NCBI GenBank assembly: GCA_945862385.1
Contig: CAMAXV010000005.1
Span: forward strand, 62,001-126,000
Direction: 5' to 3'
Length of the DNA: 64,000 nucleotides
Origin: Chitinophaga pinensis
GTDB taxonomy: Bacteria; Bacteroidota; Bacteroidia; Chitinophagales; Chitinophagaceae
Positions 1-64,000 of the stretch are shown one piece after another. Made by a program: the position numbers and the translations under genes. The notes below the pieces were generated by a model. That model saw nothing but the letters and a program-made list of their open reading frames with translations, was not told the origin of the DNA and ran no database searches. The stretch's first letter is position 1, and each line of letters opens with the position of its first letter.

Positions 1-558
1 CTTACCCTCATTTACATAGGTTCCCATGCAGTCAATTCTACCTGGAGTTATTACACCATGGAAAAATTCAAGTGGGATTCAGATATGGTAGGCTATTCGC
101 TTGCATTTGTGGGATTCATGATCGCACTCGTGCAGGGCGGTTTGATTCGTGTAGCCATACCCAAATTAGGACAATCAAGGTCACTCTTCATCGGCCTACT
201 CATGTACACCATTGGTATGTTTCTTTTTGCCTTTGCAGCAAGTACCTGGATGATGTTTGCCTTTTGTTTTATTTATTGTCTCGGCGGTATAGCCGGACCA
301 GCACTGCAGGGTATCATTTCAACCCATGTTCCACCCACCGAGCAGGGTGAATTGCAGGGAGCGATGACCAGCCTGATGAGTGCCACCAGTATTGTTGGTC
401 CACTGCTGATGACTTCATTATTTGCTTTTTTTATCGCAAAGGATGCCATAGTCTATTTTCCAGGTGCACCCTTCCTGGCAGGAGCTGTTATCACCCTTTT
501 CAGCACAATAATCAGTTATCAAAGCCTGCAGAATGAGAAAAAAGCACAACAGGCATAG
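1..558 (+). CDS. MFS exporter, TetA/DHA1-like (5' end missing)
   Basis: The frame is open from the first base, so the start lies outside the window; about 185 C-terminal residues are visible. They form roughly five hydrophobic helices of a major facilitator. The stretch ALQGIISTHVPPTEQGELQG followed by GAMTSLMSATSIVGP is typical of the C-terminal half of the TetA/DHA1 drug:proton antiporters of the inner membrane. An internal Met near base 58 (MEKFKW) is not the real start because conserved helix sequence continues upstream of it. The substrate cannot be told from this part. Confidence 0.85.
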   Translation, partial: LTLIYIGSHAVNSTWSYYTMEKFKWDSDMVGYSLAFVGFMIALVQGGLIRVAIPKLGQSRSLFIGLLMYTIGMFLFAFAASTWMMFAFCFIYCLGGIAGPALQGIISTHVPPTEQGELQGAMTSLMSATSIVGPLLMTSLFAFFIAKDAIVYFPGAPFLAGAVITLFSTIISYQSLQNEKKAQQA

Positions 559-631
559 GTGAACGGGCTGTTAAAATCTGCTTAAATGTAGAATTAGTAA
601 GGATTTAATTACCATTTACCGATTATTGAGG

Positions 632-639
632 TATCTTTG
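632..639 (+). promoter_or_regulatory. Bacteroidota -7 promoter element (TATCTTTG)
   Basis: Exact match to the TAnnTTTG element used by the Bacteroidota primary sigma factor. It lies about 130 nt before the RRM protein start, which implies a leader RNA of about 120 nt. No good TTTG -33 element is visible at the usual spacing. Confidence 0.5.
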
Positions 640-769
640 TTAAGTTATTTGAGTTAAGTACAGTACTCAGTAAGTGAAAGTATTTCCTGCTAAGCATCAC
701 CTGCTAATAGTAAGTCTTCTTTACGCCTGTGTTTCTCTCAGCATTTTTATCAATCAATTGTTATTTGAA

Positions 770-1090
770 ATGAACATTTATGTTTCAAATTTAAGCTTCA
801 ACGTACAGGATGAAGACTTAAAAGGTTTTTTTGAAGAATACGGAGAAGTATCTTCAGCAAAAGTTATTACTGACAAATTCACAGGTCGTAGCCGTGGCTT
901 CGGTTTTGTTGAAATGTCAGACGATGCAGCCGCTCAGAAGGCTATCCAGGAATTGGATGGTGCAACTGTAGAAGGTCGTGCCATCAAAGTAAGCGAGGCA
1001 AAGCCTCGTGAGCAACGCCCCAGCAATGGCGGTGGTGGAGCTCCACGCCGTAACTTCGGTGGTGGCGGCGGCGGTGGAAACCGTTGGTAA
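770..1090 (+). CDS. RNA-binding protein with one RRM domain and Gly-rich tail
   Basis: A 106-residue protein with a single RNA-recognition motif: RNP2 IYVSNL at residues 3-8 and RNP1 RGFGFVEM at 42-49, followed by a short arginine/glycine-rich tail from about residue 83. These small RRM proteins, common in Bacteroidota and cyanobacteria, bind single-stranded RNA and are thought to act as RNA chaperones or post-transcriptional regulators. The ATG at 770 is chosen because the domain begins directly after it; an upstream in-frame extension would encode a non-conserved hydrophobic stretch in the leader. A strong terminator follows, so it is probably monocistronic. Confidence 0.92.
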   Translation: MNIYVSNLSFNVQDEDLKGFFEEYGEVSSAKVITDKFTGRSRGFGFVEMSDDAAAQKAIQELDGATVEGRAIKVSEAKPREQRPSNGGGGAPRRNFGGGGGGGNRW

Positions 1091-1110
1091 TCGCATCACA
1101 ACCTGATTAC

Positions 1111-1147
1111 AAGAGGCTGTCTCCTGAATGGAACAGCCTCTTTTTTA
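1111..1147 (+). terminator. Rho-independent terminator of the RRM gene
   Basis: A perfect 10-bp stem (AAGAGGCTGT with ACAGCCTCTT) encloses a 12-nt loop and runs into a T-rich tail. Confidence 0.85.
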
Positions 1148-1190
1148 TTTTTATAAGCTATAGTCTGTTGAGCCCCCAAACAGAAAAGCG

Positions 1191-1198
1191 TAACTTTG
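1191..1198 (+). promoter_or_regulatory. Bacteroidota promoter (TAACTTTG)
   Basis: Exact TAnnTTTG element with a GTTG that could act as the -33 element 20 nt upstream (1167-1170). It sits 15 nt before the ATG at 1214, giving a very short leader, and rules against the in-frame TTG at 1196 that overlaps it. Confidence 0.6.
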
Positions 1199-1213
1199 TA
1201 CAAACTATTATAC

Positions 1214-1567
1214 ATGAGCCTGGTTACAGCATTCAATGAATACCGTGAGCGAATGAATGAGGTTATCCTGAGTAAAGGAAACCTGGTGATGAAAAGGTTG
1301 TGGAACCTAGACACCAATACATATCAGGAAGGAGCACTCGATGTTAAAACCAAGGAAATGCTCGGACTGGTTGCCAGTATGGTGTTACGTTGTGATGATT
1401 GCATTAAATATCACCTCGGAAAATGTCATGAACTTGGGTTAACAACAGAAGAGGTCTACGAAGTTTTTTCAGTAGCCAATATTGTTGGCGGAACGATTGT
1501 TATACCCCACACCCGCAGAGGTGCAGAATACTGGGAAGCCCTGCAGGATGAGGAAAAAACCAATTAA
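1214..1567 (+). CDS. Carboxymuconolactone decarboxylase / AhpD-like protein
   Basis: A 117-residue all-helical protein of the CMD/AhpD fold. It carries the CxxC pair of the AhpD-like branch at Cys60 and Cys63 with His67 close by (RCDDCIKYH). In AhpD these residues form a thiol redox or proton-relay centre; members without that role act on ring-cleavage lactones. The Cys pair favours a peroxidase-type thiol function here, but no partner such as ahpC is adjacent. The next gene, korB, follows after 32 nt in the same direction and may be cotranscribed. Substrate unknown. Confidence 0.85.
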   Translation: MSLVTAFNEYRERMNEVILSKGNLVMKRLWNLDTNTYQEGALDVKTKEMLGLVASMVLRCDDCIKYHLGKCHELGLTTEEVYEVFSVANIVGGTIVIPHTRRGAEYWEALQDEEKTN

Positions 1568-1599
1568 TTTACTATATTGAGTGTCTCAATTTCTTCTAT

Positions 1600-2631
1600 A
1601 TGAGTGAACCAATGCCAACTATACCATTGACAGCCAAGGATTTTCAAACTGACCAGGAAGTACGCTGGTGTCCGGGTTGTGGTGACTACTCCATCCTGGC
1701 GCAGGTGCAGAAAATCATGCCCACATTAGGTATACCCCGTGAGAATATCGTTATTGTATCCGGTATCGGTTGTTCCAGCCGCTTTCCGTATTATATGGAA
1801 ACTTTCGGCATGCATTCAATACATGGGCGGGCAACGGCTATAGCAAGCGGATTGAAAGCAACGAGGCCCGAACTCAGTGTTTGGATTGTTACAGGAGACG
1901 GTGATTCACTCAGCATTGGCGGTAACCACACGATTCACCTGCTAAGGAGAAATTTTGATGTCAATATCATGATGTTCAATAACCAGATTTATGGTTTGAC
2001 AAAGGGACAGTATTCTCCCACTTCAGAGGAGAAGAAAGTAACCAAATCAACTCCTTTCGGAAGTATTGACCATCCTTTTAACCCGCTGGCACTTGCGATG
2101 GGTGCGGATGCAACATTTATTGCGAGGAGTATGGACCGTGATCCCAAACACCTGCAGGAGTCTTTGCTCCGCAGCAATGCCCATAAAGGAGCATCTTTCC
2201 TTGAAATCTATCAGAACTGCAATATTTTCAACGACGGAGCTTTTGAAATATTTACTGAAAAGGGTTCCAAGCCGGTTGAAACATTATTCCTGGAACAGGG
2301 TAAGCCCCTGCTCTTTGGTGTAAACAAGGAAAAAGGAATTAAGCTCGATGGATTCAGGCCTGTTGTGGTAGATCTGAATGAAGGTGCCAGTGCTGCTGAT
2401 TGCTGGGTTCACGATGAAAAAGATTTTTATAAGGCCCAGATATTGGTTCGCATGTTTGATGACCCGGGAATAGAAGGACATCTTCCAAGACCATTTGGGG
2501 TTTTTTATGAGACGGAGAGACCTTGTTATGAGGATCAGTTCCAACTTCAGATAGATGAAGTGCTGGCTAAAAAAGGCAAGGGAGACCTCAATAAGCTGCT
2601 AAGAGGCAGTGAAGTCTGGACCATTTCCTAA
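1600..2631 (+). CDS. korB: 2-oxoacid:ferredoxin oxidoreductase beta subunit (2-oxoglutarate type)
   Basis: This 343-residue protein is the thiamine-diphosphate subunit that oxidatively decarboxylates 2-oxoacids such as 2-oxoglutarate to acyl-CoA with ferredoxin as acceptor. Visible motifs are the CPGCG at residues 24-28 and Cys58 (cluster ligands), the ThDP motif GDGDS at 99-103, and NNQIYGLTKGQ at 127-137. The enzyme needs an alpha (KorA) subunit that normally precedes korB; it is not found upstream, where the CMD and RRM genes lie instead. The alpha gene must be elsewhere if the enzyme works. Confidence 0.92.
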   Translation: MSEPMPTIPLTAKDFQTDQEVRWCPGCGDYSILAQVQKIMPTLGIPRENIVIVSGIGCSSRFPYYMETFGMHSIHGRATAIASGLKATRPELSVWIVTGDGDSLSIGGNHTIHLLRRNFDVNIMMFNNQIYGLTKGQYSPTSEEKKVTKSTPFGSIDHPFNPLALAMGADATFIARSMDRDPKHLQESLLRSNAHKGASFLEIYQNCNIFNDGAFEIFTEKGSKPVETLFLEQGKPLLFGVNKEKGIKLDGFRPVVVDLNEGASAADCWVHDEKDFYKAQILVRMFDDPGIEGHLPRPFGVFYETERPCYEDQFQLQIDEVLAKKGKGDLNKLLRGSEVWTIS

Positions 2632-2683
2632 GCTTCAGCAGTTTTACCTGCACGGGAGAAAATGACTAAGCAAATTTCATATT

Positions 2684-3289
2684 ATGCTCATAAACATACA
2701 TCCCCGTGATCCCCAGCCAAGGCTGATCAAACAGGTCGCAGATGTGCTGCGTAAAGGCGGTGTTATCATCTATCCCACAGATACCGTATATGGTTTAGGA
2801 TGTGATATTTTCCAGCAGAAAGCTGTAGAGCGAATCTGCAGGTTGAAAGGAATAGATCCTGCCAAAGCCAACCTCTCTTTTATTTGCAGCGACCTTTCTG
2901 ATCTCAGTAAATATGCCCGGGCTATCAATACACCTCAGTACAGGTTTATCAGACAGCATATACCCGGACCATTTACATTTATTTTGCCGGTAAGCAGAGA
3001 GGTTCCCAAAATCCTTAAAAGTAAAAAAGATACCATTGGTTTACGCGTACCAGATCACAGGATTACCCATGCCATAGCAGCAGAGCTCGGACACCCTTTA
3101 CTCAGTTCTTCATTACCCGGCGATATGGTTGAAGAGTACACAGATCCTGAAGAGATTCACAATAAGTTTGAAAAACTGGTAGACCTGGTAATAGATGGCG
3201 GTATTGGTGGTATGTCTTATTCAACAATTGTAGACATGACTGGAGACGAGCCGGAAATAACCCGGCAGGGTATTGGTCAGTTAAAATAA
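2684..3289 (+). CDS. Sua5/YciO/YrdC family protein, YciO branch
   Basis: A 201-residue single-domain member of the family that makes threonylcarbamoyl-AMP for the t6A37 modification of tRNA. The signature YPTDTVYGLGCD is at residues 30-41. The following text (FICSDLSDLSKYA, then PGPFTFILP and TIGLRVPDH) resembles E. coli YciO more than YrdC/TsaC, so the in vivo role in t6A synthesis is less certain. It follows korB after about 50 nt and ends in a strong terminator. Confidence 0.9.
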   Translation: MLINIHPRDPQPRLIKQVADVLRKGGVIIYPTDTVYGLGCDIFQQKAVERICRLKGIDPAKANLSFICSDLSDLSKYARAINTPQYRFIRQHIPGPFTFILPVSREVPKILKSKKDTIGLRVPDHRITHAIAAELGHPLLSSSLPGDMVEEYTDPEEIHNKFEKLVDLVIDGGIGGMSYSTIVDMTGDEPEITRQGIGQLK

Positions 3290-3293
3290 AAAT

Positions 3294-3318
3294 GGCCCCC
3301 AAAAAGGGGGCCCGTTTT
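3294..3318. terminator. Bidirectional terminator between yciO-like gene and rnhB
   Basis: The stem GGCCCCC/GGGGGCC encloses AAAAA. On the plus strand it is followed by CGTTTT; on the minus strand by ATTTTTATTTT. It can therefore end both converging transcripts. Confidence 0.85.
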
Positions 3319-3444
3319 AATGGGACTGGAAGGTTATAGAGTCATTAGACCTACTGCTTCTTCTGACATGCAGAACAACAGTTGGTTTAACATAGTAAAT
3401 ATAAATACTTTCATCATTTTTTTCTATATCCAACCTTTTGTATT

Positions 3445-4023
3445 TTAATCTTTTACCTGAAAACTTATCCTGTGGAGGTGACAGTTTCCGTATAGTTTAA
3501 TGGCTTTGCGGTGGTCTGCTGTACCGTATCCTTTGTTTTTTTCCCAATTGTAATGCGGAAAATGATTGTGCTGTTCAAGCATGTAATCATCCCGGAATGT
3601 TTTCGCGAGTATACTGGCTGCAGCTATCGAGGCATAGATACCATCACCTTTGATTATGGTGGCATGCGGGATTTCCCTGTATTGTTTGAAGCGGTTACCA
3701 TCCACAAGTATAAAAGCCGGCGGAGTATTTAATGCATCCAGCGCCAGGTGCATGGCCCAGAAAGACGCATTCAGGATATTTATCTTGTCTATTTCCGGCG
3801 CATCTACACGGGCAACAGACCAGTCCAGCGCCTCCTTCAGAATCACTTCCCGCAGGGCATAACGTGTTTTTTCACTGAGTTTTTTAGAATCGTTCAGCAA
3901 AGGGTTGCTGAAGTCTGGAGGCAAAATCACTGCTCCCGCAAAAACCGGTCCGGCCAGGCAACCCCTGCCAGCTTCATCACAGCCAGCTTCAGGTTGAAAA
4001 TTCTGATGAAAAGGTTTAAGCAT
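3445..4023 (-). CDS. rnhB: Ribonuclease HII
   Basis: A 192-residue type 2 RNase H that cuts the RNA strand of RNA-DNA hybrids and single ribonucleotides embedded in DNA. The catalytic DEAGRG is at residues 16-21, with further conserved acidic segments VDGN and IKGDGIYASIAAASILAK. The start at 4023 (MLKPFHQ) matches usual family length before EAGCDEAGRG; a Met six codons upstream (4041) is possible but falls on a GTACTTTG promoter-like sequence. The gene converges on the yciO-like gene and is separated from the divergent ctaA by about 70 nt. Confidence 0.95.
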   Translation of the reverse strand: MLKPFHQNFQPEAGCDEAGRGCLAGPVFAGAVILPPDFSNPLLNDSKKLSEKTRYALREVILKEALDWSVARVDAPEIDKINILNASFWAMHLALDALNTPPAFILVDGNRFKQYREIPHATIIKGDGIYASIAAASILAKTFRDDYMLEQHNHFPHYNWEKNKGYGTADHRKAIKLYGNCHLHRISFQVKD

Positions 4024-4080
4024 AGGGTACAAAGTACCCAAAAAAATCTATCAAATGATCAACACCAGTGTATGGTGTAA

Positions 4081-4088
4081 TACCTTTG
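4081..4088 (+). promoter_or_regulatory. Promoter element (TACCTTTG) directly before ctaA
   Basis: Exact TAnnTTTG element ending only 4 nt before the ctaA ATG. In this promoter class transcription starts a few bases after TTTG, so the mRNA would be leaderless or nearly so. Confidence 0.55.
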
Positions 4089-4092
4089 CAGC

Positions 4093-5142
4093 ATGACAGC
4101 ACAAGCATCCGTTCAAAAGTCGAGGGCAGTAGCCATCTGGCTGCTTATTGGCGTAGGTATGATCATAGTTCAGGTTTTACTCGGAGGTATTACCAGACTT
4201 ACTGGTTCCGGATTGTCAATCACAGAGTGGAAGCCTATTCTTGGGGCTATTCCGCCTATGAATGAAAGTGAGTGGCAGCAGGCTTTTGAGCAATATAAGC
4301 AGATAGGACAGTTTAAGGAGCTGAATTTTGAATTTACACTATCTGATTTCAAGTTCATCTATTTCTGGGAATGGTTTCACCGGGAATGGGCAAGACTGAT
4401 AGGGGTTGTTTTTGCCATACCATTTATCTGGTTTGTGGTGAAAAAGCGCATTGAACGCTGGATGATTAATCCCATGATCATACTTTTTTTGTTGGGTATA
4501 CTTCAGGCACTGCTGGGATGGATTATGGTGGCAAGTGGTTTGAATGAAGAAAGTCTTTATGTAGACCACATCAGGCTTGCGATTCATTTTATGGCTGCCC
4601 TCGGGCTCCTTTGTTATACCCTGTGGTTTGCCCTCAGGGCCTGGGTGGATGCAGGTGAAAGATTTGAAGAACCTTATTTCCGAAAATCCACATTGCTGAT
4701 ATTGGTGCTTCTGATTGTTCAGCTTGTTTTCGGAGCGTTCATGGCTGGTCTGAAGGCAGCACAGTTTGCCACTACCTGGCCACTCATCAATGGGGAGTTT
4801 TTCCCATCATCTATGCTGAGCGACAGCTGGAGCACTTTCACACATGATCCCCTGGCTGTTCATTTTGTACACCGTAACCTGGCTTATTTGCTTACGCTAT
4901 TGATAGTACTTTGGTATCTGCGTGTAAAAAAAATCACCACAGGAAAGGTATTTCAGAAGCTGAAGGTGATGCCAATTATACTGGTAATCGTACAGGTAGT
5001 GCTAGGCATTTGTACAGTTTTGTATGCCCAGCATAAAACAGCACTTTTGTGGTTTGGTGTTGCCCATCAGTTTACCGGAATGTTGCTGTTGCTCACTTTT
5101 GTAAGTCTGCTGTTCCTGCTCAGTCCGGATAGAAAATCCTGA
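4093..5142 (+). CDS. ctaA: Haem A synthase, COX15/CtaA family
   Basis: A 349-residue inner-membrane protein with about eight helices. It oxidises the C8 methyl of haem O to the formyl of haem A for aa3-type oxidases. The first helix leads into the strongly conserved GGITRLTGSGLSITEWKP. Haem-ligand histidines are seen in the FHREWARLIG, DHIRLAIHFM, HFVHRNLAY and GVAHQFTGM segments. Its stop codon directly abuts the stop of the converging fabH gene. No oxidase subunit gene is nearby in the window. Confidence 0.95.
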   Translation: MTAQASVQKSRAVAIWLLIGVGMIIVQVLLGGITRLTGSGLSITEWKPILGAIPPMNESEWQQAFEQYKQIGQFKELNFEFTLSDFKFIYFWEWFHREWARLIGVVFAIPFIWFVVKKRIERWMINPMIILFLLGILQALLGWIMVASGLNEESLYVDHIRLAIHFMAALGLLCYTLWFALRAWVDAGERFEEPYFRKSTLLILVLLIVQLVFGAFMAGLKAAQFATTWPLINGEFFPSSMLSDSWSTFTHDPLAVHFVHRNLAYLLTLLIVLWYLRVKKITTGKVFQKLKVMPIILVIVQVVLGICTVLYAQHKTALLWFGVAHQFTGMLLLLTFVSLLFLLSPDRKS

Positions 5143-6192
5143 TTACCACCGAAGCAGCGCACTGGCCCAAGTGAATCCTGAACCGAATGCAGCAAGGCAA
5201 ACCAAATCGCCGTCTTTTATCAGTCCTTTTTCCCATGCTTCGCACAGTGCGATAGGAACTGATGCAGCTGTGGTGTTGCCATACTGCTGGATGTTGTTAT
5301 AAACCTGATCATCGCGCAGCTTTAAAGTCTGTTGCACAAATTGTGCAATGCGCAGGTTTGCCTGGTGTGGGATGAGCATATTCAGGTCGGCCGGTGTATA
5401 ATTATTGGCATGCAGGGCTTCCATGATGGCTTCCGGAAATTTGATTACTGCTTTCTTGAAAACAGCTGGACCGTCCATGTTCGGATAAATTTGTCCGTCG
5501 TCAATCATAGCATGGCTGAAAAACATTTGTCCGATTTCAGCTTCATCAAAACTCGCATATTTTTCTTCTTTCCAGTGATTGGCATGCGTACCCGGGTTGT
5601 ACATGGCCAGGATTTCTGCGCTTTCACCATCACTGTGCAAATGCGTACTCAATACTCCCTGATCCGCTTTTTCTGTAGGTTGCAACACGGCTGCACCTGC
5701 ACCATCCCCGAATATGACACTCACATGCCTCCCCCGGGTGGTGAAATCCAGTCCGAATGATTGCTTCTCACTCCCAATAACCAGGATATTCTTGTACATA
5801 CCAGAACGGATGAACTGGTCACCCACACTCAGGGCATAAACAAAGCCACTGCACTGGTTTCTGATATCCAGGGCTCCGATTTCCTTCATTTTCATGGCAC
5901 GCTGTACCAGCACACCGCAGCCGGGGAAATAGTAATCCGGACTCAGGGTGGCGAAGATGATGAAATCAATATCCTGAGGGGTTATGCCTGCCCTTTCGAT
6001 GGCGATTTTCGCTGCTTCAACAGCCATGGTGGTGGTGGTTTCTTCCGTGCGGTGTGCATAGCGACGCTCTTTGATGCCTGTCCGCTCCTGTATCCACGCA
6101 TCACTCGTTTCCATGTATTGCAACAAATCGTTATTGGTTACAATCTGTTCCGGCAGGTATTTGCCGATTCCGGCTATTTTGGTTTTGGGCAT
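5143..6192 (-). CDS. fabH: 3-oxoacyl-ACP synthase III family protein
   Basis: A 349-residue thiolase-fold condensing enzyme. FabH starts fatty-acid synthesis by joining acetyl-CoA or branched acyl-CoA to malonyl-ACP. The catalytic triad is present: Cys114 in RNQCSGF, His in IPHQANLRI and Asn in YGNTTAASVP. It is somewhat longer than E. coli FabH (317 aa), as is usual for one of the multiple Bacteroidota paralogues, so a role in a secondary acyl pathway cannot be excluded. The leader contains a short-repeat block shared, in mirror orientation, with typA. Confidence 0.9.
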   Translation of the reverse strand: MPKTKIAGIGKYLPEQIVTNNDLLQYMETSDAWIQERTGIKERRYAHRTEETTTTMAVEAAKIAIERAGITPQDIDFIIFATLSPDYYFPGCGVLVQRAMKMKEIGALDIRNQCSGFVYALSVGDQFIRSGMYKNILVIGSEKQSFGLDFTTRGRHVSVIFGDGAGAAVLQPTEKADQGVLSTHLHSDGESAEILAMYNPGTHANHWKEEKYASFDEAEIGQMFFSHAMIDDGQIYPNMDGPAVFKKAVIKFPEAIMEALHANNYTPADLNMLIPHQANLRIAQFVQQTLKLRDDQVYNNIQQYGNTTAASVPIALCEAWEKGLIKDGDLVCLAAFGSGFTWASALLRW

Positions 6193-6204
6193 AGTTGGGT
6201 GAGT

Positions 6205-6405
6205 TTAGGAATTAGTGGAATAGTGGAAAAGTTATTAGTGGAAAAGTAAATAGTTGTTGGTTTGTTTTGAAAATGAATACGTACAATGTAAAAACAAAAT
6301 TTCAGGATTAAAGTTTTGCGGATAGTTTACAATCATTCCACTATTCACTATTCCACTATTCACTGTTCCACTATTTACTATTCCACTATTTATCTATTCC
6401 ACTAT
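6205..6405. repeat. Mirrored ATTCCACTATT repeats between fabH and typA
   Basis: Near 6205-6250 the plus strand carries copies of AGTGGAATAGTGG and AGTGGAAAAG. Near 6338-6405 the complementary form ATTCCACTATTCACT is repeated about five times with small changes. The two blocks face each other, so each divergent gene has the pyrimidine-rich form in its own leader. The 90 nt between them show no gene. Confidence 0.8.
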
Positions 6406-6481
6406 TAAGCTATTGATATTTTCCCTATTTCCTCTTGCCACCCGCTGGAAAAAGCGTAACTTGCGGCCTCCAAACCAGTTT

Positions 6482-8296
6482 ATGAATATTAGAAACATAG
6501 CTATTATTGCCCACGTTGACCATGGAAAGACCACCTTGGTAGATAAGATTTTACACACTGCAAAGGTGTTCAGAGACAACCAGGATACTGGTGACCTGAT
6601 CATGGACAGCAACGATCTTGAAAGGGAAAGGGGCATCACAATCTTCAGTAAAAACGCCTCGGTTACATATAAAGATGTGAAAATCAATGTGATAGATACC
6701 CCTGGCCACGCCGACTTTGGCGGAGAGGTAGAAAGGGTATTGAAGATGGCTGATGGTGTTATATTACTGGTGGATGCTTTTGAAGGTCCGATGCCACAAA
6801 CCCGTTTTGTGTTGCAGAAAGCGTTGTCACTCAACCTGCATCCTATTGTAGTCATCAATAAGGTTGACAAGCCTAATTGTCGCCCTGATGAAGTACATGA
6901 TGCTGTTTTTGAACTCTTCTTCAACCTGGATGCCACTGAAGAGCAATTGAATTTCCCAACATTTTACGGTTCTGGAAAGAATGGCTGGTTTAACGACAGC
7001 CTGACTCCAACAACTGACATCATACCGCTGATGGATGGTATCATGAAATATGTGCCAGAGCCTAAGGTTGAAGACGGAACGATACAAATGCAGATTACTT
7101 CGCTTGATTATTCATCTTTCCTCGGCAGGATTGCCATTGGAAAAGTACAGCGTGGTACTTTGAAAGAAAGTATGCCCATCACACTCATGCAGACAGATGG
7201 CAGCATGAAAAAGCAGCGGATCAAGGAATTGTATGTGTTTGAGGGAATGGGCAAACGTAAGGTAACAGAGGTAATGGCAGGCGATCTTTGTGCTGTAGTA
7301 GGTATTGAAGATTTCAATATCGGTGATACCATTGCAGATTTCGAAAATCCAGAAGCATTGCCGGTTATCCATGTGGATGAGCCAACCATGAGCATGTTGT
7401 TCAGCATCAACAACTCTCCATTCTTTGGTCGTGATGGTAAATTTGTTACAAGCCGTCACCTGCGCGACAGGCTGATGAAGGAAACTGAAAAGAACCTGGC
7501 CCTCAGGGTTAAGGAAACAGATAGTGCAGATAGCTTCCTTGTATTCGGAAGGGGTATTCTCCACCTCGGTGTACTGATTGAAACCATGCGCAGGGAAGGA
7601 TATGAGCTCACAATTGGACAACCTCAGGTTTTGGTGAAAGAAATTGATGGCAAGAGATGTGAACCCTATGAGGTGCTGGTAATAGATGTGCCCGAAGAAT
7701 ATGCATCAAAGGCCATTGACCTGGTGAGCAGGAGAAAAGGTGAAATGACGGTGATGGAAACCAAGGGCGATATGCAGCACATTGAATTTGAAATTCCGAG
7801 TCGTGGTTTGATAGGCCTGCGTACAAATATGCTTACAAACACAGCAGGTGAGGCAGTGATGGCACACCGCTTCAATGAGTATAAACCCTGGAAAGGACCA
7901 ATCCCCGGAAGAAACAATGGTGTACTCTTAGCTAAAGAAGGTGGAAGTACAACAGCCTATTCACTCGATAAGCTTCAGGACCGCGGATTCTTCTTTGTGG
8001 ATCCGGGAGAAGAGGTGTACAAGGGAATGGTGATTGGTGAGAACAACAAACCAGGCGACCTTGTAGTTAATCCAAATGAAGGCAAGAAGCTTACAAACAT
8101 GCGTGCGAGTGGTACCGATGGTGCTGCCAGCATTGCACCGAAGCGCCTCATGACATTGGAAGAGTGTATGGAATATATCCAGCACGACGAGTGCATTGAG
8201 GTTACGCCTAATTTCATCAGGATGCGTAAATTGATCCTGGATGAAACAGAAAGAAACCGTTTGGCCAAACAAATGAAGCAAGAAGCTGTTTCATAA
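6482..8296 (+). CDS. typA: Ribosome-associated GTPase TypA/BipA
   Basis: A 604-residue translational GTPase of the EF-G/LepA class that binds the 70S ribosome and supports 50S assembly and stress or cold growth. G1 AHVDHGKTTL is near residue 10, then the switch sequence RERGITI, G3 DTPGHADFGGEV and G4 NKVD. Domain V sequence SRGLIGLRT and the TypA-specific C-terminal region are intact. Start at 6482 gives the normal family N-terminus MNIRNIAIIAH. The small membrane protein gene begins 3 nt after the stop. Confidence 0.97.
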   Translation: MNIRNIAIIAHVDHGKTTLVDKILHTAKVFRDNQDTGDLIMDSNDLERERGITIFSKNASVTYKDVKINVIDTPGHADFGGEVERVLKMADGVILLVDAFEGPMPQTRFVLQKALSLNLHPIVVINKVDKPNCRPDEVHDAVFELFFNLDATEEQLNFPTFYGSGKNGWFNDSLTPTTDIIPLMDGIMKYVPEPKVEDGTIQMQITSLDYSSFLGRIAIGKVQRGTLKESMPITLMQTDGSMKKQRIKELYVFEGMGKRKVTEVMAGDLCAVVGIEDFNIGDTIADFENPEALPVIHVDEPTMSMLFSINNSPFFGRDGKFVTSRHLRDRLMKETEKNLALRVKETDSADSFLVFGRGILHLGVLIETMRREGYELTIGQPQVLVKEIDGKRCEPYEVLVIDVPEEYASKAIDLVSRRKGEMTVMETKGDMQHIEFEIPSRGLIGLRTNMLTNTAGEAVMAHRFNEYKPWKGPIPGRNNGVLLAKEGGSTTAYSLDKLQDRGFFFVDPGEEVYKGMVIGENNKPGDLVVNPNEGKKLTNMRASGTDGAASIAPKRLMTLEECMEYIQHDECIEVTPNFIRMRKLILDETERNRLAKQMKQEAVS

Positions 8297-8299
8297 TAT

Positions 8300-8515
8300 A
8301 TGAAGAAAGTTTTAATAAGCATTGTGCTCCTGCTTTCCTTTGCCCTGGTAACGGAAGTGGAAGCACAATGTTCTATTTGTACCAAGACTGCCCAGCAGCT
8401 TGGACACAAGCCTGCAAAAGGGATGAATAGCGGCATTATTTACCTGATGATTGCCCCGCTGGCTATCATGGGTTTTGTGGGATTTCGCTGGGTCAAATCA
8501 CAAAAAGGAGAATAG
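8300..8515 (+). CDS. Small secreted/membrane protein with CxxC, downstream of typA
   Basis: 71 residues. A signal peptide (MKKVLISIVLLLSFALVTEVEA) is followed by QCSICTKTAQQLG, a linker KPAKGMNSG and a single membrane helix (IIYLMIAPLAIMGFVGF) ending in basic residues. The mature protein would carry a two-cysteine motif at its start, outside the cytoplasmic membrane. It seems to be a conserved Bacteroidota small protein of unknown function (recognised from general pattern, not searched). The 3-nt gap to typA implies cotranscription. Confidence 0.8.
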   Translation: MKKVLISIVLLLSFALVTEVEAQCSICTKTAQQLGHKPAKGMNSGIIYLMIAPLAIMGFVGFRWVKSQKGE

Positions 8516-8595
8516 CGCCACTTGCTCCCGCCATTTTTTTGAAAGTATTCATCGCGGAACATTTAATTTCACCCTTGATTAATAAATTCATCACC

Positions 8596-9375
8596 ATGTT
8601 CAGGCAAATCACATTATGCTTCCTGGTTTCTTCACTGATCTTGCAATCCTGCACAGTGAACAATGTTACCATCGATGATAAGCTTGGGAAGATTTTTGAA
8701 AAATATCAGGTAACAGGAACTTTCGGCATGTTTGATAACAGCAGGGGTGAGTTCACCATCTACGACCTGGAAAGGTTTAAGTCACCTGCGGCACCCGGAC
8801 AAACCTTTGATATCCTCACCACCCTCATCGCCTTACATTCCGGAAAACTTACTGACGAAGGTTCAGTCATTTCAGATAGCTTGGGAACTGCATTGAGGAT
8901 AGATTCAGCTTTTGTAAAACAATCTGCTACTCATTTTGAGGCTTTGGCCACACTTATAGGCAAGGACACCCTGAAATTCTGGGTAGACAGTGTTAAATAT
9001 GGCAACAAAAAAATTGCTTCGGGTAGGGATGCATTCTGGAATGATACTTTACAGATTTCACCTGATGAACAACTTGGACTGGTCAAGCGTTTGTATTTCA
9101 GACAGCATCCGTTTCGGGCAAGTGTGCAGGAAAGTGTGAAGAAGATGATGATTGTTGAAAACAATGCACAGCATCAGTTGGCATACCACACAGCTTCTGC
9201 TCCGGTAAAGGGCAAACAGCTCGTTTGGCTGGTGGGTTGGATAGAGGAGAACAGACACGTCTATCCTTTTGTTCTCCAATTTGATGCCGGATCAGCAATC
9301 AATGGTTCAGAAACCGGAATTAAACTGACCAAAGATATCCTGGATGATCTGGGATTCTTCAAGGGGAGGATGTGA
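8596..9375 (+). CDS. Lipoprotein with class D beta-lactamase fold, catalytic residues lost
   Basis: From the ATG at 8596 the protein has 259 residues, with a lipoprotein signal ending in LQSC (Cys19). The rest follows the OXA/BlaR1-sensor transpeptidase fold: TGTFGMFDNSRGEF, then PAAPGQTFDILTTLIAL, a retained YGN at 135-137, FWNDTLQISPDEQ and WLVGWIEENRHVYPF. The catalytic positions are changed: STFK is Q69-T-F-D72, SxV is S110-A-T, and KTG is H198-T-A. It should therefore not hydrolyse beta-lactams. It may be a structural or binding protein. A TTG 57 nt upstream could extend it but would spoil the signal peptide. Confidence 0.8.
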   Translation: MFRQITLCFLVSSLILQSCTVNNVTIDDKLGKIFEKYQVTGTFGMFDNSRGEFTIYDLERFKSPAAPGQTFDILTTLIALHSGKLTDEGSVISDSLGTALRIDSAFVKQSATHFEALATLIGKDTLKFWVDSVKYGNKKIASGRDAFWNDTLQISPDEQLGLVKRLYFRQHPFRASVQESVKKMMIVENNAQHQLAYHTASAPVKGKQLVWLVGWIEENRHVYPFVLQFDAGSAINGSETGIKLTKDILDDLGFFKGRM

Positions 9376-9492
9376 GTTGGGAGAGATGAGTTGAGAGGGA
9401 TAAGTTGAGAGAGTTGAGTTGAGAGAGAATAGTTGAGAGTTGAGAGAGATGAGTTGAGAGGGAAAAGTTGAGCGTTGAAGGAGATGAGTTGA
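9374..9492 (+). repeat. GTTGAGA short-repeat tract upstream of ispG
   Basis: A purine-rich tract with about ten imperfect copies of AGTTGAGAG separated by GAGATA or GGATA. It fills nearly the whole gap between the beta-lactamase-fold gene and ispG. Related tracts occur at 16121 and 44652. Confidence 0.85.
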
Positions 9493-9511
9493 TAAACAGA
9501 AACAGTAAGAT

Positions 9512-11515
9512 ATGTCTTTTGTAAACCCGCTTTCCAGCCTCTGTACATATAAGCGACTAATAACCCATGAAGTAAAGATTGGTGACCTGTTGCTTGGAAA
9601 TGGTCACCCCATTCGTATTCAGACCATGACCACTACTGATACGATGGATACCATCGCTACAGTTGAACAATCCATTCGTTGTATAGAAGCGGGTGCAGAG
9701 CTTGTGAGGATTACAGCTCCAAGTAAAAACGAAGCACTTAATCTCCAGCATATAAAGGACGAACTACGCAGGCGGGGCTATACAACGCCGTTGGTGGCAG
9801 ATATCCATTTCACACCCAATGCAGCAGAAATTGCAGCCCGAATCATTGAGAAAGTGCGTGTGAATCCGGGTAATTATGTTGATAAGAAAAAGTTTGAGTT
9901 CATTGAGTATACGGATGCAGATTATGTGGAGGAGATAGAGCGTATCAGAGAGCGTTTTACGCCATTGGTCAAGATTTGCAAGGAATATGGTACTGCCATG
10001 CGTATTGGCACAAACCATGGTTCTCTCAGCGATAGAATCATGAGCCGTTATGGCGACAGTGCCATGGGTATGGTGGAAAGTGCCATGGAATTTTTGCGTA
10101 TAGCAAGAGATGAGTCTTATCACAACATCATCCTCAGCATGAAGTCAAGCAATCCACAGGTGATGGTGCAGGCATACAGATTGCTTGTGGAGACGATGAC
10201 CAATGAGTTTGGTATCTGCTATCCTTTGCATCTTGGGGTGACTGAAGCCGGAGATGGTGAAGATGGCAGAATCAAATCAGCCATTGGAATAGGAACATTG
10301 TTAGAGGATGGAATTGGAGATACGATAAGGGTTTCGTTGACGGAAGATCCTGAATTTGAAATACCTGTTTGTAAGGATATAGTTAGTCGTTATAATCATC
10401 GCGCAGCTTCTTCACCACTACCTGCAATTGAGAAGTTACCCTATTCTCCATTTGAGTATGTACGCAGAAAATCAATTGCTGTAGAGAATATTGGCGGAAA
10501 ACAAGTGCCAGTAGTTGTAGCCGATTTAAGCAGTCGTGATTCAATTACACCTTCAGATTTGCAAAGCATAGGGTATACGTATGACGAACCAACAGACAAG
10601 TGGTCAATTGGTGATGCAGCGGCTGACTATGTATATACAGGCAGCGCTCCCATTGCATTTGGTCTGCCAGGAACTTTAAAAAATATTGTACAGGCTACTG
10701 CATGGAAGCAAAACAGTGAATCTGTTTTTCCAATTTTTGGTTTAGCTGATTTCAATCTTGCAACACTGAAGAGTGACCGCATCAATTTTGTACAGGTTGA
10801 TGCCTATATAACAGCTGATGAGCAAGCCTTAACTGAATTCACCGAGGGGTTAAAATTGGCAGCTGAAGACAAAACAGTTGTATTCAGCATCAGTAGTAGT
10901 AATGCCAATGCGATGCAGAGTGTCAGAAGGATGTTCATTCAGTTTGCAGAGCTGGGTATTACACAACCGGTGATACTGGTGACAGACAGCGGTGGCAACA
11001 CACCAGATGAGCACCTCATTCATTTTGCTACTGAACCAGGAGCATTATTGCTGGATGGTTTAGGAGATGGTATCTGTCTTGGTTTCAGCGCAGGAAGTTC
11101 TCTTGATAATCCTGTAGTTAAAGGCAGAACTTACCTGCCTGTTAAGGACATCTATCAGTTTACCAACAATACTGCTTTTAGCATACTACAGGCTACCAGA
11201 ACACGCATTTCAAAAACAGAATACATCAGTTGTCCGAGTTGCGGCCGCACCCTCTTTGATCTGCAGGAAACTACAGCCAAGATTCGGGCTGTGACCAATC
11301 ACCTGAAAGGTGTAAAGATTGCCATCATGGGGTGCATTGTGAATGGACCCGGTGAAATGGCAGATGCAGATTTCGGTTATGTGGGCAGCGGACCCGGTAA
11401 AATAACTTTATACCGCAGCAAGGAAATAGTGAAGAAAAATGTTGACAGTGAAGTCGCAGTTGATGAACTCATCAATCTATTAAAAGAAAGCGGCGCTTGG
11501 GTAGAGCCGGGGTAG
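9512..11515 (+). CDS. ispG: 4-hydroxy-3-methylbut-2-enyl diphosphate synthase (long form)
   Basis: A 667-residue IspG/GcpE that converts methylerythritol cyclodiphosphate to HMBPP in the non-mevalonate isoprenoid pathway using a [4Fe-4S] cluster. The N-terminal TIM-barrel part (PIRIQTMTTTDTMDT) and the C-terminal cluster domain (CPSCGRTLFD and MGCIVNGPGE) are separated by an extra domain of about 250 residues. That insert is the known long form of Bacteroidota, Chlamydiae and plants. Start at 9512 directly follows the repeat tract. Confidence 0.96.
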   Translation: MSFVNPLSSLCTYKRLITHEVKIGDLLLGNGHPIRIQTMTTTDTMDTIATVEQSIRCIEAGAELVRITAPSKNEALNLQHIKDELRRRGYTTPLVADIHFTPNAAEIAARIIEKVRVNPGNYVDKKKFEFIEYTDADYVEEIERIRERFTPLVKICKEYGTAMRIGTNHGSLSDRIMSRYGDSAMGMVESAMEFLRIARDESYHNIILSMKSSNPQVMVQAYRLLVETMTNEFGICYPLHLGVTEAGDGEDGRIKSAIGIGTLLEDGIGDTIRVSLTEDPEFEIPVCKDIVSRYNHRAASSPLPAIEKLPYSPFEYVRRKSIAVENIGGKQVPVVVADLSSRDSITPSDLQSIGYTYDEPTDKWSIGDAAADYVYTGSAPIAFGLPGTLKNIVQATAWKQNSESVFPIFGLADFNLATLKSDRINFVQVDAYITADEQALTEFTEGLKLAAEDKTVVFSISSSNANAMQSVRRMFIQFAELGITQPVILVTDSGGNTPDEHLIHFATEPGALLLDGLGDGICLGFSAGSSLDNPVVKGRTYLPVKDIYQFTNNTAFSILQATRTRISKTEYISCPSCGRTLFDLQETTAKIRAVTNHLKGVKIAIMGCIVNGPGEMADADFGYVGSGPGKITLYRSKEIVKKNVDSEVAVDELINLLKESGAWVEPG

Positions 11516-11525
11516 TGTTTAAATT

Positions 11526-12596
11526 TCAAAGCATAAATCTTTCAAATTTTTCACCCTTTAATTTCCAAATGCCGTTTTGATGTGTGCCAAGCCAAAGGTC
11601 CCCTTGTTTATCTTTGTAAATGTAAAATAAGTTGATTGCTCTCCCATTTTCATGAATCGAATAATGTTTGATTTCTTTACCGTCGTATTTCCAAACGCCA
11701 TTGCGGTAGGTAGCAATCCATACATTGTTATTCTGGTCTTTTGTAATGGATAAATACTCATTCAGGTTATTATTTTGAATACCATCTAAACTGCCAACAC
11801 TTTTTAGTCGCTCATAAAATATTGAATTTCCAACCGCAGTATTGTCAATTATTTTATACCGATAATCGGTGTTGAACCAAAAAAATCCATCTTTGTCTTC
11901 AATGATTGATCTGACCCCGTTAGCCGGACCATCATGCAGTTCAGTTACATCTGTTTCTGATATCCAATTGAATGATTTGCCATTGTACCTAAAGGCTCCG
12001 AATAGTGCAGTGCCAAACCATATATGTCCCTTGATATCTTTATAAATGCAATAGATGCCATAAGGGTCAAATGCATTCGGATGTTTTTTTAAGTATTCTT
12101 CACCAAGTTCGCTCTTGGGAACTTTTAGTTGATGTAGCATGTTTCCGTCGTATCTGCTTACAAATCCGATTTGCTGACTTTTGAACCACAGATCATCTGG
12201 GTGAAGACTCCAATTGGAAATACGATGAAGTGAATTAGGAATTTTCATTATTTGTCTCCCATCATATTTACATAAACCGTTATTGGTATTGATGAATATA
12301 TTTCCCAGTTTGTCTTCTTTGATTTCTTCAATCCTGATTCCAGGTAATCCATGTTTAGTTGTGAAATGGATAATTGTTTTACCATCATATTTATATAGCC
12401 CTGTTTCCCAACTGCCAAACCAGTATCTGTTTTTACTGTCTTGAAATACTACCATTATGTTATTTCCTGGTTGACTTACAGTATCGCCGTTGACAAGAGT
12501 ATATTTATTAGATACTAATTGAAACTCCTGAGCCTTTGTTTTGTTTGCGCTAAAAAATGTAGCCGTTATCAGTAGTAGAAAAAGTATGTTGTACAA
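11526..12596 (-). CDS. Two-component-regulator-type beta-propeller protein, secreted
   Basis: About 356 residues. A signal peptide (ILFLLLITATFFSANKTKAQ) precedes six or so propeller repeats with the signature WFGS..GLYKYDG, IWFGT..GAFRYNG, NVWIAT..GVWKYDG and LWLGT..GIWKLKG. Such propellers usually form the sensor part of hybrid two-component regulators; here no membrane helix, kinase or DNA-binding domain follows. The only start codon is a TTG (at 12596) and the text before it continues, in the same frame, a truncated upstream gene, so the native start seems to have been lost. Low GC. Confidence 0.75.
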   Translation of the reverse strand: MYNILFLLLITATFFSANKTKAQEFQLVSNKYTLVNGDTVSQPGNNIMVVFQDSKNRYWFGSWETGLYKYDGKTIIHFTTKHGLPGIRIEEIKEDKLGNIFINTNNGLCKYDGRQIMKIPNSLHRISNWSLHPDDLWFKSQQIGFVSRYDGNMLHQLKVPKSELGEEYLKKHPNAFDPYGIYCIYKDIKGHIWFGTALFGAFRYNGKSFNWISETDVTELHDGPANGVRSIIEDKDGFFWFNTDYRYKIIDNTAVGNSIFYERLKSVGSLDGIQNNNLNEYLSITKDQNNNVWIATYRNGVWKYDGKEIKHYSIHENGRAINLFYIYKDKQGDLWLGTHQNGIWKLKGEKFERFML

Positions 12597-12611
12597 TTCA
12601 CTTGATTTTAA

Positions 12612-12797
12612 TTATTCCGTTGCTTGATCTCGCTTATCTAATAGTGCTTTATCCAGAGGTTGATTATGAAAAATGATAAAATTGTTATGAGTAGTTTTAT
12701 TGGAGTAAAATAAAATTGGATTTAGTACGAGTATAAGTTGAAGTCCACTTATAAGCAAGACAACAATTGTCAATCGACATATCCATTTTTTTACCAT
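12612..12797 (-). pseudogene. N-terminal fragment of a membrane-anchored Bacteroidota protein
   Basis: 61 codons: an N-terminal membrane helix (ICRLTIVVLLISGLQLILVLNPIL) then NKTTHNNFIIFHNQPLDKALL. From memory this resembles the start of a longer Bacteroidota protein family with a later HExxH-like motif. The frame ends in TAA after DQATE, but continuing past that stop the same frame reads LKSSELYN, which suits such a protein, and then runs straight into the signal peptide of the propeller gene. I read it as a truncated gene joined to its neighbour. ATG overlaps the stop of the VOC gene by 7 nt. Confidence 0.55.
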
Positions 12798-13153
12798 TGT
12801 TGAAATCTTATCCCAACTTGCTTATCTGCAATTGCAAATTCTTTTGCACCCCAAGGGCGGAGTGTTAGTTTATTTAGGTTTGGGTGCAGCAAATGAGGAT
12901 GAGAAGCTGATATTTTTTCATAAACTTCATCAATATTATGTGTTTCTATCCTAAGTTCTGGATAATGTTCTTTTGCCAATTGTTCATTTTGAAAAACCAT
13001 GATTTTTAATCCATCTTTTACCAAAACGCAATAAGGATCTGAAGTCTTCAAGTCCTGGTGTTTAATTGAAAATTGAAGGCAATCTACAAATAGTTTTAGT
13101 CCGTCTGAAATGTCGATGAAGAAGACACTGGGTACCAGATTAGAAAAATTCAT
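12791..13153 (-). CDS. VOC (glyoxalase/bleomycin-resistance fold) protein
   Basis: 120 residues in the vicinal-oxygen-chelate fold: VPSVFFIDISDGLKLFVDCLQF opens the first beta-alpha-beta-beta-beta unit, and LRPWGAKEFAIADKQVGIRFQQW closes the second. The acid expected at the metal site is seen as KEF in the last part, but the other ligand positions are not clear. Members range from glyoxalase I to antibiotic-binding proteins; the activity cannot be assigned. It lies in the AT-rich patch 22 nt after the DUF4143 ATPase gene. Confidence 0.75.
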   Translation of the reverse strand: MNFSNLVPSVFFIDISDGLKLFVDCLQFSIKHQDLKTSDPYCVLVKDGLKIMVFQNEQLAKEHYPELRIETHNIDEVYEKISASHPHLLHPNLNKLTLRPWGAKEFAIADKQVGIRFQQW

Positions 13154-13175
13154 ACAGAGATTATTTGTTTCTTGT

Positions 13176-14390
13176 TTAAATTGAAAGCATTAGCCAATTT
13201 AATGCGTTTATTTTTTTTATTCCGTTGTAGGTTCCTGTATCATAGTCCATCGTAATTAAAATTTTCTCGTGATGATCTGCAATATTATTAAACGGGGCCA
13301 ACTCTCGTTCTAAAGTGGTTGTGTATTGTACTGTTTGTGAAACTTGAATGTACTGTGTAAAACCTTCGTTGTTTCGAACAACAAAATCAACTTCTAAATT
13401 ATTGGTTTTCCCTATCCAGACCTGATTGTTTCTGCGCTTCAGCTCGAGATAAATAATATTCTCCAGTAAATGACCTGCATCGCTTACTAATTCTTTTCCA
13501 AGCAATGCGTTACGAAAACCCAAATCAACCAAATAGTATTTTTCTTGCGTTGCTAAATGTTGTTTGCCTCTGATGTCGTATCGATTTACTTTGTAAAACA
13601 AATAGGCTTCCACCAATGATCCAATGTATTTTGAAACAGTTTTATTATCTATTTTCTTTTTGTTTGCTGTCAAAACTTTGGCGATGTTTCCTGCTGATAC
13701 ACTTGAGCCAATTGAATCTATCAAAAAGTTTACAACTTCCTGATATGATTGTTCTCCATAAATTGTATATCGTTTAGAAATATCGTTGTCAAATATGTTT
13801 TTGAAAACCATTTGTAAATATTCGTTTGCAAAATGATTTCCGTCTGCTGAAAGTCTTACAGCTTCGGGGAAACCACCTGTTACTACATATTCCGCAAAGG
13901 CCCGGTCAGGGTTTGTAGTTTTGTCTGTGAACGCTAAATATTCAGCAAAAGAAAAAGGCAATACATTTATTTCATAAGCTCTGCCTGTCAGTAGAGTTGA
14001 CAACTCGCTTGATAATAAAAATGCATTTGACCCCGTAACATACAAGTCTATGTTTGGGTGCACGTACAGGCCTTCTAACAGTTTTTCAAATTCGGGAACA
14101 TTTTGCACTTCGTCGATAAACACATAATTGATTGCATTTTTTTTGAGATGCTTAATTATGTAATCGTAAATCTCCTTCCAGTTTTTTTCTGCTAGAAACC
14201 TAAATTCAGGCATATCCATGTTGATTGCCAAAATGGATACCTTGCTATTCTCTTTACGTAGCAAGTTTTGAAACTGTGTCATTAATGTTGATTTTCCACA
14301 ACGCCTAACTCCAGTGGCAACCTTGATAAGATTCTTGTCTTTTAGAACCCTAAGTGTATTCAAATAACGGGTACGTTCTATGATTTGCAT
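13176..14390 (-). CDS. AAA ATPase with C-terminal DUF4143
   Basis: 404 residues. The N-terminal AAA domain has Walker A GVRRCGKST at 27-35, Walker B VFIDEVQ at 90-96 and a sensor VTGSNAFLLSSELSTLLTGRA. The C-terminal DUF4143 part contains LLENIIYLELKRR and NLEVDFVV, reminiscent of the restriction-endonuclease-like fold (E..D..K-type core). Proteins of this class are frequent in accessory regions; their function is unknown, although links to toxin-antitoxin and defence have been suggested. AT-rich; a promoter element lies directly before the ATG. Confidence 0.85.
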   Translation of the reverse strand: MQIIERTRYLNTLRVLKDKNLIKVATGVRRCGKSTLMTQFQNLLRKENSKVSILAINMDMPEFRFLAEKNWKEIYDYIIKHLKKNAINYVFIDEVQNVPEFEKLLEGLYVHPNIDLYVTGSNAFLLSSELSTLLTGRAYEINVLPFSFAEYLAFTDKTTNPDRAFAEYVVTGGFPEAVRLSADGNHFANEYLQMVFKNIFDNDISKRYTIYGEQSYQEVVNFLIDSIGSSVSAGNIAKVLTANKKKIDNKTVSKYIGSLVEAYLFYKVNRYDIRGKQHLATQEKYYLVDLGFRNALLGKELVSDAGHLLENIIYLELKRRNNQVWIGKTNNLEVDFVVRNNEGFTQYIQVSQTVQYTTTLERELAPFNNIADHHEKILITMDYDTGTYNGIKKINALNWLMLSI

Positions 14391-14394
14391 AAAT

Positions 14395-14402
14395 CAAAGG
14401 TA
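14395..14402 (-). promoter_or_regulatory. Promoter element (TACCTTTG, minus strand) before DUF4143 gene
   Basis: Exact TAnnTTTG on the minus strand, ending 4 nt before the start codon, the same arrangement as at ctaA. A leaderless transcript is likely. Confidence 0.5.
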
Positions 14403-14446
14403 TATAAAATCCTAAAACTAATAAAAATAAGAAGCTTTTAGGAAAA

Positions 14447-14590
14447 TTAGACATCTCCTTTATTCGTCATTAAAAAGTCTGCAAATTCTCTTGCACTGGT
14501 ATAATATTCAAATATTTTTATATTGATTGTCAAATCTAGGTTTTATACCTTGGCATCTTCTGTTGCCGTGTTTCTAATTTTAGAAGTTGT
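14447..14590 (-). other. Possible gene relic in otherwise empty DNA
   Basis: In this gap the minus strand reads NLDLTINIKIFEYY, continuing TSAREFADFLMTNKGDV to a TAA at 14447. The same frame upstream (NTATEDAKV) is separated by a stop at 14543-14545. The wording looks protein-like but is too short to assign; chance is possible. The remainder of 14403-14590 shows nothing recognisable. Confidence 0.2.
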
Positions 14591-15049
14591 TTAGCTTTCA
14601 CAAATCTCTTTCAACTTCTTAAGTGCTTTAGGATAAGCATCATTCATATAGCCTATAAAATCTTCTATAGTGTCTATGTCAATAGTAAGTGAGACAGTCT
14701 CGTTGTTTGCTTCAAAACTGTAATTCTCAAATCCATTTGCTCATTTTTCAACCGCTGGGCCTTCTGTTATTTCTTTACCCGCATTGACAAGTCCATAATG
14801 TTGAATAGAAACAAATTGGTTGGGGATGTTTTCGACAATTCTTGAAACCATTCCTCCTTTTTCACCCTTCTCGTCTACACCGACAAATAGAATTTTACTT
14901 CCCTTTTCCCAACTTCCTTCATAAGTAAATGTAGGATTAAACATAGCTGTCCATTGCTCGTAGGTAGACTTATTACTAAGGCCAAGCATGCAATCAAATA
15001 CCTTTGATAAAGGTGCATTGATGTTTATTTTGAATTGTAATTTTTTCAT
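14591..15049 (-). pseudogene. SRPBCC/AHSA1-like protein broken by one stop codon
   Basis: The first 102 codons (MKKLQFKININAPLSKVFD ... STYEQWTAMFNPTFTYEGSWEKGSK) are a typical START-like SRPBCC domain. They end at TGA (14741-14743) after GPAVEK. Without a frameshift, the same frame continues ANGFENYSF, then VSLTIDIDTIEDFIGYMNDA and KALKKLKEICES to a TAA at 14591, giving the normal C-terminal helix and about 152 residues in all. The expected residue at the stop is Trp (TGG), so a single G-to-A change would explain it. TGA ends other genes here, so it is not a sense codon. A sequencing error is possible. Confidence 0.8.
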
Positions 15050-15198
15050 TCGATAAAATTTTTCTTACTTGTAAATTATTTTCTTATTGCGTTTAGTTTT
15101 AATGACCGCTATCTCATAAATATACATACCTTTTCTTTTTTCCTAAGGAATTTGTAACACATGAATCAAATACCTTTACAGCAAATTGATTCAGGTAA

Positions 15199-16089
15199 AT
15201 GGTTTCTTTGTCCATCATCATAGTCAACTATAGGTCCTGGCTAAGATTGTCGGCTTGTCTGCAAAGTATTGAGCAGCAAGACCTGAATGATCTTGAGGTG
15301 ATTGTCGTTGATAATTTTTCCAATGATGGTGAAGGTGAAACTTTCGCTGCTCAATTTCCTCAGGTGAAATGGATCATGCAAAATATAAATGGCGGGTTTG
15401 CGCAGGCATGCAACAGGGGAGCAAGGGAGTCAAAAGGAAGTTGGCTGTTGTTCCTTAATCCGGATACGATTTTGAATACATCTGTTTTGAAGCCACTGTT
15501 GGAGAGAGTAGAAAAGGAAGAGGATTGGAAATTGATTGGAATCAGACAGTTGAATGATAATGGCAGAGACACCCATCCGCATGGTCTTTTTCTGAAATGG
15601 TGGAATGTATGGGCTCCGGTTAGGAGTCTGGAAAGACTGGTGAAAGGCGCACATTGCAGCAAACATTATCTGAGTTCGGCACCGGTGACTTATCCCGACT
15701 GGATATCGGGTTCTTTTGTGCTCATCAGGAAAAATGACATGGAAAAACTGGGTGGCTGGGATGAGCGATTCTGGATGTATTGTGAAGACATGGATTTGTC
15801 TAAACGTGCTGCTGAATTGGGATGGAAGCGTGTCATGTACAATGAGATCTCCTGTATTCATTCACATGGCGGTTCCTCCCGCATCAATCCCGAGACCAAA
15901 GCCATCACAAAAACGGAAGTGATGATCTCCACCATCCGCTATTTGAAGAAATACAATTCACCGGTTAAATTCGGTTTTGCAATGGACATGTATTTCCTCC
16001 CCAGGATTATTGAATCATTGATCACTTATCCTTTTTCACCTCTTACCAGAGCTATCGTCAAACGATTTCTTCATTCAAAAATCAAATGA
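15199..16089 (+). CDS. Family 2 glycosyltransferase
   Basis: 296 residues of the GT-A fold, close to rhamnosyltransferase-like GT2 enzymes that add sugars to surface polysaccharides or lipid-linked glycans. VSLSIIIVNYRSW opens the nucleotide-sugar site. VVDNFSNDG, then NGGFAQACNRG and FLNPDTIL supply the acidic metal-binding motifs, and DERFWMYCEDMDLSKRA is the acceptor-side motif. It stands alone between the AT-rich patch and kbl, so its glycan is unknown. Confidence 0.9.
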   Translation: MVSLSIIIVNYRSWLRLSACLQSIEQQDLNDLEVIVVDNFSNDGEGETFAAQFPQVKWIMQNINGGFAQACNRGARESKGSWLLFLNPDTILNTSVLKPLLERVEKEEDWKLIGIRQLNDNGRDTHPHGLFLKWWNVWAPVRSLERLVKGAHCSKHYLSSAPVTYPDWISGSFVLIRKNDMEKLGGWDERFWMYCEDMDLSKRAAELGWKRVMYNEISCIHSHGGSSRINPETKAITKTEVMISTIRYLKKYNSPVKFGFAMDMYFLPRIIESLITYPFSPLTRAIVKRFLHSKIK

Positions 16090-16120
16090 ATCTCAGAACC
16101 TAGTGAATAGCTTCAAAAAG

Positions 16121-16155
16121 TCATAAGTTGAGAGAAGTTAGATGAGAGTTGAGAT
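16121..16155 (+). repeat. Short GTTGAGA-type repeat
   Basis: ATAAGTTGAGAGAAGTTAG followed by ATGAGAGTTGAGATT: a small member of the same family as at 9374 and 44652, again just after a plus-strand stop codon. Confidence 0.65.
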
Positions 16156-16236
16156 TGTCGACTTCACAGGAATATTTTTTCTCCTGCCGAAGGCATGCTC
16201 AAAGTAATTCTCTAAACCTGCCTTTCCCCTCGTGCC

Positions 16237-17421
16237 TCAGATAACCCCCATCTCCTTACCCACTTTGACAAATGCGGCAATAGCCTTGTCCAGGTGTTCT
16301 CTTTCATGCGCAGCGCTGAGTTGAACCCTGATACGGGCCTTTCCTTTGGCTACTACAGGGAAGAAGAAGCCGATCACATAAATACCTTCCTCCAGCAAGC
16401 GTGCAGCCATCTCCTGCGCCACAGTCGCCTCGTAGAGCATGATGGGTACAATCGGATGCACACCAGGTTTAATGTCGAATCCAGCCTTTGTCATTTCTTC
16501 CCGGAAGTAGTGGGTATTGGCTTCCAGCTTATCGCGCAGTGAAGTTGTTTCGCTTAAGAGGTCAAGTACAGCAATTGAACCTCCAACAATACTAGGAGCA
16601 AGGGTATTGGAGAACAAGTAGGGACGGCTGCGTTGGCGCAACATTTCTATGACTTCTTTTCTGCCACTGGTGAAACCTCCCGAAGCACCGCCAAGCGCTT
16701 TTCCCAAAGTTCCGGTTATGATATCAATCTTACCCATTACCCCGCAGTGTTCATGGGTTCCGCGGCCGGTCTTTCCAAGAAAACCTGAGGAGTGGCATTC
16801 ATCGATCATAATGGCCGCATCATATTGTTCTGCTAGCGGAACTATTTTATCGAGTTGCGCAATGGTGCCGTCCATGCTGAAAGAGCCGTCGGTTACAATG
16901 ATCCTGTTCCTCAGGTGAGATGCTGCCTTGAGTTGTTCCTCAAGGTCTTCCATATCATTATGCTTGTAACGAAAACGCTGGGCTTTACACAACCTCACCC
17001 CATCAATGATGGAGGCATGGTTGAGTTCATCGGAGATGATGGCATCCTGATCATTGAACAGCGGCTCAAACACACCACCATTGGCATCAAAAGCTGCCGC
17101 ATACAAGATGGTGTCTTCCGTACCCAAAAATGCAGAAATCTTTTGTTCCAGTTCTTTATGAATGTCTTGTGTGCCACAGATGAATCTAACCGAACTTAGT
17201 CCGTATCCCCTTTCATCAATGTATTGTTTTGCAGCTTCAATGATTTTCGGATGTGATGATAACCCCAGGTAGTTGTTTGCACAAAGGTTGATGACATCTT
17301 TTCCATTTACATTGATGACAGCTCCTTGCGGACTGGCAATGATTCTTTCCTTTTTAAAAAGACCTGCTTTCCGGATTTCTTCCAGTTCTTCATGTATTCT
17401 GCCAATGAGTGATTCGTTCAT
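16237..17421 (-). CDS. kbl: Glycine C-acetyltransferase (2-amino-3-ketobutyrate CoA ligase)
   Basis: 394 residues, the usual length. A PLP-dependent alpha-oxoamine synthase that cleaves 2-amino-3-ketobutyrate with CoA to glycine and acetyl-CoA in threonine breakdown. The N-terminus ([15 protein letters not shown]) and [20 protein letters not shown] are typical of Kbl. The PLP lysine lies in [10 protein letters not shown]. The usual partner, threonine dehydrogenase (tdh), is not adjacent. A TAATTTTG element 70 nt upstream is the likely promoter. Confidence 0.93.
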
Positions 17422-17490
17422 GCCCGGTATTTTAAATTTTTGACGATAAGAGCTGTTTGATCAGTTATGCTGGTTGAATAACCATGCGGG

Positions 17491-17498
17491 CAAAATTA
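17491..17498 (-). promoter_or_regulatory. Promoter element (TAATTTTG, minus strand) of kbl
   Basis: Exact TAnnTTTG on the minus strand, predicting a leader of about 65 nt for kbl. No well-spaced -33 TTTG. Confidence 0.45.
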
Positions 17499-17591
17499 CT
17501 TAAAATCGCTCCAAATAGACTGTTTATACATTCGGTAGATTTTTGACAGAAAAGTGTAACAAAAAACAGCTTCATCCGTTGTAATATTATC

Positions 17592-17801
17592 ATGAGAAAA
17601 AACAGGATATCATTATCAGCTGCGCTTGCATTGGCAGTTGCAGTCCTCATCTTTGTTTTCAGCCAGCAGGAACTTGTCAAATATGCAGGCTTGGCACCCT
17701 CCTGGAAAGTATCTGAAACCCAGACTAAGTCTGTTAGTATCATTGATGCGGGTAAGCCAATCTGGCATGTCATTCCGCGCTTATTGCTTACAGGCAGGTA
17801 A
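17592..17801 (+). CDS. Small exported hypothetical protein
   Basis: 69 residues with an N-terminal hydrophobic segment (ISLSAALALAVAVLIFVFS) that can be a signal peptide or anchor, followed by about 45 polar residues with no known motif. It lies 70 nt upstream of the ECF sigma gene in the same direction. Function not recognised. Confidence 0.5.
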   Translation: MRKNRISLSAALALAVAVLIFVFSQQELVKYAGLAPSWKVSETQTKSVSIIDAGKPIWHVIPRLLLTGR

Positions 17802-17871
17802 TTTTTGCAAGGATGTAACTTTTTACTATTGAACTTCGTATAGTTGTAGGTACCAATTCAACCAAAGCTGC

Positions 17872-18357
17872 ATGACAGAAAGGGAATATAACAAGTGTGT
17901 TGATGAATATGCTGACGGGGTATACAGGTTTATCCTTAAAAACCTCCAGCACGAGGAAGATGCGCGCGACATTGTGCAGTCAGCTTTTGAAAAGATGTGG
18001 ATCAACAGAGAAAAGGTAGTGCAGGCAACGGGAAAATCGTATCTTTTTACAGTTGCCTATCACCAGATGATTGACCACATCAGGAAAAGCAAACGGGTTC
18101 AGTTGCAGGATGATTTTTCTCAGGATATGCGTGAAGAAAGGGCTGTTTCACCGGGATCAAAAAGAGAACTGGAAGCTGCTCTTCAGAGACTTACACCCTT
18201 GCAAAAGTCACTTATACTACTGAAGGATTATGAAGGATATTCCTATGATGAAATCGGAAAGATAACTGCCCTCAATGCCAGCCAGGTCAAGGTGTACCTT
18301 CATCGTGCCAGGATTTTACTGAGGGATATCGTTGGAAGGCCTGAAAATATTTTATAA
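17872..18357 (+). CDS. ECF-type RNA polymerase sigma factor
   Basis: 161 residues with region 2 (DEYADGVYRFILKNL, EEDARDIVQSAFEKMW) that binds core polymerase and the -10, and region 4 (RLTPLQKSLILLKDYEGYSYDEIG and LNASQVKVYLHRARILL) that reads the -35. No extra domain. The next gene begins 2 nt after the stop and appears to be its membrane anti-sigma partner; the third gene is an outer-membrane protein, the probable target or signal source. Confidence 0.93.
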   Translation: MTEREYNKCVDEYADGVYRFILKNLQHEEDARDIVQSAFEKMWINREKVVQATGKSYLFTVAYHQMIDHIRKSKRVQLQDDFSQDMREERAVSPGSKRELEAALQRLTPLQKSLILLKDYEGYSYDEIGKITALNASQVKVYLHRARILLRDIVGRPENIL

Positions 18358-18359
18358 CC

Positions 18360-19277
18360 ATGATAGATTTAAAAAATTACGAAGAGTGGTTTGTTTTGTA
18401 TGCGGACAATGAACTGTCTGCATCAGACAAGCAGTCTGTCATGGCTTTCATTCAATTGCATCCTGAGCTGCATCCTGAAATGGAACTTTTATTGTCTCTC
18501 AAATCTCATCCTGATCAGCAGGTTTTATTCCCCGATAAAACTGTTCTTTTAAGGGTTGAGGAAGACGAAGCAGCGGCATTCACTTTCAGTCCTGACCATA
18601 CCATTGTTTACCCTAATAAATCCGCCCTTTACAGGCATATGCCAGTAAAGCGGATGAACTGGATGAAGCCATTGTCAGTTGCAGCTTCTTTATTGTTCAT
18701 GACCGGTTTGATGTGGTGGATCATGCAAACGGAAGGGAATGTTGAGCAAGCAAACGGGTATTCACAAGGTATTGCTGCAACAGCGCCCATAGCTGTTGAA
18801 AAGCCTGAATCAGAAAGCGCATTGCAGCCTGAATACAATCAGCATACAACTGCAAAAAATAACACCCGCAAGTCAGTTAAACAGGTTCATCCTGCCAGTC
18901 CACAGCAAGTTGTTGAGGTAGCATCTATCAGCCAGGAAAATGCAGAAATAATTCATCCGGCAGAACCTGTAATCAGCCTTTCCACAGCGCAACCATCGGT
19001 TTCAGTCCAGTCCAACCTGTCTCCTGCTTTACTTGAAGCTGCCAGATTAAGATTGTCATCACCCATTCAAGCTGAGCCTTTGCAGGCTGCTCTGCATGAA
19101 ACAGAAGTGAATCCGGTTAATACAGCACTGTTGATAGAAGATGCTGTAAAAGATGAGGATCAAAATATTTTCAGGGGTATTATCAGAAGGATAAACAGGG
19201 CTATACACGATGAAACTGAAGAGCCTGATCGGAAATTCATTCAGGTTGCCAACTTTCAAATACCGGTTAAACAATAA
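18360..19277 (+). CDS. Probable anti-sigma factor, single-pass membrane protein
   Basis: 305 residues. The cytoplasmic N-terminal part starts with NYEEWFVLYADNELSASDKQ, the short zinc-less anti-sigma pattern common in Bacteroidota, and one membrane helix (LSVAASLLFMTGLMWWIMQ, about residue 100-118) follows. The rest is a long Ala/Gln/Pro/Ser-rich periplasmic region without a known domain, ending RIHDE-like basic/acidic text and FQIPVKQ. Function is inferred from position directly after the sigma gene. Confidence 0.75.
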   Translation: MIDLKNYEEWFVLYADNELSASDKQSVMAFIQLHPELHPEMELLLSLKSHPDQQVLFPDKTVLLRVEEDEAAAFTFSPDHTIVYPNKSALYRHMPVKRMNWMKPLSVAASLLFMTGLMWWIMQTEGNVEQANGYSQGIAATAPIAVEKPESESALQPEYNQHTTAKNNTRKSVKQVHPASPQQVVEVASISQENAEIIHPAEPVISLSTAQPSVSVQSNLSPALLEAARLRLSSPIQAEPLQAALHETEVNPVNTALLIEDAVKDEDQNIFRGIIRRINRAIHDETEEPDRKFIQVANFQIPVKQ

Positions 19278-19305
19278 ACTTACATTCAACAATTAAATAA
19301 ACAGT

Positions 19306-20271
19306 ATGAAAAGTTCTGTATTGGGATTCTTATCCCTCATTGTGGCGACAGCGGCAACTGCTCAGCAGGATACGACAAGTGCTAAAAAAGGTACCGATGT
19401 CATCAAAATCGGGAACATGACAGTTATGAAAACTCCTGCCGATACTATAAAGCCAGGTGATTCAACAAAGGCTGCGCAGGACACCATCAAAATTGGTCCG
19501 GATCTGGTAGTTATTGGTAAAGGTATCTCTGAGGGACTGGAAAAGATAGGTAAAGCAATTGGTGATGTTGACTTCAGTAAGTTAGGTGAAATCAAAAAGG
19601 AAATTCTTAAAAAGAAGAAACCAAAGAAAGTTTCTACCAACTGGTTTGTATATGATATCGGATTTGCAGGCTACAACGACGTTACCAACTACAACACACC
19701 GGCTGCGCAAAATTTCCTGAGGAATCAGACAAGTGGTGTTCCGGCAGGTGAAAGTGATTACGCATTGAGAACCACACGTCTCTCCAATTTCAATCTCTGG
19801 TTTTTCATGCAGCGTGTGAGTCTGATTGCCAGCGTACTCAACATCAAATACGGATTTGGCATCGAGAGCAATAATTATTTCTACAAAACAGGCATTACTT
19901 ATGTGGATGGAGCTGATGTTTATACCACCAGAAGTTCGCAAACATTTTCGAAAAATAAACTGGTTGCTAACTATTTAACCGTTCCACTCATGCTGAACCT
20001 GAATACCAACCCTGCCCGCGGCAAAAGAGGGTTCCAGGTTTCTGCAGGCATCAGCGCCGGTTATCTTTCAGGTGCCCGTCAGAAACAGAAAAGCAATGCA
20101 GGGACAGAAAAAAACAAATCTAATTTTAATCTTCAGCCATTCAAACTGGCATATGTGGGGGAACTCGGATTGGGTCCGGTTAAACTATATGGATCTATCG
20201 CCACTACCACATTGCATAAAAATGCATTGGAGCAGATGTCTTACACTGTTGGCGTAAGGTTCAGCAACTAA
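19306..20271 (+). CDS. Exported outer-membrane beta-barrel-like protein
   Basis: 321 residues. Signal peptide MKSSVLGFLSLIVATAATA, then repeats of a short phrase (IKIGNMTVMKTPADTIKPGDS and DTIKIGPDLVVIGKG), a basic linker (EILKKKKPKKVS) and a C-terminal part with alternating strands such as VSLIASVLNIKYGFGIE and LAYVGELGLGPVKLYGSIA that fit a small porin-type barrel. It closes the sigma/anti-sigma operon and ends in a strong terminator. Role unknown; a surface sensor or the main regulon member. Confidence 0.75.
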   Translation: MKSSVLGFLSLIVATAATAQQDTTSAKKGTDVIKIGNMTVMKTPADTIKPGDSTKAAQDTIKIGPDLVVIGKGISEGLEKIGKAIGDVDFSKLGEIKKEILKKKKPKKVSTNWFVYDIGFAGYNDVTNYNTPAAQNFLRNQTSGVPAGESDYALRTTRLSNFNLWFFMQRVSLIASVLNIKYGFGIESNNYFYKTGITYVDGADVYTTRSSQTFSKNKLVANYLTVPLMLNLNTNPARGKRGFQVSAGISAGYLSGARQKQKSNAGTEKNKSNFNLQPFKLAYVGELGLGPVKLYGSIATTTLHKNALEQMSYTVGVRFSN

Positions 20272-20279
20272 TTAAAAAG

Positions 20280-20322
20280 AATTCCGTTGGGCAGGCATAG
20301 GTGTGTGCCTAACGGAATTTTT
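20280..20322. terminator. Bidirectional terminator overlapping a converging stop codon
   Basis: The 14-bp arms at 20280-20293 and 20306-20319 (AATTCCGTT core, one GT pair) are followed by a short T run on each strand. The minus-strand ATP-grasp gene ends inside the 3' arm. Confidence 0.8.
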
Positions 20323-21382
20323 CAAGCATCTGCATCACCCTGGCTTTTGGATCAGCACCATAGCTGTGGAACTTGGTATCATCAATGCTGAAAGGTTTGA
20401 AACTCAGTAGGGAACGCAGTAATCTGGCCGATGATACCTGTAAACCAGACCCCATCTCAGGAATCGTTATTCTTTCTCCCAATGCATAATGTGCTGCTAT
20501 ATCCGGAAAATTGAGCCCTGCTCTTTTCAGTGAACCAATGACTGATCCCCAGTAACGTCCGTTTATTTCCAAAATGTAAATCTGCTTTGTTTTGTGATCC
20601 CTTCTGATGTCTATATTGGCAATGCCATGCCAGTTGAATCTTGACATAACCTTGCTGACTTCGGTGATGACATTTTCATCAGGACCGAACTTAATGGTGT
20701 CGTGCGGACTAAAGTTCACGCCATACCTAACAGGAGATTCCTGAATAGAATGATAAATAACCTTACCATTTTCACAAAGCACATTACAGTTTATATCTGA
20801 CCCTACAATGAATTGCTGAAGAATGTATTCCTTTTGATAAAGGTTGTTTTTGGTGAAATGATCCAGTAATGGCTGGAGTGTAGTGAATTTTTTTATTCCC
20901 CATCCGAAACTGATTCGTGTGGGTTTCAGTAATACCGGAAATCCTGTAGTGGCTGTAAACGCAAGGATATCCTGTTCTGAGCTGATCGGTGCGTGAATGG
21001 GAACCGGAACGCCTGTTGCTTTCAATTCAGCAGCAAGGGCGTTTTTATTGATGGCTATTTTGAAGTCAGCTGCAGGGGTAACCCACTGGCAGATACAATG
21101 TTGTTCCAGTTCTGCGCTGTATGCCTCGATAAAGGATACTTCAGCTTCGCCTACCGGCATCAGCAGATCAATTTTTTTATCTAATATAACCCTGACAACT
21201 TCCTCCAGTTTCCATTCCTCACCCTGAGCAAGTTGATAACTTGCTGTTAGCCGGGAGAATGCGGCTGCATTTTTGGTGTTATTAGACAAAAAATGGACTG
21301 AAAAATCAGTGTCTTTAAGGCAATAGAGGATGTTCAGTGATAATTTCGATGAACTACCGAACAACAGTATATTTCTTTTCAT
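20309..21382 (-). CDS. ATP-grasp domain protein
   Basis: About 357 residues of the carbamoyl-phosphate-synthetase-like ATP-grasp fold. A Rossmann-like start (NILLFGSSSKLSLNIL) precedes the ATP site FPVLLKPTRISFGWGIKKF, YILQQFIVGSDINCNVL and the metal-binding end IYILEINGRYWGSVIG. Such enzymes ligate a carboxylate to an amine or thiol; the substrate is unknown. ATG at 21382 is preferred to a TTG seven codons upstream. It lies downstream of a flippase, which suggests modification of a surface polymer or sugar. Confidence 0.8.
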   Translation of the reverse strand: MKRNILLFGSSSKLSLNILYCLKDTDFSVHFLSNNTKNAAAFSRLTASYQLAQGEEWKLEEVVRVILDKKIDLLMPVGEAEVSFIEAYSAELEQHCICQWVTPAADFKIAINKNALAAELKATGVPVPIHAPISSEQDILAFTATTGFPVLLKPTRISFGWGIKKFTTLQPLLDHFTKNNLYQKEYILQQFIVGSDINCNVLCENGKVIYHSIQESPVRYGVNFSPHDTIKFGPDENVITEVSKVMSRFNWHGIANIDIRRDHKTKQIYILEINGRYWGSVIGSLKRAGLNFPDIAAHYALGERITIPEMGSGLQVSSARLLRSLLSFKPFSIDDTKFHSYGADPKARVMQMLEKFR

Positions 21383-21395
21383 GGTTTGATTCTCA

Positions 21396-22742
21396 TCAGG
21401 CAAAACGTTTCAGCTTTGATTTTAGTATATCCCTGATATAGTGAAGCTGCTCCCTGAAATGTCTGAATATATCCGAAACGTCCATCCCTACTTCTCTTTT
21501 CATTAACATGTACCAGTAAAAAAGGCTGATAACAGCCATTACAATATTGCCCCAGGCTGCACCGTAAAGGCCAATCTGCATGTAACATACATACAACACG
21601 ATTACCCGCAACACAAAACTGATGACAGTCATTTTAAAATGTAGAAAGGATTTGCCTATGCTGATCAGCGTTTGTCCGGATTGCATTTGAAGTATGATGA
21701 GTAATATCCTGAAGATATACAATTGAACAATTGGTACTGCATCAAGGTAGGTTTCTCCACCAAGGATAAGCACAATCCATTTGGCAAATACCAACATGAT
21801 TAGCACTGCCGGTGTCATCACCACATACAATGAAGCTATCATTTTTTCCAGGTACCATTTGGCTCTTCCGGTACCTTCTGCTTCCACTGCTTTGGTCATC
21901 TTTGGAAACAACACTTCTGCTGCTGCAAACAGTGGTATTTCCACAACACCGATGATGCGGGCAGCGATACCATAGTGAGCCGCAATGGTTGGACTCAGGT
22001 ATTTGGCGGTGAGCATCTGATCAAAATTACTTGACAGGTTTCCGATCAGGTTACCTCCCCAGATATATTTACCAAATGAGACAAGCTTTTGCATCCACAG
22101 GCGTGTTGCACCAAACCTGAAACTGAGTGATTTGTAGTCTAGTGCAAACATCACCAAAGCAGCCGCAAGACTGCCAATACCATAATGCAGTACTACCTGA
22201 TTGAGGTTCATCTTTATGTTCCCCATGAAGTAGAAACCAGTGGCCACAAAAAAGTATACATATTTGGTCAGATAGCCATACAACCCGTTTTTAAAATTCA
22301 GTTTGGCTCTTCTGACTGCATCATAGTGTGCAAAAAATACCATTCCGATCATACCTGGTATGTACCAGCTGATAGTGCTAGCAAAATCACCTCCGCTTTT
22401 CAGCCAGACACCGATTGGGTTGGCAAAAATATAGAGTCCGGTCCAGTAGATTAGGGTAAGTAAAATATTCAATGTCAGTGAAGACCAGGATATGGCCACA
22501 TGTTCAGCCTCATCTGAGGAAGCTGCAGCGAATTTGATATGTGCTGTTTTCAAAAGAGCCGATTTTGTCATTTCAAAGGTGGTGGAGATCACCAGAAAAA
22601 TGCTCCATACACCGAACTCATAGCGGCTTAGCATGCGGGTCAGCATCATGAAATTCAGTACACCGAAAAGAGGACGGGAAAACCTTTGTAAAAAGGTGGC
22701 CATAATAGAAATGAGCCAGTATGAATCCCTTTTACCACTCAT
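21396..22742 (-). CDS. Polysaccharide/lipid-linked oligosaccharide flippase (MOP family)
   Basis: 448 residues with about 12 membrane helices of the Wzx-like MOP superfamily, beginning WLISIMATFLQRFSRPLFGVLNFMMLTRMLSRYEFGVWSI. These proteins move undecaprenyl-linked sugars across the inner membrane. Its ATG overlaps the acs stop in an ATGA, so translation is probably coupled. No glycosyltransferase cluster is adjacent, which is unusual for a Wzx gene. Confidence 0.88.
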   Translation of the reverse strand: MSGKRDSYWLISIMATFLQRFSRPLFGVLNFMMLTRMLSRYEFGVWSIFLVISTTFEMTKSALLKTAHIKFAAASSDEAEHVAISWSSLTLNILLTLIYWTGLYIFANPIGVWLKSGGDFASTISWYIPGMIGMVFFAHYDAVRRAKLNFKNGLYGYLTKYVYFFVATGFYFMGNIKMNLNQVVLHYGIGSLAAALVMFALDYKSLSFRFGATRLWMQKLVSFGKYIWGGNLIGNLSSNFDQMLTAKYLSPTIAAHYGIAARIIGVVEIPLFAAAEVLFPKMTKAVEAEGTGRAKWYLEKMIASLYVVMTPAVLIMLVFAKWIVLILGGETYLDAVPIVQLYIFRILLIILQMQSGQTLISIGKSFLHFKMTVISFVLRVIVLYVCYMQIGLYGAAWGNIVMAVISLFYWYMLMKREVGMDVSDIFRHFREQLHYIRDILKSKLKRFA

Positions 22743-24664
22743 ATTTTTCCTTTAATGATTTCCTGCACAACGCCTGGATCCAGTAGTGTTGAGGTGTCAC
22801 CAATGTTTTCCAGTTCACCTTCCGCAACTTTCCGTAGAATACGCCGCATGATCTTTCCACTTCTTGTTTTTGGAAGTCCGCTTACCAATTGAATCTTATC
22901 AGGTTTGGCGATGGGTCCGATGATACGGCTGACAGTTGCAGTGATATCCTTTCTTACCATTGATTCGTCTCCGTGTGTACCACTGTAGATGACGAAGGCG
23001 TATATGCCCTGGCCCTTTACATCATGCGGATACCCTACCACAGCGCTTTCTACCACTCCGGCATGCATGTTGATGGCATTTTCCACTTCTGCAGTACCAA
23101 TACGGTGACCACTCACATTCAAAACGTCATCCACCCTGCCAGTGATGCGGTAAAATCCATTTTCATCCCGGTAGGCCCCATCCCCCGTAAAATACAGATC
23201 AGGATATGTTGCAAAATAGTTAGTTCTGCAGCGGTCATGGTCGCCATAAGTGGTTCGCAACGTTGAAGGCCATGGGGCGCGAATGCAGAGATTACCTGTA
23301 ACGTTGTTTGCTGTTATTTCATTTCCTTTTTCATCAAGCAGCAAGGGTTGCACACCCGGCATGGGTAAAGTGGCATAGCTGGCTTTTGAAGGCGTGATAC
23401 CTGCGAGGTTGCTAATGAGGACACCTCCGGTTTCGGTTTGCCACCAGGTATCTACAATCGGACAATTTCCTTTTCCGATATTTTCATTGTACCAGTTCCA
23501 GGCTTCTTCATTGATCGGTTCACCAACTGTTCCCAATACCCTGAGTGAACTCAGGTCCTTGTTTTGAACAGGACCCAGTCCGAACGCCATCAGGCTCCTT
23601 ATGGCAGTAGGTGCAGTGTAGAGAATATTAACTTTGAACTTATCAATGATATCCCAGAATCTGCCTGCATCCGGATAGGTTGGAATACCTTCAAAAAGAA
23701 GGGTTGTGGCACCTGCACTGAGGGGTCCGTACACAATATAAGAGTGACCTGTAATCCATCCGATATCCGCTGTGCAGAAATGGATTTCACGGGGCTGATA
23801 CTGGAAGACATTGACAAAAGTATAATTGGTATAAACCATGTATCCGCCACAGGTATGCACAACGCCCTTGGGTTTCCCGGTCGAGCCTGAAGTATACAGT
23901 ATAAATAACGGGTCTTCCGCATCCATGGTTTCGGCCGGGAAGTCAGGGTTGCCAGCGGTTTCCACTTTCCGCACTTCATCTTCCCACCATACGTCTCTGC
24001 CTTTGATCATGCTCACTGCAGTGCGGGTATGCGTGTAAACAATAACACGTTGAACAAACGGACAACTCACCAGTGCATCATCAATGACTGATTTGAGTGG
24101 AATATCTTTTGCTCCCCTGAAGGCACCGTCGCAGGTAATGATGAATCCTGCCTGCGCATCCTGGAGCCTATCAGCAATACTTTGTGCACTGAACCCTCCG
24201 AAAATAACAGAATGAATAGCACCAACCCTTGCGCAGGCCAGTACAGCAATGGCCAGCTCAGGAATCATACCCATATACAGGCAAACCCTGTCGCCTTTTT
24301 TAACACCATTATTTTTCAGCACATGAGAGAACTGAACCACCTTGGCGTAAAGTTGCGCGTAAGTAATCAGCCGGTGGTGCTCTTCGGGATTGTTTGGTTC
24401 CCAGATGATGGCAGGCTGGCTTGCTTTGTCTGCCAGGTGCCTGTCAAGACAGTTCTCCGTGATATTCAGCTCAGCACCCTGAAACCATTTTACTGATGGT
24501 TCCCTGAAATTCCATTCCAGCACTTTTTCCCATGGCTTCTTCCAATGGAAATGTGAAGCCACTTCCCCCCAGAATCCTTCGGGGTCATCCACACTTTTAT
24601 TCCATGCCTTGTGATACGCTTCAAGCGAATTAATCTGGTAAGGGTAACTCATCATTAGTTGCAT
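22739..24664 (-). CDS. acs: Acetyl-CoA synthetase
   Basis: 641 residues. An AMP-forming ligase making acetyl-CoA from acetate, ATP and CoA. The ATP motif YTSGSTGKPKG, the WWQTETGG segment and the C-terminal regulatory lysine in SGKIMRRILRK (target of acetylation in other bacteria) are present. Two further ATGs at 24655 and 24652 are possible starts, and 24652 (MSYPYQINSLEAY) best resembles the family. The flippase gene overlaps its stop by 4 nt. It is divergent from the MHS transporter, which may supply a short monocarboxylate. Confidence 0.96.
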   Translation of the reverse strand: MQLMMSYPYQINSLEAYHKAWNKSVDDPEGFWGEVASHFHWKKPWEKVLEWNFREPSVKWFQGAELNITENCLDRHLADKASQPAIIWEPNNPEEHHRLITYAQLYAKVVQFSHVLKNNGVKKGDRVCLYMGMIPELAIAVLACARVGAIHSVIFGGFSAQSIADRLQDAQAGFIITCDGAFRGAKDIPLKSVIDDALVSCPFVQRVIVYTHTRTAVSMIKGRDVWWEDEVRKVETAGNPDFPAETMDAEDPLFILYTSGSTGKPKGVVHTCGGYMVYTNYTFVNVFQYQPREIHFCTADIGWITGHSYIVYGPLSAGATTLLFEGIPTYPDAGRFWDIIDKFKVNILYTAPTAIRSLMAFGLGPVQNKDLSSLRVLGTVGEPINEEAWNWYNENIGKGNCPIVDTWWQTETGGVLISNLAGITPSKASYATLPMPGVQPLLLDEKGNEITANNVTGNLCIRAPWPSTLRTTYGDHDRCRTNYFATYPDLYFTGDGAYRDENGFYRITGRVDDVLNVSGHRIGTAEVENAINMHAGVVESAVVGYPHDVKGQGIYAFVIYSGTHGDESMVRKDITATVSRIIGPIAKPDKIQLVSGLPKTRSGKIMRRILRKVAEGELENIGDTSTLLDPGVVQEIIKGKI

Positions 24665-24756
24665 TGATTTAAGTGCGGTAAGTTAAAAAAAATCAGATTG
24701 TTGCGGAACTATTTTTATCTTGAAGCACTTTAACCGAATCAAAACAACGATTTTAC

Positions 24757-26292
24757 ATGCAAACCGGCAATGCTCCAAACCAAATCAGGAAAGTGATATT
24801 TGCTTCCTCTGTGGGAACCCTGATTGAGTGGTATGATTTTTACATTTTCGGAAGTCTGGCACCCATCATTGCTGCCCAGTTCTTCCCCAAAGGAAACCCA
24901 ACAGCAGCGCTCCTTTCCACACTGGCTACTTTTGCTGCAGGTTTTATTGTAAGGCCATTCGGAGCCCTTGTTTTCGGGCGGTTGGGAGATAAAGTAGGCC
25001 GGAAATATACTTTTTTGCTCACACTCATCCTGATGGGGGGGTCAACATTTGCAATCGGACTGGTTCCGGGTTATGAAACTATTGGGTTTGCTGCACCATT
25101 GCTTGTGCTGATGCTCAGGCTTGTACAGGGTTTGGCACTAGGGGGTGAATATGGGGGAGCAGCTACTTATGTGGCAGAACATTCCCCTGCACACCGGAGA
25201 GGCTTTTTTACCAGCTGGATTCAGACTACCGCAACCCTTGGATTGTTGTTATCACTGGGAATTATTTTGATCACCCGTAAAAGTCTTGATCAGGATGCGG
25301 CAGCGTCTATACGTGCCTTTGAAAGCTGGGGCTGGAGAATACCTTTCTGGTTTTCAATTATTCTGGTTGGGATGAGTATCTATATCAGGCTGAAGATGCA
25401 TGAATCACCGCTCTTTAGCAAGCTGAAGGCTGAAGGAAAGACTTCCGTTAATCCCATCAAAGAGAGCCTCATGCACAAAGGAAACCTCAAAATGGTGCTG
25501 CTGGCGCTCTTTGGGGCTACTATGGGCCAGGGTGTGGTTTGGTATACCGGACAGTTCTATGCACAGACATTTCTGGAAACGGCCTGCCAGGTGGATTTTG
25601 AGCAGACACGAACCATCCTTATCTGGGCTATCATTTTTGCCACGCCGCTTTTTATCGTATTTGGATACTGGAGTGATAAAATAGGACGTAAATGGATTAT
25701 TATGGCCGGCCTGTTGCTGGCGGTATTCTCATACAGGCCTATTTATCAGCAGATGCTGAAGATCACTGACACACAAAAAAGCGTTGCAGATCCTTCGGCT
25801 ACCCGCATAGAAAGTGTTATCAATCCGGCTTCAGGAAAGGACTTTAGCCTGCAGACCACTACCACACTGCAATTCTATCAGAATGGCATAACTGAACGCA
25901 GGGTCCATGCCGATACTTTGTTTACCGATGGCACAGAACGTTCAGGAAGCAATGATAAAATATCCAAAGAGCTTCCTGATCAATCCTATTGGGCCATTGT
26001 AGCCCTGATTTTTATTCAGATTGTATTTGTAACCATGGTTTATGGTCCCATTGCCGCCTTCCTGGTAGAGATTTTTCCAACCAAGATCAGGTATACATCC
26101 ATGAGCCTGCCTTATCACCTTGGCAATGGTGTTTTTGGCGGCATGACACCGTTTATTGCAGTGCTGCTGGGTACCATTTACACTGGTGATGTACTGGTAG
26201 GGTTGTGGTATCCGATTGCTGTTGCAGCTGTGTGTCTCGTTATTGGTGTCATTTACCTCAATAACAGGATTGATCCTGATGTTAATGATTAA
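24757..26292 (+). CDS. MHS-family MFS transporter with extra loop
   Basis: 511 residues, 12 helices, of the metabolite:proton symporter branch: IEWYDFYIFGSLAP in helix 1, RPFGALVFGRLGDKVGRK in loop 2-3 and GGEYGGAATYVAEHSP. Relatives carry dicarboxylates, proline-betaine or alpha-ketoglutarate. Unlike the usual 430-450 residues it has about 80 additional polar residues (about 330-410) between helices, with no known domain. Divergent from acs with a 92-nt gap; a small membrane protein gene follows after 27 nt. Confidence 0.9.
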   Translation: MQTGNAPNQIRKVIFASSVGTLIEWYDFYIFGSLAPIIAAQFFPKGNPTAALLSTLATFAAGFIVRPFGALVFGRLGDKVGRKYTFLLTLILMGGSTFAIGLVPGYETIGFAAPLLVLMLRLVQGLALGGEYGGAATYVAEHSPAHRRGFFTSWIQTTATLGLLLSLGIILITRKSLDQDAAASIRAFESWGWRIPFWFSIILVGMSIYIRLKMHESPLFSKLKAEGKTSVNPIKESLMHKGNLKMVLLALFGATMGQGVVWYTGQFYAQTFLETACQVDFEQTRTILIWAIIFATPLFIVFGYWSDKIGRKWIIMAGLLLAVFSYRPIYQQMLKITDTQKSVADPSATRIESVINPASGKDFSLQTTTTLQFYQNGITERRVHADTLFTDGTERSGSNDKISKELPDQSYWAIVALIFIQIVFVTMVYGPIAAFLVEIFPTKIRYTSMSLPYHLGNGVFGGMTPFIAVLLGTIYTGDVLVGLWYPIAVAAVCLVIGVIYLNNRIDPDVND

Positions 26293-26319
26293 ATTTAAAC
26301 CGCTCAAAAACGTATTGAT

Positions 26320-26565
26320 ATGAATCAGGTAAAAAAAGTGCTGGGTCTGGTGTGGATTGTGTTTGGGTTAACTGCCTATGGTCTTTTGTTAAAAACATGC
26401 TCAGAACAGATTGAATTGAAGCCAACCACCGATACCATCATCCAATGGAGTATATTTGCAATCATCTTTTTACCCATTGCAATTGGTTTTCTCATTTTCG
26501 GATGGCTCGCATTTCAGGGAGCCTATGATAGCCTGCCGGAAAGCAGCGAAGCCGTAGAAGAATAA
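26320..26565 (+). CDS. Small two-helix membrane protein next to MHS transporter
   Basis: 81 residues with two hydrophobic helices (VLGLVWIVFGLTAYGLLL and WSIFAIIFLPIAIGFLIFGWLAF) joined by a polar loop, and an acidic tail. Similar small proteins accompany MFS transporters in other Bacteroidota (probably DUF6814, from memory). It may be an accessory subunit or regulator of the transporter. gldA starts 3 nt after it. Confidence 0.75.
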   Translation: MNQVKKVLGLVWIVFGLTAYGLLLKTCSEQIELKPTTDTIIQWSIFAIIFLPIAIGFLIFGWLAFQGAYDSLPESSEAVEE

Positions 26566-26568
26566 ATT

Positions 26569-27480
26569 ATGTCGATTCAGGTTGACCAGGTTTTGAAAGT
26601 TTACGGAGAGCAGGTTGCGGTAGACCGCATCAGTTTTTCTATTGACAAAGGAGAGATAGTTGGTTTTCTTGGTCCGAATGGTGCCGGAAAATCAACCACC
26701 ATGAAAATGCTTACCGGTTTTTTACAGGCTGATGCAGGTCGTATTGAAATCTGTGGTATTCCCGTAACAGGTGAAGCTTTGGCAACCAAAAGAAAGATTG
26801 GCTATCTCCCTGAATTGAATCCGCTCTACCCGGATATGTATGTGCGGGAATACCTGCAGTTGCGGGCGGGTCTCAATGGCATAAAAAATGCAGGTGAGCG
26901 TATTGAAGCGGTTATCAGCATGACCGGGCTCAGTTCAGAAAGTCATAAGGAAATTGCCCAGCTGTCTAAGGGATACAAGCAACGTGTAGGGCTTGCTGCT
27001 GCGCTGTTGCATGATCCTGAAGTATTGATTCTGGATGAACCAACTACCGGACTTGATCCCAACCAGCTAGCAGAAATAAGAGAACTGATCAGGGAGCTGG
27101 GTAAAACCCGGACTATCCTCTTCTCCACACATATCATGCAGGAAGTGGAAGCCGTATGCGACAGGGTCATAGTCATCAACAAGGGCAGGATTGTTGCAGA
27201 CAGGCTGATGCAGGATATCCGCAATGAACCTGTTTCGGCAAGTGTGAAGGTCCGTTTCAGGGAAAATGTGCAAGAACATGAGCTGAACACTATCAATGGG
27301 GTAACTGCAGTTTTAAGAGGTGGGGAAGGAGAATATACCCTCGAAACGGGTAGTCCTGATGACCTAGCCAAAGAACTTATGACATTCGCTTTGCAACATA
27401 ACCTGAATATCGTTTCTTTGCAAACGCAAACCCAAAGCCTGGAAGACGTTTTCAGAACACTTACCGGTGCAGGAGAATGA
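26569..27480 (+). CDS. gldA: ABC transporter ATP-binding protein, GldA-type
   Basis: 303 residues. Walker A GPNGAGKST (about 34-42), signature LSKGYKQRVGLA and Walker B VLILDEPTTGLD are complete. A C-terminal extension of about 80 residues is like that of GldA, the ATPase which with GldF and GldG is needed for gliding in Flavobacterium. No gldF or gldG gene follows, so a different permease partner or a dispersed locus is likely; many non-gliding Chitinophagaceae keep GldA homologues. Confidence 0.85.
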   Translation: MSIQVDQVLKVYGEQVAVDRISFSIDKGEIVGFLGPNGAGKSTTMKMLTGFLQADAGRIEICGIPVTGEALATKRKIGYLPELNPLYPDMYVREYLQLRAGLNGIKNAGERIEAVISMTGLSSESHKEIAQLSKGYKQRVGLAAALLHDPEVLILDEPTTGLDPNQLAEIRELIRELGKTRTILFSTHIMQEVEAVCDRVIVINKGRIVADRLMQDIRNEPVSASVKVRFRENVQEHELNTINGVTAVLRGGEGEYTLETGSPDDLAKELMTFALQHNLNIVSLQTQTQSLEDVFRTLTGAGE

Positions 27481-28797
<1,317 letters not shown>

Positions 28798-28818
28798 TTG
28801 AATTTCAGTTTATAGCAT

Positions 28819-28870
28819 AAGGGGTTTGGAGGTTGATTGATCACTTCTGAACCCCTTGTCATTTTGTTTT
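28819..28870 (+). terminator. Probable terminator after eno
   Basis: AAGGGGTT at 28819 pairs with AACCCCTT at 28850 and is followed by GTCATTTTGTTTTC. The loop is long (23 nt), so partial read-through into glycerate kinase is possible. Confidence 0.55.
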
Positions 28871-28886
28871 CAAATACATTGAAACC

Positions 28887-29999
28887 ATGAATATTGTTGT
28901 AGCTCCGGATAAATTCAAGGGATCCATTGATTCCCTGACGCTTTGCACAATTATCAAAAAAGAAATACTCGCCATTCAACCAGATGCATCGGTAGAAACC
29001 TATCCGCTGGCAGATGGCGGAGATGGATTTGCCGGTATTGTGCATCATTATTTTGGCACAACAACGGTTTCTTCAAAAACCATTGATCCTTTGGGCAGGC
29101 CCATAACTGCAGCTTATCAGTATGCTGAAGCATCGGCAACAGCATACATTGAAATGGCTGCTGCAAGCGGACTGGCCCTGTTGAAGGAAAGTGAATATGA
29201 TCCAATGCTGGCAAGTTCTTATGGAACCGGATTAGTAATTCGGGATGCGATAAGCAGGGGCGCTCAAAAAATTGTGCTGGGTATCGGCGGAAGTGCAACC
29301 AATGATGGGGGCATGGGCATGGCTGACGCCTTGGGTTATATGTTTCTCGATAAAAATGAAGATCCGCTGGATCCCTGCGGAGAGAATCTCAGTTTGATCA
29401 ATGAAATTGTAATGCCTGAAACGGATTATCTGGAAGACATCGAATTTCAGGTGGCTTGTGATGTGAAAAATCCATTTTACGGACCTGAAGGAGCTGCTTT
29501 TGTATATGCCCCGCAGAAAGGCGCAACAGCTGAGCAGGTAATCACGCTGGATGAAGGACTGAAGCACCTGGATGATCTTTTTATAAAATACTTCAACAGA
29601 TCAGTAGCCACCTTACCCGGTGCAGGAGCTGCGGGAGGCATGGGTGGAGGTTGTGAGGTATTTCTGGGAGCAAGGTTAATTTCAGGAACAGATCACATCA
29701 TAGAGGAGGTTGGACTAGAAGCAAAGATTGCACAGGCTAATGTTATTATCACCGGGGAAGGATGTTTTGATGAGCAGTCTTTGCAGGGAAAAGTTGTTGG
29801 AACCCTTGCAAGGCTTGCCCAAAAACACAACAAGCACCTGAGGGTCGTCTGCGGCAAATCCAATATGCAGGAAAGAGATCTGGGTGCATTGGGTATAGAA
29901 GACCTTGTTACATTAAGTGCTCTTGCCGGCAATGAAGCAAATGCAGTAGCTAACCCTGAAAGTTATCTGCATGATGCAGTCAGAAAACTCTTATCCTGA
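28887..29999 (+). CDS. Glycerate kinase, GlxK/GarK type (class II)
   Basis: 370 residues. The family phosphorylates D-glycerate; the E. coli class II enzymes GarK and GlxK yield 2-phosphoglycerate. MNIVVAPDKFKGSIDSL is the hallmark N-terminus, with PLADGGDGF, LGIGGSATNDGGMGM and GAGAAGGMGGG forming the active site. Product 2-PG is the substrate of the enolase encoded just upstream. The GntP-type permease follows after 67 nt. Confidence 0.95.
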   Translation: MNIVVAPDKFKGSIDSLTLCTIIKKEILAIQPDASVETYPLADGGDGFAGIVHHYFGTTTVSSKTIDPLGRPITAAYQYAEASATAYIEMAAASGLALLKESEYDPMLASSYGTGLVIRDAISRGAQKIVLGIGGSATNDGGMGMADALGYMFLDKNEDPLDPCGENLSLINEIVMPETDYLEDIEFQVACDVKNPFYGPEGAAFVYAPQKGATAEQVITLDEGLKHLDDLFIKYFNRSVATLPGAGAAGGMGGGCEVFLGARLISGTDHIIEEVGLEAKIAQANVIITGEGCFDEQSLQGKVVGTLARLAQKHNKHLRVVCGKSNMQERDLGALGIEDLVTLSALAGNEANAVANPESYLHDAVRKLLS

Positions 30000-30066
30000 T
30001 GTGCTCAATTTAATGCAGGAAATTACGACAGTGAACCAGGCTTTACCAGCCATGTATTAACGATAA

Positions 30067-31431
30067 ATGCATATCTTGTTGAGCATGGAAATGGTTTCAG
30101 GACCTTCACTTTTATTGCTGATAGCAGGAGCAATTCTGTTCATCATTTTAATGGGATCTAAATTCAAAGTCAATCCCTTTATTGTATTGCTCCTTGCGGC
30201 TCTGCTTACTGGAATTTTCAGTGGTATGCCCATCGGGGAAATTGCCAATGCTGCCAATGACGGGTTTGGGAATATGATGAAGAAGATCGGACTGGTTGTG
30301 ATCCTTGGAACACTGATTGGCACAGTACTTGAAAAAAGCGGCAGCATCCTCCGTATTGCACAGTTCATCCTGCAACTTTTCGGAGAAGGGAGGGCAGTAG
30401 CCGCCATAACGGTAATAGGAGTAGTTGTTGGTATTCCCATATTTTGCGACAGTGGATATATTATTTTAAGTGGTCTTACACAGCCACTTGCCAAGAAGAG
30501 CGGGAAAAGTCACGCTGCAATTGTTTGCGCACTGGCCAGTGGATTGTATATCACACATACCCTGCTGCCGCCACATCCCGGCAGTATTGCAGGTGCTGCC
30601 AATCTGGGTTTAAAAGAAGACCTGGGTGTAGTAATCGGAATCGGATTGCTCATATCAATTCCGCTGGCAATTGTAGCCTGGTGGTTCAGTTCAAGGTTTG
30701 CAGGGAAGGTTGAAATGCCTGAAATGGTTGAGGAAAATAACGCAGTTCAACAAAGCAATAGATCACTGTCAAAATCATTCCTGCCCATCGTTGTTCCATT
30801 GTTGCTGATTGCAACAGCTTCTTTTACTTTTTTTCTGGATATGCCTGATAACCTTAGAAAAGGCATCGATTTTCTGGGTCATCCTGTAATTGCACTGCTC
30901 ATCGGATTCGGATTGAGTTTATTCACTGTGACAGCTAAAAAAAGATCTGAGCTGCGTGGATGGATCAGGGAAGGTGTTATGCATGCCGGTAGCATACTCG
31001 TTATTGTTGGTGCCGGTGGTGTTTTTGGTGAGGTACTTAAGAAAACACCCATAGCTGATCTGGTAACAGGCTTCACGGCTGGTGGGAATGGCAGTATGCT
31101 CTTTTTTCTTTTTATTGCCTGGTGTATGGGTGTGTTGTTAAAAACAGCGCAGGGCAGCACCACTTCAGCAATCATTGTGGTAACTTCCATTATTGCTCCT
31201 TTGTCTGCTGCAGCAGGATTTGATACACCCGTTGAATTATCACTTTTATTGGCATCGATTGCCGGCGGAACCATGATGGTAAGCCATACCAACGATGCCT
31301 ATTTCTGGGTTATTTCACAGTTCAGCGGTATGGGTATGTCATCCACCTATAAAACTTTTTCACTGGCAACTGTTTTCATGAGTGTTACAGCCCTGTTTAT
31401 GGTGCTGTTCCTTTCCCTCATTTTGATCTGA
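30067..31431 (+). CDS. GntP-family gluconate/glycerate permease
   Basis: About 454 residues with 12-14 membrane helices of the gluconate:H+ symporter family: GVVVGIPIFCDSGYIILSGL, THTLLPPHPGSIAGA and QGSTTSAIIV are characteristic. Start may also be a Met six codons later (30085). Substrates in the family include gluconate, idonate and glycerate; the preceding glycerate kinase argues for D-glycerate. The next gene starts 19 nt downstream. Confidence 0.93.
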   Translation: MHILLSMEMVSGPSLLLLIAGAILFIILMGSKFKVNPFIVLLLAALLTGIFSGMPIGEIANAANDGFGNMMKKIGLVVILGTLIGTVLEKSGSILRIAQFILQLFGEGRAVAAITVIGVVVGIPIFCDSGYIILSGLTQPLAKKSGKSHAAIVCALASGLYITHTLLPPHPGSIAGAANLGLKEDLGVVIGIGLLISIPLAIVAWWFSSRFAGKVEMPEMVEENNAVQQSNRSLSKSFLPIVVPLLLIATASFTFFLDMPDNLRKGIDFLGHPVIALLIGFGLSLFTVTAKKRSELRGWIREGVMHAGSILVIVGAGGVFGEVLKKTPIADLVTGFTAGGNGSMLFFLFIAWCMGVLLKTAQGSTTSAIIVVTSIIAPLSAAAGFDTPVELSLLLASIAGGTMMVSHTNDAYFWVISQFSGMGMSSTYKTFSLATVFMSVTALFMVLFLSLILI

Positions 31432-31450
31432 TTATTTCAATTTCAACCAT

Positions 31451-33637
31451 ATGCAAAATTTGAAAGTACTTTTTTTCCTTTTGTTTTTAACTCAATATTC
31501 CTTCTCACAATCCATTCCGAAATGGAATCCTGCTTTTGAGCAGCTTGCAGTGAAAGATTGGCTCATACAGGCTCCAGTTCAAAAAGCAGATGTATATGCT
31601 TCTCAGGATGGTAAGGATATCATCCTGTATAACGGACTGGTTAAAAGAAGTTTCAGGGTATCACCCAATCTGACCTGTTTTGATTTCAGGAATCTTTCAA
31701 GCGGACAACAACTTTTAAGGGCAGTCAGTCCAGAAGCTGTGGTAACTATCAATGGCGTGCAGTATGCAGTAGGTGGTTTAACAGGACAAAAAGAAAAGGC
31801 ATACTTCATGCCATCCTGGATCGACGGACTGAAGTCTGGTGAAACGGATTTTCAATATGCAGGTGTGGAGGTTAGCGATCTCAAGCCATTTATCAACTGG
31901 AAACGGAGAACCTGGGCTTATAACACCACGCAGCCCAAGGGCAAATTGATCAGATTTCGTTTCATTTCTTCATTGCCTCATCTGAAAGGTGTGGAAGTAG
32001 ATGTGAATTATGAATTGTACAACGGACTGCCACTTATTGTGAAATGGGTTTCTGTTAAAAACAACTCCACCAACAGGATCATCATCAACCGCATCATCAA
32101 TGAAACACTGGGTTTGGTGGAGGAAGAAAGTGCCGTTGTGGGCAGTCCGGACCAAATGAAGAAACAACATGGTTTATATGTTGAGACCAATTATGCCTTC
32201 AACAATGCCATGCGTTATGATATCAGCGACCAGACTACACACTGGAAAATCGATTCTACATACACTTCCCAGGTGAATTACAATTACCAGACGCCCTGTG
32301 TGCTGGAAGTTTATCCTGAGAAAGTGCTTGCAGTAGATCTTCCGCCCGGAGAGGTGATGAAATCGCCACGCACCCATGAACTGCTGATGGACAGCTACGA
32401 CAGGGAGCGCAGGGGTTTGATGATTCAGCAGATGTATGCTACTGTTGCACCCTGGACTACTTCCAATCCAATATTCATGCACTTAGTCAGCAGGAATGAT
32501 GATCAGGTACGGACTGCTATAGACCAGTGTGTGGCAACCGGTTATGAAGCCCTGATACTCAGTTTTGGAAGCCATTGTAATATGGAAGATACAGCAGCAT
32601 CGAATGTGGCCAGGTGGAAGGCACTCGCAGATTACGCTCACAGCAAAGGTATCCTGATAGGAAGCTACTCTTTATTCAGCAGCCGCCGGATTAATGACGA
32701 AACAGATGTTATTGACCCCAAGACAGGCAAACCCGGTGGCGCATTTTTTGGTAACGCTCCCTGCATGGGGAGTGCATGGGGTTTGAACTACCTCGAACGC
32801 CTGAAGTTTTTTATGACCGCTGCAGGCTTTGATCTTTTTGAAAATGACGGACCTTACCCCGGTGATGTTTGTGGATCAACAGTTCATCCCGGACACAAGA
32901 GCCTTGAAGATTCCCAGTGGCGCCAGATGGAGTTACAAAAAGGATTGTACCGCTGGTGTAACGAAAATGGTATTTATGTGAATGCACCAGACTGGTATTT
33001 CCTTGATGGAACACACAAGATTGCCGTGGGATACCGCGAAGTGAATTTTTCACTCAGCAGGGAACAGCAAATGATCCTAAACAGACAGAATATCCATGAT
33101 GGTACCAAGGAAAAGCTGCCTTCCATGGGATGGGGTTTTGTTCCGCTAACAAGGTATCAAGGTGGCGGACCAGAGGCAGTTCTTGAGCCACTTAAAGACC
33201 ACCTGAAGGATTATGAGCAGTTGATGGTGCAGTATTATGGTGCCGGTGTACAAGCCTGTTACAGGGGTCCGAGACTTTATGATACAGACAGTACACGCAG
33301 GCTGGTAACCAATACCGTTGCATGGTATAAGAAATACAGGGATATCCTCAATGCCCCGATGGTTCATCTCCGCAGGGCTGACGGCCGGGATTGGGATGGG
33401 TGGATGCATGTGAGTCCCACACTCAAAGACCGTGCATTTGTGTTGTTATTCAATCCCACCGGCGAAGTGTTGAAGAGGATAATCAGGTTGCCCCTTTATT
33501 ATACCGGATTGAAGGATATGGCATTGGTCAGGTTAAAAGATAAGCAAGAGCTGATGGTTCGGCCGGCAGATGACCGCAGCATTGAAATCACTGTAAACAT
33601 TCCACCGGGAGGTTATACCTGGTATGTGATTCGTTAA
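31451..33637 (+). CDS. Secreted alpha-galactosidase-like glycoside hydrolase
   Basis: 728 residues. Signal peptide (VLFFLLFLTQYSFS) then an N-terminal beta-sandwich (about 30-330) and a TIM-barrel half with YEALILSFGSHCNME, HSKGILIGSYSLFSSRRI, GFDLFENDGPYPGD and GIYVNAPDWYFLDG. The two aspartates in the last two motifs are candidate nucleophile and acid, as in clan GH-D enzymes, but the exact CAZy family is not certain. It ends with a beta domain. Located periplasmically or on the surface. Placement behind glycerate kinase and permease suggests a glycerate- or glycerol-containing glycoside. Confidence 0.75.
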   Translation: MQNLKVLFFLLFLTQYSFSQSIPKWNPAFEQLAVKDWLIQAPVQKADVYASQDGKDIILYNGLVKRSFRVSPNLTCFDFRNLSSGQQLLRAVSPEAVVTINGVQYAVGGLTGQKEKAYFMPSWIDGLKSGETDFQYAGVEVSDLKPFINWKRRTWAYNTTQPKGKLIRFRFISSLPHLKGVEVDVNYELYNGLPLIVKWVSVKNNSTNRIIINRIINETLGLVEEESAVVGSPDQMKKQHGLYVETNYAFNNAMRYDISDQTTHWKIDSTYTSQVNYNYQTPCVLEVYPEKVLAVDLPPGEVMKSPRTHELLMDSYDRERRGLMIQQMYATVAPWTTSNPIFMHLVSRNDDQVRTAIDQCVATGYEALILSFGSHCNMEDTAASNVARWKALADYAHSKGILIGSYSLFSSRRINDETDVIDPKTGKPGGAFFGNAPCMGSAWGLNYLERLKFFMTAAGFDLFENDGPYPGDVCGSTVHPGHKSLEDSQWRQMELQKGLYRWCNENGIYVNAPDWYFLDGTHKIAVGYREVNFSLSREQQMILNRQNIHDGTKEKLPSMGWGFVPLTRYQGGGPEAVLEPLKDHLKDYEQLMVQYYGAGVQACYRGPRLYDTDSTRRLVTNTVAWYKKYRDILNAPMVHLRRADGRDWDGWMHVSPTLKDRAFVLLFNPTGEVLKRIIRLPLYYTGLKDMALVRLKDKQELMVRPADDRSIEITVNIPPGGYTWYVIR

Positions 33638-33696
33638 GATTAGTAGTTTTTTTTAAAAAAAGTAATGCAGAAATAGGTTAGTTCGAATAAAGTCTA

Positions 33697-33704
33697 TAAT
33701 TTTG
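33697..33704 (+). promoter_or_regulatory. Promoter element (TAATTTTG) of the tRNA gene
   Basis: Exact TAnnTTTG ending 16 nt before the tRNA 5' end. Confidence 0.5.
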
Positions 33705-33720
33705 GTAGACAATAAAACAA

Positions 33721-33791
33721 TGTCACGTGGCCGAGGGGATAGGCAGAGGTCCACAAAACCTCCGATGGCGGTTCGACTCCGTCCGTGGCGT
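33721..33791 (+). tRNA. tRNA-Cys-like gene with anticodon ACA and C33
   Basis: A complete cloverleaf: acceptor 33721-33727 with 33784-33790 (two UG pairs), D stem GCC/GGC, anticodon stem GAGGT/ACCTC, variable CGAT, T arm with loop TTCGACT and discriminator T. The body and U73 resemble Bacteroidota tRNA-Cys, but the loop is CCACAAA rather than CTGCAAA: position 33 is C, normally an invariant U, and the anticodon is ACA instead of GCA. CCA is not encoded (TCA). It has its own promoter and terminator, so it is probably transcribed, but its function is doubtful. Confidence 0.75.
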
Positions 33792-33820
33792 CAGGAAATC
33801 AACGATTCTTTTGGGGATTG

Positions 33821-33847
33821 AAGGCTGCAAATGCAGCCTTTTTTTAT
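33821..33847 (+). terminator. Rho-independent terminator after the tRNA
   Basis: Stem AAGGCTGCA/TGCAGCCTT with a 2-4 nt loop followed by TTTTTATTT. Confidence 0.9.
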
Positions 33848-33935
33848 TTCAGCCATAAAAATATTTGGTTATGCACCTTACGATGTATTTTTAAGTCGCT
33901 ATGTTTTCAATACAAATCATTAAAATCGGTATCTG

Positions 33936-35306
33936 ATGTTTATGATATCTGCCATCAGGATAAATGTCCTGTTTTTGGGAGCCTGTCTGACTGCTGCAAA
34001 CCTTTTTGGGCAGTCTCAGCGTCCGAATATTCTACTGATCCTTACGGATGACCTTGGAAAGGGGGATGTAGGGTTTTCGGGAGGGGCGATAAGAACCCCA
34101 AACATTGATGCCATGGCAAAAGGTGGCATGATTTTGAACCGTTTTTATGCCAACTCCACAGTTTGTTCTCCCAGCAGGGCATCATTGCTTGCTGGTCGTT
34201 ATCCTGATATGGTTGGTGTACCCGGGGTGATTCGTCAACAGACACAGGATTCCTGGGGTTATTTAGATCCAGCAGTTGCGCTAATGCCAGCATACTTCAA
34301 AAAGGCAGGATACCAAACCGGAATGATTGGCAAATGGCATCTTGGCCTTGATAATCCGAACCTGCCCAATGGTAAAGGCTTTGACTATTTCAAAGGATTC
34401 TTAGGGGATATGATGGATGATTATTATCACCACCGAAGACAAGGGGTGAACTGGATGCGCCTGAATGATCTGGAAATTGATCCGGAAGGTCATGCAACTG
34501 AATTGTTTACGAGTTGGACAATTGAATGGCTGAATAAAAGCAAGATAAAGTCAGAACCCTTTTTTCTCTTTGTCTCCTATAATGCTCCCCATTTCCCCAT
34601 ACAGCCACCTATTTCGAATCTCGAAAGTGTTCGGAAACGGTTTCCGGATTTAAGCGGGGAGCGTCAGCGCAACATAGCCCTTGTGGAACACCTGGATGAA
34701 CAAATAGGACGTGTTTTCCAACAAATGGAGGCAAACAAACAACTCGAAAATACCTTGATTCTTTTTGTGTCAGATAACGGTGGGTCTTTGCCCCATGCGC
34801 AAAGCAATGGTCAGCTGCGCGGCGGCAAACAAGATTTTTTTGAAGGGGGCATACAGGTGCCTGCGTTTGTTTTCTGGAAAGACAGGATTCCTGCTGGGGA
34901 AGTCAATCATGATGTCATGCTGCACATGGATATGCTTCCAACCCTGCTTGATATTGCAGGATCGAAAATTCCTCTAGGATTAGATGGAATCAGTTTCCGG
35001 AATTCTTGGCAAGGTAAGGAAACAAGGAGAGCAGACAGCACCATTTTCTGGGTCAGGCGAGAAGGTGGTGGATATAATGGACTTGCATACTATGCTGCAC
35101 GTAGTGGCAGGCATAAGATTTTTCAGAATCATCCCCAGGAATCTTTTCAATATGTTGATCTGAAAAGTGATCCTTTTGAGCGAAATCCTGTTTCCGCTTT
35201 GTCTGTAGCTGAAGGAAAACTCCTGATGAAGGCTTTAATGGAGCATATCAGAAAAAGTGGTGCCATTCCCTGGCAAAAACCTGGAATGGCACCACGTATA
35301 AAATGA
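33936..35306 (+). CDS. Secreted type I sulfatase
   Basis: 456 residues. Signal peptide (ISAIRINVLFLGACLTAANLFG) then the S1 alkaline-phosphatase fold. NILLILTDDLGKGDVG gives the two metal aspartates; CSPSRASLLAGRYP (about residue 81) is the Cys-type motif modified to formylglycine; GKWHLG, APHFP and VSDNGG complete the site. It removes sulfate esters from glycans or small molecules; substrate unknown. A matching maturase gene (anSME type) is not in the window. It may act with the neighbouring glycosidase. Confidence 0.93.
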   Translation: MFMISAIRINVLFLGACLTAANLFGQSQRPNILLILTDDLGKGDVGFSGGAIRTPNIDAMAKGGMILNRFYANSTVCSPSRASLLAGRYPDMVGVPGVIRQQTQDSWGYLDPAVALMPAYFKKAGYQTGMIGKWHLGLDNPNLPNGKGFDYFKGFLGDMMDDYYHHRRQGVNWMRLNDLEIDPEGHATELFTSWTIEWLNKSKIKSEPFFLFVSYNAPHFPIQPPISNLESVRKRFPDLSGERQRNIALVEHLDEQIGRVFQQMEANKQLENTLILFVSDNGGSLPHAQSNGQLRGGKQDFFEGGIQVPAFVFWKDRIPAGEVNHDVMLHMDMLPTLLDIAGSKIPLGLDGISFRNSWQGKETRRADSTIFWVRREGGGYNGLAYYAARSGRHKIFQNHPQESFQYVDLKSDPFERNPVSALSVAEGKLLMKALMEHIRKSGAIPWQKPGMAPRIK

Positions 35307-35315
35307 AAGCAATGA

Positions 35316-36212
35316 TTAATTCTTTAACCTGATATCATCAAGTTCAGTGCGTTTGCCACTTCTTATGGCAACCTCTTTTAGGGTAACTGTTTGTTTGCCT
35401 CTGGCTTCAATAGTTACTGTATAGGAACCAGGTTTGATACCCCGGATTCTGAATTTTCCATCCTTACTATCTGAGTAGGCAGAGTAGGTATCGCCCTGGG
35501 AATTGGATAAAGCAATTTTTGCCTTCAGTCCTTCGGGCTTTATTCCACCCTCCAGTTCTCCAAATTTGATCTCACCGAATGGCCTCAGGAAAGGACGCAA
35601 TACATATTTGCCGTTTTCAAAAAATATAGACTGATCTACTACAAAATCAATGCGTATGTTTTGGAGGTTACGTGTTGAATCGTCATCACAATGATCATCA
35701 TCAATTTTGATGTAAAGCAGGTTAGGTACCCGGGTCATGACAGTGAGTGGATGAGTTGTTCCGAGTGAGTCAACCACTTCACTATTGGGGCCCAGCGTAA
35801 ACCTTACTTTTTCTATTTCAGTAGGTATGGTAGTGCTTCCCAGCAGCAATTCAGCGCCATTCTGAAGTTTCAGTACATCTACACGTTGCGCTGTAAATCC
35901 GATATCTTTCCATTCTCCATAATCATCCTTTTTTTGTTTGTGATCATCGTCGTCATCGTCTTTGTCATCTTTATCATCGTCGTCAACGCCTGATGAATCA
36001 CTATCCACTTTTACTTCCACTTTCAGGATGTCTATGTACACATTTTTAAAATTCCAGGGCGCATCGCTCAGGTAAATGTCAACCTTCTTGTTTGCGGTTG
36101 AATTTGTGAGCTTACTTGATTTTTCGCAAGAAGAAAGTGAAAAGAAAAGAGATAAAACAAGAAGTAGGAATAGGATATTGGTCTTTTGGATTGCTTTGAC
36201 CAAAGTTTTCAT
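35316..36212 (-). CDS. DUF4382-type lipoprotein with Asp-rich loop
   Basis: 298 residues. A lipoprotein signal ends in SLSSC. The DUF4382-like domain (VDIYLSDAPWNFKNVYIDILKVEV) is interrupted at about residues 72-98 by a run made almost only of Asp, Lys and Gly (DDDDKDDKDDDDDD). After it the domain continues (WKDIGF ... VDVLKLQNG) and a C-terminal carboxypeptidase-regulatory-like domain (GLKAKIAL ... IKPGSYTVTIEA) follows. The acid run could bind calcium. It converges with the sulfatase. Confidence 0.85.
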   Translation of the reverse strand: MKTLVKAIQKTNILFLLLVLSLFFSLSSCEKSSKLTNSTANKKVDIYLSDAPWNFKNVYIDILKVEVKVDSDSSGVDDDDKDDKDDDDDDHKQKKDDYGEWKDIGFTAQRVDVLKLQNGAELLLGSTTIPTEIEKVRFTLGPNSEVVDSLGTTHPLTVMTRVPNLLYIKIDDDHCDDDSTRNLQNIRIDFVVDQSIFFENGKYVLRPFLRPFGEIKFGELEGGIKPEGLKAKIALSNSQGDTYSAYSDSKDGKFRIRGIKPGSYTVTIEARGKQTVTLKEVAIRSGKRTELDDIRLKN

Positions 36213-36255
36213 AAAAAAGTATTTGAAGGTAAAAGTAGATAAAATCGATAAAAAG

Positions 36256-36984
36256 TTAGATTTTTTTCATTTTCTTCAAGTCCATATAGCTTTTTTGTTT
36301 CTTCACCTCCATCTTCTCAATCGCATAGCTTAGCATGGTTCGGGGCATGACTGCTGCATGTTGGTCCAGGAATTCTTCAATGGCAAGTGGGTCTCTTTTC
36401 CATGCCTCGCGCAGCATCCAGCCGATAGCCTTGTGCATGAGGTCGTGTGGGTGATTGAGCAGGATTTCACTCAGTTGCAGGATGTCTTTCAGGTCATTTT
36501 TCCTGATGAAATGCAGGGTGGTGATAACTGCTATCCTGTTTTCCCAGAGAGATTTGCTTTTGGCAAGCTGGTACAGGATACTCCTGTCTCTTTTCTCCAG
36601 GTAATGCCCAATAATTATATGTGCGGATGAATCTACCAGATCCCAGTTGTTTACCCTGTCTATTTTGTTGATATAAAGGTCAAACCATTCTTTTTCAGTT
36701 CCTGTTCGCAGTGCGCTGTTGAAGTGGAAACACAGGATGAAAAGTCCTGTCAGCCGCTCCTCATGATAGGGGCTATCCAGCAGCTGAATGATTGTTTCCT
36801 TGTTCGTGTTAGCAAAGTGTCGTTTGGCTAAACCACGCTGTTCTGGCACAACAACGCCATGGAAGAGGTCGCCCTCACCATACTGACCCTTTCCAGTTTT
36901 GAAAAAACGAGGAAAGAATGCTGCTTTGTCCGGATTAATTAATGATTTTAGTTCTTTTACGATAGTACTATAAGTAACTGTCAT
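36256..36984 (-). CDS. DNA alkylation repair protein, AlkD-like
   Basis: 242 residues composed of HEAT-like helical repeats (YGEGDLFHGVVVPEQRGLAKR near the start, NNWDLVDSSAHIIIG, and MHKAIGWMLREAWKRD) as in AlkD glycosylases, which excise bulky or cationic alkylated bases without flipping them. The aromatic and acid positions around NWDLVD agree with the active cleft. Its ATG overlaps the stop of the upstream aminotransferase (ATGA). Confidence 0.88.
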   Translation of the reverse strand: MTVTYSTIVKELKSLINPDKAAFFPRFFKTGKGQYGEGDLFHGVVVPEQRGLAKRHFANTNKETIIQLLDSPYHEERLTGLFILCFHFNSALRTGTEKEWFDLYINKIDRVNNWDLVDSSAHIIIGHYLEKRDRSILYQLAKSKSLWENRIAVITTLHFIRKNDLKDILQLSEILLNHPHDLMHKAIGWMLREAWKRDPLAIEEFLDQHAAVMPRTMLSYAIEKMEVKKQKSYMDLKKMKKI

Positions 36985-38243
36985 GCTGCCAGTTTTTTCA
37001 GCGCTTTCACAAATTTGTCGAGTTCTTCAACTGTAGTATAAACGTTGGGTGTAATCCTGCAACCAAAAACATTGGCCCCATCGATTGCTACAGTAAAAAT
37101 GCTGTGTTCTTCCAGCAGTCTTTTTGCCAGGTCGCCCGGTTTGATTCCTTCAATACCCACATTGGCGATACCGCAGCTTCTCGCTGGGTCTGCCGGGGTA
37201 TTCAGGATGATCCGGGGTGTATTCCTGACACGGCAAGTCCAGTACTGCTGCAGGAACCGCAGACGCGCTTCTTTTCGTTCTGCCCCAATCATGTTGTAAT
37301 AATCGATGGAATCAGCAATGGTTAGGTCAGTATGGGCAGGATGCGTTCCGGTATGGCTGATGCGGAGAATCTTGTTAGGGTCTTTTTCCCATCCAACAAT
37401 AAGTGGCCACAGTTCGGGCATCCGTTTTTGGTTAACATAAAGTAAGCCGGCACCCAGTGGTGTACTCAGCCATTTGTGAAGCGAACTCCCGTAATAGTCG
37501 CAGTTGAGGTCTGAAATTTTGTATTGAAAATGTGCGATGGCATGGGCTCCATCCACCAAAACCTCCACGCCTTTTCGGTGTGCCATATCACATATTTTCC
37601 GGATGGGTAGTATTTGTCCAGTTATATTGATGATATGTGATACCAGGATCAGTTTTGTTTTTGGTGTGATGGCGTTTTCATAGAGTGAAACGATTTCCTC
37701 ATCCGATTGCGGGTGGTTGGGGACAGACACCATCCTGTTGACCACGCCGTAGCGGTTTGCCACATGCCGCATGGCTTCAATCATAGAACCATAATCCTGT
37801 TCTGCCATGATGGTTTCATCACCTGCCTGCCAGTGTTTTCCGGTGATTACAATATCCATCGATTCGGTGGTGTTGCGGGTGATTGCGAGCTCTTTTGGTG
37901 AACAGCCTGCCAGTTGCGAAAGTTTCTCCACAACACGTTTTTTATTGTCAACAGCGTTGTTGCGCATGTACCAGGATCCGTGGTAGTTCACATGACGCAC
38001 ATGCCCAATAAATTTTTCCAGCAACGATTCCGGTATGAAATTATAGTATCCGTTCTCCAGGTTGATATAGTCTGGTTTGAGCAGGTACTGAGACCTGATG
38101 GAAGACCAGAAAGCCTCATCCTGAGCAAGTGTGATGCTGTCGGTTGATTTCCTGCTGTCAAATAATGCAGCCAAAGCATCCATGCCGAAGGAGGTGCCTG
38201 CTGCTGAAAGCGCGGCAGATTTGATGAATGTTCTTTTGTCCAT
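36981..38243 (-). CDS. Exported class V aminotransferase-like PLP enzyme
   Basis: 420 residues. The N-terminus MDKRTFIKSAALSAAGTSFGMDALA looks like a Tat-type leader with KR rather than RR. The body is a fold-type I PLP enzyme of the isopenicillin-N-epimerase/NifS class: TRNTTESMDIVI, VDGAHAIAHF (cofactor Asp and His) and the Schiff-base lysine in YGSSLHKWLSTPLGAG. The reaction is unknown. Export of a PLP enzyme is less common and depends on Tat-folded transport. Confidence 0.85.
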   Translation of the reverse strand: MDKRTFIKSAALSAAGTSFGMDALAALFDSRKSTDSITLAQDEAFWSSIRSQYLLKPDYINLENGYYNFIPESLLEKFIGHVRHVNYHGSWYMRNNAVDNKKRVVEKLSQLAGCSPKELAITRNTTESMDIVITGKHWQAGDETIMAEQDYGSMIEAMRHVANRYGVVNRMVSVPNHPQSDEEIVSLYENAITPKTKLILVSHIINITGQILPIRKICDMAHRKGVEVLVDGAHAIAHFQYKISDLNCDYYGSSLHKWLSTPLGAGLLYVNQKRMPELWPLIVGWEKDPNKILRISHTGTHPAHTDLTIADSIDYYNMIGAERKEARLRFLQQYWTCRVRNTPRIILNTPADPARSCGIANVGIEGIKPGDLAKRLLEEHSIFTVAIDGANVFGCRITPNVYTTVEELDKFVKALKKLAA

Positions 38244-38270
38244 ACTTTAAATATAGATCAATATGGCATA

Positions 38271-38302
38271 AAAAAGCCGTCCCTGTTAAACGAGACGGCT
38301 TG
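38271..38302 (-). terminator. Minus-strand terminator of the yceI operon
   Basis: Stem AAGCCGTC/GACGGCTT; on the minus strand it is followed by a run of six T. Confidence 0.8.
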
Positions 38303-38326
38303 TATAATAAGATTTATTTTTGATTC

Positions 38327-38389
38327 CCCTCCTGGCCAGGAGGGGTGGATCCAGACCGAGCAAAGCGAGTGTCTGGAGACGGGGTGGTG
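38327..38389 (+). repeat. Structured intergenic repeat ending in GACGGGGTGGT
   Basis: A perfect palindrome (CCCCTCCTGG with CCAGGAGGGG) at 38327-38346, then a second hairpin CCAGAC/GTCTGG at 38352-38377 and the end GACGGGGTGGT at 38379-38389. The same end occurs in inverted orientation next to another perfect hairpin at 51405-51434. Confidence 0.7.
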
Positions 38390-38409
38390 GTTATTATTCG
38401 TGCTTCACA

Positions 38410-38934
38410 TCAGTAAAAAACCTCAAATTTCACCTTTACTTCATTGTCAACTGGCTTGAGCATGAAGGAAGGGCGTTCGATTTTAAAATCCTCCAGGAGG
38501 AATATGAAATTACCTGTGACCTGTGTGGTACCATTCATGTTTTTTGTAGTTGCCTTAAAGGTTGTTTCCTTGTTAACACCATGAAACTGTAAAACTCCTT
38601 TTACATCCAGCGAGCCGTCTTTGCCCGCAGTGATGGAAGTGCTGTAAAAACTGATGTTGGGGAACTTGAGTGCTTCCACTACTTCCAGCAGGTGGGCATC
38701 GCGGTTCGAGCTTTTGGAATCGAAGGCGCTTACTTTGGAAACGATAGCAACTTTTTCGATACTGCCATCAGCCTTTAGCTGAACGGCACCATTGAGGTCT
38801 GCTGAAGTACCATCCCATGCATGCAGCAGGTGATTCATGCTGTAAGTGATGGTTGATTTTTTCCTGTCCACCGGCTTTTTGGTTTGTGCCAGCAGAAATC
38901 CAGGAGACAGTAAGAGTAAAAAAAGTATACGCAT
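38410..38934 (-). CDS. YceI-family secreted protein
   Basis: 174 residues. Signal peptide MRILFLLLLSPGFLLA, then a lipocalin-like barrel: STITYSMNHLLHAWDGTS at the opening and VTGNFIFLLEDFKIERPS near the end are typical of YceI, which binds long isoprenoid lipids in homologues. The upstream gene, 3 nt away, encodes a helical membrane protein with b561-like histidines, as in the E. coli yceJ-yceI pair. Confidence 0.88.
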   Translation of the reverse strand: MRILFLLLLSPGFLLAQTKKPVDRKKSTITYSMNHLLHAWDGTSADLNGAVQLKADGSIEKVAIVSKVSAFDSKSSNRDAHLLEVVEALKFPNISFYSTSITAGKDGSLDVKGVLQFHGVNKETTFKATTKNMNGTTQVTGNFIFLLEDFKIERPSFMLKPVDNEVKVKFEVFY

Positions 38935-38937
38935 GGT

Positions 38938-39561
38938 TTAAAATTTAATGGTGATAACGGCAGCGGCATAGCTGGCAAATGTGGTGAAAGCTGCAGCACG
39001 GTGCCATTTTTTTAATCTGGTATACTGGTCTCCCTGGGCATCTTCAAGGGATTGAGCAAGTATGTTGGTGCCAATCATACCACCCATATGCACAACAGCA
39101 AGCCATTTATGCAGCCTGATGGCAGATAGTTTTTTATCTCTGTTAATCAAAGGTGGAGGCGTAAATAATGACATGATAGCAGTGGCAGAATAGGTTGTAT
39201 TTACTGCAACGGCGAGCCCTTCGTGAATGTCTCCAACCCTTCCTGAACCTTTATAGAGTTGTGTACCTGTAATTCCCTGTCCAACCATACCACCCAGTGT
39301 AACAAATCCCAGCACCTGGTGTGCTACCAGCATCCCCCTTCTCAATTTCAGTTCCTTTTCACGGTTGGTTGGTGTGAGTGGTGAAAAGGGACGCATCAAT
39401 CCTTTTTCACCCCAGAAAACACGCTGGGTTAACAGCATTTTTTTGGGTAAGAGTTCTGTTGTGGTATCCTGTTCCTTCATCAGGTCATTCAGCAGATCGT
39501 CCTGCGCAAAGGAGAGGGTTGTCATGCTGATGCATAAAAAAACTGCAATGATTTTTTTCAT
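38938..39561 (-). CDS. Membrane protein with cytochrome b561-like histidines
   Basis: 207 residues with a signal peptide (MKKIIAVFLCISMTTLSFA) and about four helices. Histidines sit at or near helix positions: MLVAHQVLGF, GDIHEGLAVA, RLHKWLAVVHMGG and KWHRAAAF. This spacing suits binding of one or two b haems between helices, as in b561 proteins. Family not firmly recognised; haem binding is inference strengthened by the adjacent yceI gene. Transcribed from a clear promoter at 39579. Confidence 0.65.
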   Translation of the reverse strand: MKKIIAVFLCISMTTLSFAQDDLLNDLMKEQDTTTELLPKKMLLTQRVFWGEKGLMRPFSPLTPTNREKELKLRRGMLVAHQVLGFVTLGGMVGQGITGTQLYKGSGRVGDIHEGLAVAVNTTYSATAIMSLFTPPPLINRDKKLSAIRLHKWLAVVHMGGMIGTNILAQSLEDAQGDQYTRLKKWHRAAAFTTFASYAAAVITIKF

Positions 39562-39578
39562 GAGTAAGAGTTAAGTTG

Positions 39579-39607
39579 CAAAGATAGTGAGTTGGCGGAT
39601 TGTCAAA
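39579..39607 (-). promoter_or_regulatory. Promoter with -7 and -33 elements, minus strand
   Basis: TATCTTTG (39579-39586) and TTTG (39604-39607) are separated by 17 nt on the minus strand. They lie 18 nt before the b561-like/yceI operon. Confidence 0.6.
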
Positions 39608-39696
39608 CTTCGGTATAACGATTTGGTAACCTCAAATATTGTCAGTTTTGGGTTACCTGAAGGATAAAGCCGTATTAACGTATAAATCGTACATAT

Positions 39697-39987
39697 ATGT
39701 TGCAGAAAACCTATTACAAAACAAAGGATTATTGTAAAGTAAAGTTCAGTTTCAAGCCTGAATTGGCTGAAACTGTTGAAATTCTTGGTTTGAACAGTGA
39801 TTGGGAAAATGCGGTTATTATGGCTAAGAAAAAGGATGGCAGCTTCAGTGCAGAAGTAAATCTGCCAAAAGATTCAAGTCATGAATTCAAATACCTGGTT
39901 GATAATGCAACCTGGGTGAATGATCCGGAGGCTGATACTGAAGTTCCCAACGTCTTTGGTGGAAGTAACAGTGTAGTTAGTATTTAA
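39697..39987 (+). CDS. Stand-alone CBM48 / isoamylase early-set domain
   Basis: 96 residues with one early-set beta-sandwich: CKVKFSFKPELAETVEILGLNSDW, FSAEVNLPKDSSHEFKYLVD and WVNDPEADTEVPN are the carbohydrate-binding-module 48 pattern found before the catalytic domain in branching and debranching enzymes. No signal peptide or catalytic domain, so it is likely a cytoplasmic glycogen-binding or regulatory protein. Fits a cell that makes glucan (see amylosucrase). Confidence 0.88.
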   Translation: MLQKTYYKTKDYCKVKFSFKPELAETVEILGLNSDWENAVIMAKKKDGSFSAEVNLPKDSSHEFKYLVDNATWVNDPEADTEVPNVFGGSNSVVSI

Positions 39988-40073
39988 TCTTTCAGGTTAA
40001 ATTACCATAATTTACGTTTTGATTTAAACTGCATCATGGTGGTGCCGTAAATTGAAACCTGTTAACCCCAAGT

Positions 40074-40973
40074 TTGACCCTCAAAGAAATTAACGCGCCT
40101 CAAGGTCAGTTTAAGTGGCTGGACATCACTGCTCCAACCATTGAAGAGCTTATGTCTGTAAGTGAAAAGTACAATCTCAACAACCATAACCTGAGGGATT
40201 GTCTGGAGCCTGATCATCTGCCCAAATTTGAAGAGGGAGACGACTTTAATTTCATTATCCTGCGCAAGGTTTTGGAGGATGGTGAGCCGGGAACAACCAT
40301 TCATTCTCTCACTACGAAAATTGCTATTTTTTACAACGAAAGTGTAATAGTTACCATTCACCGTCTCCCTCAGGAAGACCTCATCACGATTTGTGAGCAG
40401 TCTATTCAGCATGGCAGGGTAACCCATATTCAGCAACTTTTGCTCAAGATCATTGCAAGGGTCCAGCACAGTTATACCAGTTTTGCCGGCCACCTGAATG
40501 CACAGATTGAGGCATTCGAAACAAGGTTGTTTGTCCGCAAAACAGCCAGGGAGTCCATAGAAAACCTGTATATGTTGAAGAGGCGTACAGGTTTATGCCG
40601 GAGGTTGTTATTGCTGAGTGGAGAGGTAGTTAATGCCGTGCAGCACCGCCAGAAAAAATCAAGTGAGCTCCAGGATATACGCGACAGCCAGGCTAAACTG
40701 CAGCTGTTTTATGAACAGCTGAGTGAAGATGCCATCAACCTGGTAAGTACCTATATGTCTTACAGTGCCCAGAAAACCAATGAGGTTATGAAGGTGCTGA
40801 CTATCTTTTCAGCTTATTTTCTGCCGCTTACGTTCATAGTTGGTGTATACGGTATGAATTTCGACCTGATGCCTGAATTACGCTGGAAATATGGTTATCC
40901 GGCGATACTATTGGTTATGTTTCTTGTTTTTCTGGTCATCTATCTTTGGTTCAGGCGACGCAAGTGGCTTTGA
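40074..40973 (+). CDS. corA: CorA-family magnesium/metal channel
   Basis: 299 residues. A cytoplasmic N-terminal domain (WLDITAPTIEEL, then RDCLEPDHLPKFEE) is followed by a long coiled coil and two C-terminal helices; the GMN pore motif lies in IVGVYGMNFDLMPE and the basic end RRRKWL is typical. It carries Mg2+ into the cell. TTG is the only suitable start: an in-frame stop lies 21 nt upstream and the next Met is too far in. Confidence 0.92.
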   Translation: MTLKEINAPQGQFKWLDITAPTIEELMSVSEKYNLNNHNLRDCLEPDHLPKFEEGDDFNFIILRKVLEDGEPGTTIHSLTTKIAIFYNESVIVTIHRLPQEDLITICEQSIQHGRVTHIQQLLLKIIARVQHSYTSFAGHLNAQIEAFETRLFVRKTARESIENLYMLKRRTGLCRRLLLLSGEVVNAVQHRQKKSSELQDIRDSQAKLQLFYEQLSEDAINLVSTYMSYSAQKTNEVMKVLTIFSAYFLPLTFIVGVYGMNFDLMPELRWKYGYPAILLVMFLVFLVIYLWFRRRKWL

Positions 40974-41087
40974 CGTTGTCTAAGTAAACAACAACTTTTC
41001 TCGTACATTAACACGTAATTCGGCATTTTTTTCGGAAATTTGCATTCCCGTTGAAATTATTCAACCCTTTATAACAACAGTTGAAAA

Positions 41088-42494
41088 ATGAGCAGTAAAC
41101 CTACCAGTCTATTTGATAAAGTTTGGGATGCACACGTTGTGCGCAGTATTGCGGATGGTCCGGATGTATTGTTAATCGACCGCCATTTCATCCATGAAGT
41201 GACCAGTCCGGTTGCTTTTCTCGGACTCAAAACCAGGAATCTGGGTGTCATGTTTCCGGACCGTACTTTTGCCACTGCAGATCACAATACCCCAACCATC
41301 AACCAGCACCTGCCTGTTGCTGATCCATTGTCTGCCAATCAGCTGAAGGCGCTTGAAGAAAATACTTCGAGCTATGGTATTTCCCACTGGGGTCTTGGCA
41401 ATCCCAAAAATGGTATTGTGCATGTGGTTGGTCCGGAAAACGGGATAACCCTGCCGGGTATGACTATTGTTTGTGGAGACTCCCATACATCTACGCATGG
41501 TGCGTTCGGATGTATTGCTTTTGGCATCGGAACTTCTGAAGTGGAGATGGTACTTTCTTCACAATGTATCATGCAGCCCAAAGCGAAGAAGATGCGTATA
41601 AATGTTAATGGCAACATGAGCAAGGGTGTTACCCCCAAAGATGTTGTGCTTTATATCATCTCTAAGCTTACAGCGGCAGGAGCAACAGGTTACTTTGTTG
41701 AGTATGCCGGATCGGTTTTCGAAAATATGTCGATGGAAGGCCGCATGACTGTCTGCAACATGAGTATTGAAATGGGTGCAAGGGGTGGCATGATTGCTCC
41801 CGACGAAACCACGTTCAATTACATCAAAGGTCGTGAAAAGGCTCCCAAAGGTCAGGCTTGGGACGATGCAGTTGCATACTGGAAAACGCTGAAAACAGAT
41901 GAGGGCGTAGTATTTGACAAGGAATATAATTTTGACGGAGCAGATATTGAACCCATGATTACCTATGGTACCAATCCAGGTATGGGTATGGGTATTTCTC
42001 AGCTGATACCAACGGCAGCCGATATAGATGCCGGCAAGGCCAGCTTTGCCAAGTCTTTGCAGTATATGGGATTCACTGAAAGTGAGCCCATGCTGGGCAA
42101 GAAAATTGATTATGTGTTCATTGGAAGTTGTACCAATGGCAGGATTGAGGATTTCAGGGCCTTTGCTTCTGTGGTGAAGGGAAGAAAGAAAGCAGACCAT
42201 GTAACAGCCTGGATTGTACCTGGCTCTCATGTGGTGGAAGCACAGATCAGGGAGGAAGGTATTTATGATATTCTCATTGAGGCAGGGTTTGAACTCCGGC
42301 AGCCCGGTTGCTCAGCTTGCCTGGCTATGAATGACGACAAAATTCCTGCTGGAAAATATGCCGTTAGCACCAGCAACAGAAACTTTGAAGGACGTCAGGG
42401 TCCGGGTGCCAGAACACTCCTTGCCAGTCCACTTGTTGCTGCTGCAGCCGCAGTTACTGGCATCGTTACTGATCCAAGAACCCTGATCGCTTAA
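41088..42494 (+). CDS. leuC: 3-isopropylmalate dehydratase large subunit
   Basis: 468 residues. Aconitase-fold [4Fe-4S] enzyme isomerising 2- to 3-isopropylmalate in leucine synthesis. [11 protein letters not shown] at the start, [13 protein letters not shown], and cluster cysteines in [11 protein letters not shown] and GCSACLAMN are complete. First gene of leuC-leuD-leuA/cimA-leuB. No leader-peptide attenuator is evident in the 114 nt upstream. Confidence 0.97.
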
Positions 42495-42505
42495 AAAAAA
42501 CAACC

Positions 42506-43102
42506 ATGGCTTACGATAAATTTACAGTATTGACCAGCTCGGCAGTGCCTCTGCCAATTGAAAATGTGGATACCGACCAGATTATCCCCGCTCGATTCCT
42601 GAAAGCAACCAAGCGTGAGGGCTTTGGAGACAACCTGTTTCGCGACTGGCGTTATAATGGTGATGATACACCCAAGCAGGATTTCGTGCTTAATAATGCC
42701 ATCTACAGTGGAAAAATTCTGGTAGGTGGAAAGAATTTCGGCAGCGGAAGCAGTCGTGAACACGCAGCATGGGCAATCTACGATTATGGATTCCGTTGTG
42801 TTGTTTCCAGCTTTTTTGCGGATATCTTCAAGAACAATTCCTTGAATATCGGCATCCTGCCGGTTCAGGTTTCTGAAGACTTTCTGGACAGGATTTTCAA
42901 AGCCATTGAAGCTGATCCGCAGACACAGCTCGAAGTTGATTTATCAAAGCAAACAATTACGATACTGTCTACTGGAGACAGTGAGTCTTTTGATATCAAT
43001 TCCTACAAAAAGCACAACCTGATGAACGGCTTTGATGATATTGATTACCTGCAGGCCATGAAAGAAGAGATTTCCACCTTCGCACAAAACAGCCGCTACT
43101 AG
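42506..43102 (+). CDS. leuD: 3-isopropylmalate dehydratase small subunit
   Basis: 198 residues, the swivel-domain partner of Leu[22 protein letters not shown] and [17 protein letters not shown] are diagnostic. Starts 11 nt after leuC. Confidence 0.97.
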
Positions 43103-43127
43103 ACGATGGTCCAGGCGCATTAACCCC

Positions 43128-44651
43128 ATGCCAAAATCAACCCGTTATATTGAGATCATGGACACCACCCTGCGGGATGGTGAACAAACCAGTGGTGTTT
43201 CTTTTTCTGCCTCTGAGAAACTTACCATAGCCCAGATCCTGCTTACAGAGGTAAAAGTAGACAGGATTGAAGTGGCTTCCGCCAGGGTTTCAGATGGTGA
43301 ATTTGAAGCCGTCAAAAAAATCACCCGTTGGGCCAAATCAAAGGGACTGTTGAAGAAAATTGAAGTCCTCACCTTTGTGGATGGTGAGGTTTCCATAGAC
43401 TGGATGACGAAGGCCGGAGCAAAGGTCATGAACCTGCTTACAAAGGGTTCCCTCAATCACCTGAAGCACCAGCTGAAAAAAACACCTGAACAGCATTTTG
43501 CTGAAATAGCGGCAGTTTTTTCGCTCGCTAAGAAGAAAGGTATAGAATGTAATGTTTACCTGGAAGACTGGAGCAACGGCATGCGGAACTCCCCGGAATA
43601 TGTTTTTCAGTACCTGGATTTCCTGGCAACGCAGCCTGTTAAAAGAATCATGTTACCCGACACACTGGGTATTCTCAAGCCGGAAGAAGTAGCTGATTTC
43701 ATTAGACAAATCATCCCCCGCTATCCCGGCATTCATTTTGATTTCCATGGGCATAACGACTATGATCTTGGAACGGCAAATGTACTGGAGGCAGTAAAAG
43801 CCGGTGTTCAAGGTATCCACCTTACAGTGAACGGTATGGGAGAACGTGCAGGTAATGCACCCCTGGCCAGTGCGGTTGCGGTGATACATGATTTTATGCC
43901 TTCTCTCAAAACAGGTGTAGTTGAAGAATCCCTCTATCAGGTCAGCCGGCTTGTAGAAACCTTCTCAGGTTTTCGCATACCGGTAAATAAACCTGTTGTG
44001 GGTGAAAATGTATTTACGCAGACTGCCGGAATACATGCCGATGGCGATAAGAAAAACAACCTGTATTACAACGACCTGATGCCGGAAAGATTCGGCAGGA
44101 AACGCTCCTATGCCCTGGGTAAAACCAGCGGTAAGTCGAACATCGAAAATAACCTCGCTCAGCTGGGAATTGAGTTGTCTGATGCGGATCTCAAAAAAGT
44201 TACTCAGCGGATCATCGAGCTGGGTGATAAAAAGGAAGTGGTTACACAGTCTGATCTTCCCTATATCCTTTCTGATGTGCTCGACAGCGATGCCATTGGC
44301 GATAATGTGGAGTTTATCAACTATGTACTGACGCATTCAAAAGACCTCAGACCTTCAGTGACACTGCAGGTTCAGATTGCTGATGAAGTTTTTGAAGAAC
44401 ACGCACAGGGTGATGGACAGTATGATGCATTCATGAATGCATTGCGTTCCATTTATAAAAAGAAAAAACTCCAGCTGCCTATGCTTACTGATTATGCAGT
44501 ACGCATACCTCCGGGCGGAAAGAGTGATGCACTTTGTGAAACCATCATCACCTGGGATTATAAAGGGAGAGAATTTAAAACACGTGGACTGGATAGCGAT
44601 CAGACAGTTGCAGCCATCAAGGCTACGCAGAAGATGCTGAATTTGTTATAG
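43128..44651 (+). CDS. 2-isopropylmalate/citramalate synthase family enzyme (500-aa form)
   Basis: 507 residues. DRE-TIM aldol-condensing enzyme: MDTTLRDGEQTSG at the start, HFDFHGHNDYDLGTANVLEA and GIHADGDKKNNLYYNDL, with a C-terminal LeuA-type allosteric domain from about residue 370. In Bacteroidota a canonical leuA (about 390 aa) is often accompanied by this longer paralogue next to leuB; the longer one could make citramalate from pyruvate (CimA) for isoleucine. Which reaction it does cannot be read from the sequence; no second leuA is in the window. Confidence 0.88.
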   Translation: MPKSTRYIEIMDTTLRDGEQTSGVSFSASEKLTIAQILLTEVKVDRIEVASARVSDGEFEAVKKITRWAKSKGLLKKIEVLTFVDGEVSIDWMTKAGAKVMNLLTKGSLNHLKHQLKKTPEQHFAEIAAVFSLAKKKGIECNVYLEDWSNGMRNSPEYVFQYLDFLATQPVKRIMLPDTLGILKPEEVADFIRQIIPRYPGIHFDFHGHNDYDLGTANVLEAVKAGVQGIHLTVNGMGERAGNAPLASAVAVIHDFMPSLKTGVVEESLYQVSRLVETFSGFRIPVNKPVVGENVFTQTAGIHADGDKKNNLYYNDLMPERFGRKRSYALGKTSGKSNIENNLAQLGIELSDADLKKVTQRIIELGDKKEVVTQSDLPYILSDVLDSDAIGDNVEFINYVLTHSKDLRPSVTLQVQIADEVFEEHAQGDGQYDAFMNALRSIYKKKKLQLPMLTDYAVRIPPGGKSDALCETIITWDYKGREFKTRGLDSDQTVAAIKATQKMLNLL

Positions 44652-44751
44652 TGGGAGTTGAGGGAGATAAGTTGAGAGAGATAAGTTGAGGGAGATAAGT
44701 TGAGAGAGAGAGAAGTTGAGAGAGAGGAGTTGAGGGAGATAAGTTGAGAGC
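44652..44751 (+). repeat. GTTGAGA short-repeat tract inside the leu operon
   Basis: Seven or so copies of AGTTGAG, mostly in a 14-nt unit (AAGTTGAGAGAGAT or AAGTTGAGGGAGAT), fill the 115-nt gap between leuA/cimA and leuB. Purine-rich on the coding strand, as at 9374. Confidence 0.85.
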
Positions 44752-44766
44752 GTAAATAAAAGCAAA

Positions 44767-45837
44767 ATGAATAAAAACATTTTAATTGTTCCCGGAGATG
44801 GAATCGGACAGGAAGTTACCGCAGTAGGTAAACTGGTATTGGATAAAATTGCAGCTCGCTTTGGTCATACATTCACCTATGATGAAGCCATGATCGGACA
44901 TGTAGCCATCGAGGCAACCGGTTCACCGCTTCCTGATGAGACCCTTGCCAAAATGAAAGCATCAGATGCCGTGCTTTTTGGAGCAGTTGGTCATCCAAAA
45001 TACGACAATGATCCTACGGCCAAGGTGCGTCCGGAGCAGGGTCTGCTGAAAATGCGCAAGGAACTGGGCTTGTATGCCAACCTGCGTCCAATCAAATTAT
45101 TTGACGAGTTACTCGATGCTTCAAGCATCAAGCCCGAAATTCTCCGTGGTGCGGATATCCTGTTTTTCAGGGAACTAACCGGTGATATTTATTTTGGAGA
45201 GAAGGGTCGTAAGGATGATGGAGATACAGCTTATGACATTGCGCAATACAGCAGGTTTGAGGTTGAACGCATCGCGCGCAAGGCTTTTGATGCTGCCAGA
45301 ACCCGCAGAAAAAAAGTATGTTCTGTAGACAAGGCTAATGTAATAGAAACAAGCAGGCTCTGGAGAGAAGTGGTGCAGAAAGTAGCACTTGAATATCCGG
45401 ATGTGGAAGTTGAACACCAGTTTGTGGATGCAACTGCAATGCTCCTGATCAAGGATCCACGTCGTTTTGATGTGGTGGTTACTGCAAACCTGTTTGGTGA
45501 TATCCTCACCGATGAGGCTTCTCAGATTGCAGGTTCCATGGGCATGCTGGCATCTGCATCAATTGGTGATGGTACCGGAGTTTATGAACCCATCCACGGA
45601 TCTGCGCATGATATCACCGGTAAAGGTGTTGCCAATCCGCTCGCATCCATACTTTCAGCTGCGCTGCTGCTGGATATTTCCTTTGGATTGAAAGCAGAGT
45701 CAGAAGCCGTTATTGCTGCAGTAGATGCCGTTTTGAAAGCTGGCTGGAGAACAAGGGATATTGCAGACGCCAATACCCCAGCAGATAAAATACTGGGCAC
45801 AGACGCCATGGGTAATGAAGTATTGAATAACCTCTGA
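44767..45837 (+). CDS. leuB: 3-isopropylmalate dehydrogenase
   Basis: 356 residues. NAD-dependent oxidative decarboxylation of 3-isopropylmalate. IVPGDGIGQEV, ELTGDIYFGEKGR and the NAD loop LFGDILTDEASQIAGSMGMLASASI with EPIHGSAHDITGKG are complete. The gene is separated from the rest of the operon by a repeat tract and followed after 12 nt by the PmoA-like gene. Confidence 0.97.
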   Translation: MNKNILIVPGDGIGQEVTAVGKLVLDKIAARFGHTFTYDEAMIGHVAIEATGSPLPDETLAKMKASDAVLFGAVGHPKYDNDPTAKVRPEQGLLKMRKELGLYANLRPIKLFDELLDASSIKPEILRGADILFFRELTGDIYFGEKGRKDDGDTAYDIAQYSRFEVERIARKAFDAARTRRKKVCSVDKANVIETSRLWREVVQKVALEYPDVEVEHQFVDATAMLLIKDPRRFDVVVTANLFGDILTDEASQIAGSMGMLASASIGDGTGVYEPIHGSAHDITGKGVANPLASILSAALLLDISFGLKAESEAVIAAVDAVLKAGWRTRDIADANTPADKILGTDAMGNEVLNNL

Positions 45838-45849
45838 TAATCGTTTATC

Positions 45850-46887
45850 ATGAAAAAAATAACCCTGATCATCACGCTGATTACCCTGTCTTTACAGCAA
45901 ACAGGATATGCTCAACATGCAAAAGTTGAAGTTGTTTCAGACAAGCATGATCCCATAATCCGTGTGATGATTGGGGGTAAGCATTTTACCAGTTTCTTCT
46001 TTCCCGATACCATCGCCAAGCCAGTATTGTATCCCATTCAGGCACCCAATGGAGCGGTGATCACACGTGGGTTTCCTGTTACACCTATTGCCGGTGAGCC
46101 TACAGACCATCCGCATCACCTGGGATTGTGGTTTAATTTCGGGGATGTGAACGGGTTGGATTTCTGGAATAATTCGTTTGCCATTCCGGCTGATAAAAAG
46201 CATTTGTACGGAAATATCCGCATGGGAAAAATAACAGAAAACAAAAGTGGTGATCAGGGTAGATTGGGTTACGTTGCTATCTGGAATGACCACCAGAATA
46301 ATACCCTGCTGGATGAAAAGACATCTTATGTTTTCAGTGAAATCAATGGTGTTTGGGTTATTGATCGCACCACAACACTTATCGCCAGAACAAAGGTTGA
46401 ATTTAAGGATAATAAAGAAGGAATGCTTGGATTGAGGATGGCGCATGAGTTGCAGATTCCGGCATTGGAAACAAAAAAATTTACCGATGCCAATGGTATC
46501 GAAACAGTCATTAAAGCCGTAACTGATACCATTTCCAATGGTAATTACATCAACAGCAATGGTCTCACAGGTGATGATGTGTGGGGTAAGAAGGCTCCCT
46601 GGTGTATGATGCATGCCAAAATGAAAGCTGATACCATCAGCGTGCTCATACTTGATCACCCGAAAAATGAAGGCTATCCTACATTCTGGCATGCCAGGGG
46701 ATACGGATTATTTGCAGCTAATCCAATGGGATCAAATGTATTTGCCAAGCAAAATCCTGTATACCTGAGAACACTCCAGAAAGGAGAGTCAGTTACCTTT
46801 AGGTTCAGGGTTGCCATAGCTGCAGGAAAAACAAGGCTTTCAACACCTGCTATTCAATCAATTGAAAAGGGATTCGCGTCCCGGTAA
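45850..46887 (+). CDS. Secreted PmoA-like (DUF6807) protein
   Basis: 345 residues. Signal peptide (ITLIITLITLSLQQTGYA) and a domain often annotated PmoA family: DHPHHLGLWFNFGDVNGLDFW, then DHPKNEGYPTFWHARGYGLFAANPMG. Despite the name the family has no shown methane-oxygenase function; members often sit among carbohydrate-use genes of Bacteroidota. The histidine cluster (PTDHPHH) may bind a metal. Only 12 nt separate it from leuB, which places it at the end of the leucine operon or uses an internal promoter. Confidence 0.82.
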   Translation: MKKITLIITLITLSLQQTGYAQHAKVEVVSDKHDPIIRVMIGGKHFTSFFFPDTIAKPVLYPIQAPNGAVITRGFPVTPIAGEPTDHPHHLGLWFNFGDVNGLDFWNNSFAIPADKKHLYGNIRMGKITENKSGDQGRLGYVAIWNDHQNNTLLDEKTSYVFSEINGVWVIDRTTTLIARTKVEFKDNKEGMLGLRMAHELQIPALETKKFTDANGIETVIKAVTDTISNGNYINSNGLTGDDVWGKKAPWCMMHAKMKADTISVLILDHPKNEGYPTFWHARGYGLFAANPMGSNVFAKQNPVYLRTLQKGESVTFRFRVAIAAGKTRLSTPAIQSIEKGFASR

Positions 46888-46897
46888 TAAAATACCT

Positions 46898-48862
46898 TTA
46901 GCTTTTGGTTGGTTCAAAAAGGTGAAAACCATAGGGGTCGATGATGAGGTATTCATTATCGTGACCAACTTTGAAAGACTGTTCAGTCCAATGATCAAAC
47001 AGCTGTAAGGCAAAGTCTCCATGTTCCTTGAAGGCATACCAGGTGAGGTATGCAGGCTTGTTGCTGAAATTGAATACACAGTAAAGCTTCTGGTCTTCAT
47101 AGGATCTCAGGTAACCTGCAATATGGATATTATGTGGTGTAAGCCAGGACAGGTTTTTGTGATCTGAAACTACTTTAAGTTTTTTCCGGAGGGAGATGAG
47201 TTTGCGTGTCGACTGAAAAACAGCATATTCAATTGATCCTGGCTCATGAATGCGTTTGTTTTTTTCCCAGCTGATGACCGGCCTGTGCATCCAGCGGTTA
47301 TCATAACTTTTTCCAGGTTCCTCCTGATAGCTGTAGTCATTGGTATACCCGAGTTCATCACCATAGAAGATGATGGGTACTCCTCCCAAAAAGAATGAGT
47401 GTGCCTGCATGAGCAGGATCTTTTGAATGGATTGATTGATTTCAGCTACATTTCCATCCCAGACTGCTTTTTCCAGTCCGCACAAAGACGCCAGTGAACC
47501 GCTGATTCTTGCATCACCTGTTTTGGGGTTGGATGAAAAGAGTGCTCCTCTGGCCGGACTATCCCATTGGCTGCCAGCATACGAGAAATATTCCTTCAGG
47601 AATTTACGGTGTTCATAAGGGTTCTTGCCTGTGTGTTCAATCATGTAATCGTCATAGCCCAATCCGATATCATCATGGCAACGGGTATAATTAATCCAGG
47701 TGGTACCGTATGGCTTTTGCAGGATCTCGTGTTGCGCAGCCAGCATGACGCGTGTATCACCTGATGCCAGCATATCCCATTGCAGCGCCATGTGCGTGGC
47801 ATTGTAGGCAAAGTCGCACTCCTTTGCTGTAAAGGATCCTGTACCGAAATATTTCATAATCTCTCTGGGTGCAACTATCGCTTCTCCAAGCAGGGCCATG
47901 CCCGGAGCTGAAACAGCTACACAGCGTTTGATCAGCCTTAAAAGTGTATGAGCCTGAGGCAGATTCTGACAACTGGTACCCAGCTGTTTCCAGATGAAGG
48001 CAGGTGCATCAATGCGCAATACATCAACACCCAGATTGGCATAAAACAGGATGTTGTCGAGCATTTCACGGAATACCACCGGATTGGTATAGTTCAGATC
48101 CCATTGGTAATGATGAAAGACCGTCATAACCCATTTTTTGCATTCAGGTATCCATGTAAAATTGCCGGGTGAGCTTTCAGGGAAAATATCCGGCATCTTT
48201 TCATCAAACTGATTGGGTAACCAGCGGTCGTCATACATGTAAAAGTAATCCTGGTATTCCTTGATGCCTGCCTTGGCTTTTTCAGCCCATTTATGTCTGT
48301 GGGAGGTATGGTTTAAAACGATGTCGAGCATGAGATACATGCTCTTTTCCTGCATCTGTTTCCTGAGGTAAATCAATTCTTCCAATGATCCAAAACGGGA
48401 TTCCACCTTGCGAAAATCTGAAACTGCATAGCCTCCGTCGCTTTCTCCTTCCGGACTTTCAAAAATCGGCATGAGGTGCAGTAAGTTGACACCCAGTTCC
48501 TCGAAATAAGGCAGTTTGCCGGGCATGCTTTTGAGGTCTCCCGCAAACCTGTCAACATAAAGACTCATACCCATCAGTTCATTGCTTAGAAACCAGGTAC
48601 CCTGATCAGCTTTTTCCTCATCTCTTTGAATGAGTGCTGATTCCCTGGATTTATAGCCGCTAATCACAGTTCTGATGATAGATTCAAAAAGGGAGTCTGC
48701 AAGTTGATGTTGTCCGTATATCTCCCTGTATAGGTGAGAAATGGTGTCTATATCAGACATCAGGCGCACATAAAAGGGATTATCTTTCCCCGTGGTATCA
48801 ATTTTTTCTTCCAGGGCTATCCTGGTCACATTTTCATGAAGGTTCTGATCGAATGTCATCAC
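46898..48862 (-). CDS. Amylosucrase-type GH13 enzyme
   Basis: 654 residues, no signal peptide, so cytoplasmic. GH13 subfamily 4 layout: N-terminal helical domain, then LNHTSHRH, nucleophile Asp in GVDVLRIDAPAFIW, acid Glu in ALLGEAIVAP and transition-state Asp in YTRCHDDIGLGY. It turns sucrose into fructose and alpha-1,4-glucan, although some members (sucrose hydrolases) only hydrolyse. Last gene of the sucrose operon; fructokinase and permease lie directly upstream. Supports cytosolic splitting of imported sucrose. Confidence 0.92.
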   Translation of the reverse strand: MMTFDQNLHENVTRIALEEKIDTTGKDNPFYVRLMSDIDTISHLYREIYGQHQLADSLFESIIRTVISGYKSRESALIQRDEEKADQGTWFLSNELMGMSLYVDRFAGDLKSMPGKLPYFEELGVNLLHLMPIFESPEGESDGGYAVSDFRKVESRFGSLEELIYLRKQMQEKSMYLMLDIVLNHTSHRHKWAEKAKAGIKEYQDYFYMYDDRWLPNQFDEKMPDIFPESSPGNFTWIPECKKWVMTVFHHYQWDLNYTNPVVFREMLDNILFYANLGVDVLRIDAPAFIWKQLGTSCQNLPQAHTLLRLIKRCVAVSAPGMALLGEAIVAPREIMKYFGTGSFTAKECDFAYNATHMALQWDMLASGDTRVMLAAQHEILQKPYGTTWINYTRCHDDIGLGYDDYMIEHTGKNPYEHRKFLKEYFSYAGSQWDSPARGALFSSNPKTGDARISGSLASLCGLEKAVWDGNVAEINQSIQKILLMQAHSFFLGGVPIIFYGDELGYTNDYSYQEEPGKSYDNRWMHRPVISWEKNKRIHEPGSIEYAVFQSTRKLISLRKKLKVVSDHKNLSWLTPHNIHIAGYLRSYEDQKLYCVFNFSNKPAYLTWYAFKEHGDFALQLFDHWTEQSFKVGHDNEYLIIDPYGFHLFEPTKS

Positions 48863-48870
48863 AATTTCAT

Positions 48871-49827
48871 TTACGACTTAAAGATATCCGTGCTGAGGTT
48901 TTTAAAAGCCTCCATTGCACCTAAATATTCACATGTTCTGGCGCCAGCCTTGTTGGCCTGGTGAATGATTTCCTGCCAGTCAGACTGCTGCAGTTCACCA
49001 ATACTCATGTGTTCCAGTGCACTTAGCTGATAAAGAACAGCCCCTACGAAAGCATCCCCTGCACCAGTGGTATCAACAGCATTGATGGGTATACTGGGGA
49101 TGATTGAGATTGTATTGCTGATCCCAAGCATCGTTCCTTCCTTGCCAAGTGTTATGGCAAAAACGGCAGACGACTGATTGAAAAATTCCTCGGCTGCTGC
49201 TTCAACTGAAGTCTTACCCGTAATCAGCAAAGCCTCTTCATCACTCACCTTGAAGAAATCACATGCTTTGATAAATGTCCATGTTCTGCGGATGAATTCT
49301 TCCTGCTGGTGGCCAAATAGTAGGTGCCTGTAATTGGGATCAAAGCTGATGAATCTCCCAGCTGATTTAGACTTGTCTAAAAGTTCAGTGTAAGTCTGTT
49401 GAAGTGGACCAGGCAGAAATCCTGTAGCCGAACCGAAGTGTGCGATGCCACATGCCTGCAGGTCTATGCCAGCTAAATCGTTTGTAGAGAGCATGCCATC
49501 TGCCCCCCTGTTGAAATAAAAATCACGTTCGCCATTTTCCATGAGTGAAACAAATGCGAAAGTGGTAAAATGTTCTTTATCACGGATGATATGTGTTGTA
49601 TCTACCTGAAAACTGTTGAGCACATCAATCAGGTGCTGGCCAAATGGGTCTGCTCCAACTTTAGCTGCAACCATCACATCTCCGCCAAGGGCAGCAACAG
49701 CTGCTGCAACATTCATAGGGGCACCACCAGCCTTTTTAAGGAAGTTGACACCGTCTGACAGCGACTTGTTACGGTCTGTGCAGATCATATCTATCAATGC
49801 TTCACCAATGCAAAGTATCTTTTTCAT
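48871..49827 (-). CDS. PfkB-family fructokinase
   Basis: 318 residues. Ribokinase-fold kinase: ILCIGEALIDMI at the start, GGAPMNVAAAVAALGG and the anion-hole/catalytic motif DTTGAGDAFVGAVL. The AA pattern and the amylosucrase gene 8 nt downstream argue for fructose to fructose-6-phosphate. The start is 11 nt after the stop of the MFS permease. Confidence 0.93.
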   Translation of the reverse strand: MKKILCIGEALIDMICTDRNKSLSDGVNFLKKAGGAPMNVAAAVAALGGDVMVAAKVGADPFGQHLIDVLNSFQVDTTHIIRDKEHFTTFAFVSLMENGERDFYFNRGADGMLSTNDLAGIDLQACGIAHFGSATGFLPGPLQQTYTELLDKSKSAGRFISFDPNYRHLLFGHQQEEFIRRTWTFIKACDFFKVSDEEALLITGKTSVEAAAEEFFNQSSAVFAITLGKEGTMLGISNTISIIPSIPINAVDTTGAGDAFVGAVLYQLSALEHMSIGELQQSDWQEIIHQANKAGARTCEYLGAMEAFKNLSTDIFKS

Positions 49828-49838
49828 GTGTTTTTTCT

Positions 49839-51170
49839 TTAATGAACACCTGTATAGGCTGGAAGATTTGCCTCTTCTTTGTTATCATTTGTGGTTTTGA
49901 TTAAGAGGGTGAATACAGCCGCAATCAAAAGTAAGACACCCGCAAATAGGATCGCTTTTCCGGAATCGTTGTGGAGGAAATTTCTCATGATATAACCAAA
50001 GGTTACCGTTTGTATGAGCATTGGAATGACAATCAGCATGTTGATGATACCCATGTATACACCATAACGCTCCTTCGGAATTTCTTTGACCACCATCAGG
50101 TATGGGATACCCATCATGCTTGCCCAGCCGATGCCAAAACCTGTGATTGCAACATAAAGCAACCACTTATTTTCTATGTAGGGGAAAACCATAAAGCCTG
50201 CTGCTGCAAGTAAAAGGCAGGAAAAATGTACCCATTTGGCACCATATTTTTTTGCGAAGCCAACCAATGCAAAGGCACTCATAAATGTGATGATGTTATA
50301 CCAGCCATTGACTGAACCTGCAAGGCTAACTGCCTTTTCATACAGTTCCCTGTTGTCTGTTCCTGTCTGGAAAACAGATTGGGCAATACTTTTAGAGCTG
50401 TTCTGCCAATAGCAGAAAAGGGCATACCATTGAAAAAGGTAAACTAAAGCCAGCTGCCACATCACTTTTGGCATGTCTTTGATGGCGCTGAAAACATCAA
50501 TAAACGGACTCAGCAGGTTCAGCGGTTTGTTGCGGATTTCCTCCAGCTCTTCAGGTGTTGGTGGTATTTCCGGAGTGGTTTTCATACTCCACCAAACTGT
50601 TCCGATAGAACAGATTGCACCGAGTATGAATGACGCAAAAACCCAGTTAGGAAGCTTGCCGGTATAACCCACAATAATCATTGGAAAAAGGAACAAAGAA
50701 AAATTGGCGAGTGTTTGTCCGAGTCCGGTAAAAAACGATTGTGCGAGGAAACCTGTAGGTTGCTGCGTGCTGTCCAGTTTATCTGCAATGAAAGCCCGGT
50801 AAGGCTCCATGGCGGTATTGTTACCTGCATCGAGAATCCATAACAGTCCAGCTGCCATCCAGAGTTCAGAACTGAATGGAAAGAGAAATAGTGCCAGGCT
50901 GCACATGATAGCCCCAATGAGGAAATAAGGTTTTCTCCTGCCCCATCTGGGGTGCCAGGTTTTATCACTCAACGCTCCGATGATGGGTTGTACCAATAGT
51001 CCTGTCAGCGGACCAGCCAGGTTTAACCAGGGAATTTCATCAGGTTTGGCACCCAGGAAGTCGTATATGGGGTTAACAGCACTTTGCTGCAAACCAAAGG
51101 AGTACTGAATGCCGAAGAATCCAACATTCATGTTGATTATTTGGAGGAAGGAGAGTTTAGGTTTGAGCAT
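49839..51170 (-). CDS. SLC45-like MFS sucrose permease
   Basis: About 443 residues, 12 helices. [30 protein letters not shown], then [30 protein letters not shown] is typical of the sucrose/GPH-like MFS group also seen next to amylosucrases (Xanthomonas SuxC). The start ATG at 51170 gives the family N-terminus [11 protein letters not shown]. The reading frame stays open 30 codons further up (MCLVPRALCL...), but that is translated repeat and should not be coding. Confidence 0.9.
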
Positions 51171-51200
51171 GGGCAATGCAGGTTGAGGGTGAATGGTTAA

Positions 51201-51268
51201 AAAGGCACGAGGCACGAGGCACGAGGGGGAAAGGCACAAGGCACGAGGCACGAGGCACAAGGCACGAG
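51201..51268 (+). repeat. GGCACGA heptamer repeats upstream of the sucrose permease
   Basis: Three copies of GGCACGA, a short spacer GGGGGAAA, then five copies alternating GGCACGA and GGCACAA. Two further copies in opposite orientation lie at 51435-51451. Everything between 51171 and 51343 is otherwise empty. Confidence 0.85.
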
Positions 51269-51343
51269 TGTTGTAACGAAGTTAATGATGAAAGAGACTT
51301 CTAAACAGTCTGTTGAAGCAGCCGAATCAAGTTATTTTATACA

Positions 51344-51355
51344 GCAAACGATTGC
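51344..51355. promoter_or_regulatory. LacI-type operator candidate (GCAAACGATTGC)
   Basis: A near-perfect 12-bp palindrome with central CG (5 of 6 pairs). It lies about 175 nt upstream of the sucrose permease start and resembles the perfect GAAAACGTTTTC at 54313. Confidence 0.45.
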
Positions 51356-51390
51356 AAAAAAAAACAGGCAAAGGTTTTAACCAATGCCTG
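51356..51390 (-). terminator. Minus-strand terminator of the M14 peptidase gene
   Basis: Arms CAGGCAAAGGTT and AACCAATGCCTG (10 of 12 pairs) around a 2-4 nt loop; on the minus strand nine T follow. Confidence 0.8.
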
Positions 51391-51404
51391 CTCGTTTTAA
51401 ATCT

Positions 51405-51451
51405 ACCACCCCGTCCTGCCTGTCGGCAGGCAGGCTTGTGCCTCGTGCCTG
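51405..51451 (-). repeat. GACGGGGTGGT-ended hairpin repeat, second copy
   Basis: On the minus strand the perfect hairpin CCTGCCTG/CAGGCAGG (51415-51434) runs into GACGGGGTGGT (51405-51415), the same end as at 38379. Two heptamer copies (GGCACGA, GGCACAA) adjoin on the other side. Confidence 0.65.
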
Positions 51452-51455
51452 CCTT

Positions 51456-54212
51456 TTATTTATACAACTGATTAAACACCAGCTTAAATGTACCATGTGA
51501 TTGTGCCCTGAACGTAATTTCCGGACCGTATGCCAGCAACGTTCCTTTACCAACCTGTGCTGAGAATGCAGCTATACCATCTTTCAGGTAAGACTGTCCC
51601 CATGCCCAGCCACTGCGGAGAGTATTGCCGGAACTAAACCATGCTATTGGTTTGATAGAACCTGCAGCCTGCGCTTCAGGATTGATGTGAAAGACTGGAC
51701 TATCGTCAAATAAAACGTCTGCCTTGTCTTTCATACCCCATGCTGCTGGTAAGCTGTTATCAAGCGTAATCTGCATGACACTTCCCGGGATATAAAACTT
51801 TTCATTGGGTAAATCTCTTTCCTTTCCGTTAACTGTTTCTGTCAATGCATTGCTAACCGGAAGTTTCAGGTGATAAGCCAGTGAAGTACTTGTTCCAATC
51901 GTGACGATTCTGCCACCAGCTTCCATGAATTTTTTCAATTCGGGAATAGACTTTGAAACAGATATGTTACCGGTGGTTTTCCTGAATTCCTCGGGGATAT
52001 CTTCAGGTTTCGGGCTACCGAAATTCCTGGCAGGACCATTAACAGAAGGCATGGCTCCACCAACGAAAAGAATCACATCATATTTACTGTTAAGGTCACC
52101 TTTATCGATATCCTGCGCGTAGATAATATCAGCTTTGAAATGAAACTGCTCCATGATCCAGCGCATCCAGCCTGAAGGCATTGATCCTCCATAGGTATCC
52201 CAGAGTGCAATGCGTGCACCTTGAAGCGGTTTTATGGCTATAGGTTTCTTATCCAATGCTGCAATATCAGCACCTCTTGCAGCAGCGTTTTGTGAAATCC
52301 ATGCTTTTGCTTTGGATGATTGTGGAATAAAGAATGAACCTGCAGGTGCATCGTTTATGGCAGCGGTGGTGATGAAAACCGGAATGTTTTCACTAAGTAA
52401 ACCATTCACTGCAGCATAGGCATGGTTATTGGCCGCACTCAGCAGGTAGCCTGCTTTGGCTGTACCAGTTTCCAGTTTTCCTGTGATTGAAATCAGCTCT
52501 CCGGGTTGCATGGCTTTAAACTGACCTGCAATTTCGTCTTGTATGCGGTCAAATGAAACACCCATCTGATAAGCCAGTGTCCAGCCAGCAGCGTCGTACG
52601 GTGGTACTGGTGGTCCGCCCGGGTACTGGAAGTCGTTGGGGTGGTCCTGTGGTTCAAACATATCCAAAATATGCGGACGAAAAGCCTGATCACATTTCAC
52701 AATGAAGGAACCTGCAGGATAGGTTTTGTTGTTATGTGTAAATTCATTTTCTGCCTGATGTACTACAATGCCTGTTCTGATCAGTGCATTGAGGAAACGC
52801 TTTGCAGTGGTGAAGTCGCCCTGGTTGGCAGGGATAATATACGCTCTCGGATCACGCAGTTTGGGATTGTTGAAGACACTATCATAATGCTTCATGGGGA
52901 TGTTGCTGATATTTCTGCCCCAACCCTGAGGAACATTATTTTCAGTATTGGCAGGAGTTCTTGCAGCCTGTTCTTTTTTGAAGAGCTCTGTTATGGCATC
53001 CGCATGTTTCGGATAATGCGTCCAGGTATCTTTTCTACCTTTTTCAATAGAATTTTTACCCATTCGGTATATATTATAAAGCAGTTCATCTCTGTGCCGG
53101 CTGGCATACATCAACACAGCATAGTTCATGGAAACAGAATAGTCAATTGAATTCCGGAAATACCATTTACGGGGTGTGATTGGATTGGGATTGGCACTGC
53201 TTGGGATCAATCTGGATGGCACCAATGGAATCGCAGCAGGAGTTGGAGAACCAATTATTTCAGTAAGTAAACCAATCATGTTATGGAAATAAGTTGTCGT
53301 CCTCAAACCACCGTTATACCATGTTGAGTAAGGGGAACCCGCACGTTGGGTAAATCCCGGTTTGCCTTCTGCGTTTAATCTGTTGATCATTGCGGCGCCA
53401 ACAGCATCGAGGCTGGTCATCACCAGCGGGTCATAAACGTGGTTGAAGGGATCACGGAAAGGAGGGCCTGCTACCACAGCGCCGGGAGGACCGGTCTGGT
53501 GGTGGTTGTACATGATTTGTGGGATCCAGTCGATGAACAGCTGTCGACCCATGTTTTGGGTTTCTTTGAGGTTCAGCATGTAAAAGTCGCGGTTATTGTC
53601 ATGACCGGCATATTTTTCGTACATCCTGGGAAGAAAGCTGGTAGATCTTTTGGATGTATCGCTGTTCCGCATATACCAGTCGGATACCAGTTCCTGTCCG
53701 TCAGGATTCGCATGTACCATCAGGATGATGGTATTATCCAGGATGAACTTCGTTTCCTCATCATTCCTGGTGTTGAGCTGGTAGGCCAGTTCAATCAGCT
53801 GGTGGGCGCCTACTACCTCAGTAGCATGCAAACCGCCATCAATCCACACCACGGCTTTACCCTGGGCAGCGAGTGATTTGGCCATTTCGTCAGACAGTCC
53901 TTCGGCTCTTGCCATCCGTTGTGAAATCTCCTGAAAACGCTTCAGGTTTTTGTGATTTTCTGGGGAGGTGATGATCATCATGAACTGATCCCGACCTTCT
54001 TCCGTTTTTCCTATGCTCGTGAGGATGGCACGTTCAGAGGCGGCATCGAGTTTTTTGAAATAAGCCTCAGTTTGAGAGTAGTTGGCGAGCATATAGTTGT
54101 CGCCAATGTTAAATCCAAAATGCTCCTTTGGAGATGGCACATTCTGGGCTGTTGCAGCCAGGGAAATGATTAATAAGAATAGTGTAAACAGTTGATTTTT
54201 GATTGCTTGCAT
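51456..54212 (-). CDS. Secreted M14-family zinc carboxypeptidase, large
   Basis: About 918 residues. Signal peptide (NQLFTLFLLIISLAATA) then the M14 catalytic domain: GGLHATEVVGAHQ supplies the His and Glu ligands, MYNHHQTGPPGA the second His, and GLLTEIIGS the catalytic Glu. The C-terminal half (about 550-918) contains a class I glutamine-amidotransferase-like fold (RIALWDTYGGSMPSGWMRW, VILFVGGAM, GRIVTIGTS). Start at 54212 is chosen because upstream Mets would bury the signal peptide. Its place in the sugar locus, divergent from susC, is unexplained. Confidence 0.88.
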   Translation of the reverse strand: MQAIKNQLFTLFLLIISLAATAQNVPSPKEHFGFNIGDNYMLANYSQTEAYFKKLDAASERAILTSIGKTEEGRDQFMMIITSPENHKNLKRFQEISQRMARAEGLSDEMAKSLAAQGKAVVWIDGGLHATEVVGAHQLIELAYQLNTRNDEETKFILDNTIILMVHANPDGQELVSDWYMRNSDTSKRSTSFLPRMYEKYAGHDNNRDFYMLNLKETQNMGRQLFIDWIPQIMYNHHQTGPPGAVVAGPPFRDPFNHVYDPLVMTSLDAVGAAMINRLNAEGKPGFTQRAGSPYSTWYNGGLRTTTYFHNMIGLLTEIIGSPTPAAIPLVPSRLIPSSANPNPITPRKWYFRNSIDYSVSMNYAVLMYASRHRDELLYNIYRMGKNSIEKGRKDTWTHYPKHADAITELFKKEQAARTPANTENNVPQGWGRNISNIPMKHYDSVFNNPKLRDPRAYIIPANQGDFTTAKRFLNALIRTGIVVHQAENEFTHNNKTYPAGSFIVKCDQAFRPHILDMFEPQDHPNDFQYPGGPPVPPYDAAGWTLAYQMGVSFDRIQDEIAGQFKAMQPGELISITGKLETGTAKAGYLLSAANNHAYAAVNGLLSENIPVFITTAAINDAPAGSFFIPQSSKAKAWISQNAAARGADIAALDKKPIAIKPLQGARIALWDTYGGSMPSGWMRWIMEQFHFKADIIYAQDIDKGDLNSKYDVILFVGGAMPSVNGPARNFGSPKPEDIPEEFRKTTGNISVSKSIPELKKFMEAGGRIVTIGTSTSLAYHLKLPVSNALTETVNGKERDLPNEKFYIPGSVMQITLDNSLPAAWGMKDKADVLFDDSPVFHINPEAQAAGSIKPIAWFSSGNTLRSGWAWGQSYLKDGIAAFSAQVGKGTLLAYGPEITFRAQSHGTFKLVFNQLYK

Positions 54213-54312
54213 GCTATTGAATTGAATATGTAAATTACTCATTTCATGGAAAACAGTCATATTTGGTGGCAAACTTCATTGAAACGCTGCGTACAGGGCA
54301 TATTAAATTTTA

Positions 54313-54324
54313 GAAAACGTTTTC
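54313..54324. promoter_or_regulatory. LacI-type operator candidate (GAAAACGTTTTC)
   Basis: Perfect 12-bp palindrome with central CG, in the middle of the 204-nt divergent region between the M14 gene and susC. No TAnnTTTG match is perfect nearby; TTAACTTGG at 54367 is the best candidate for susC. Confidence 0.55.
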
Positions 54325-54416
54325 GCAAAAAACACCCATTATCCACATTTTAGTGATAAAATCACCTTAACTTGGAATTGCATTTTCAGATTATTAAACC
54401 TAAACGACGCTTAGTC

Positions 54417-57400
54417 ATGAGAAAAAAAAGCATGGGCAGAATCCTGTCTGTTGCCGTTTTCAGTGTATTTACACTGATGGTAACACAGGTTAATGCCGAA
54501 AAAAAGTCAGCCGCCGGACTTCTTAAGTCTGAGAAATTTAATTTCCCACCTGTAGACGTTACAGGAACTGTAACGGATGTTCGTAACACACCTCTTGCCG
54601 GAGCTACAGTTACAATCAAGGGAACCCGTTCATCTGTAGTAACAGATCAGAATGGTAAGTACAGTTTAAAAAATGTTCCTGACAATGCAGTATTGCAAAT
54701 CAGCTTCAGTGGTTACATTACTGAAGAGGTTGCAGCAAAATCAGCAGGTAAGGTAACCATGCGTGAGCAGGTTAACCAGCTTACAGACGTAGTTGTAATC
54801 GGTTATGGTACAGCCAAAAAGAAAGACCTTACTGGTGCTGTTGCTCAGGTAAAAGCCACACAACTTGAAAATGAAAATCCACGTTCTGTGCAGGATATGC
54901 TCAGGGGTAATGCACCCGGTCTTGACGTAGGATTCAATGCTTCAGCAAAAGGTGGTGGTTCACTACAAGTCAGGGGTCGTGCTTCACTGACAGCTTCAAC
55001 TTCTCCCTTGATAGTTGTTGACGGGGTAATTTATCCTGGTGACCTTTCAGACATTAATCCCAATGATATCCAGACTGTAGACGTATTGAAAGATGCGAGC
55101 TCTGCAGCGGTATTTGGTGCACGTTCTGCGAATGGTGTGATCCTGGTGACCACAAAACGTGGTAAGGCAGGAAAGCCTGTCATCACAGTAAATTCCAACT
55201 ATGCCTTTAACAGGATTGCCCGTTGGCCTGGTTTGTTGAGTCCTGATGAATTTTTCGACTGGCGTTCTGATGTTATCTGGAGCCAGCGTGGATTTGACTC
55301 CACTTCCAAGCCTGGTATCAAGTATTGGGCTGTAGATCCACGTAAGTTGCCAAGTGACTTTTCAGTGGCGCAATGGCTTGCCCTCGGAGGTAATCCTGCC
55401 ACTTCAGATCCTGTTGCTGTTTGGCTGAACAGGGCTGGTGGTAATCAGGGAACGTCAGCTATTTCACAGGAGAGTTACAAGAACAATACGCCGATTGATT
55501 GGGAATCATTGATTTTGAATAAAGATGGCCGTCAGCAAGATCATACCGTAAGTGTTTCAGGTAAGGCAGGTGCTACGAATTACTATTCATCTTATGGATA
55601 TTATGAGAATACAGGTATGGCACAGGGGGAACAATTCAAAACCCTCCGTACAAGGCTTAACCTGGAGACTGAAGTAGCCAAGTTCTTGTCTATTGGTTTG
55701 AACATACAATTCGCCAGTCGTGATGAAGGACAAACTCCGGTTAGTATCGGTGATATGCTGGGTACTTCACCATTTGGTAGTCTGTTCCAGGCTGATGGTC
55801 GCCTGCGCGCCAGTGCCAATGATGACATAGGAAACAATACAAACCCGCTGATGACTCCCTACTACGTAAAACGTATGTTGAAATTTAATAACCTTTTTGG
55901 TTCTGTTTATGCCAAGGGTAAGTTGCCTGCGGGATTCTCCTATCAGGTGAATTTCACTCCAAGGTTTGAGTGGGTACAAAATTATCAGCATATTTCATCT
56001 AAGCGTCCTTTGTTGGAAAGCCGTGGTGGTATTACTTCCAGAAGAGAAGACAGGACCTATCAGTGGCAGATTGATAACCTCCTGATGTGGAATAAGAAAT
56101 TCGGTAAACATTCAGTAGATGCAACTGCACTCCTTAATGCTGAGGAATTTTTCTTCTTCTCTAATACCATCAATGCTGAAAACTACTCTCCAAACGATAA
56201 CCTCGGTTGGAATGGTATTCAGGCAGCTTCAATCAAGAACTTCAGTGCAAATGATCAGTATCAGACAGGAGATGCCTTGATGGGAAGGGTTAACTATGGT
56301 TATGACGACAAGTACCTGTTGACCCTCACTGCGCGTCGTGACGGCTATTCTGCCTTCGGACAGGGTAATCCCCGTGCAACTTTCCCATCTGCAGCATTGG
56401 GTTGGGTAATCACAGATGAGAAATTTATGCAGAAAACGCTTGATGTGCTTGACTACCTTAAGGCTCGCGTTTCTTATGGTGAGAACGGTAACAGGGAGAT
56501 TGGTAGGTATGCTGCTCTTGCTCAGTTATCATCTGCAAACTACCTCAACACAAGCCCCGGTGGTGTAAATGTTCCATTAGGTGCTGTAGCTACAGTAAAC
56601 ATGGCCAATCCAAACCTACGCTGGGAAAGGCAACGTTCTGTAAACTTCGGATTTGATTTCAGCCTGAAAGGTGGCAAGATTTCCGGTGCTGTGGATTATT
56701 ACATCCGCAATACCAGTGATTTGCTGGTTAACAGGGCATTGCCTAATATCACTGGTTTTGCCAGTGTAGTAACTAACCTGGGTAAGGTAGATAACTCTGG
56801 TTTTGAGTTCAGCCTGAACACTGAAAACCTGAAGACAAATAATTTTGTCTGGAGAACAAGTCTGGCACTTTGGAGCAATAAGAATAAAATCATCAGCCTT
56901 TATGGAAAAGTTCCTGTAACTGACGCAAGTGGAAACACTGTATTAACTGATCAGGACGACCGTGCTAACGGATGGTTTATCGGTAAGAATATCAATACTG
57001 TTTGGGACTTCCGTGTGCTTGGTGTATGGAAAGTTGAAGAAGCCGCAACTGCAAAATCATATGGTTTTGCACCTGGAGATTTCAAACTGGATGATGTAAA
57101 CAAGGATGGTAAGTTTACTGTGGATGACCGGGTTTTCCTTGGACAAACAGCTCCTAAGTTCAATATCAATCTTAGAAACGAGTTTACCATCTACAAGAAT
57201 TGGGATGTTTCTTTCCAGTTGTATGGTAGGTTCGGTCAGCTTTCTCAATTCAATGAGGCAGCCAACGTGGATCGTTTTTATGATCGTTCTCAGTTTTACA
57301 AGCGTCCCTACTGGACCCCAACAAATCAGATTGACGACTACGCGAGGATGATGTCTTCTCGTGGTTCAGGGATTGGGTTCAATATCTGGAGAAAATCTTC

Positions 57401-57596
57401 ATTTGTTCGTGTAAACAACGTAAGCCTTGCTTACACCATGCCTAAGAGTGTAACTGATAAGATGAAATTTCAGAGTATGAAACTGTATTTCAACATTCAG
57501 AATGCCCTTACTGTAAGTCCATGGGAATTCTTTGACCCAGAAAACAAAGGATTCACTCCTTCTTATGGCACTTTTGGTATAAACCTGACACTCTAA
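54417..57596 (+). CDS. SusC/RagA-type TonB-dependent receptor
   Basis: About 1059 residues. Signal peptide (ILSVAVFSVFTLMVTQVNA), a carboxypeptidase-regulatory-like domain (DVTGTVTDVRNTPLAGATVTIKG), the SusC signature LTDVVVIGYGTAKKKDLTGAV, plug domain (IVVDGVIYPGDLSDINPNDI) and a 22-strand barrel ending in an aromatic-Leu tail. With the SusD partner it imports oligosaccharides or other polymers over the outer membrane using TonB. No sigma/anti-sigma pair is adjacent, so control is probably through the palindrome upstream. Confidence 0.96.
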   Translation: MRKKSMGRILSVAVFSVFTLMVTQVNAEKKSAAGLLKSEKFNFPPVDVTGTVTDVRNTPLAGATVTIKGTRSSVVTDQNGKYSLKNVPDNAVLQISFSGYITEEVAAKSAGKVTMREQVNQLTDVVVIGYGTAKKKDLTGAVAQVKATQLENENPRSVQDMLRGNAPGLDVGFNASAKGGGSLQVRGRASLTASTSPLIVVDGVIYPGDLSDINPNDIQTVDVLKDASSAAVFGARSANGVILVTTKRGKAGKPVITVNSNYAFNRIARWPGLLSPDEFFDWRSDVIWSQRGFDSTSKPGIKYWAVDPRKLPSDFSVAQWLALGGNPATSDPVAVWLNRAGGNQGTSAISQESYKNNTPIDWESLILNKDGRQQDHTVSVSGKAGATNYYSSYGYYENTGMAQGEQFKTLRTRLNLETEVAKFLSIGLNIQFASRDEGQTPVSIGDMLGTSPFGSLFQADGRLRASANDDIGNNTNPLMTPYYVKRMLKFNNLFGSVYAKGKLPAGFSYQVNFTPRFEWVQNYQHISSKRPLLESRGGITSRREDRTYQWQIDNLLMWNKKFGKHSVDATALLNAEEFFFFSNTINAENYSPNDNLGWNGIQAASIKNFSANDQYQTGDALMGRVNYGYDDKYLLTLTARRDGYSAFGQGNPRATFPSAALGWVITDEKFMQKTLDVLDYLKARVSYGENGNREIGRYAALAQLSSANYLNTSPGGVNVPLGAVATVNMANPNLRWERQRSVNFGFDFSLKGGKISGAVDYYIRNTSDLLVNRALPNITGFASVVTNLGKVDNSGFEFSLNTENLKTNNFVWRTSLALWSNKNKIISLYGKVPVTDASGNTVLTDQDDRANGWFIGKNINTVWDFRVLGVWKVEEAATAKSYGFAPGDFKLDDVNKDGKFTVDDRVFLGQTAPKFNINLRNEFTIYKNWDVSFQLYGRFGQLSQFNEAANVDRFYDRSQFYKRPYWTPTNQIDDYARMMSSRGSGIGFNIWRKSSFVRVNNVSLAYTMPKSVTDKMKFQSMKLYFNIQNALTVSPWEFFDPENKGFTPSYGTFGINLTL

Positions 57597-57626
57597 CAAT
57601 TAGCAGAAACATTCAAATCATTAGAT

Positions 57627-59468
57627 ATGAAGCAGAAATTAAACCGATTAACAAAATACCTGGCCTCTCTGGTTATGGTATTGCTCATGACCCAATCCTG
57701 TAACAAGGATTGGCTGACGCCTAAACCCCTTTCTTTCTTCTCCCCTGAGAATACCCTTGTTGACGAGAAGGGTTTCAACGCCGGTCTTGCAGCTATTGCA
57801 CGTCAGGTAAGGGATGAATTTTATGGAGATGGTCATCCAATCATTACTGAAAATATCTTCTCTGAAGTTGCTGTAGAAGGTACAACAGATAAGTTTGGTC
57901 CTGCCGTAAACCTCAATGTATTGATCACACCTGATGCCAACCTGAATAGTTCCGATTTTAACAGGATTGGATGGTATTGGGAGCGTTGGTATGTTGTGAT
58001 CAGGCTGGCCAATACCATTACAACCCGCATCACGGATGTAGAGGGTATTTCTGATGCTGCTAAAAATGTAATCATTGGTAAAGCAAATTTCTACAGGTCT
58101 TATGCTTATTACAGACTTGTGAATCAGTTTGGTGATGTGCCAGCTACTTTCAAGGAATTGACTGAAGCAAAACTTGATTTCCAGTCTGTAAAACGTGATG
58201 TTATTTTGCAGCGTTTGAAAACTGATCTTGAATTCGCTGCACAGCATGTTCCCTGGACAGGCAACAAAGGTGATATTAACAGGGCTGCTGTTTATCACCT
58301 GCTCGCTAAGGTTCAGCTTTCATTAGCAGATTTTGATGGCGCAATCGCTTCAACGAGCCAGGTAATCAACAATGGTGCTTACAAACTGATGACCAATCGT
58401 TTTGGTGTGGATGCAGGCGTTACCAGAAAGAACGTTATCTGGGATTTGCACAGGCGTTCAAATAAATACTCTGCAGCCAATACAGAAGTGTTGTTTTCTG
58501 TAATCGACAGATACGGTGATCCTTCAGCCACATCACAAGGAACTTCATCAATGCGTCAGGCACTACCTTTCTTCTCTTCTGCTGCAATCATCACACCTGA
58601 TGGTAAATCTGGTATGCTGGCAGTTAAAGCTGAATTTGATCACATGACCAATTTTGGTCGTGGTATTGGCCGTTGCCGCGCTACGCCATATGCTACCCGT
58701 TACATATGGGATGATGCCAACGATTGGCGTCATGATACCGTATCTGGTAACTGGATGAACATGGAAAATCTGGTGTACAACAATGAGGGAACATTGAAAG
58801 GTAAATCTCCTTACTACGGACAAAGATTGTCTTTGTATAGTCCAACCGGAACCTTGCTTGTTAGTGGTGGTGATACAATCCGTACCTGGTTTAACTGGCC
58901 ACATTACAAATTGTATGTAGAAGATGAAATCAGGTATCCTTTTCAGGGTGGTAACTCAGACTGGTATATTTTCCGCCTGGCTGAAACACACCTGCTGAGG
59001 GCTGAAGCCTACTGGTGGAAAGGTGATGCGGCTAATGCTGCTGCTGATGTTAATAAAGTAAGAACAAGAGCCAATTGTGCTCCTTATAACGCAGCCCAGG
59101 TTGACATTGGCACTATTCTTGATGAACGTGCAAGAGAGCTCTATTACGAAGAGCCTCGCAAAACAGAGCTTACCCGTGTAGCTTTCACTTTTGCCAAGAC
59201 TGGTAAGTCTTACAATGGTAAGACATACAGCCTTAACAATTTTTCACAGGCGAATTTCTATTATGACCGTATAATCGCTAAAAATGATTTCTACGGCAAG
59301 AATATTAAAAACGTGCGTGGTGATGCCTATACGATGAGTCCATACCATGTGTTGTGGCCAGTGCCAAGGCCGGCAGTTCTTGCCAACAGCCTTGCAGTAC
59401 TGAATCAGAATCTGGGTTATTCCGGTTCTGAAAAGAATGTAGCACCGCTGGATAAGATACCTGATTAA
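57627..59468 (+). CDS. SusD/RagB-type surface lipoprotein
   Basis: 613 residues. Lipoprotein signal ends in MTQSC (Cys25), then an all-helical TPR-like fold: RANTITTRI-like region, AYYRLVNQFGDVP and the C-terminal ERARELYYEEPRKTELTR typical of RagB/SusD. It caps the SusC barrel and binds the glycan substrate. Starts 30 nt after susC and ends in a strong terminator. Confidence 0.95.
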   Translation: MKQKLNRLTKYLASLVMVLLMTQSCNKDWLTPKPLSFFSPENTLVDEKGFNAGLAAIARQVRDEFYGDGHPIITENIFSEVAVEGTTDKFGPAVNLNVLITPDANLNSSDFNRIGWYWERWYVVIRLANTITTRITDVEGISDAAKNVIIGKANFYRSYAYYRLVNQFGDVPATFKELTEAKLDFQSVKRDVILQRLKTDLEFAAQHVPWTGNKGDINRAAVYHLLAKVQLSLADFDGAIASTSQVINNGAYKLMTNRFGVDAGVTRKNVIWDLHRRSNKYSAANTEVLFSVIDRYGDPSATSQGTSSMRQALPFFSSAAIITPDGKSGMLAVKAEFDHMTNFGRGIGRCRATPYATRYIWDDANDWRHDTVSGNWMNMENLVYNNEGTLKGKSPYYGQRLSLYSPTGTLLVSGGDTIRTWFNWPHYKLYVEDEIRYPFQGGNSDWYIFRLAETHLLRAEAYWWKGDAANAAADVNKVRTRANCAPYNAAQVDIGTILDERARELYYEEPRKTELTRVAFTFAKTGKSYNGKTYSLNNFSQANFYYDRIIAKNDFYGKNIKNVRGDAYTMSPYHVLWPVPRPAVLANSLAVLNQNLGYSGSEKNVAPLDKIPD

Positions 59469-59494
59469 GTTATCGTTTCTCATGAACAGTGACC

Positions 59495-59525
59495 GCCCTG
59501 CTCCTTTTGGAGCGGGGCTTTTTTT
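59495..59525 (+). terminator. Rho-independent terminator after susD
   Basis: Stem GCCCTGCTCC/GGAGCGGGGC with a TTTT loop and seven T. Confidence 0.9.
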
Positions 59526-59574
59526 GGAATAGTGATAAGGAATTATTCAGTAAATTGCTATACAATTATTTCAA

Positions 59575-60999
59575 ATGAAAAGAATCAATAAAATTTCACT
59601 GCTTTTAACAGGATTAGCTGTTTGCCTGGCTTTTCTGCAGTTTAAAAATGCAGAAGATCATAAGGCAGCATTAGAAGATCCCAAAAAAATTTATACCGAA
59701 AAATGTGCCTCGTGCCACGGTGAAAAAGTAGAAGCTTTTGTTGACCGCAAATGGAAACATGGTACCAGCAAAGCTGAGCTGGTAAAGAGTATCAAAGAGG
59801 GATATGCTGATTTCGGAATGCCAGCCTGGGGAGAAATCATTCCTGATAAGGACGTTCAGGGTCTGGCTGATCTGATCACCGAAAGCCTGAAAACTGTTTC
59901 ACAATATGATTTTACCAAGGAGAAAAAAAATGCGGATGGTCCGGCTATTTTCAAGTCTGCCGGCATGACTGTGAAACTTGATACCATTGCAACTGGATTG
60001 ACCAGTCCGTGGGGTTTCGAGCAGCTTCCCGATATGACTTACCTCATCACAGACAGAAATGGTACTTTGTACCATGTTGATAAGAATAAAACCAAAACTG
60101 CCATCAAGGGAACTCCTGCTGTTTATGCAGAAGGTCAGGGTGGTATGCTGGATATTACCATTCATCCCAAATATGCGGAAAATGGTTGGATTTACATTTC
60201 CTACTCAAAAAGTAAGGTAGTAGATGGTAAAACACTGGGTACAACAGCTGTTGTTCGTGGCAAATTACGCAATGGTGAGTTTGTAGAGCATCAGGAAGTT
60301 TTTGAAGGACTTCCCTATACTGCAACAAAGCACCACTATGGTTCAAGGCTTGTTTTTGATAAAAAGGGTTTCCTTTTTATCTCTATGGGTGAGCGTGGAC
60401 AGGAAAAAGTATTCCCACAAGATTTGGAAACTGCTCCCGGTAAAATTCACCGCATCAAAGATGATGGCAGCATACCAACAGACAATCCATTTGTAGGTAA
60501 GGGTAAGGCTGTAGCGTCTGTTTATACCTATGGTAACAGAAATCCGCAGGGTATGACCATGGATCCTGTATCAGGATTGATTTGGGAAACTGAGCATGGA
60601 CCAAGAGGTGGTGATGAACTTAACCTGATTCAGTCAGGAGCCAACTACGGCTGGCCTGTAATTACTTATGGCATCAATTATGATGGTAAACCCATTTCAG
60701 CTATCAGTAAGAAAGAAGGTATGTCACAACCTGTTACATACTGGATTCCATCCATCGCTCCAAGTGGATTAACATTTGTAACAGGTGATAAATATCCGGC
60801 CTGGAAAGGAAGTCTGCTTGTGGGTTCTCTCCGCTTCAATCACATCAACCGTTGTGTGATGAAAGACAATAAAGTGGTTAGCCAAGAAAAGATTCTCCTG
60901 AATGTTGGAAGAACCAGAAATGTAGAGATGGGTCGTGATGGTTATATTTATGTGGGTATTGAAGGACCAGGTACAGTTTTCAGGGTTGTGCCTCAATGA
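59575..60999 (+). CDS. Cytochrome c fused to a PQQ-type sugar dehydrogenase
   Basis: 474 residues. Signal segment (ISLLLTGLAVCLAFLQF), then a c-type haem domain with CASCH at about residue 43 and Met ligand candidate GMPAWG near 81, followed by a six-bladed GSDH/Yli-type propeller (GLTSPWGFEQLPD, GQGGMLDITIHP, GNRNPQGMTMDP, WETEHGPRGGDELN, LRFNHINR). It probably oxidises an aldose in the periplasm and passes electrons to its own haem. Cofactor PQQ is presumed; PQQ synthesis genes are not in the window. Confidence 0.88.
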   Translation: MKRINKISLLLTGLAVCLAFLQFKNAEDHKAALEDPKKIYTEKCASCHGEKVEAFVDRKWKHGTSKAELVKSIKEGYADFGMPAWGEIIPDKDVQGLADLITESLKTVSQYDFTKEKKNADGPAIFKSAGMTVKLDTIATGLTSPWGFEQLPDMTYLITDRNGTLYHVDKNKTKTAIKGTPAVYAEGQGGMLDITIHPKYAENGWIYISYSKSKVVDGKTLGTTAVVRGKLRNGEFVEHQEVFEGLPYTATKHHYGSRLVFDKKGFLFISMGERGQEKVFPQDLETAPGKIHRIKDDGSIPTDNPFVGKGKAVASVYTYGNRNPQGMTMDPVSGLIWETEHGPRGGDELNLIQSGANYGWPVITYGINYDGKPISAISKKEGMSQPVTYWIPSIAPSGLTFVTGDKYPAWKGSLLVGSLRFNHINRCVMKDNKVVSQEKILLNVGRTRNVEMGRDGYIYVGIEGPGTVFRVVPQ

Positions 61000-61044
61000 G
61001 TAAGACAACAGAATTTGTATTCAATGTCAATACATTAGAACATA

Positions 61045-61074
61045 AAAAAAGGCGCTCAACTGAGCGCCTTTTTT
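61045..61074. terminator. Bidirectional terminator overlapping a stop codon
   Basis: 14-bp inverted repeat (AAAAAAGGCGCTCA/TGAGCGCCTTTTTT). It ends the dehydrogenase transcript and the converging isomerase gene, whose stop lies in the loop. Confidence 0.88.
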
Positions 61075-62051
61075 GCATAATCAATGCATTTCTTTACTTC
61101 TTTTACTGCATTCGAATCAGCAGGTATTTCGTATTCCAGTTCCACTGAAACAGGGATCTTGTATTTCTTTTTCTTCAACAATTGAAGTATCTCCACGATA
61201 GGCGTATCTCCTGTTCCCCAGGCAACATTTGTACCTCCATTGATTTTGTTTTTTCTGTCTTTCAGGTGCATGGATGTAATTCTGTCGTGTTTGGCTTCAA
61301 TCAATGCTAAGAGACTTTCCTTGGTATTGTTTCCACCTGCAGCAATGTAGTGTCCACAATCAAGGTTCATCGAATTGTAGGGGGATTGTGCCAGTGCTTC
61401 ATCCCAGGCAGTATCTGTAGCCTGCAGGTGGGCATGGTAACCAACATACACTTTATGTTTGGCTGCAATATCGCCCAGCCTTTTGGAGTGAGCAGGCTTT
61501 CCGGGTATTTCTACGGTTACAGAAGTTGCTCCCAAAGCTTTGGCTGCTTTCATGGCATATTCAATCTCGGCATCGCTGTTATTTTCACCAAGCGCATTGG
61601 GTTTGTAGGCATAAATTGTTACGCCTGCTTCCTGGAATTTTTGTTTTATTTCAACAAACTTTTCCATGGACACAGTTTCACGCCAGATCTTGGATTTTTC
61701 AGCACGTTCTGCAAAAGATTTACGCATTTCATCGGTCATCTGTGGGCGTTGACCTCCTGCCGGCGGACGCATGGGTCCGGTTGATGCATAAGGATTACCT
61801 GCATAGGCTTCTGCCGGATCTCCCATTAGTTCAATGGCATTTATGCCACATGCTTTGCAGTAACCAATCAGGTCGTCTATTGTGCCGGGCATACTCCTGA
61901 ATGAATAAGTGATGGCACCCAGATAAACTTTGTATGCCTTATTGGTCTCAGTGAGTGCGAGCAAGTCTTTTGAAAGAAATAATCCTGAACCCAGAAGGGC
62001 TGTTTGTGAAAGGAAATTCCTTCTTGAATTTTTGGTATGGCTCATGTTCAT
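61056..62051 (-). CDS. Tat-exported sugar phosphate isomerase/epimerase-like protein
   Basis: About 331 residues. A twin-arginine leader (SRRNFLSQTALLGSGLFLS) precedes a xylose-isomerase-like TIM barrel: GAITYSFRSMPGTIDDLIGYCKACGINAIELMGDP, VGYHAHLQATD, MNLDCGHYIAAGG and TSMHLKDRKN with Glu in VSVELEY supply metal ligands. Exported members may act on free oligosaccharides or keto-sugars; here beside the sugar dehydrogenase. ATG at 62051 or 62045 is the start; more upstream Mets would spoil the leader. Confidence 0.87.
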   Translation of the reverse strand: MNMSHTKNSRRNFLSQTALLGSGLFLSKDLLALTETNKAYKVYLGAITYSFRSMPGTIDDLIGYCKACGINAIELMGDPAEAYAGNPYASTGPMRPPAGGQRPQMTDEMRKSFAERAEKSKIWRETVSMEKFVEIKQKFQEAGVTIYAYKPNALGENNSDAEIEYAMKAAKALGATSVTVEIPGKPAHSKRLGDIAAKHKVYVGYHAHLQATDTAWDEALAQSPYNSMNLDCGHYIAAGGNNTKESLLALIEAKHDRITSMHLKDRKNKINGGTNVAWGTGDTPIVEILQLLKKKKYKIPVSVELEYEIPADSNAVKEVKKCIDYAKKALS

Positions 62052-62093
62052 TGATTTTATTTTAAATATACTGAATAAAAACCGCACTTAAAT

Positions 62094-62101
62094 TAGCTTT
62101 G
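62094..62101 (+). promoter_or_regulatory. Promoter element (TAGCTTTG) of tcdA
   Basis: Exact TAnnTTTG 22 nt before the tcdA ATG. Confidence 0.55.
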
Positions 62102-62123
62102 CGGATATTAAAATACCTGAAAA

Positions 62124-62843
62124 ATGGATACTTCCTGGCTTTCAAGAACCAGTTTGTTGATTGGAGAAGAAAAACTTGTGCATCTTACCCAACAGCATGT
62201 GATGGTGGTAGGATTAGGTGGTGTGGGTTCTTTTGCCGCAGAATTCATTGCACGAAGTGGAGTTGGAAGTATGACAATCATTGATGGGGATGTTGTTGAT
62301 CCAACCAACAGAAACAGGCAGCTGCCTGCCTTGTCTACCAACCATGGTATTTCCAAGGCATTGATTATGGAAGAACGACTTCGCGCCATCAATCCAGAGA
62401 TAACACTGACGGTAGTTCGTTCATTTGTAAATCCTGAAATGGTTAGCGGATTATTTGACGTGAAACCTGATTATGTCATTGATGCAATAGATAGCATAAC
62501 ACCCAAGATTACTTTTTTGAAAGAAGCCTATGCGCAGGGAATCCGGGTTGTAAGCAGCATGGGTGCAGGCGCAAAACTGGATCCCACAAAGTTGCAGGTA
62601 GTAGATATTTCCAAGACGTATAATTGTCCGTTTGCCCAGCAGATTCGGAAAAACCTGAAGCAGCATGGTATCCGTTCAGGTATCAAAGCGGTTTTTTCTC
62701 CTGAAAAGCATATCAAGGAAAGCCTGATGCTTACAGATGGAAAAAATTTCAAAAAATCAGCCTACGGAACTATATCGTATCTCCCTGCAGTATTTGGAGC
62801 AACAGCAGCTTCAGTGGTGATCAGGGACTTAATTAATCAATGA
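62124..62843 (+). CDS. tcdA: tRNA threonylcarbamoyladenosine dehydratase
   Basis: 239 residues, ThiF/E1-like. ATP site VMVVGLGGVGSFAAEFIARSGVG, adenylation motif DPTNRNRQLPA, and DAIDSITPK then YNCPFAQQ (Cys) and YGTISYLPAVFGA are as in E. coli TcdA/CsdL. It cyclises t6A37 to ct6A. Functionally linked to the YciO/YrdC family protein at 2684, though far away. Confidence 0.92.
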   Translation: MDTSWLSRTSLLIGEEKLVHLTQQHVMVVGLGGVGSFAAEFIARSGVGSMTIIDGDVVDPTNRNRQLPALSTNHGISKALIMEERLRAINPEITLTVVRSFVNPEMVSGLFDVKPDYVIDAIDSITPKITFLKEAYAQGIRVVSSMGAGAKLDPTKLQVVDISKTYNCPFAQQIRKNLKQHGIRSGIKAVFSPEKHIKESLMLTDGKNFKKSAYGTISYLPAVFGATAASVVIRDLINQ

Positions 62844-63111
62844 TTTCTTCGAGAAAGTCTTCATCTATTAATTGTTCTCCGAATTTTAACAATAAGCCAT
62901 TTGTTTTTTGAAGCAATTGAAGTTCGGATATTCCTCTACAGTAATCTCCTGTTCGCCATAATCTGAAAAATGATTTACAGCCAGCAAGATTATCGGCACC
63001 ATATATCATTTGGTGGCGTATTAACGATATCTCTGCTTCAGATAAATGGTTGAAGATTCCATGCTGAATAAGTATCCCTGTATGATAAACTATTTGTTTG
63101 TATGTTTCCAC
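62833..63111 (-). CDS. Hypothetical protein
   Basis: 92 residues, mostly helical (HLSEAEISLIRHQMIYGADNL, RGISELQLLQKTNGLLLKFG) with an acid end (IDEDFLEEIID). No signal peptide or known motif. It overlaps the end of tcdA by 11 nt on the opposite strand. Coding-like composition, but without a recognised family the call is tentative. Confidence 0.5.
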   Translation of the reverse strand: METYKQIVYHTGILIQHGIFNHLSEAEISLIRHQMIYGADNLAGCKSFFRLWRTGDYCRGISELQLLQKTNGLLLKFGEQLIDEDFLEEIID

Positions 63112-63259
63112 GAATGTTTTGTTTTAACCAAATTCCACACGTATCATAAATAATAAGTGAATTTAATTTTAATTAATTGTAAACAGGATCAGAGTGTTAA
63201 AAAGATGTGCATCGTGGTCATGATTATGCTGACTAACTTCATGAAACAAATTAAGACTG

Positions 63260-63727
63260 ATGGATGAGCAACTTTTTTATAACAGGTTTATGTCCAATCA
63301 TCCATTTGAACTTGTTCAATATATCAGGTCCTATTTGCAAATGACTCAGGATATTGAAATACTCATAGGTTCAGATTCACAGAATTATTCAGATAGTACC
63401 ATTTTTGCCAATGTAGTAGCACTTTATAAGCCAGGTAAAGGTGCCCATTTGGTTTATAGAAAATGGAAGACCCCTTTAGCAAAATATACCGGAGATCGTT
63501 TGTTGACGGAAGTTTGGGAAGCAGTTCGTGTTGCGGAATATATCCGTAAAGCCGGTTTACCAAAACCATCCTGGATTGATATTGATCTGAATCCTGATAT
63601 TCGATTTAAATCCAATGAAGTCTTCCGACAGGCTGTAGGTCTGGTTGAAGGAATGGGATACAGGGTAAGATACAAAACTTTATCACCAATGATGACCTAT
63701 GCTGCAGATTACCTCATAAAAAATTAA
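63260..63727 (+). CDS. YkuK-like (DUF458) RNase H-fold protein
   Basis: 155 residues. EILIGSDSQNYSDSTIFANVVALY is the metal-binding first strand of the YkuK family, followed by GDRLLTEVWEAVRVAEY, IDIDLNPDIRFKSNEVFRQAVGLVEGMGY. The acids D39 and D/E further on suit an RNase H-like active site, but no substrate is known. The 148 nt upstream hold no gene. Confidence 0.78.
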   Translation: MDEQLFYNRFMSNHPFELVQYIRSYLQMTQDIEILIGSDSQNYSDSTIFANVVALYKPGKGAHLVYRKWKTPLAKYTGDRLLTEVWEAVRVAEYIRKAGLPKPSWIDIDLNPDIRFKSNEVFRQAVGLVEGMGYRVRYKTLSPMMTYAADYLIKN

Positions 63728-64000
63728 TCAGATTTCTCTAGTTTCATATTCATAAACCTCCCTGGAAAATGCTTTTTCCATCTGGTTTCTGTCGAATGCT
63801 TTTTCCTGATTTGCCAGAAAAATTGTGGCAACACCATTGCCAATGAAGTTGGTAATAGCTCTTGCCTCAGACATGAACTTATCAACGCCCAGCAACAGGG
63901 CCAGTCCCTCAACCGGTATTACATGCACTGCTGAAAGCGTTGATGCCAGCACAATGAAACCACTCCCTGTAACACCAGCTGCCCCTTTTGATGTTACCAT
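63728..64000 (-). CDS. Dicarboxylate/amino acid:cation symporter (start outside window)
   Basis: 90 C-terminal residues. [18 protein letters not shown] and [29 protein letters not shown] are the conserved re-entrant loop and helix 8 of the DAACS (GltP/DctA) family. The Met at 64000 is internal, so the gene extends past the window. It ends one base after the ykuK-like stop. Confidence 0.9.

Follow-up and report, generated by a model that had tools for sequence, protein, structure and literature searches.

Does a tRNA-Cys-like gene that carries neither U33 nor the GCA anticodon still serve translation, or has it been kept for another purpose? This question is raised by a gene located at positions 33721 to 33791 (plus strand) of the window, i.e. 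the whole stretch of 64,000 nucleotides analysed here. The first-pass annotation, which described it as a tRNA-Cys-like gene with anticodon ACA and C33, left open whether it represents a silent copy, a regulatory tRNA or a tRNA with changed decoding. We found that the gene is preserved in many related species under a putative control site of sulfur genes, and it therefore probably encodes a conserved RNA with a role outside protein synthesis.

The variant gene and its normal counterpart

ARAGORN called the gene as tRNA-Cys(aca) at 33721-33792, and the Rfam tRNA model scored 40.0 bits over 33721-33791 (gathering score 29); a whole-window Rfam scan with default filters had not picked it up. The anticodon loop, CCACAAA, is flanked by the stem strands GAGGT and ACCTC, which gives C33, A34, C35 and A36 and confirms the anticodon and the base 33 originally described. 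The reported U-G first pair (U1-G72) and the intact U73 were likewise found; a second U-G pair occupies positions 3:70, and U73 is followed by CAGG, so that CCA is not encoded. Compared with a decoding tRNA-Cys, the window copy therefore has C33 in place of U33, ACA in place of GCA and U1-G72 in place of G1-C72, with U73 kept. The gene retains a cloverleaf whose D and T arms are conserved, an assignment supported by the covariance-model score and by compensatory changes rather than by the minimum free energy; the unmodified single-strand free energy of the RNA is not special (z -0.83) and is uninformative on the fold.

The variant sequence occurs once in its own genome (3.07 Mb, 99.5% complete, 33 tRNA matches). 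Whether a normal tRNA-Cys(GCA) exists elsewhere in this genome, a point raised together with the first description, was settled by ARAGORN run on the fetched tRNA loci: there is one, on contig C21, with the loop CTGCAAA, G1-C72 and U73. Decoding of UGU and UGC is therefore independent of the variant gene. With one search pattern, at least 12 genomes of the same genus yielded a normal tRNA-Cys as well as the variant. In the variant carriers of this genus, the normal tRNA-Cys (L023 and others) has the anticodon stem GAGCT/AGCTT or one close to it, and the variant retains the GAGGT stem, like the normal tRNA-Cys of other genera.

Promoters of Bacteroidetes conform to the consensus TTTG / TAnnTTTG. 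A -7 box of this type, TAATTTTG (TAnnTTTG), lies at 33697-33704 on the plus strand. A T-tailed hairpin resembling an intrinsic terminator, GAAGGCTGCAAATGCAGCCTTT TTTT, spans 33820-33848 on the same strand, or 33820-33841 when delimited more narrowly. The -33 box is weak in the window genome, with a clear TTTG in most relatives. The 3' trailer, ahead of the hairpin (window ~33795-33815), contains a CTTTTGGG-like stretch that recurs in many copies of the genus. A short peptide encoded in this trailer was considered and rejected, as neither frames nor start codons are preserved across species (flanks inspected by eye).

Conservation within the genus and across the family

A BLAST search of the variant RNA against 80 relatives, in which base 33 was not taken into account, revealed 18 more loci of the same genus with the full RNA. 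U33 is absent from all 19 loci, the window included. Their loops read CCACAAA, CAACAAA, CGACAAA, CCAAAAA or CCGCAAA, together with one 8-nt loop containing an extra A; the members carry ACA or AAA anticodons, and neither the 1:72 pair nor the discriminator is fixed. Mean pairwise identity reaches 0.87 in the RNA body and 0.66 in the preceding 45 nt (promoter/operator), compared with 0.23-0.38 in the farther flanks. Most of the loci are syntenic, with a 728-aa protein or a neighbouring gene on one side and a DNA-alkylation-repair homologue on the other. Such conservation rules out that the variant is a sequencing error, and it leaves little likelihood for a decaying relic. In some members of the genus the variant copy was not found at the sensitivity used, and there the RNA must be dispensable.

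The 728-aa protein (window 31451-33637, plus strand) is kept beside the RNA in several members of the genus, and gave no match in Pfam, NCBIfam, PADLOC or PDB sequences. A defence role of the neighbours was rejected, since PADLOC returned no match for three proteins, and so was a phage or plasmid origin: there was no phage match, and viral contigs did not match two patterns. One partial plasmid match was obtained, in Pedobacter (83.6% over 55 nt).

Judged by sequence, the variant RNA is a member of a tRNA-Cys paralogue class, here termed class II, which among the genomes sampled is confined to its own family (apparently Chitinophagaceae). Patterns excluding U33 matched in 13 of 396 genomes of the family and in 13 of 398 genomes of the order, the latter all within this family. 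A pattern blind to base 33, which required the acceptor motif GTYAYG, matched in 49 of the 396 family genomes. Sorted by acceptor end, these matches comprised (i) nine normal sequences (G1-C72, U73, U33), (ii) four with A1-G72, U73 and U33, and (iii) 39 of class II, and with the first two groups set aside U33 was absent in 33 of the 39.

From all searches, some of which excluded U33, we pooled 56 class II and 21 class I (normal tRNA-Cys) distinct sequences. Base 33 of class II in this pool is C in 18, A in 15, G in 14 and U in nine; base 73 is G in 30, U in 16, A in nine and C in one, and the 1:72 pair is mostly A-U. Class I has G1-C72 and U73 in 21/21 and U33 in 19/21. The class II anticodon is GCA in all members outside the variant's own genus, where it has been turned into ACA. 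ACA is thus specific to this genus, and the wider trait of the class is the missing U33 together with an altered acceptor end. Positions 2-7 of the acceptor stem take four forms in class II compared with ten in class I, a difference set in part by the search motif. In a tree of the 77 sequences a single branch parts the two classes (support 97/81), the 72 columns being few and including the class-defining bases.

In 43 class II sequences, 97.1% of the cloverleaf cells are paired and two-sided changes occur in nine of 20 pairs, a number reached by none of 500 shuffles. D and T stems are paired in all 43, and G18G19 and TTCGA are invariant in the alignment examined. Apart from 1:72, the only weak spot is the pair 31-39, closing the anticodon stem, which is broken in 12 of the 43. 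This pattern indicates constraint on the tRNA core and the acceptor stem, relaxed near the decoding loop. A silent copy, one of the options proposed at first, is contradicted by these compensatory stem changes and by a body and promoter conserved amid diverged flanks.

Operator, sulfur genes and SAM riboswitch

An operator-like inverted repeat, GTCTATAATTTTGGTAGAC, overlaps the -7 box of the window gene (33692-33710, no strand assigned); its dyad, GTCTA-N9-TRGAC, is common to sulfur genes and to class II loci of other genera. In the genus, AAGTCTATAAATTTGGTAGAC stands ahead of the RNA; within this sequence the repeat GTCTA-N9-TAGAC, 8-16 nt upstream of the RNA, covers the -7 box TAnnTTTG. In other genera the repeat may also stand immediately before the RNA (L148, L224, L245), and at other loci it heads an operon composed of a CarboxypepD_reg-like gene, a fatty-acid hydroxylase gene and the RNA, or lacking either of these two genes. 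Operons with this hydroxylase, which is of the OlsE-like kind, end with the RNA in many genera; in g1, g67, g96 and g118 the hydroxylase is not adjacent.

Of 52 class II loci, 47 have the operator no farther than 1.8 kb upstream (16 of 17 in the same genus and 31 of 35 in other genera), compared with three of 21 normal tRNA-Cys genes and none of the four A1-G72 genes; each of five control dyads was found at 0-2 loci in the same count. The operator also lies 17-40 nt upstream of normal tRNA-Cys genes (G1-C72, U33, U73) of three different genera (L196, L220, L225).

With the pattern used, the repeat occurs at only two places in the window's genome, i.e. before the variant RNA and before an O-acetylhomoserine sulfhydrylase gene, and a scan of 15 genomes for perfect palindromes yielded 22 sites, compared with two for the reversed pattern. 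O-acetylhomoserine sulfhydrylase also follows the repeat in G026 (TIGR01326, about 690 bits in both genomes). A phosphosulfolactate synthase gene is located behind or beside the repeat in G352 (TIGR03849, 267 bits; PDB 1u83), and two genomes have a homologue of free-methionine-R-sulfoxide reductase there, with 3mmh as the best PDB match. Genes for a thioredoxin-like protein, for a fatty-acid hydroxylase and for several TonB receptors occur in such positions as well. These genes are most simply read as a putative sulfur regulon. Related TonB-dependent receptor genes preceded by the operator were observed at L178, L182, L183, L185, L188 and L189; the receptors possibly take up sulfur compounds.

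The hydroxylase is missing from both g118 genomes. There, the repeat and the tRNA-like gene are separated by a SAM-I/IV riboswitch located directly before the latter (RF01725; 48.7 and 47.9 bits, gathering 41.1; L124, aptamer 7770-7865 and RNA at 7941; L123, aptamer 7848-7942 and RNA at 7967). This riboswitch, not found in the window, is a predicted and independent link, in one genus only, between the RNA and sulfur amino-acid metabolism. From the operator shared with sulfur genes and from the riboswitch of this genus we infer that transcription of class II RNAs may be nutrient-responsive. The literature searched, the coverage of which is partial, yielded no description of a tRNA gene under sulfur regulation or riboswitch control.

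Possible functions of the class II RNA

Among the options proposed for the variant, the best fit is a regulatory RNA, or one that otherwise acts off the ribosome, given the sulfur operator, the conservation and the lost decoding features. More specifically, we lean slightly towards the view that the class II RNA is a sulfur-regulon paralogue or mimic of tRNA-Cys acting off the ribosome. A putative regulator would bind the GTCTA-N9-TAGAC repeat overlapping the promoter and would most likely be released under a shortage of cysteine, methionine or SAM. The resulting transcript would then be trimmed into a tRNA-shaped RNA that retains the tRNA core (D, T and acceptor stems, G18G19 and the TTCRA T-loop) and is devoid of U33 and, in most members, of the G1-C72/U73 end of normal tRNA-Cys, and these losses lead us to expect poor decoding and a poor substrate for CysRS. 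Since U73 and GCA are major identity elements of this enzyme (PMC9976931), most class II members should indeed be poor substrates. Such an RNA would most likely occupy a tRNA-binding protein as a tRNA-Cys mimic, or function as a regulatory RNA in sulfur limitation. CysRS may be proposed as the first candidate partner, since GCA persists in all genera but the variant's own, a hint that something still depends on the anticodon; the ACA and AAA anticodons within the genus are evidence against one partner for all members. In this scheme we infer the direction of regulation and the lack of both charging and decoding, while the binding partner is a guess. The U73 still present in the window copy counts against the mimic, and five operator-type class II members keep U33, the loss of which is thus not universal. 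More tentatively, and with appreciable doubt, a sulfur-regulated tRNA-Cys mimic might operate family-wide, with the SAM riboswitch added in one genus, as a decoy or sensor on CysRS or another tRNA-binding protein, thereby tying the translation machinery to the sulfur supply.

Several other explanations have to be weighed against this mimic. It is unlikely that the RNA is charged and donates its aminoacyl group to an off-ribosome enzyme, e.g. a lipid- or peptide-modifying transferase, in the manner of the staphylococcal peptidoglycan glycyl-tRNAs. The intact tRNA core, the GCA anticodon kept in most genera and needed by CysRS, and the position of the RNA at the end of operons with the OlsE-like hydroxylase in many genera would all suit such a donor; however, most members have G73 in place of U73, on which CysRS chiefly relies for identity, there is no linked transferase gene, the hydroxylase is not adjacent in the four groups named above, and neither the T- nor the D-loop carries the changes by which the staphylococcal tRNAs avoid EF-Tu. 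We also give little credence to a missense tRNA that is charged with another amino acid and reads Cys codons, saving sulfur in limitation. Control by the sulfur operator and the SAM riboswitch would be in keeping with this, GCA and ACA both match Cys codons, and the A1-U72/G73 end is unlike that of tRNA-Cys, tRNA-Trp being the only tRNA of the window's genome in which both features are found together. Against it stand the free variation of base 33, the often broken 31-39 pair, and, in the variant's own genus, the AAA anticodons, the 8-nt loop and the lack of a fixed 1:72 pair and discriminator. Changed decoding, the last of the initial options, is disfavoured for similar reasons, namely the drift at base 33, the unpaired 31-39 and the presence of a normal tRNA-Cys(GCA).

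An ordinary extra tRNA-Cys, decoding Cys codons under sulfur shortage and tolerating bases other than U33, seems to us improbable. Sulfur control of tRNA-Cys supply is predicted from the operator on the three normal tRNA-Cys genes, some class II members keep U33, and C33 occurs in vertebrate initiator tRNA; against this, most members have lost both U73 and G1-C72, base 33 drifts freely, and ACA or AAA has arisen in one genus. Least credible is a functionless, decaying duplicate of tRNA-Cys, which we consider very improbable: there is variation within the genus in the end pair, in the loop and at base 73, and some of its members apparently miss the gene, but body and promoter have stayed alike where the flanks have diverged, the stems show compensatory changes, and the same operator recurs across genera.

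The closest described case is tRNAOther, a pseudo-tRNA of Bacillus cereus that is reported to be poorly aminoacylated and absent from polysomes and is under the control of the iron repressor Fur (PMC3399842), to which class II, known from sequence only, appears similar in outline. Both are tRNA-shaped RNAs beside the normal set, the nutrient-linked control being putative in class II, and class II shares with that type a tRNA fold, lost decoding features and a normal isoacceptor alongside. The likeness is one of description; tRNAOther combines a Trp anticodon with iron, and class II a tRNA-Cys-related body with sulfur; moreover, unlike tRNAOther, class II RNAs have their own promoter and terminator or an operon end, and are found in many genera of one family. 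The peptidoglycan-specific tRNA-Gly of Staphylococcus, with altered D and T loops, is still a good synthetase substrate (review PMC8007984). It resembles class II as an extra isoacceptor diverted from translation, which for class II is our interpretation, but in class II it is the acceptor end and the anticodon loop that have changed, with normal D and T loops. With the normal bacterial tRNA-Cys(GCA), class II shares its length, the D-arm (TGGCYGA), the T-arm and, outside the variant's own genus, the anticodon; it differs in having no G1-C72, usually no U73, no U33, and ACA in that genus.

To our knowledge, few nutrient-controlled pseudo-tRNAs of bacteria have been described, and those known to us are isolated cases. 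Class II is conserved over many genera of one family, with a defined operator and a clear sulfur axis, and the normal tRNA-Cys in the same genome provides an internal control. The long-standing question of tRNA-shaped RNAs as bacterial regulators becomes directly testable in culturable members of this family. The annotation "tRNA-Cys" can, moreover, hide a non-decoding RNA.

Two further observations concern Cys-like tRNA genes in general. Two class I genes with G1-C72 and U73 (L139, 1488-1559; L141, 1494-1565) have the loop ACGCAAT, in which base 33 is C and A32 could pair with U38. Some genomes contain closely spaced multiple Cys-like tRNA copies (L115, 143-213; L102, 1011-1083; L107, 1479-1637), among them a shortened one called as tRNA-Ser(gct) and a tandem pair.
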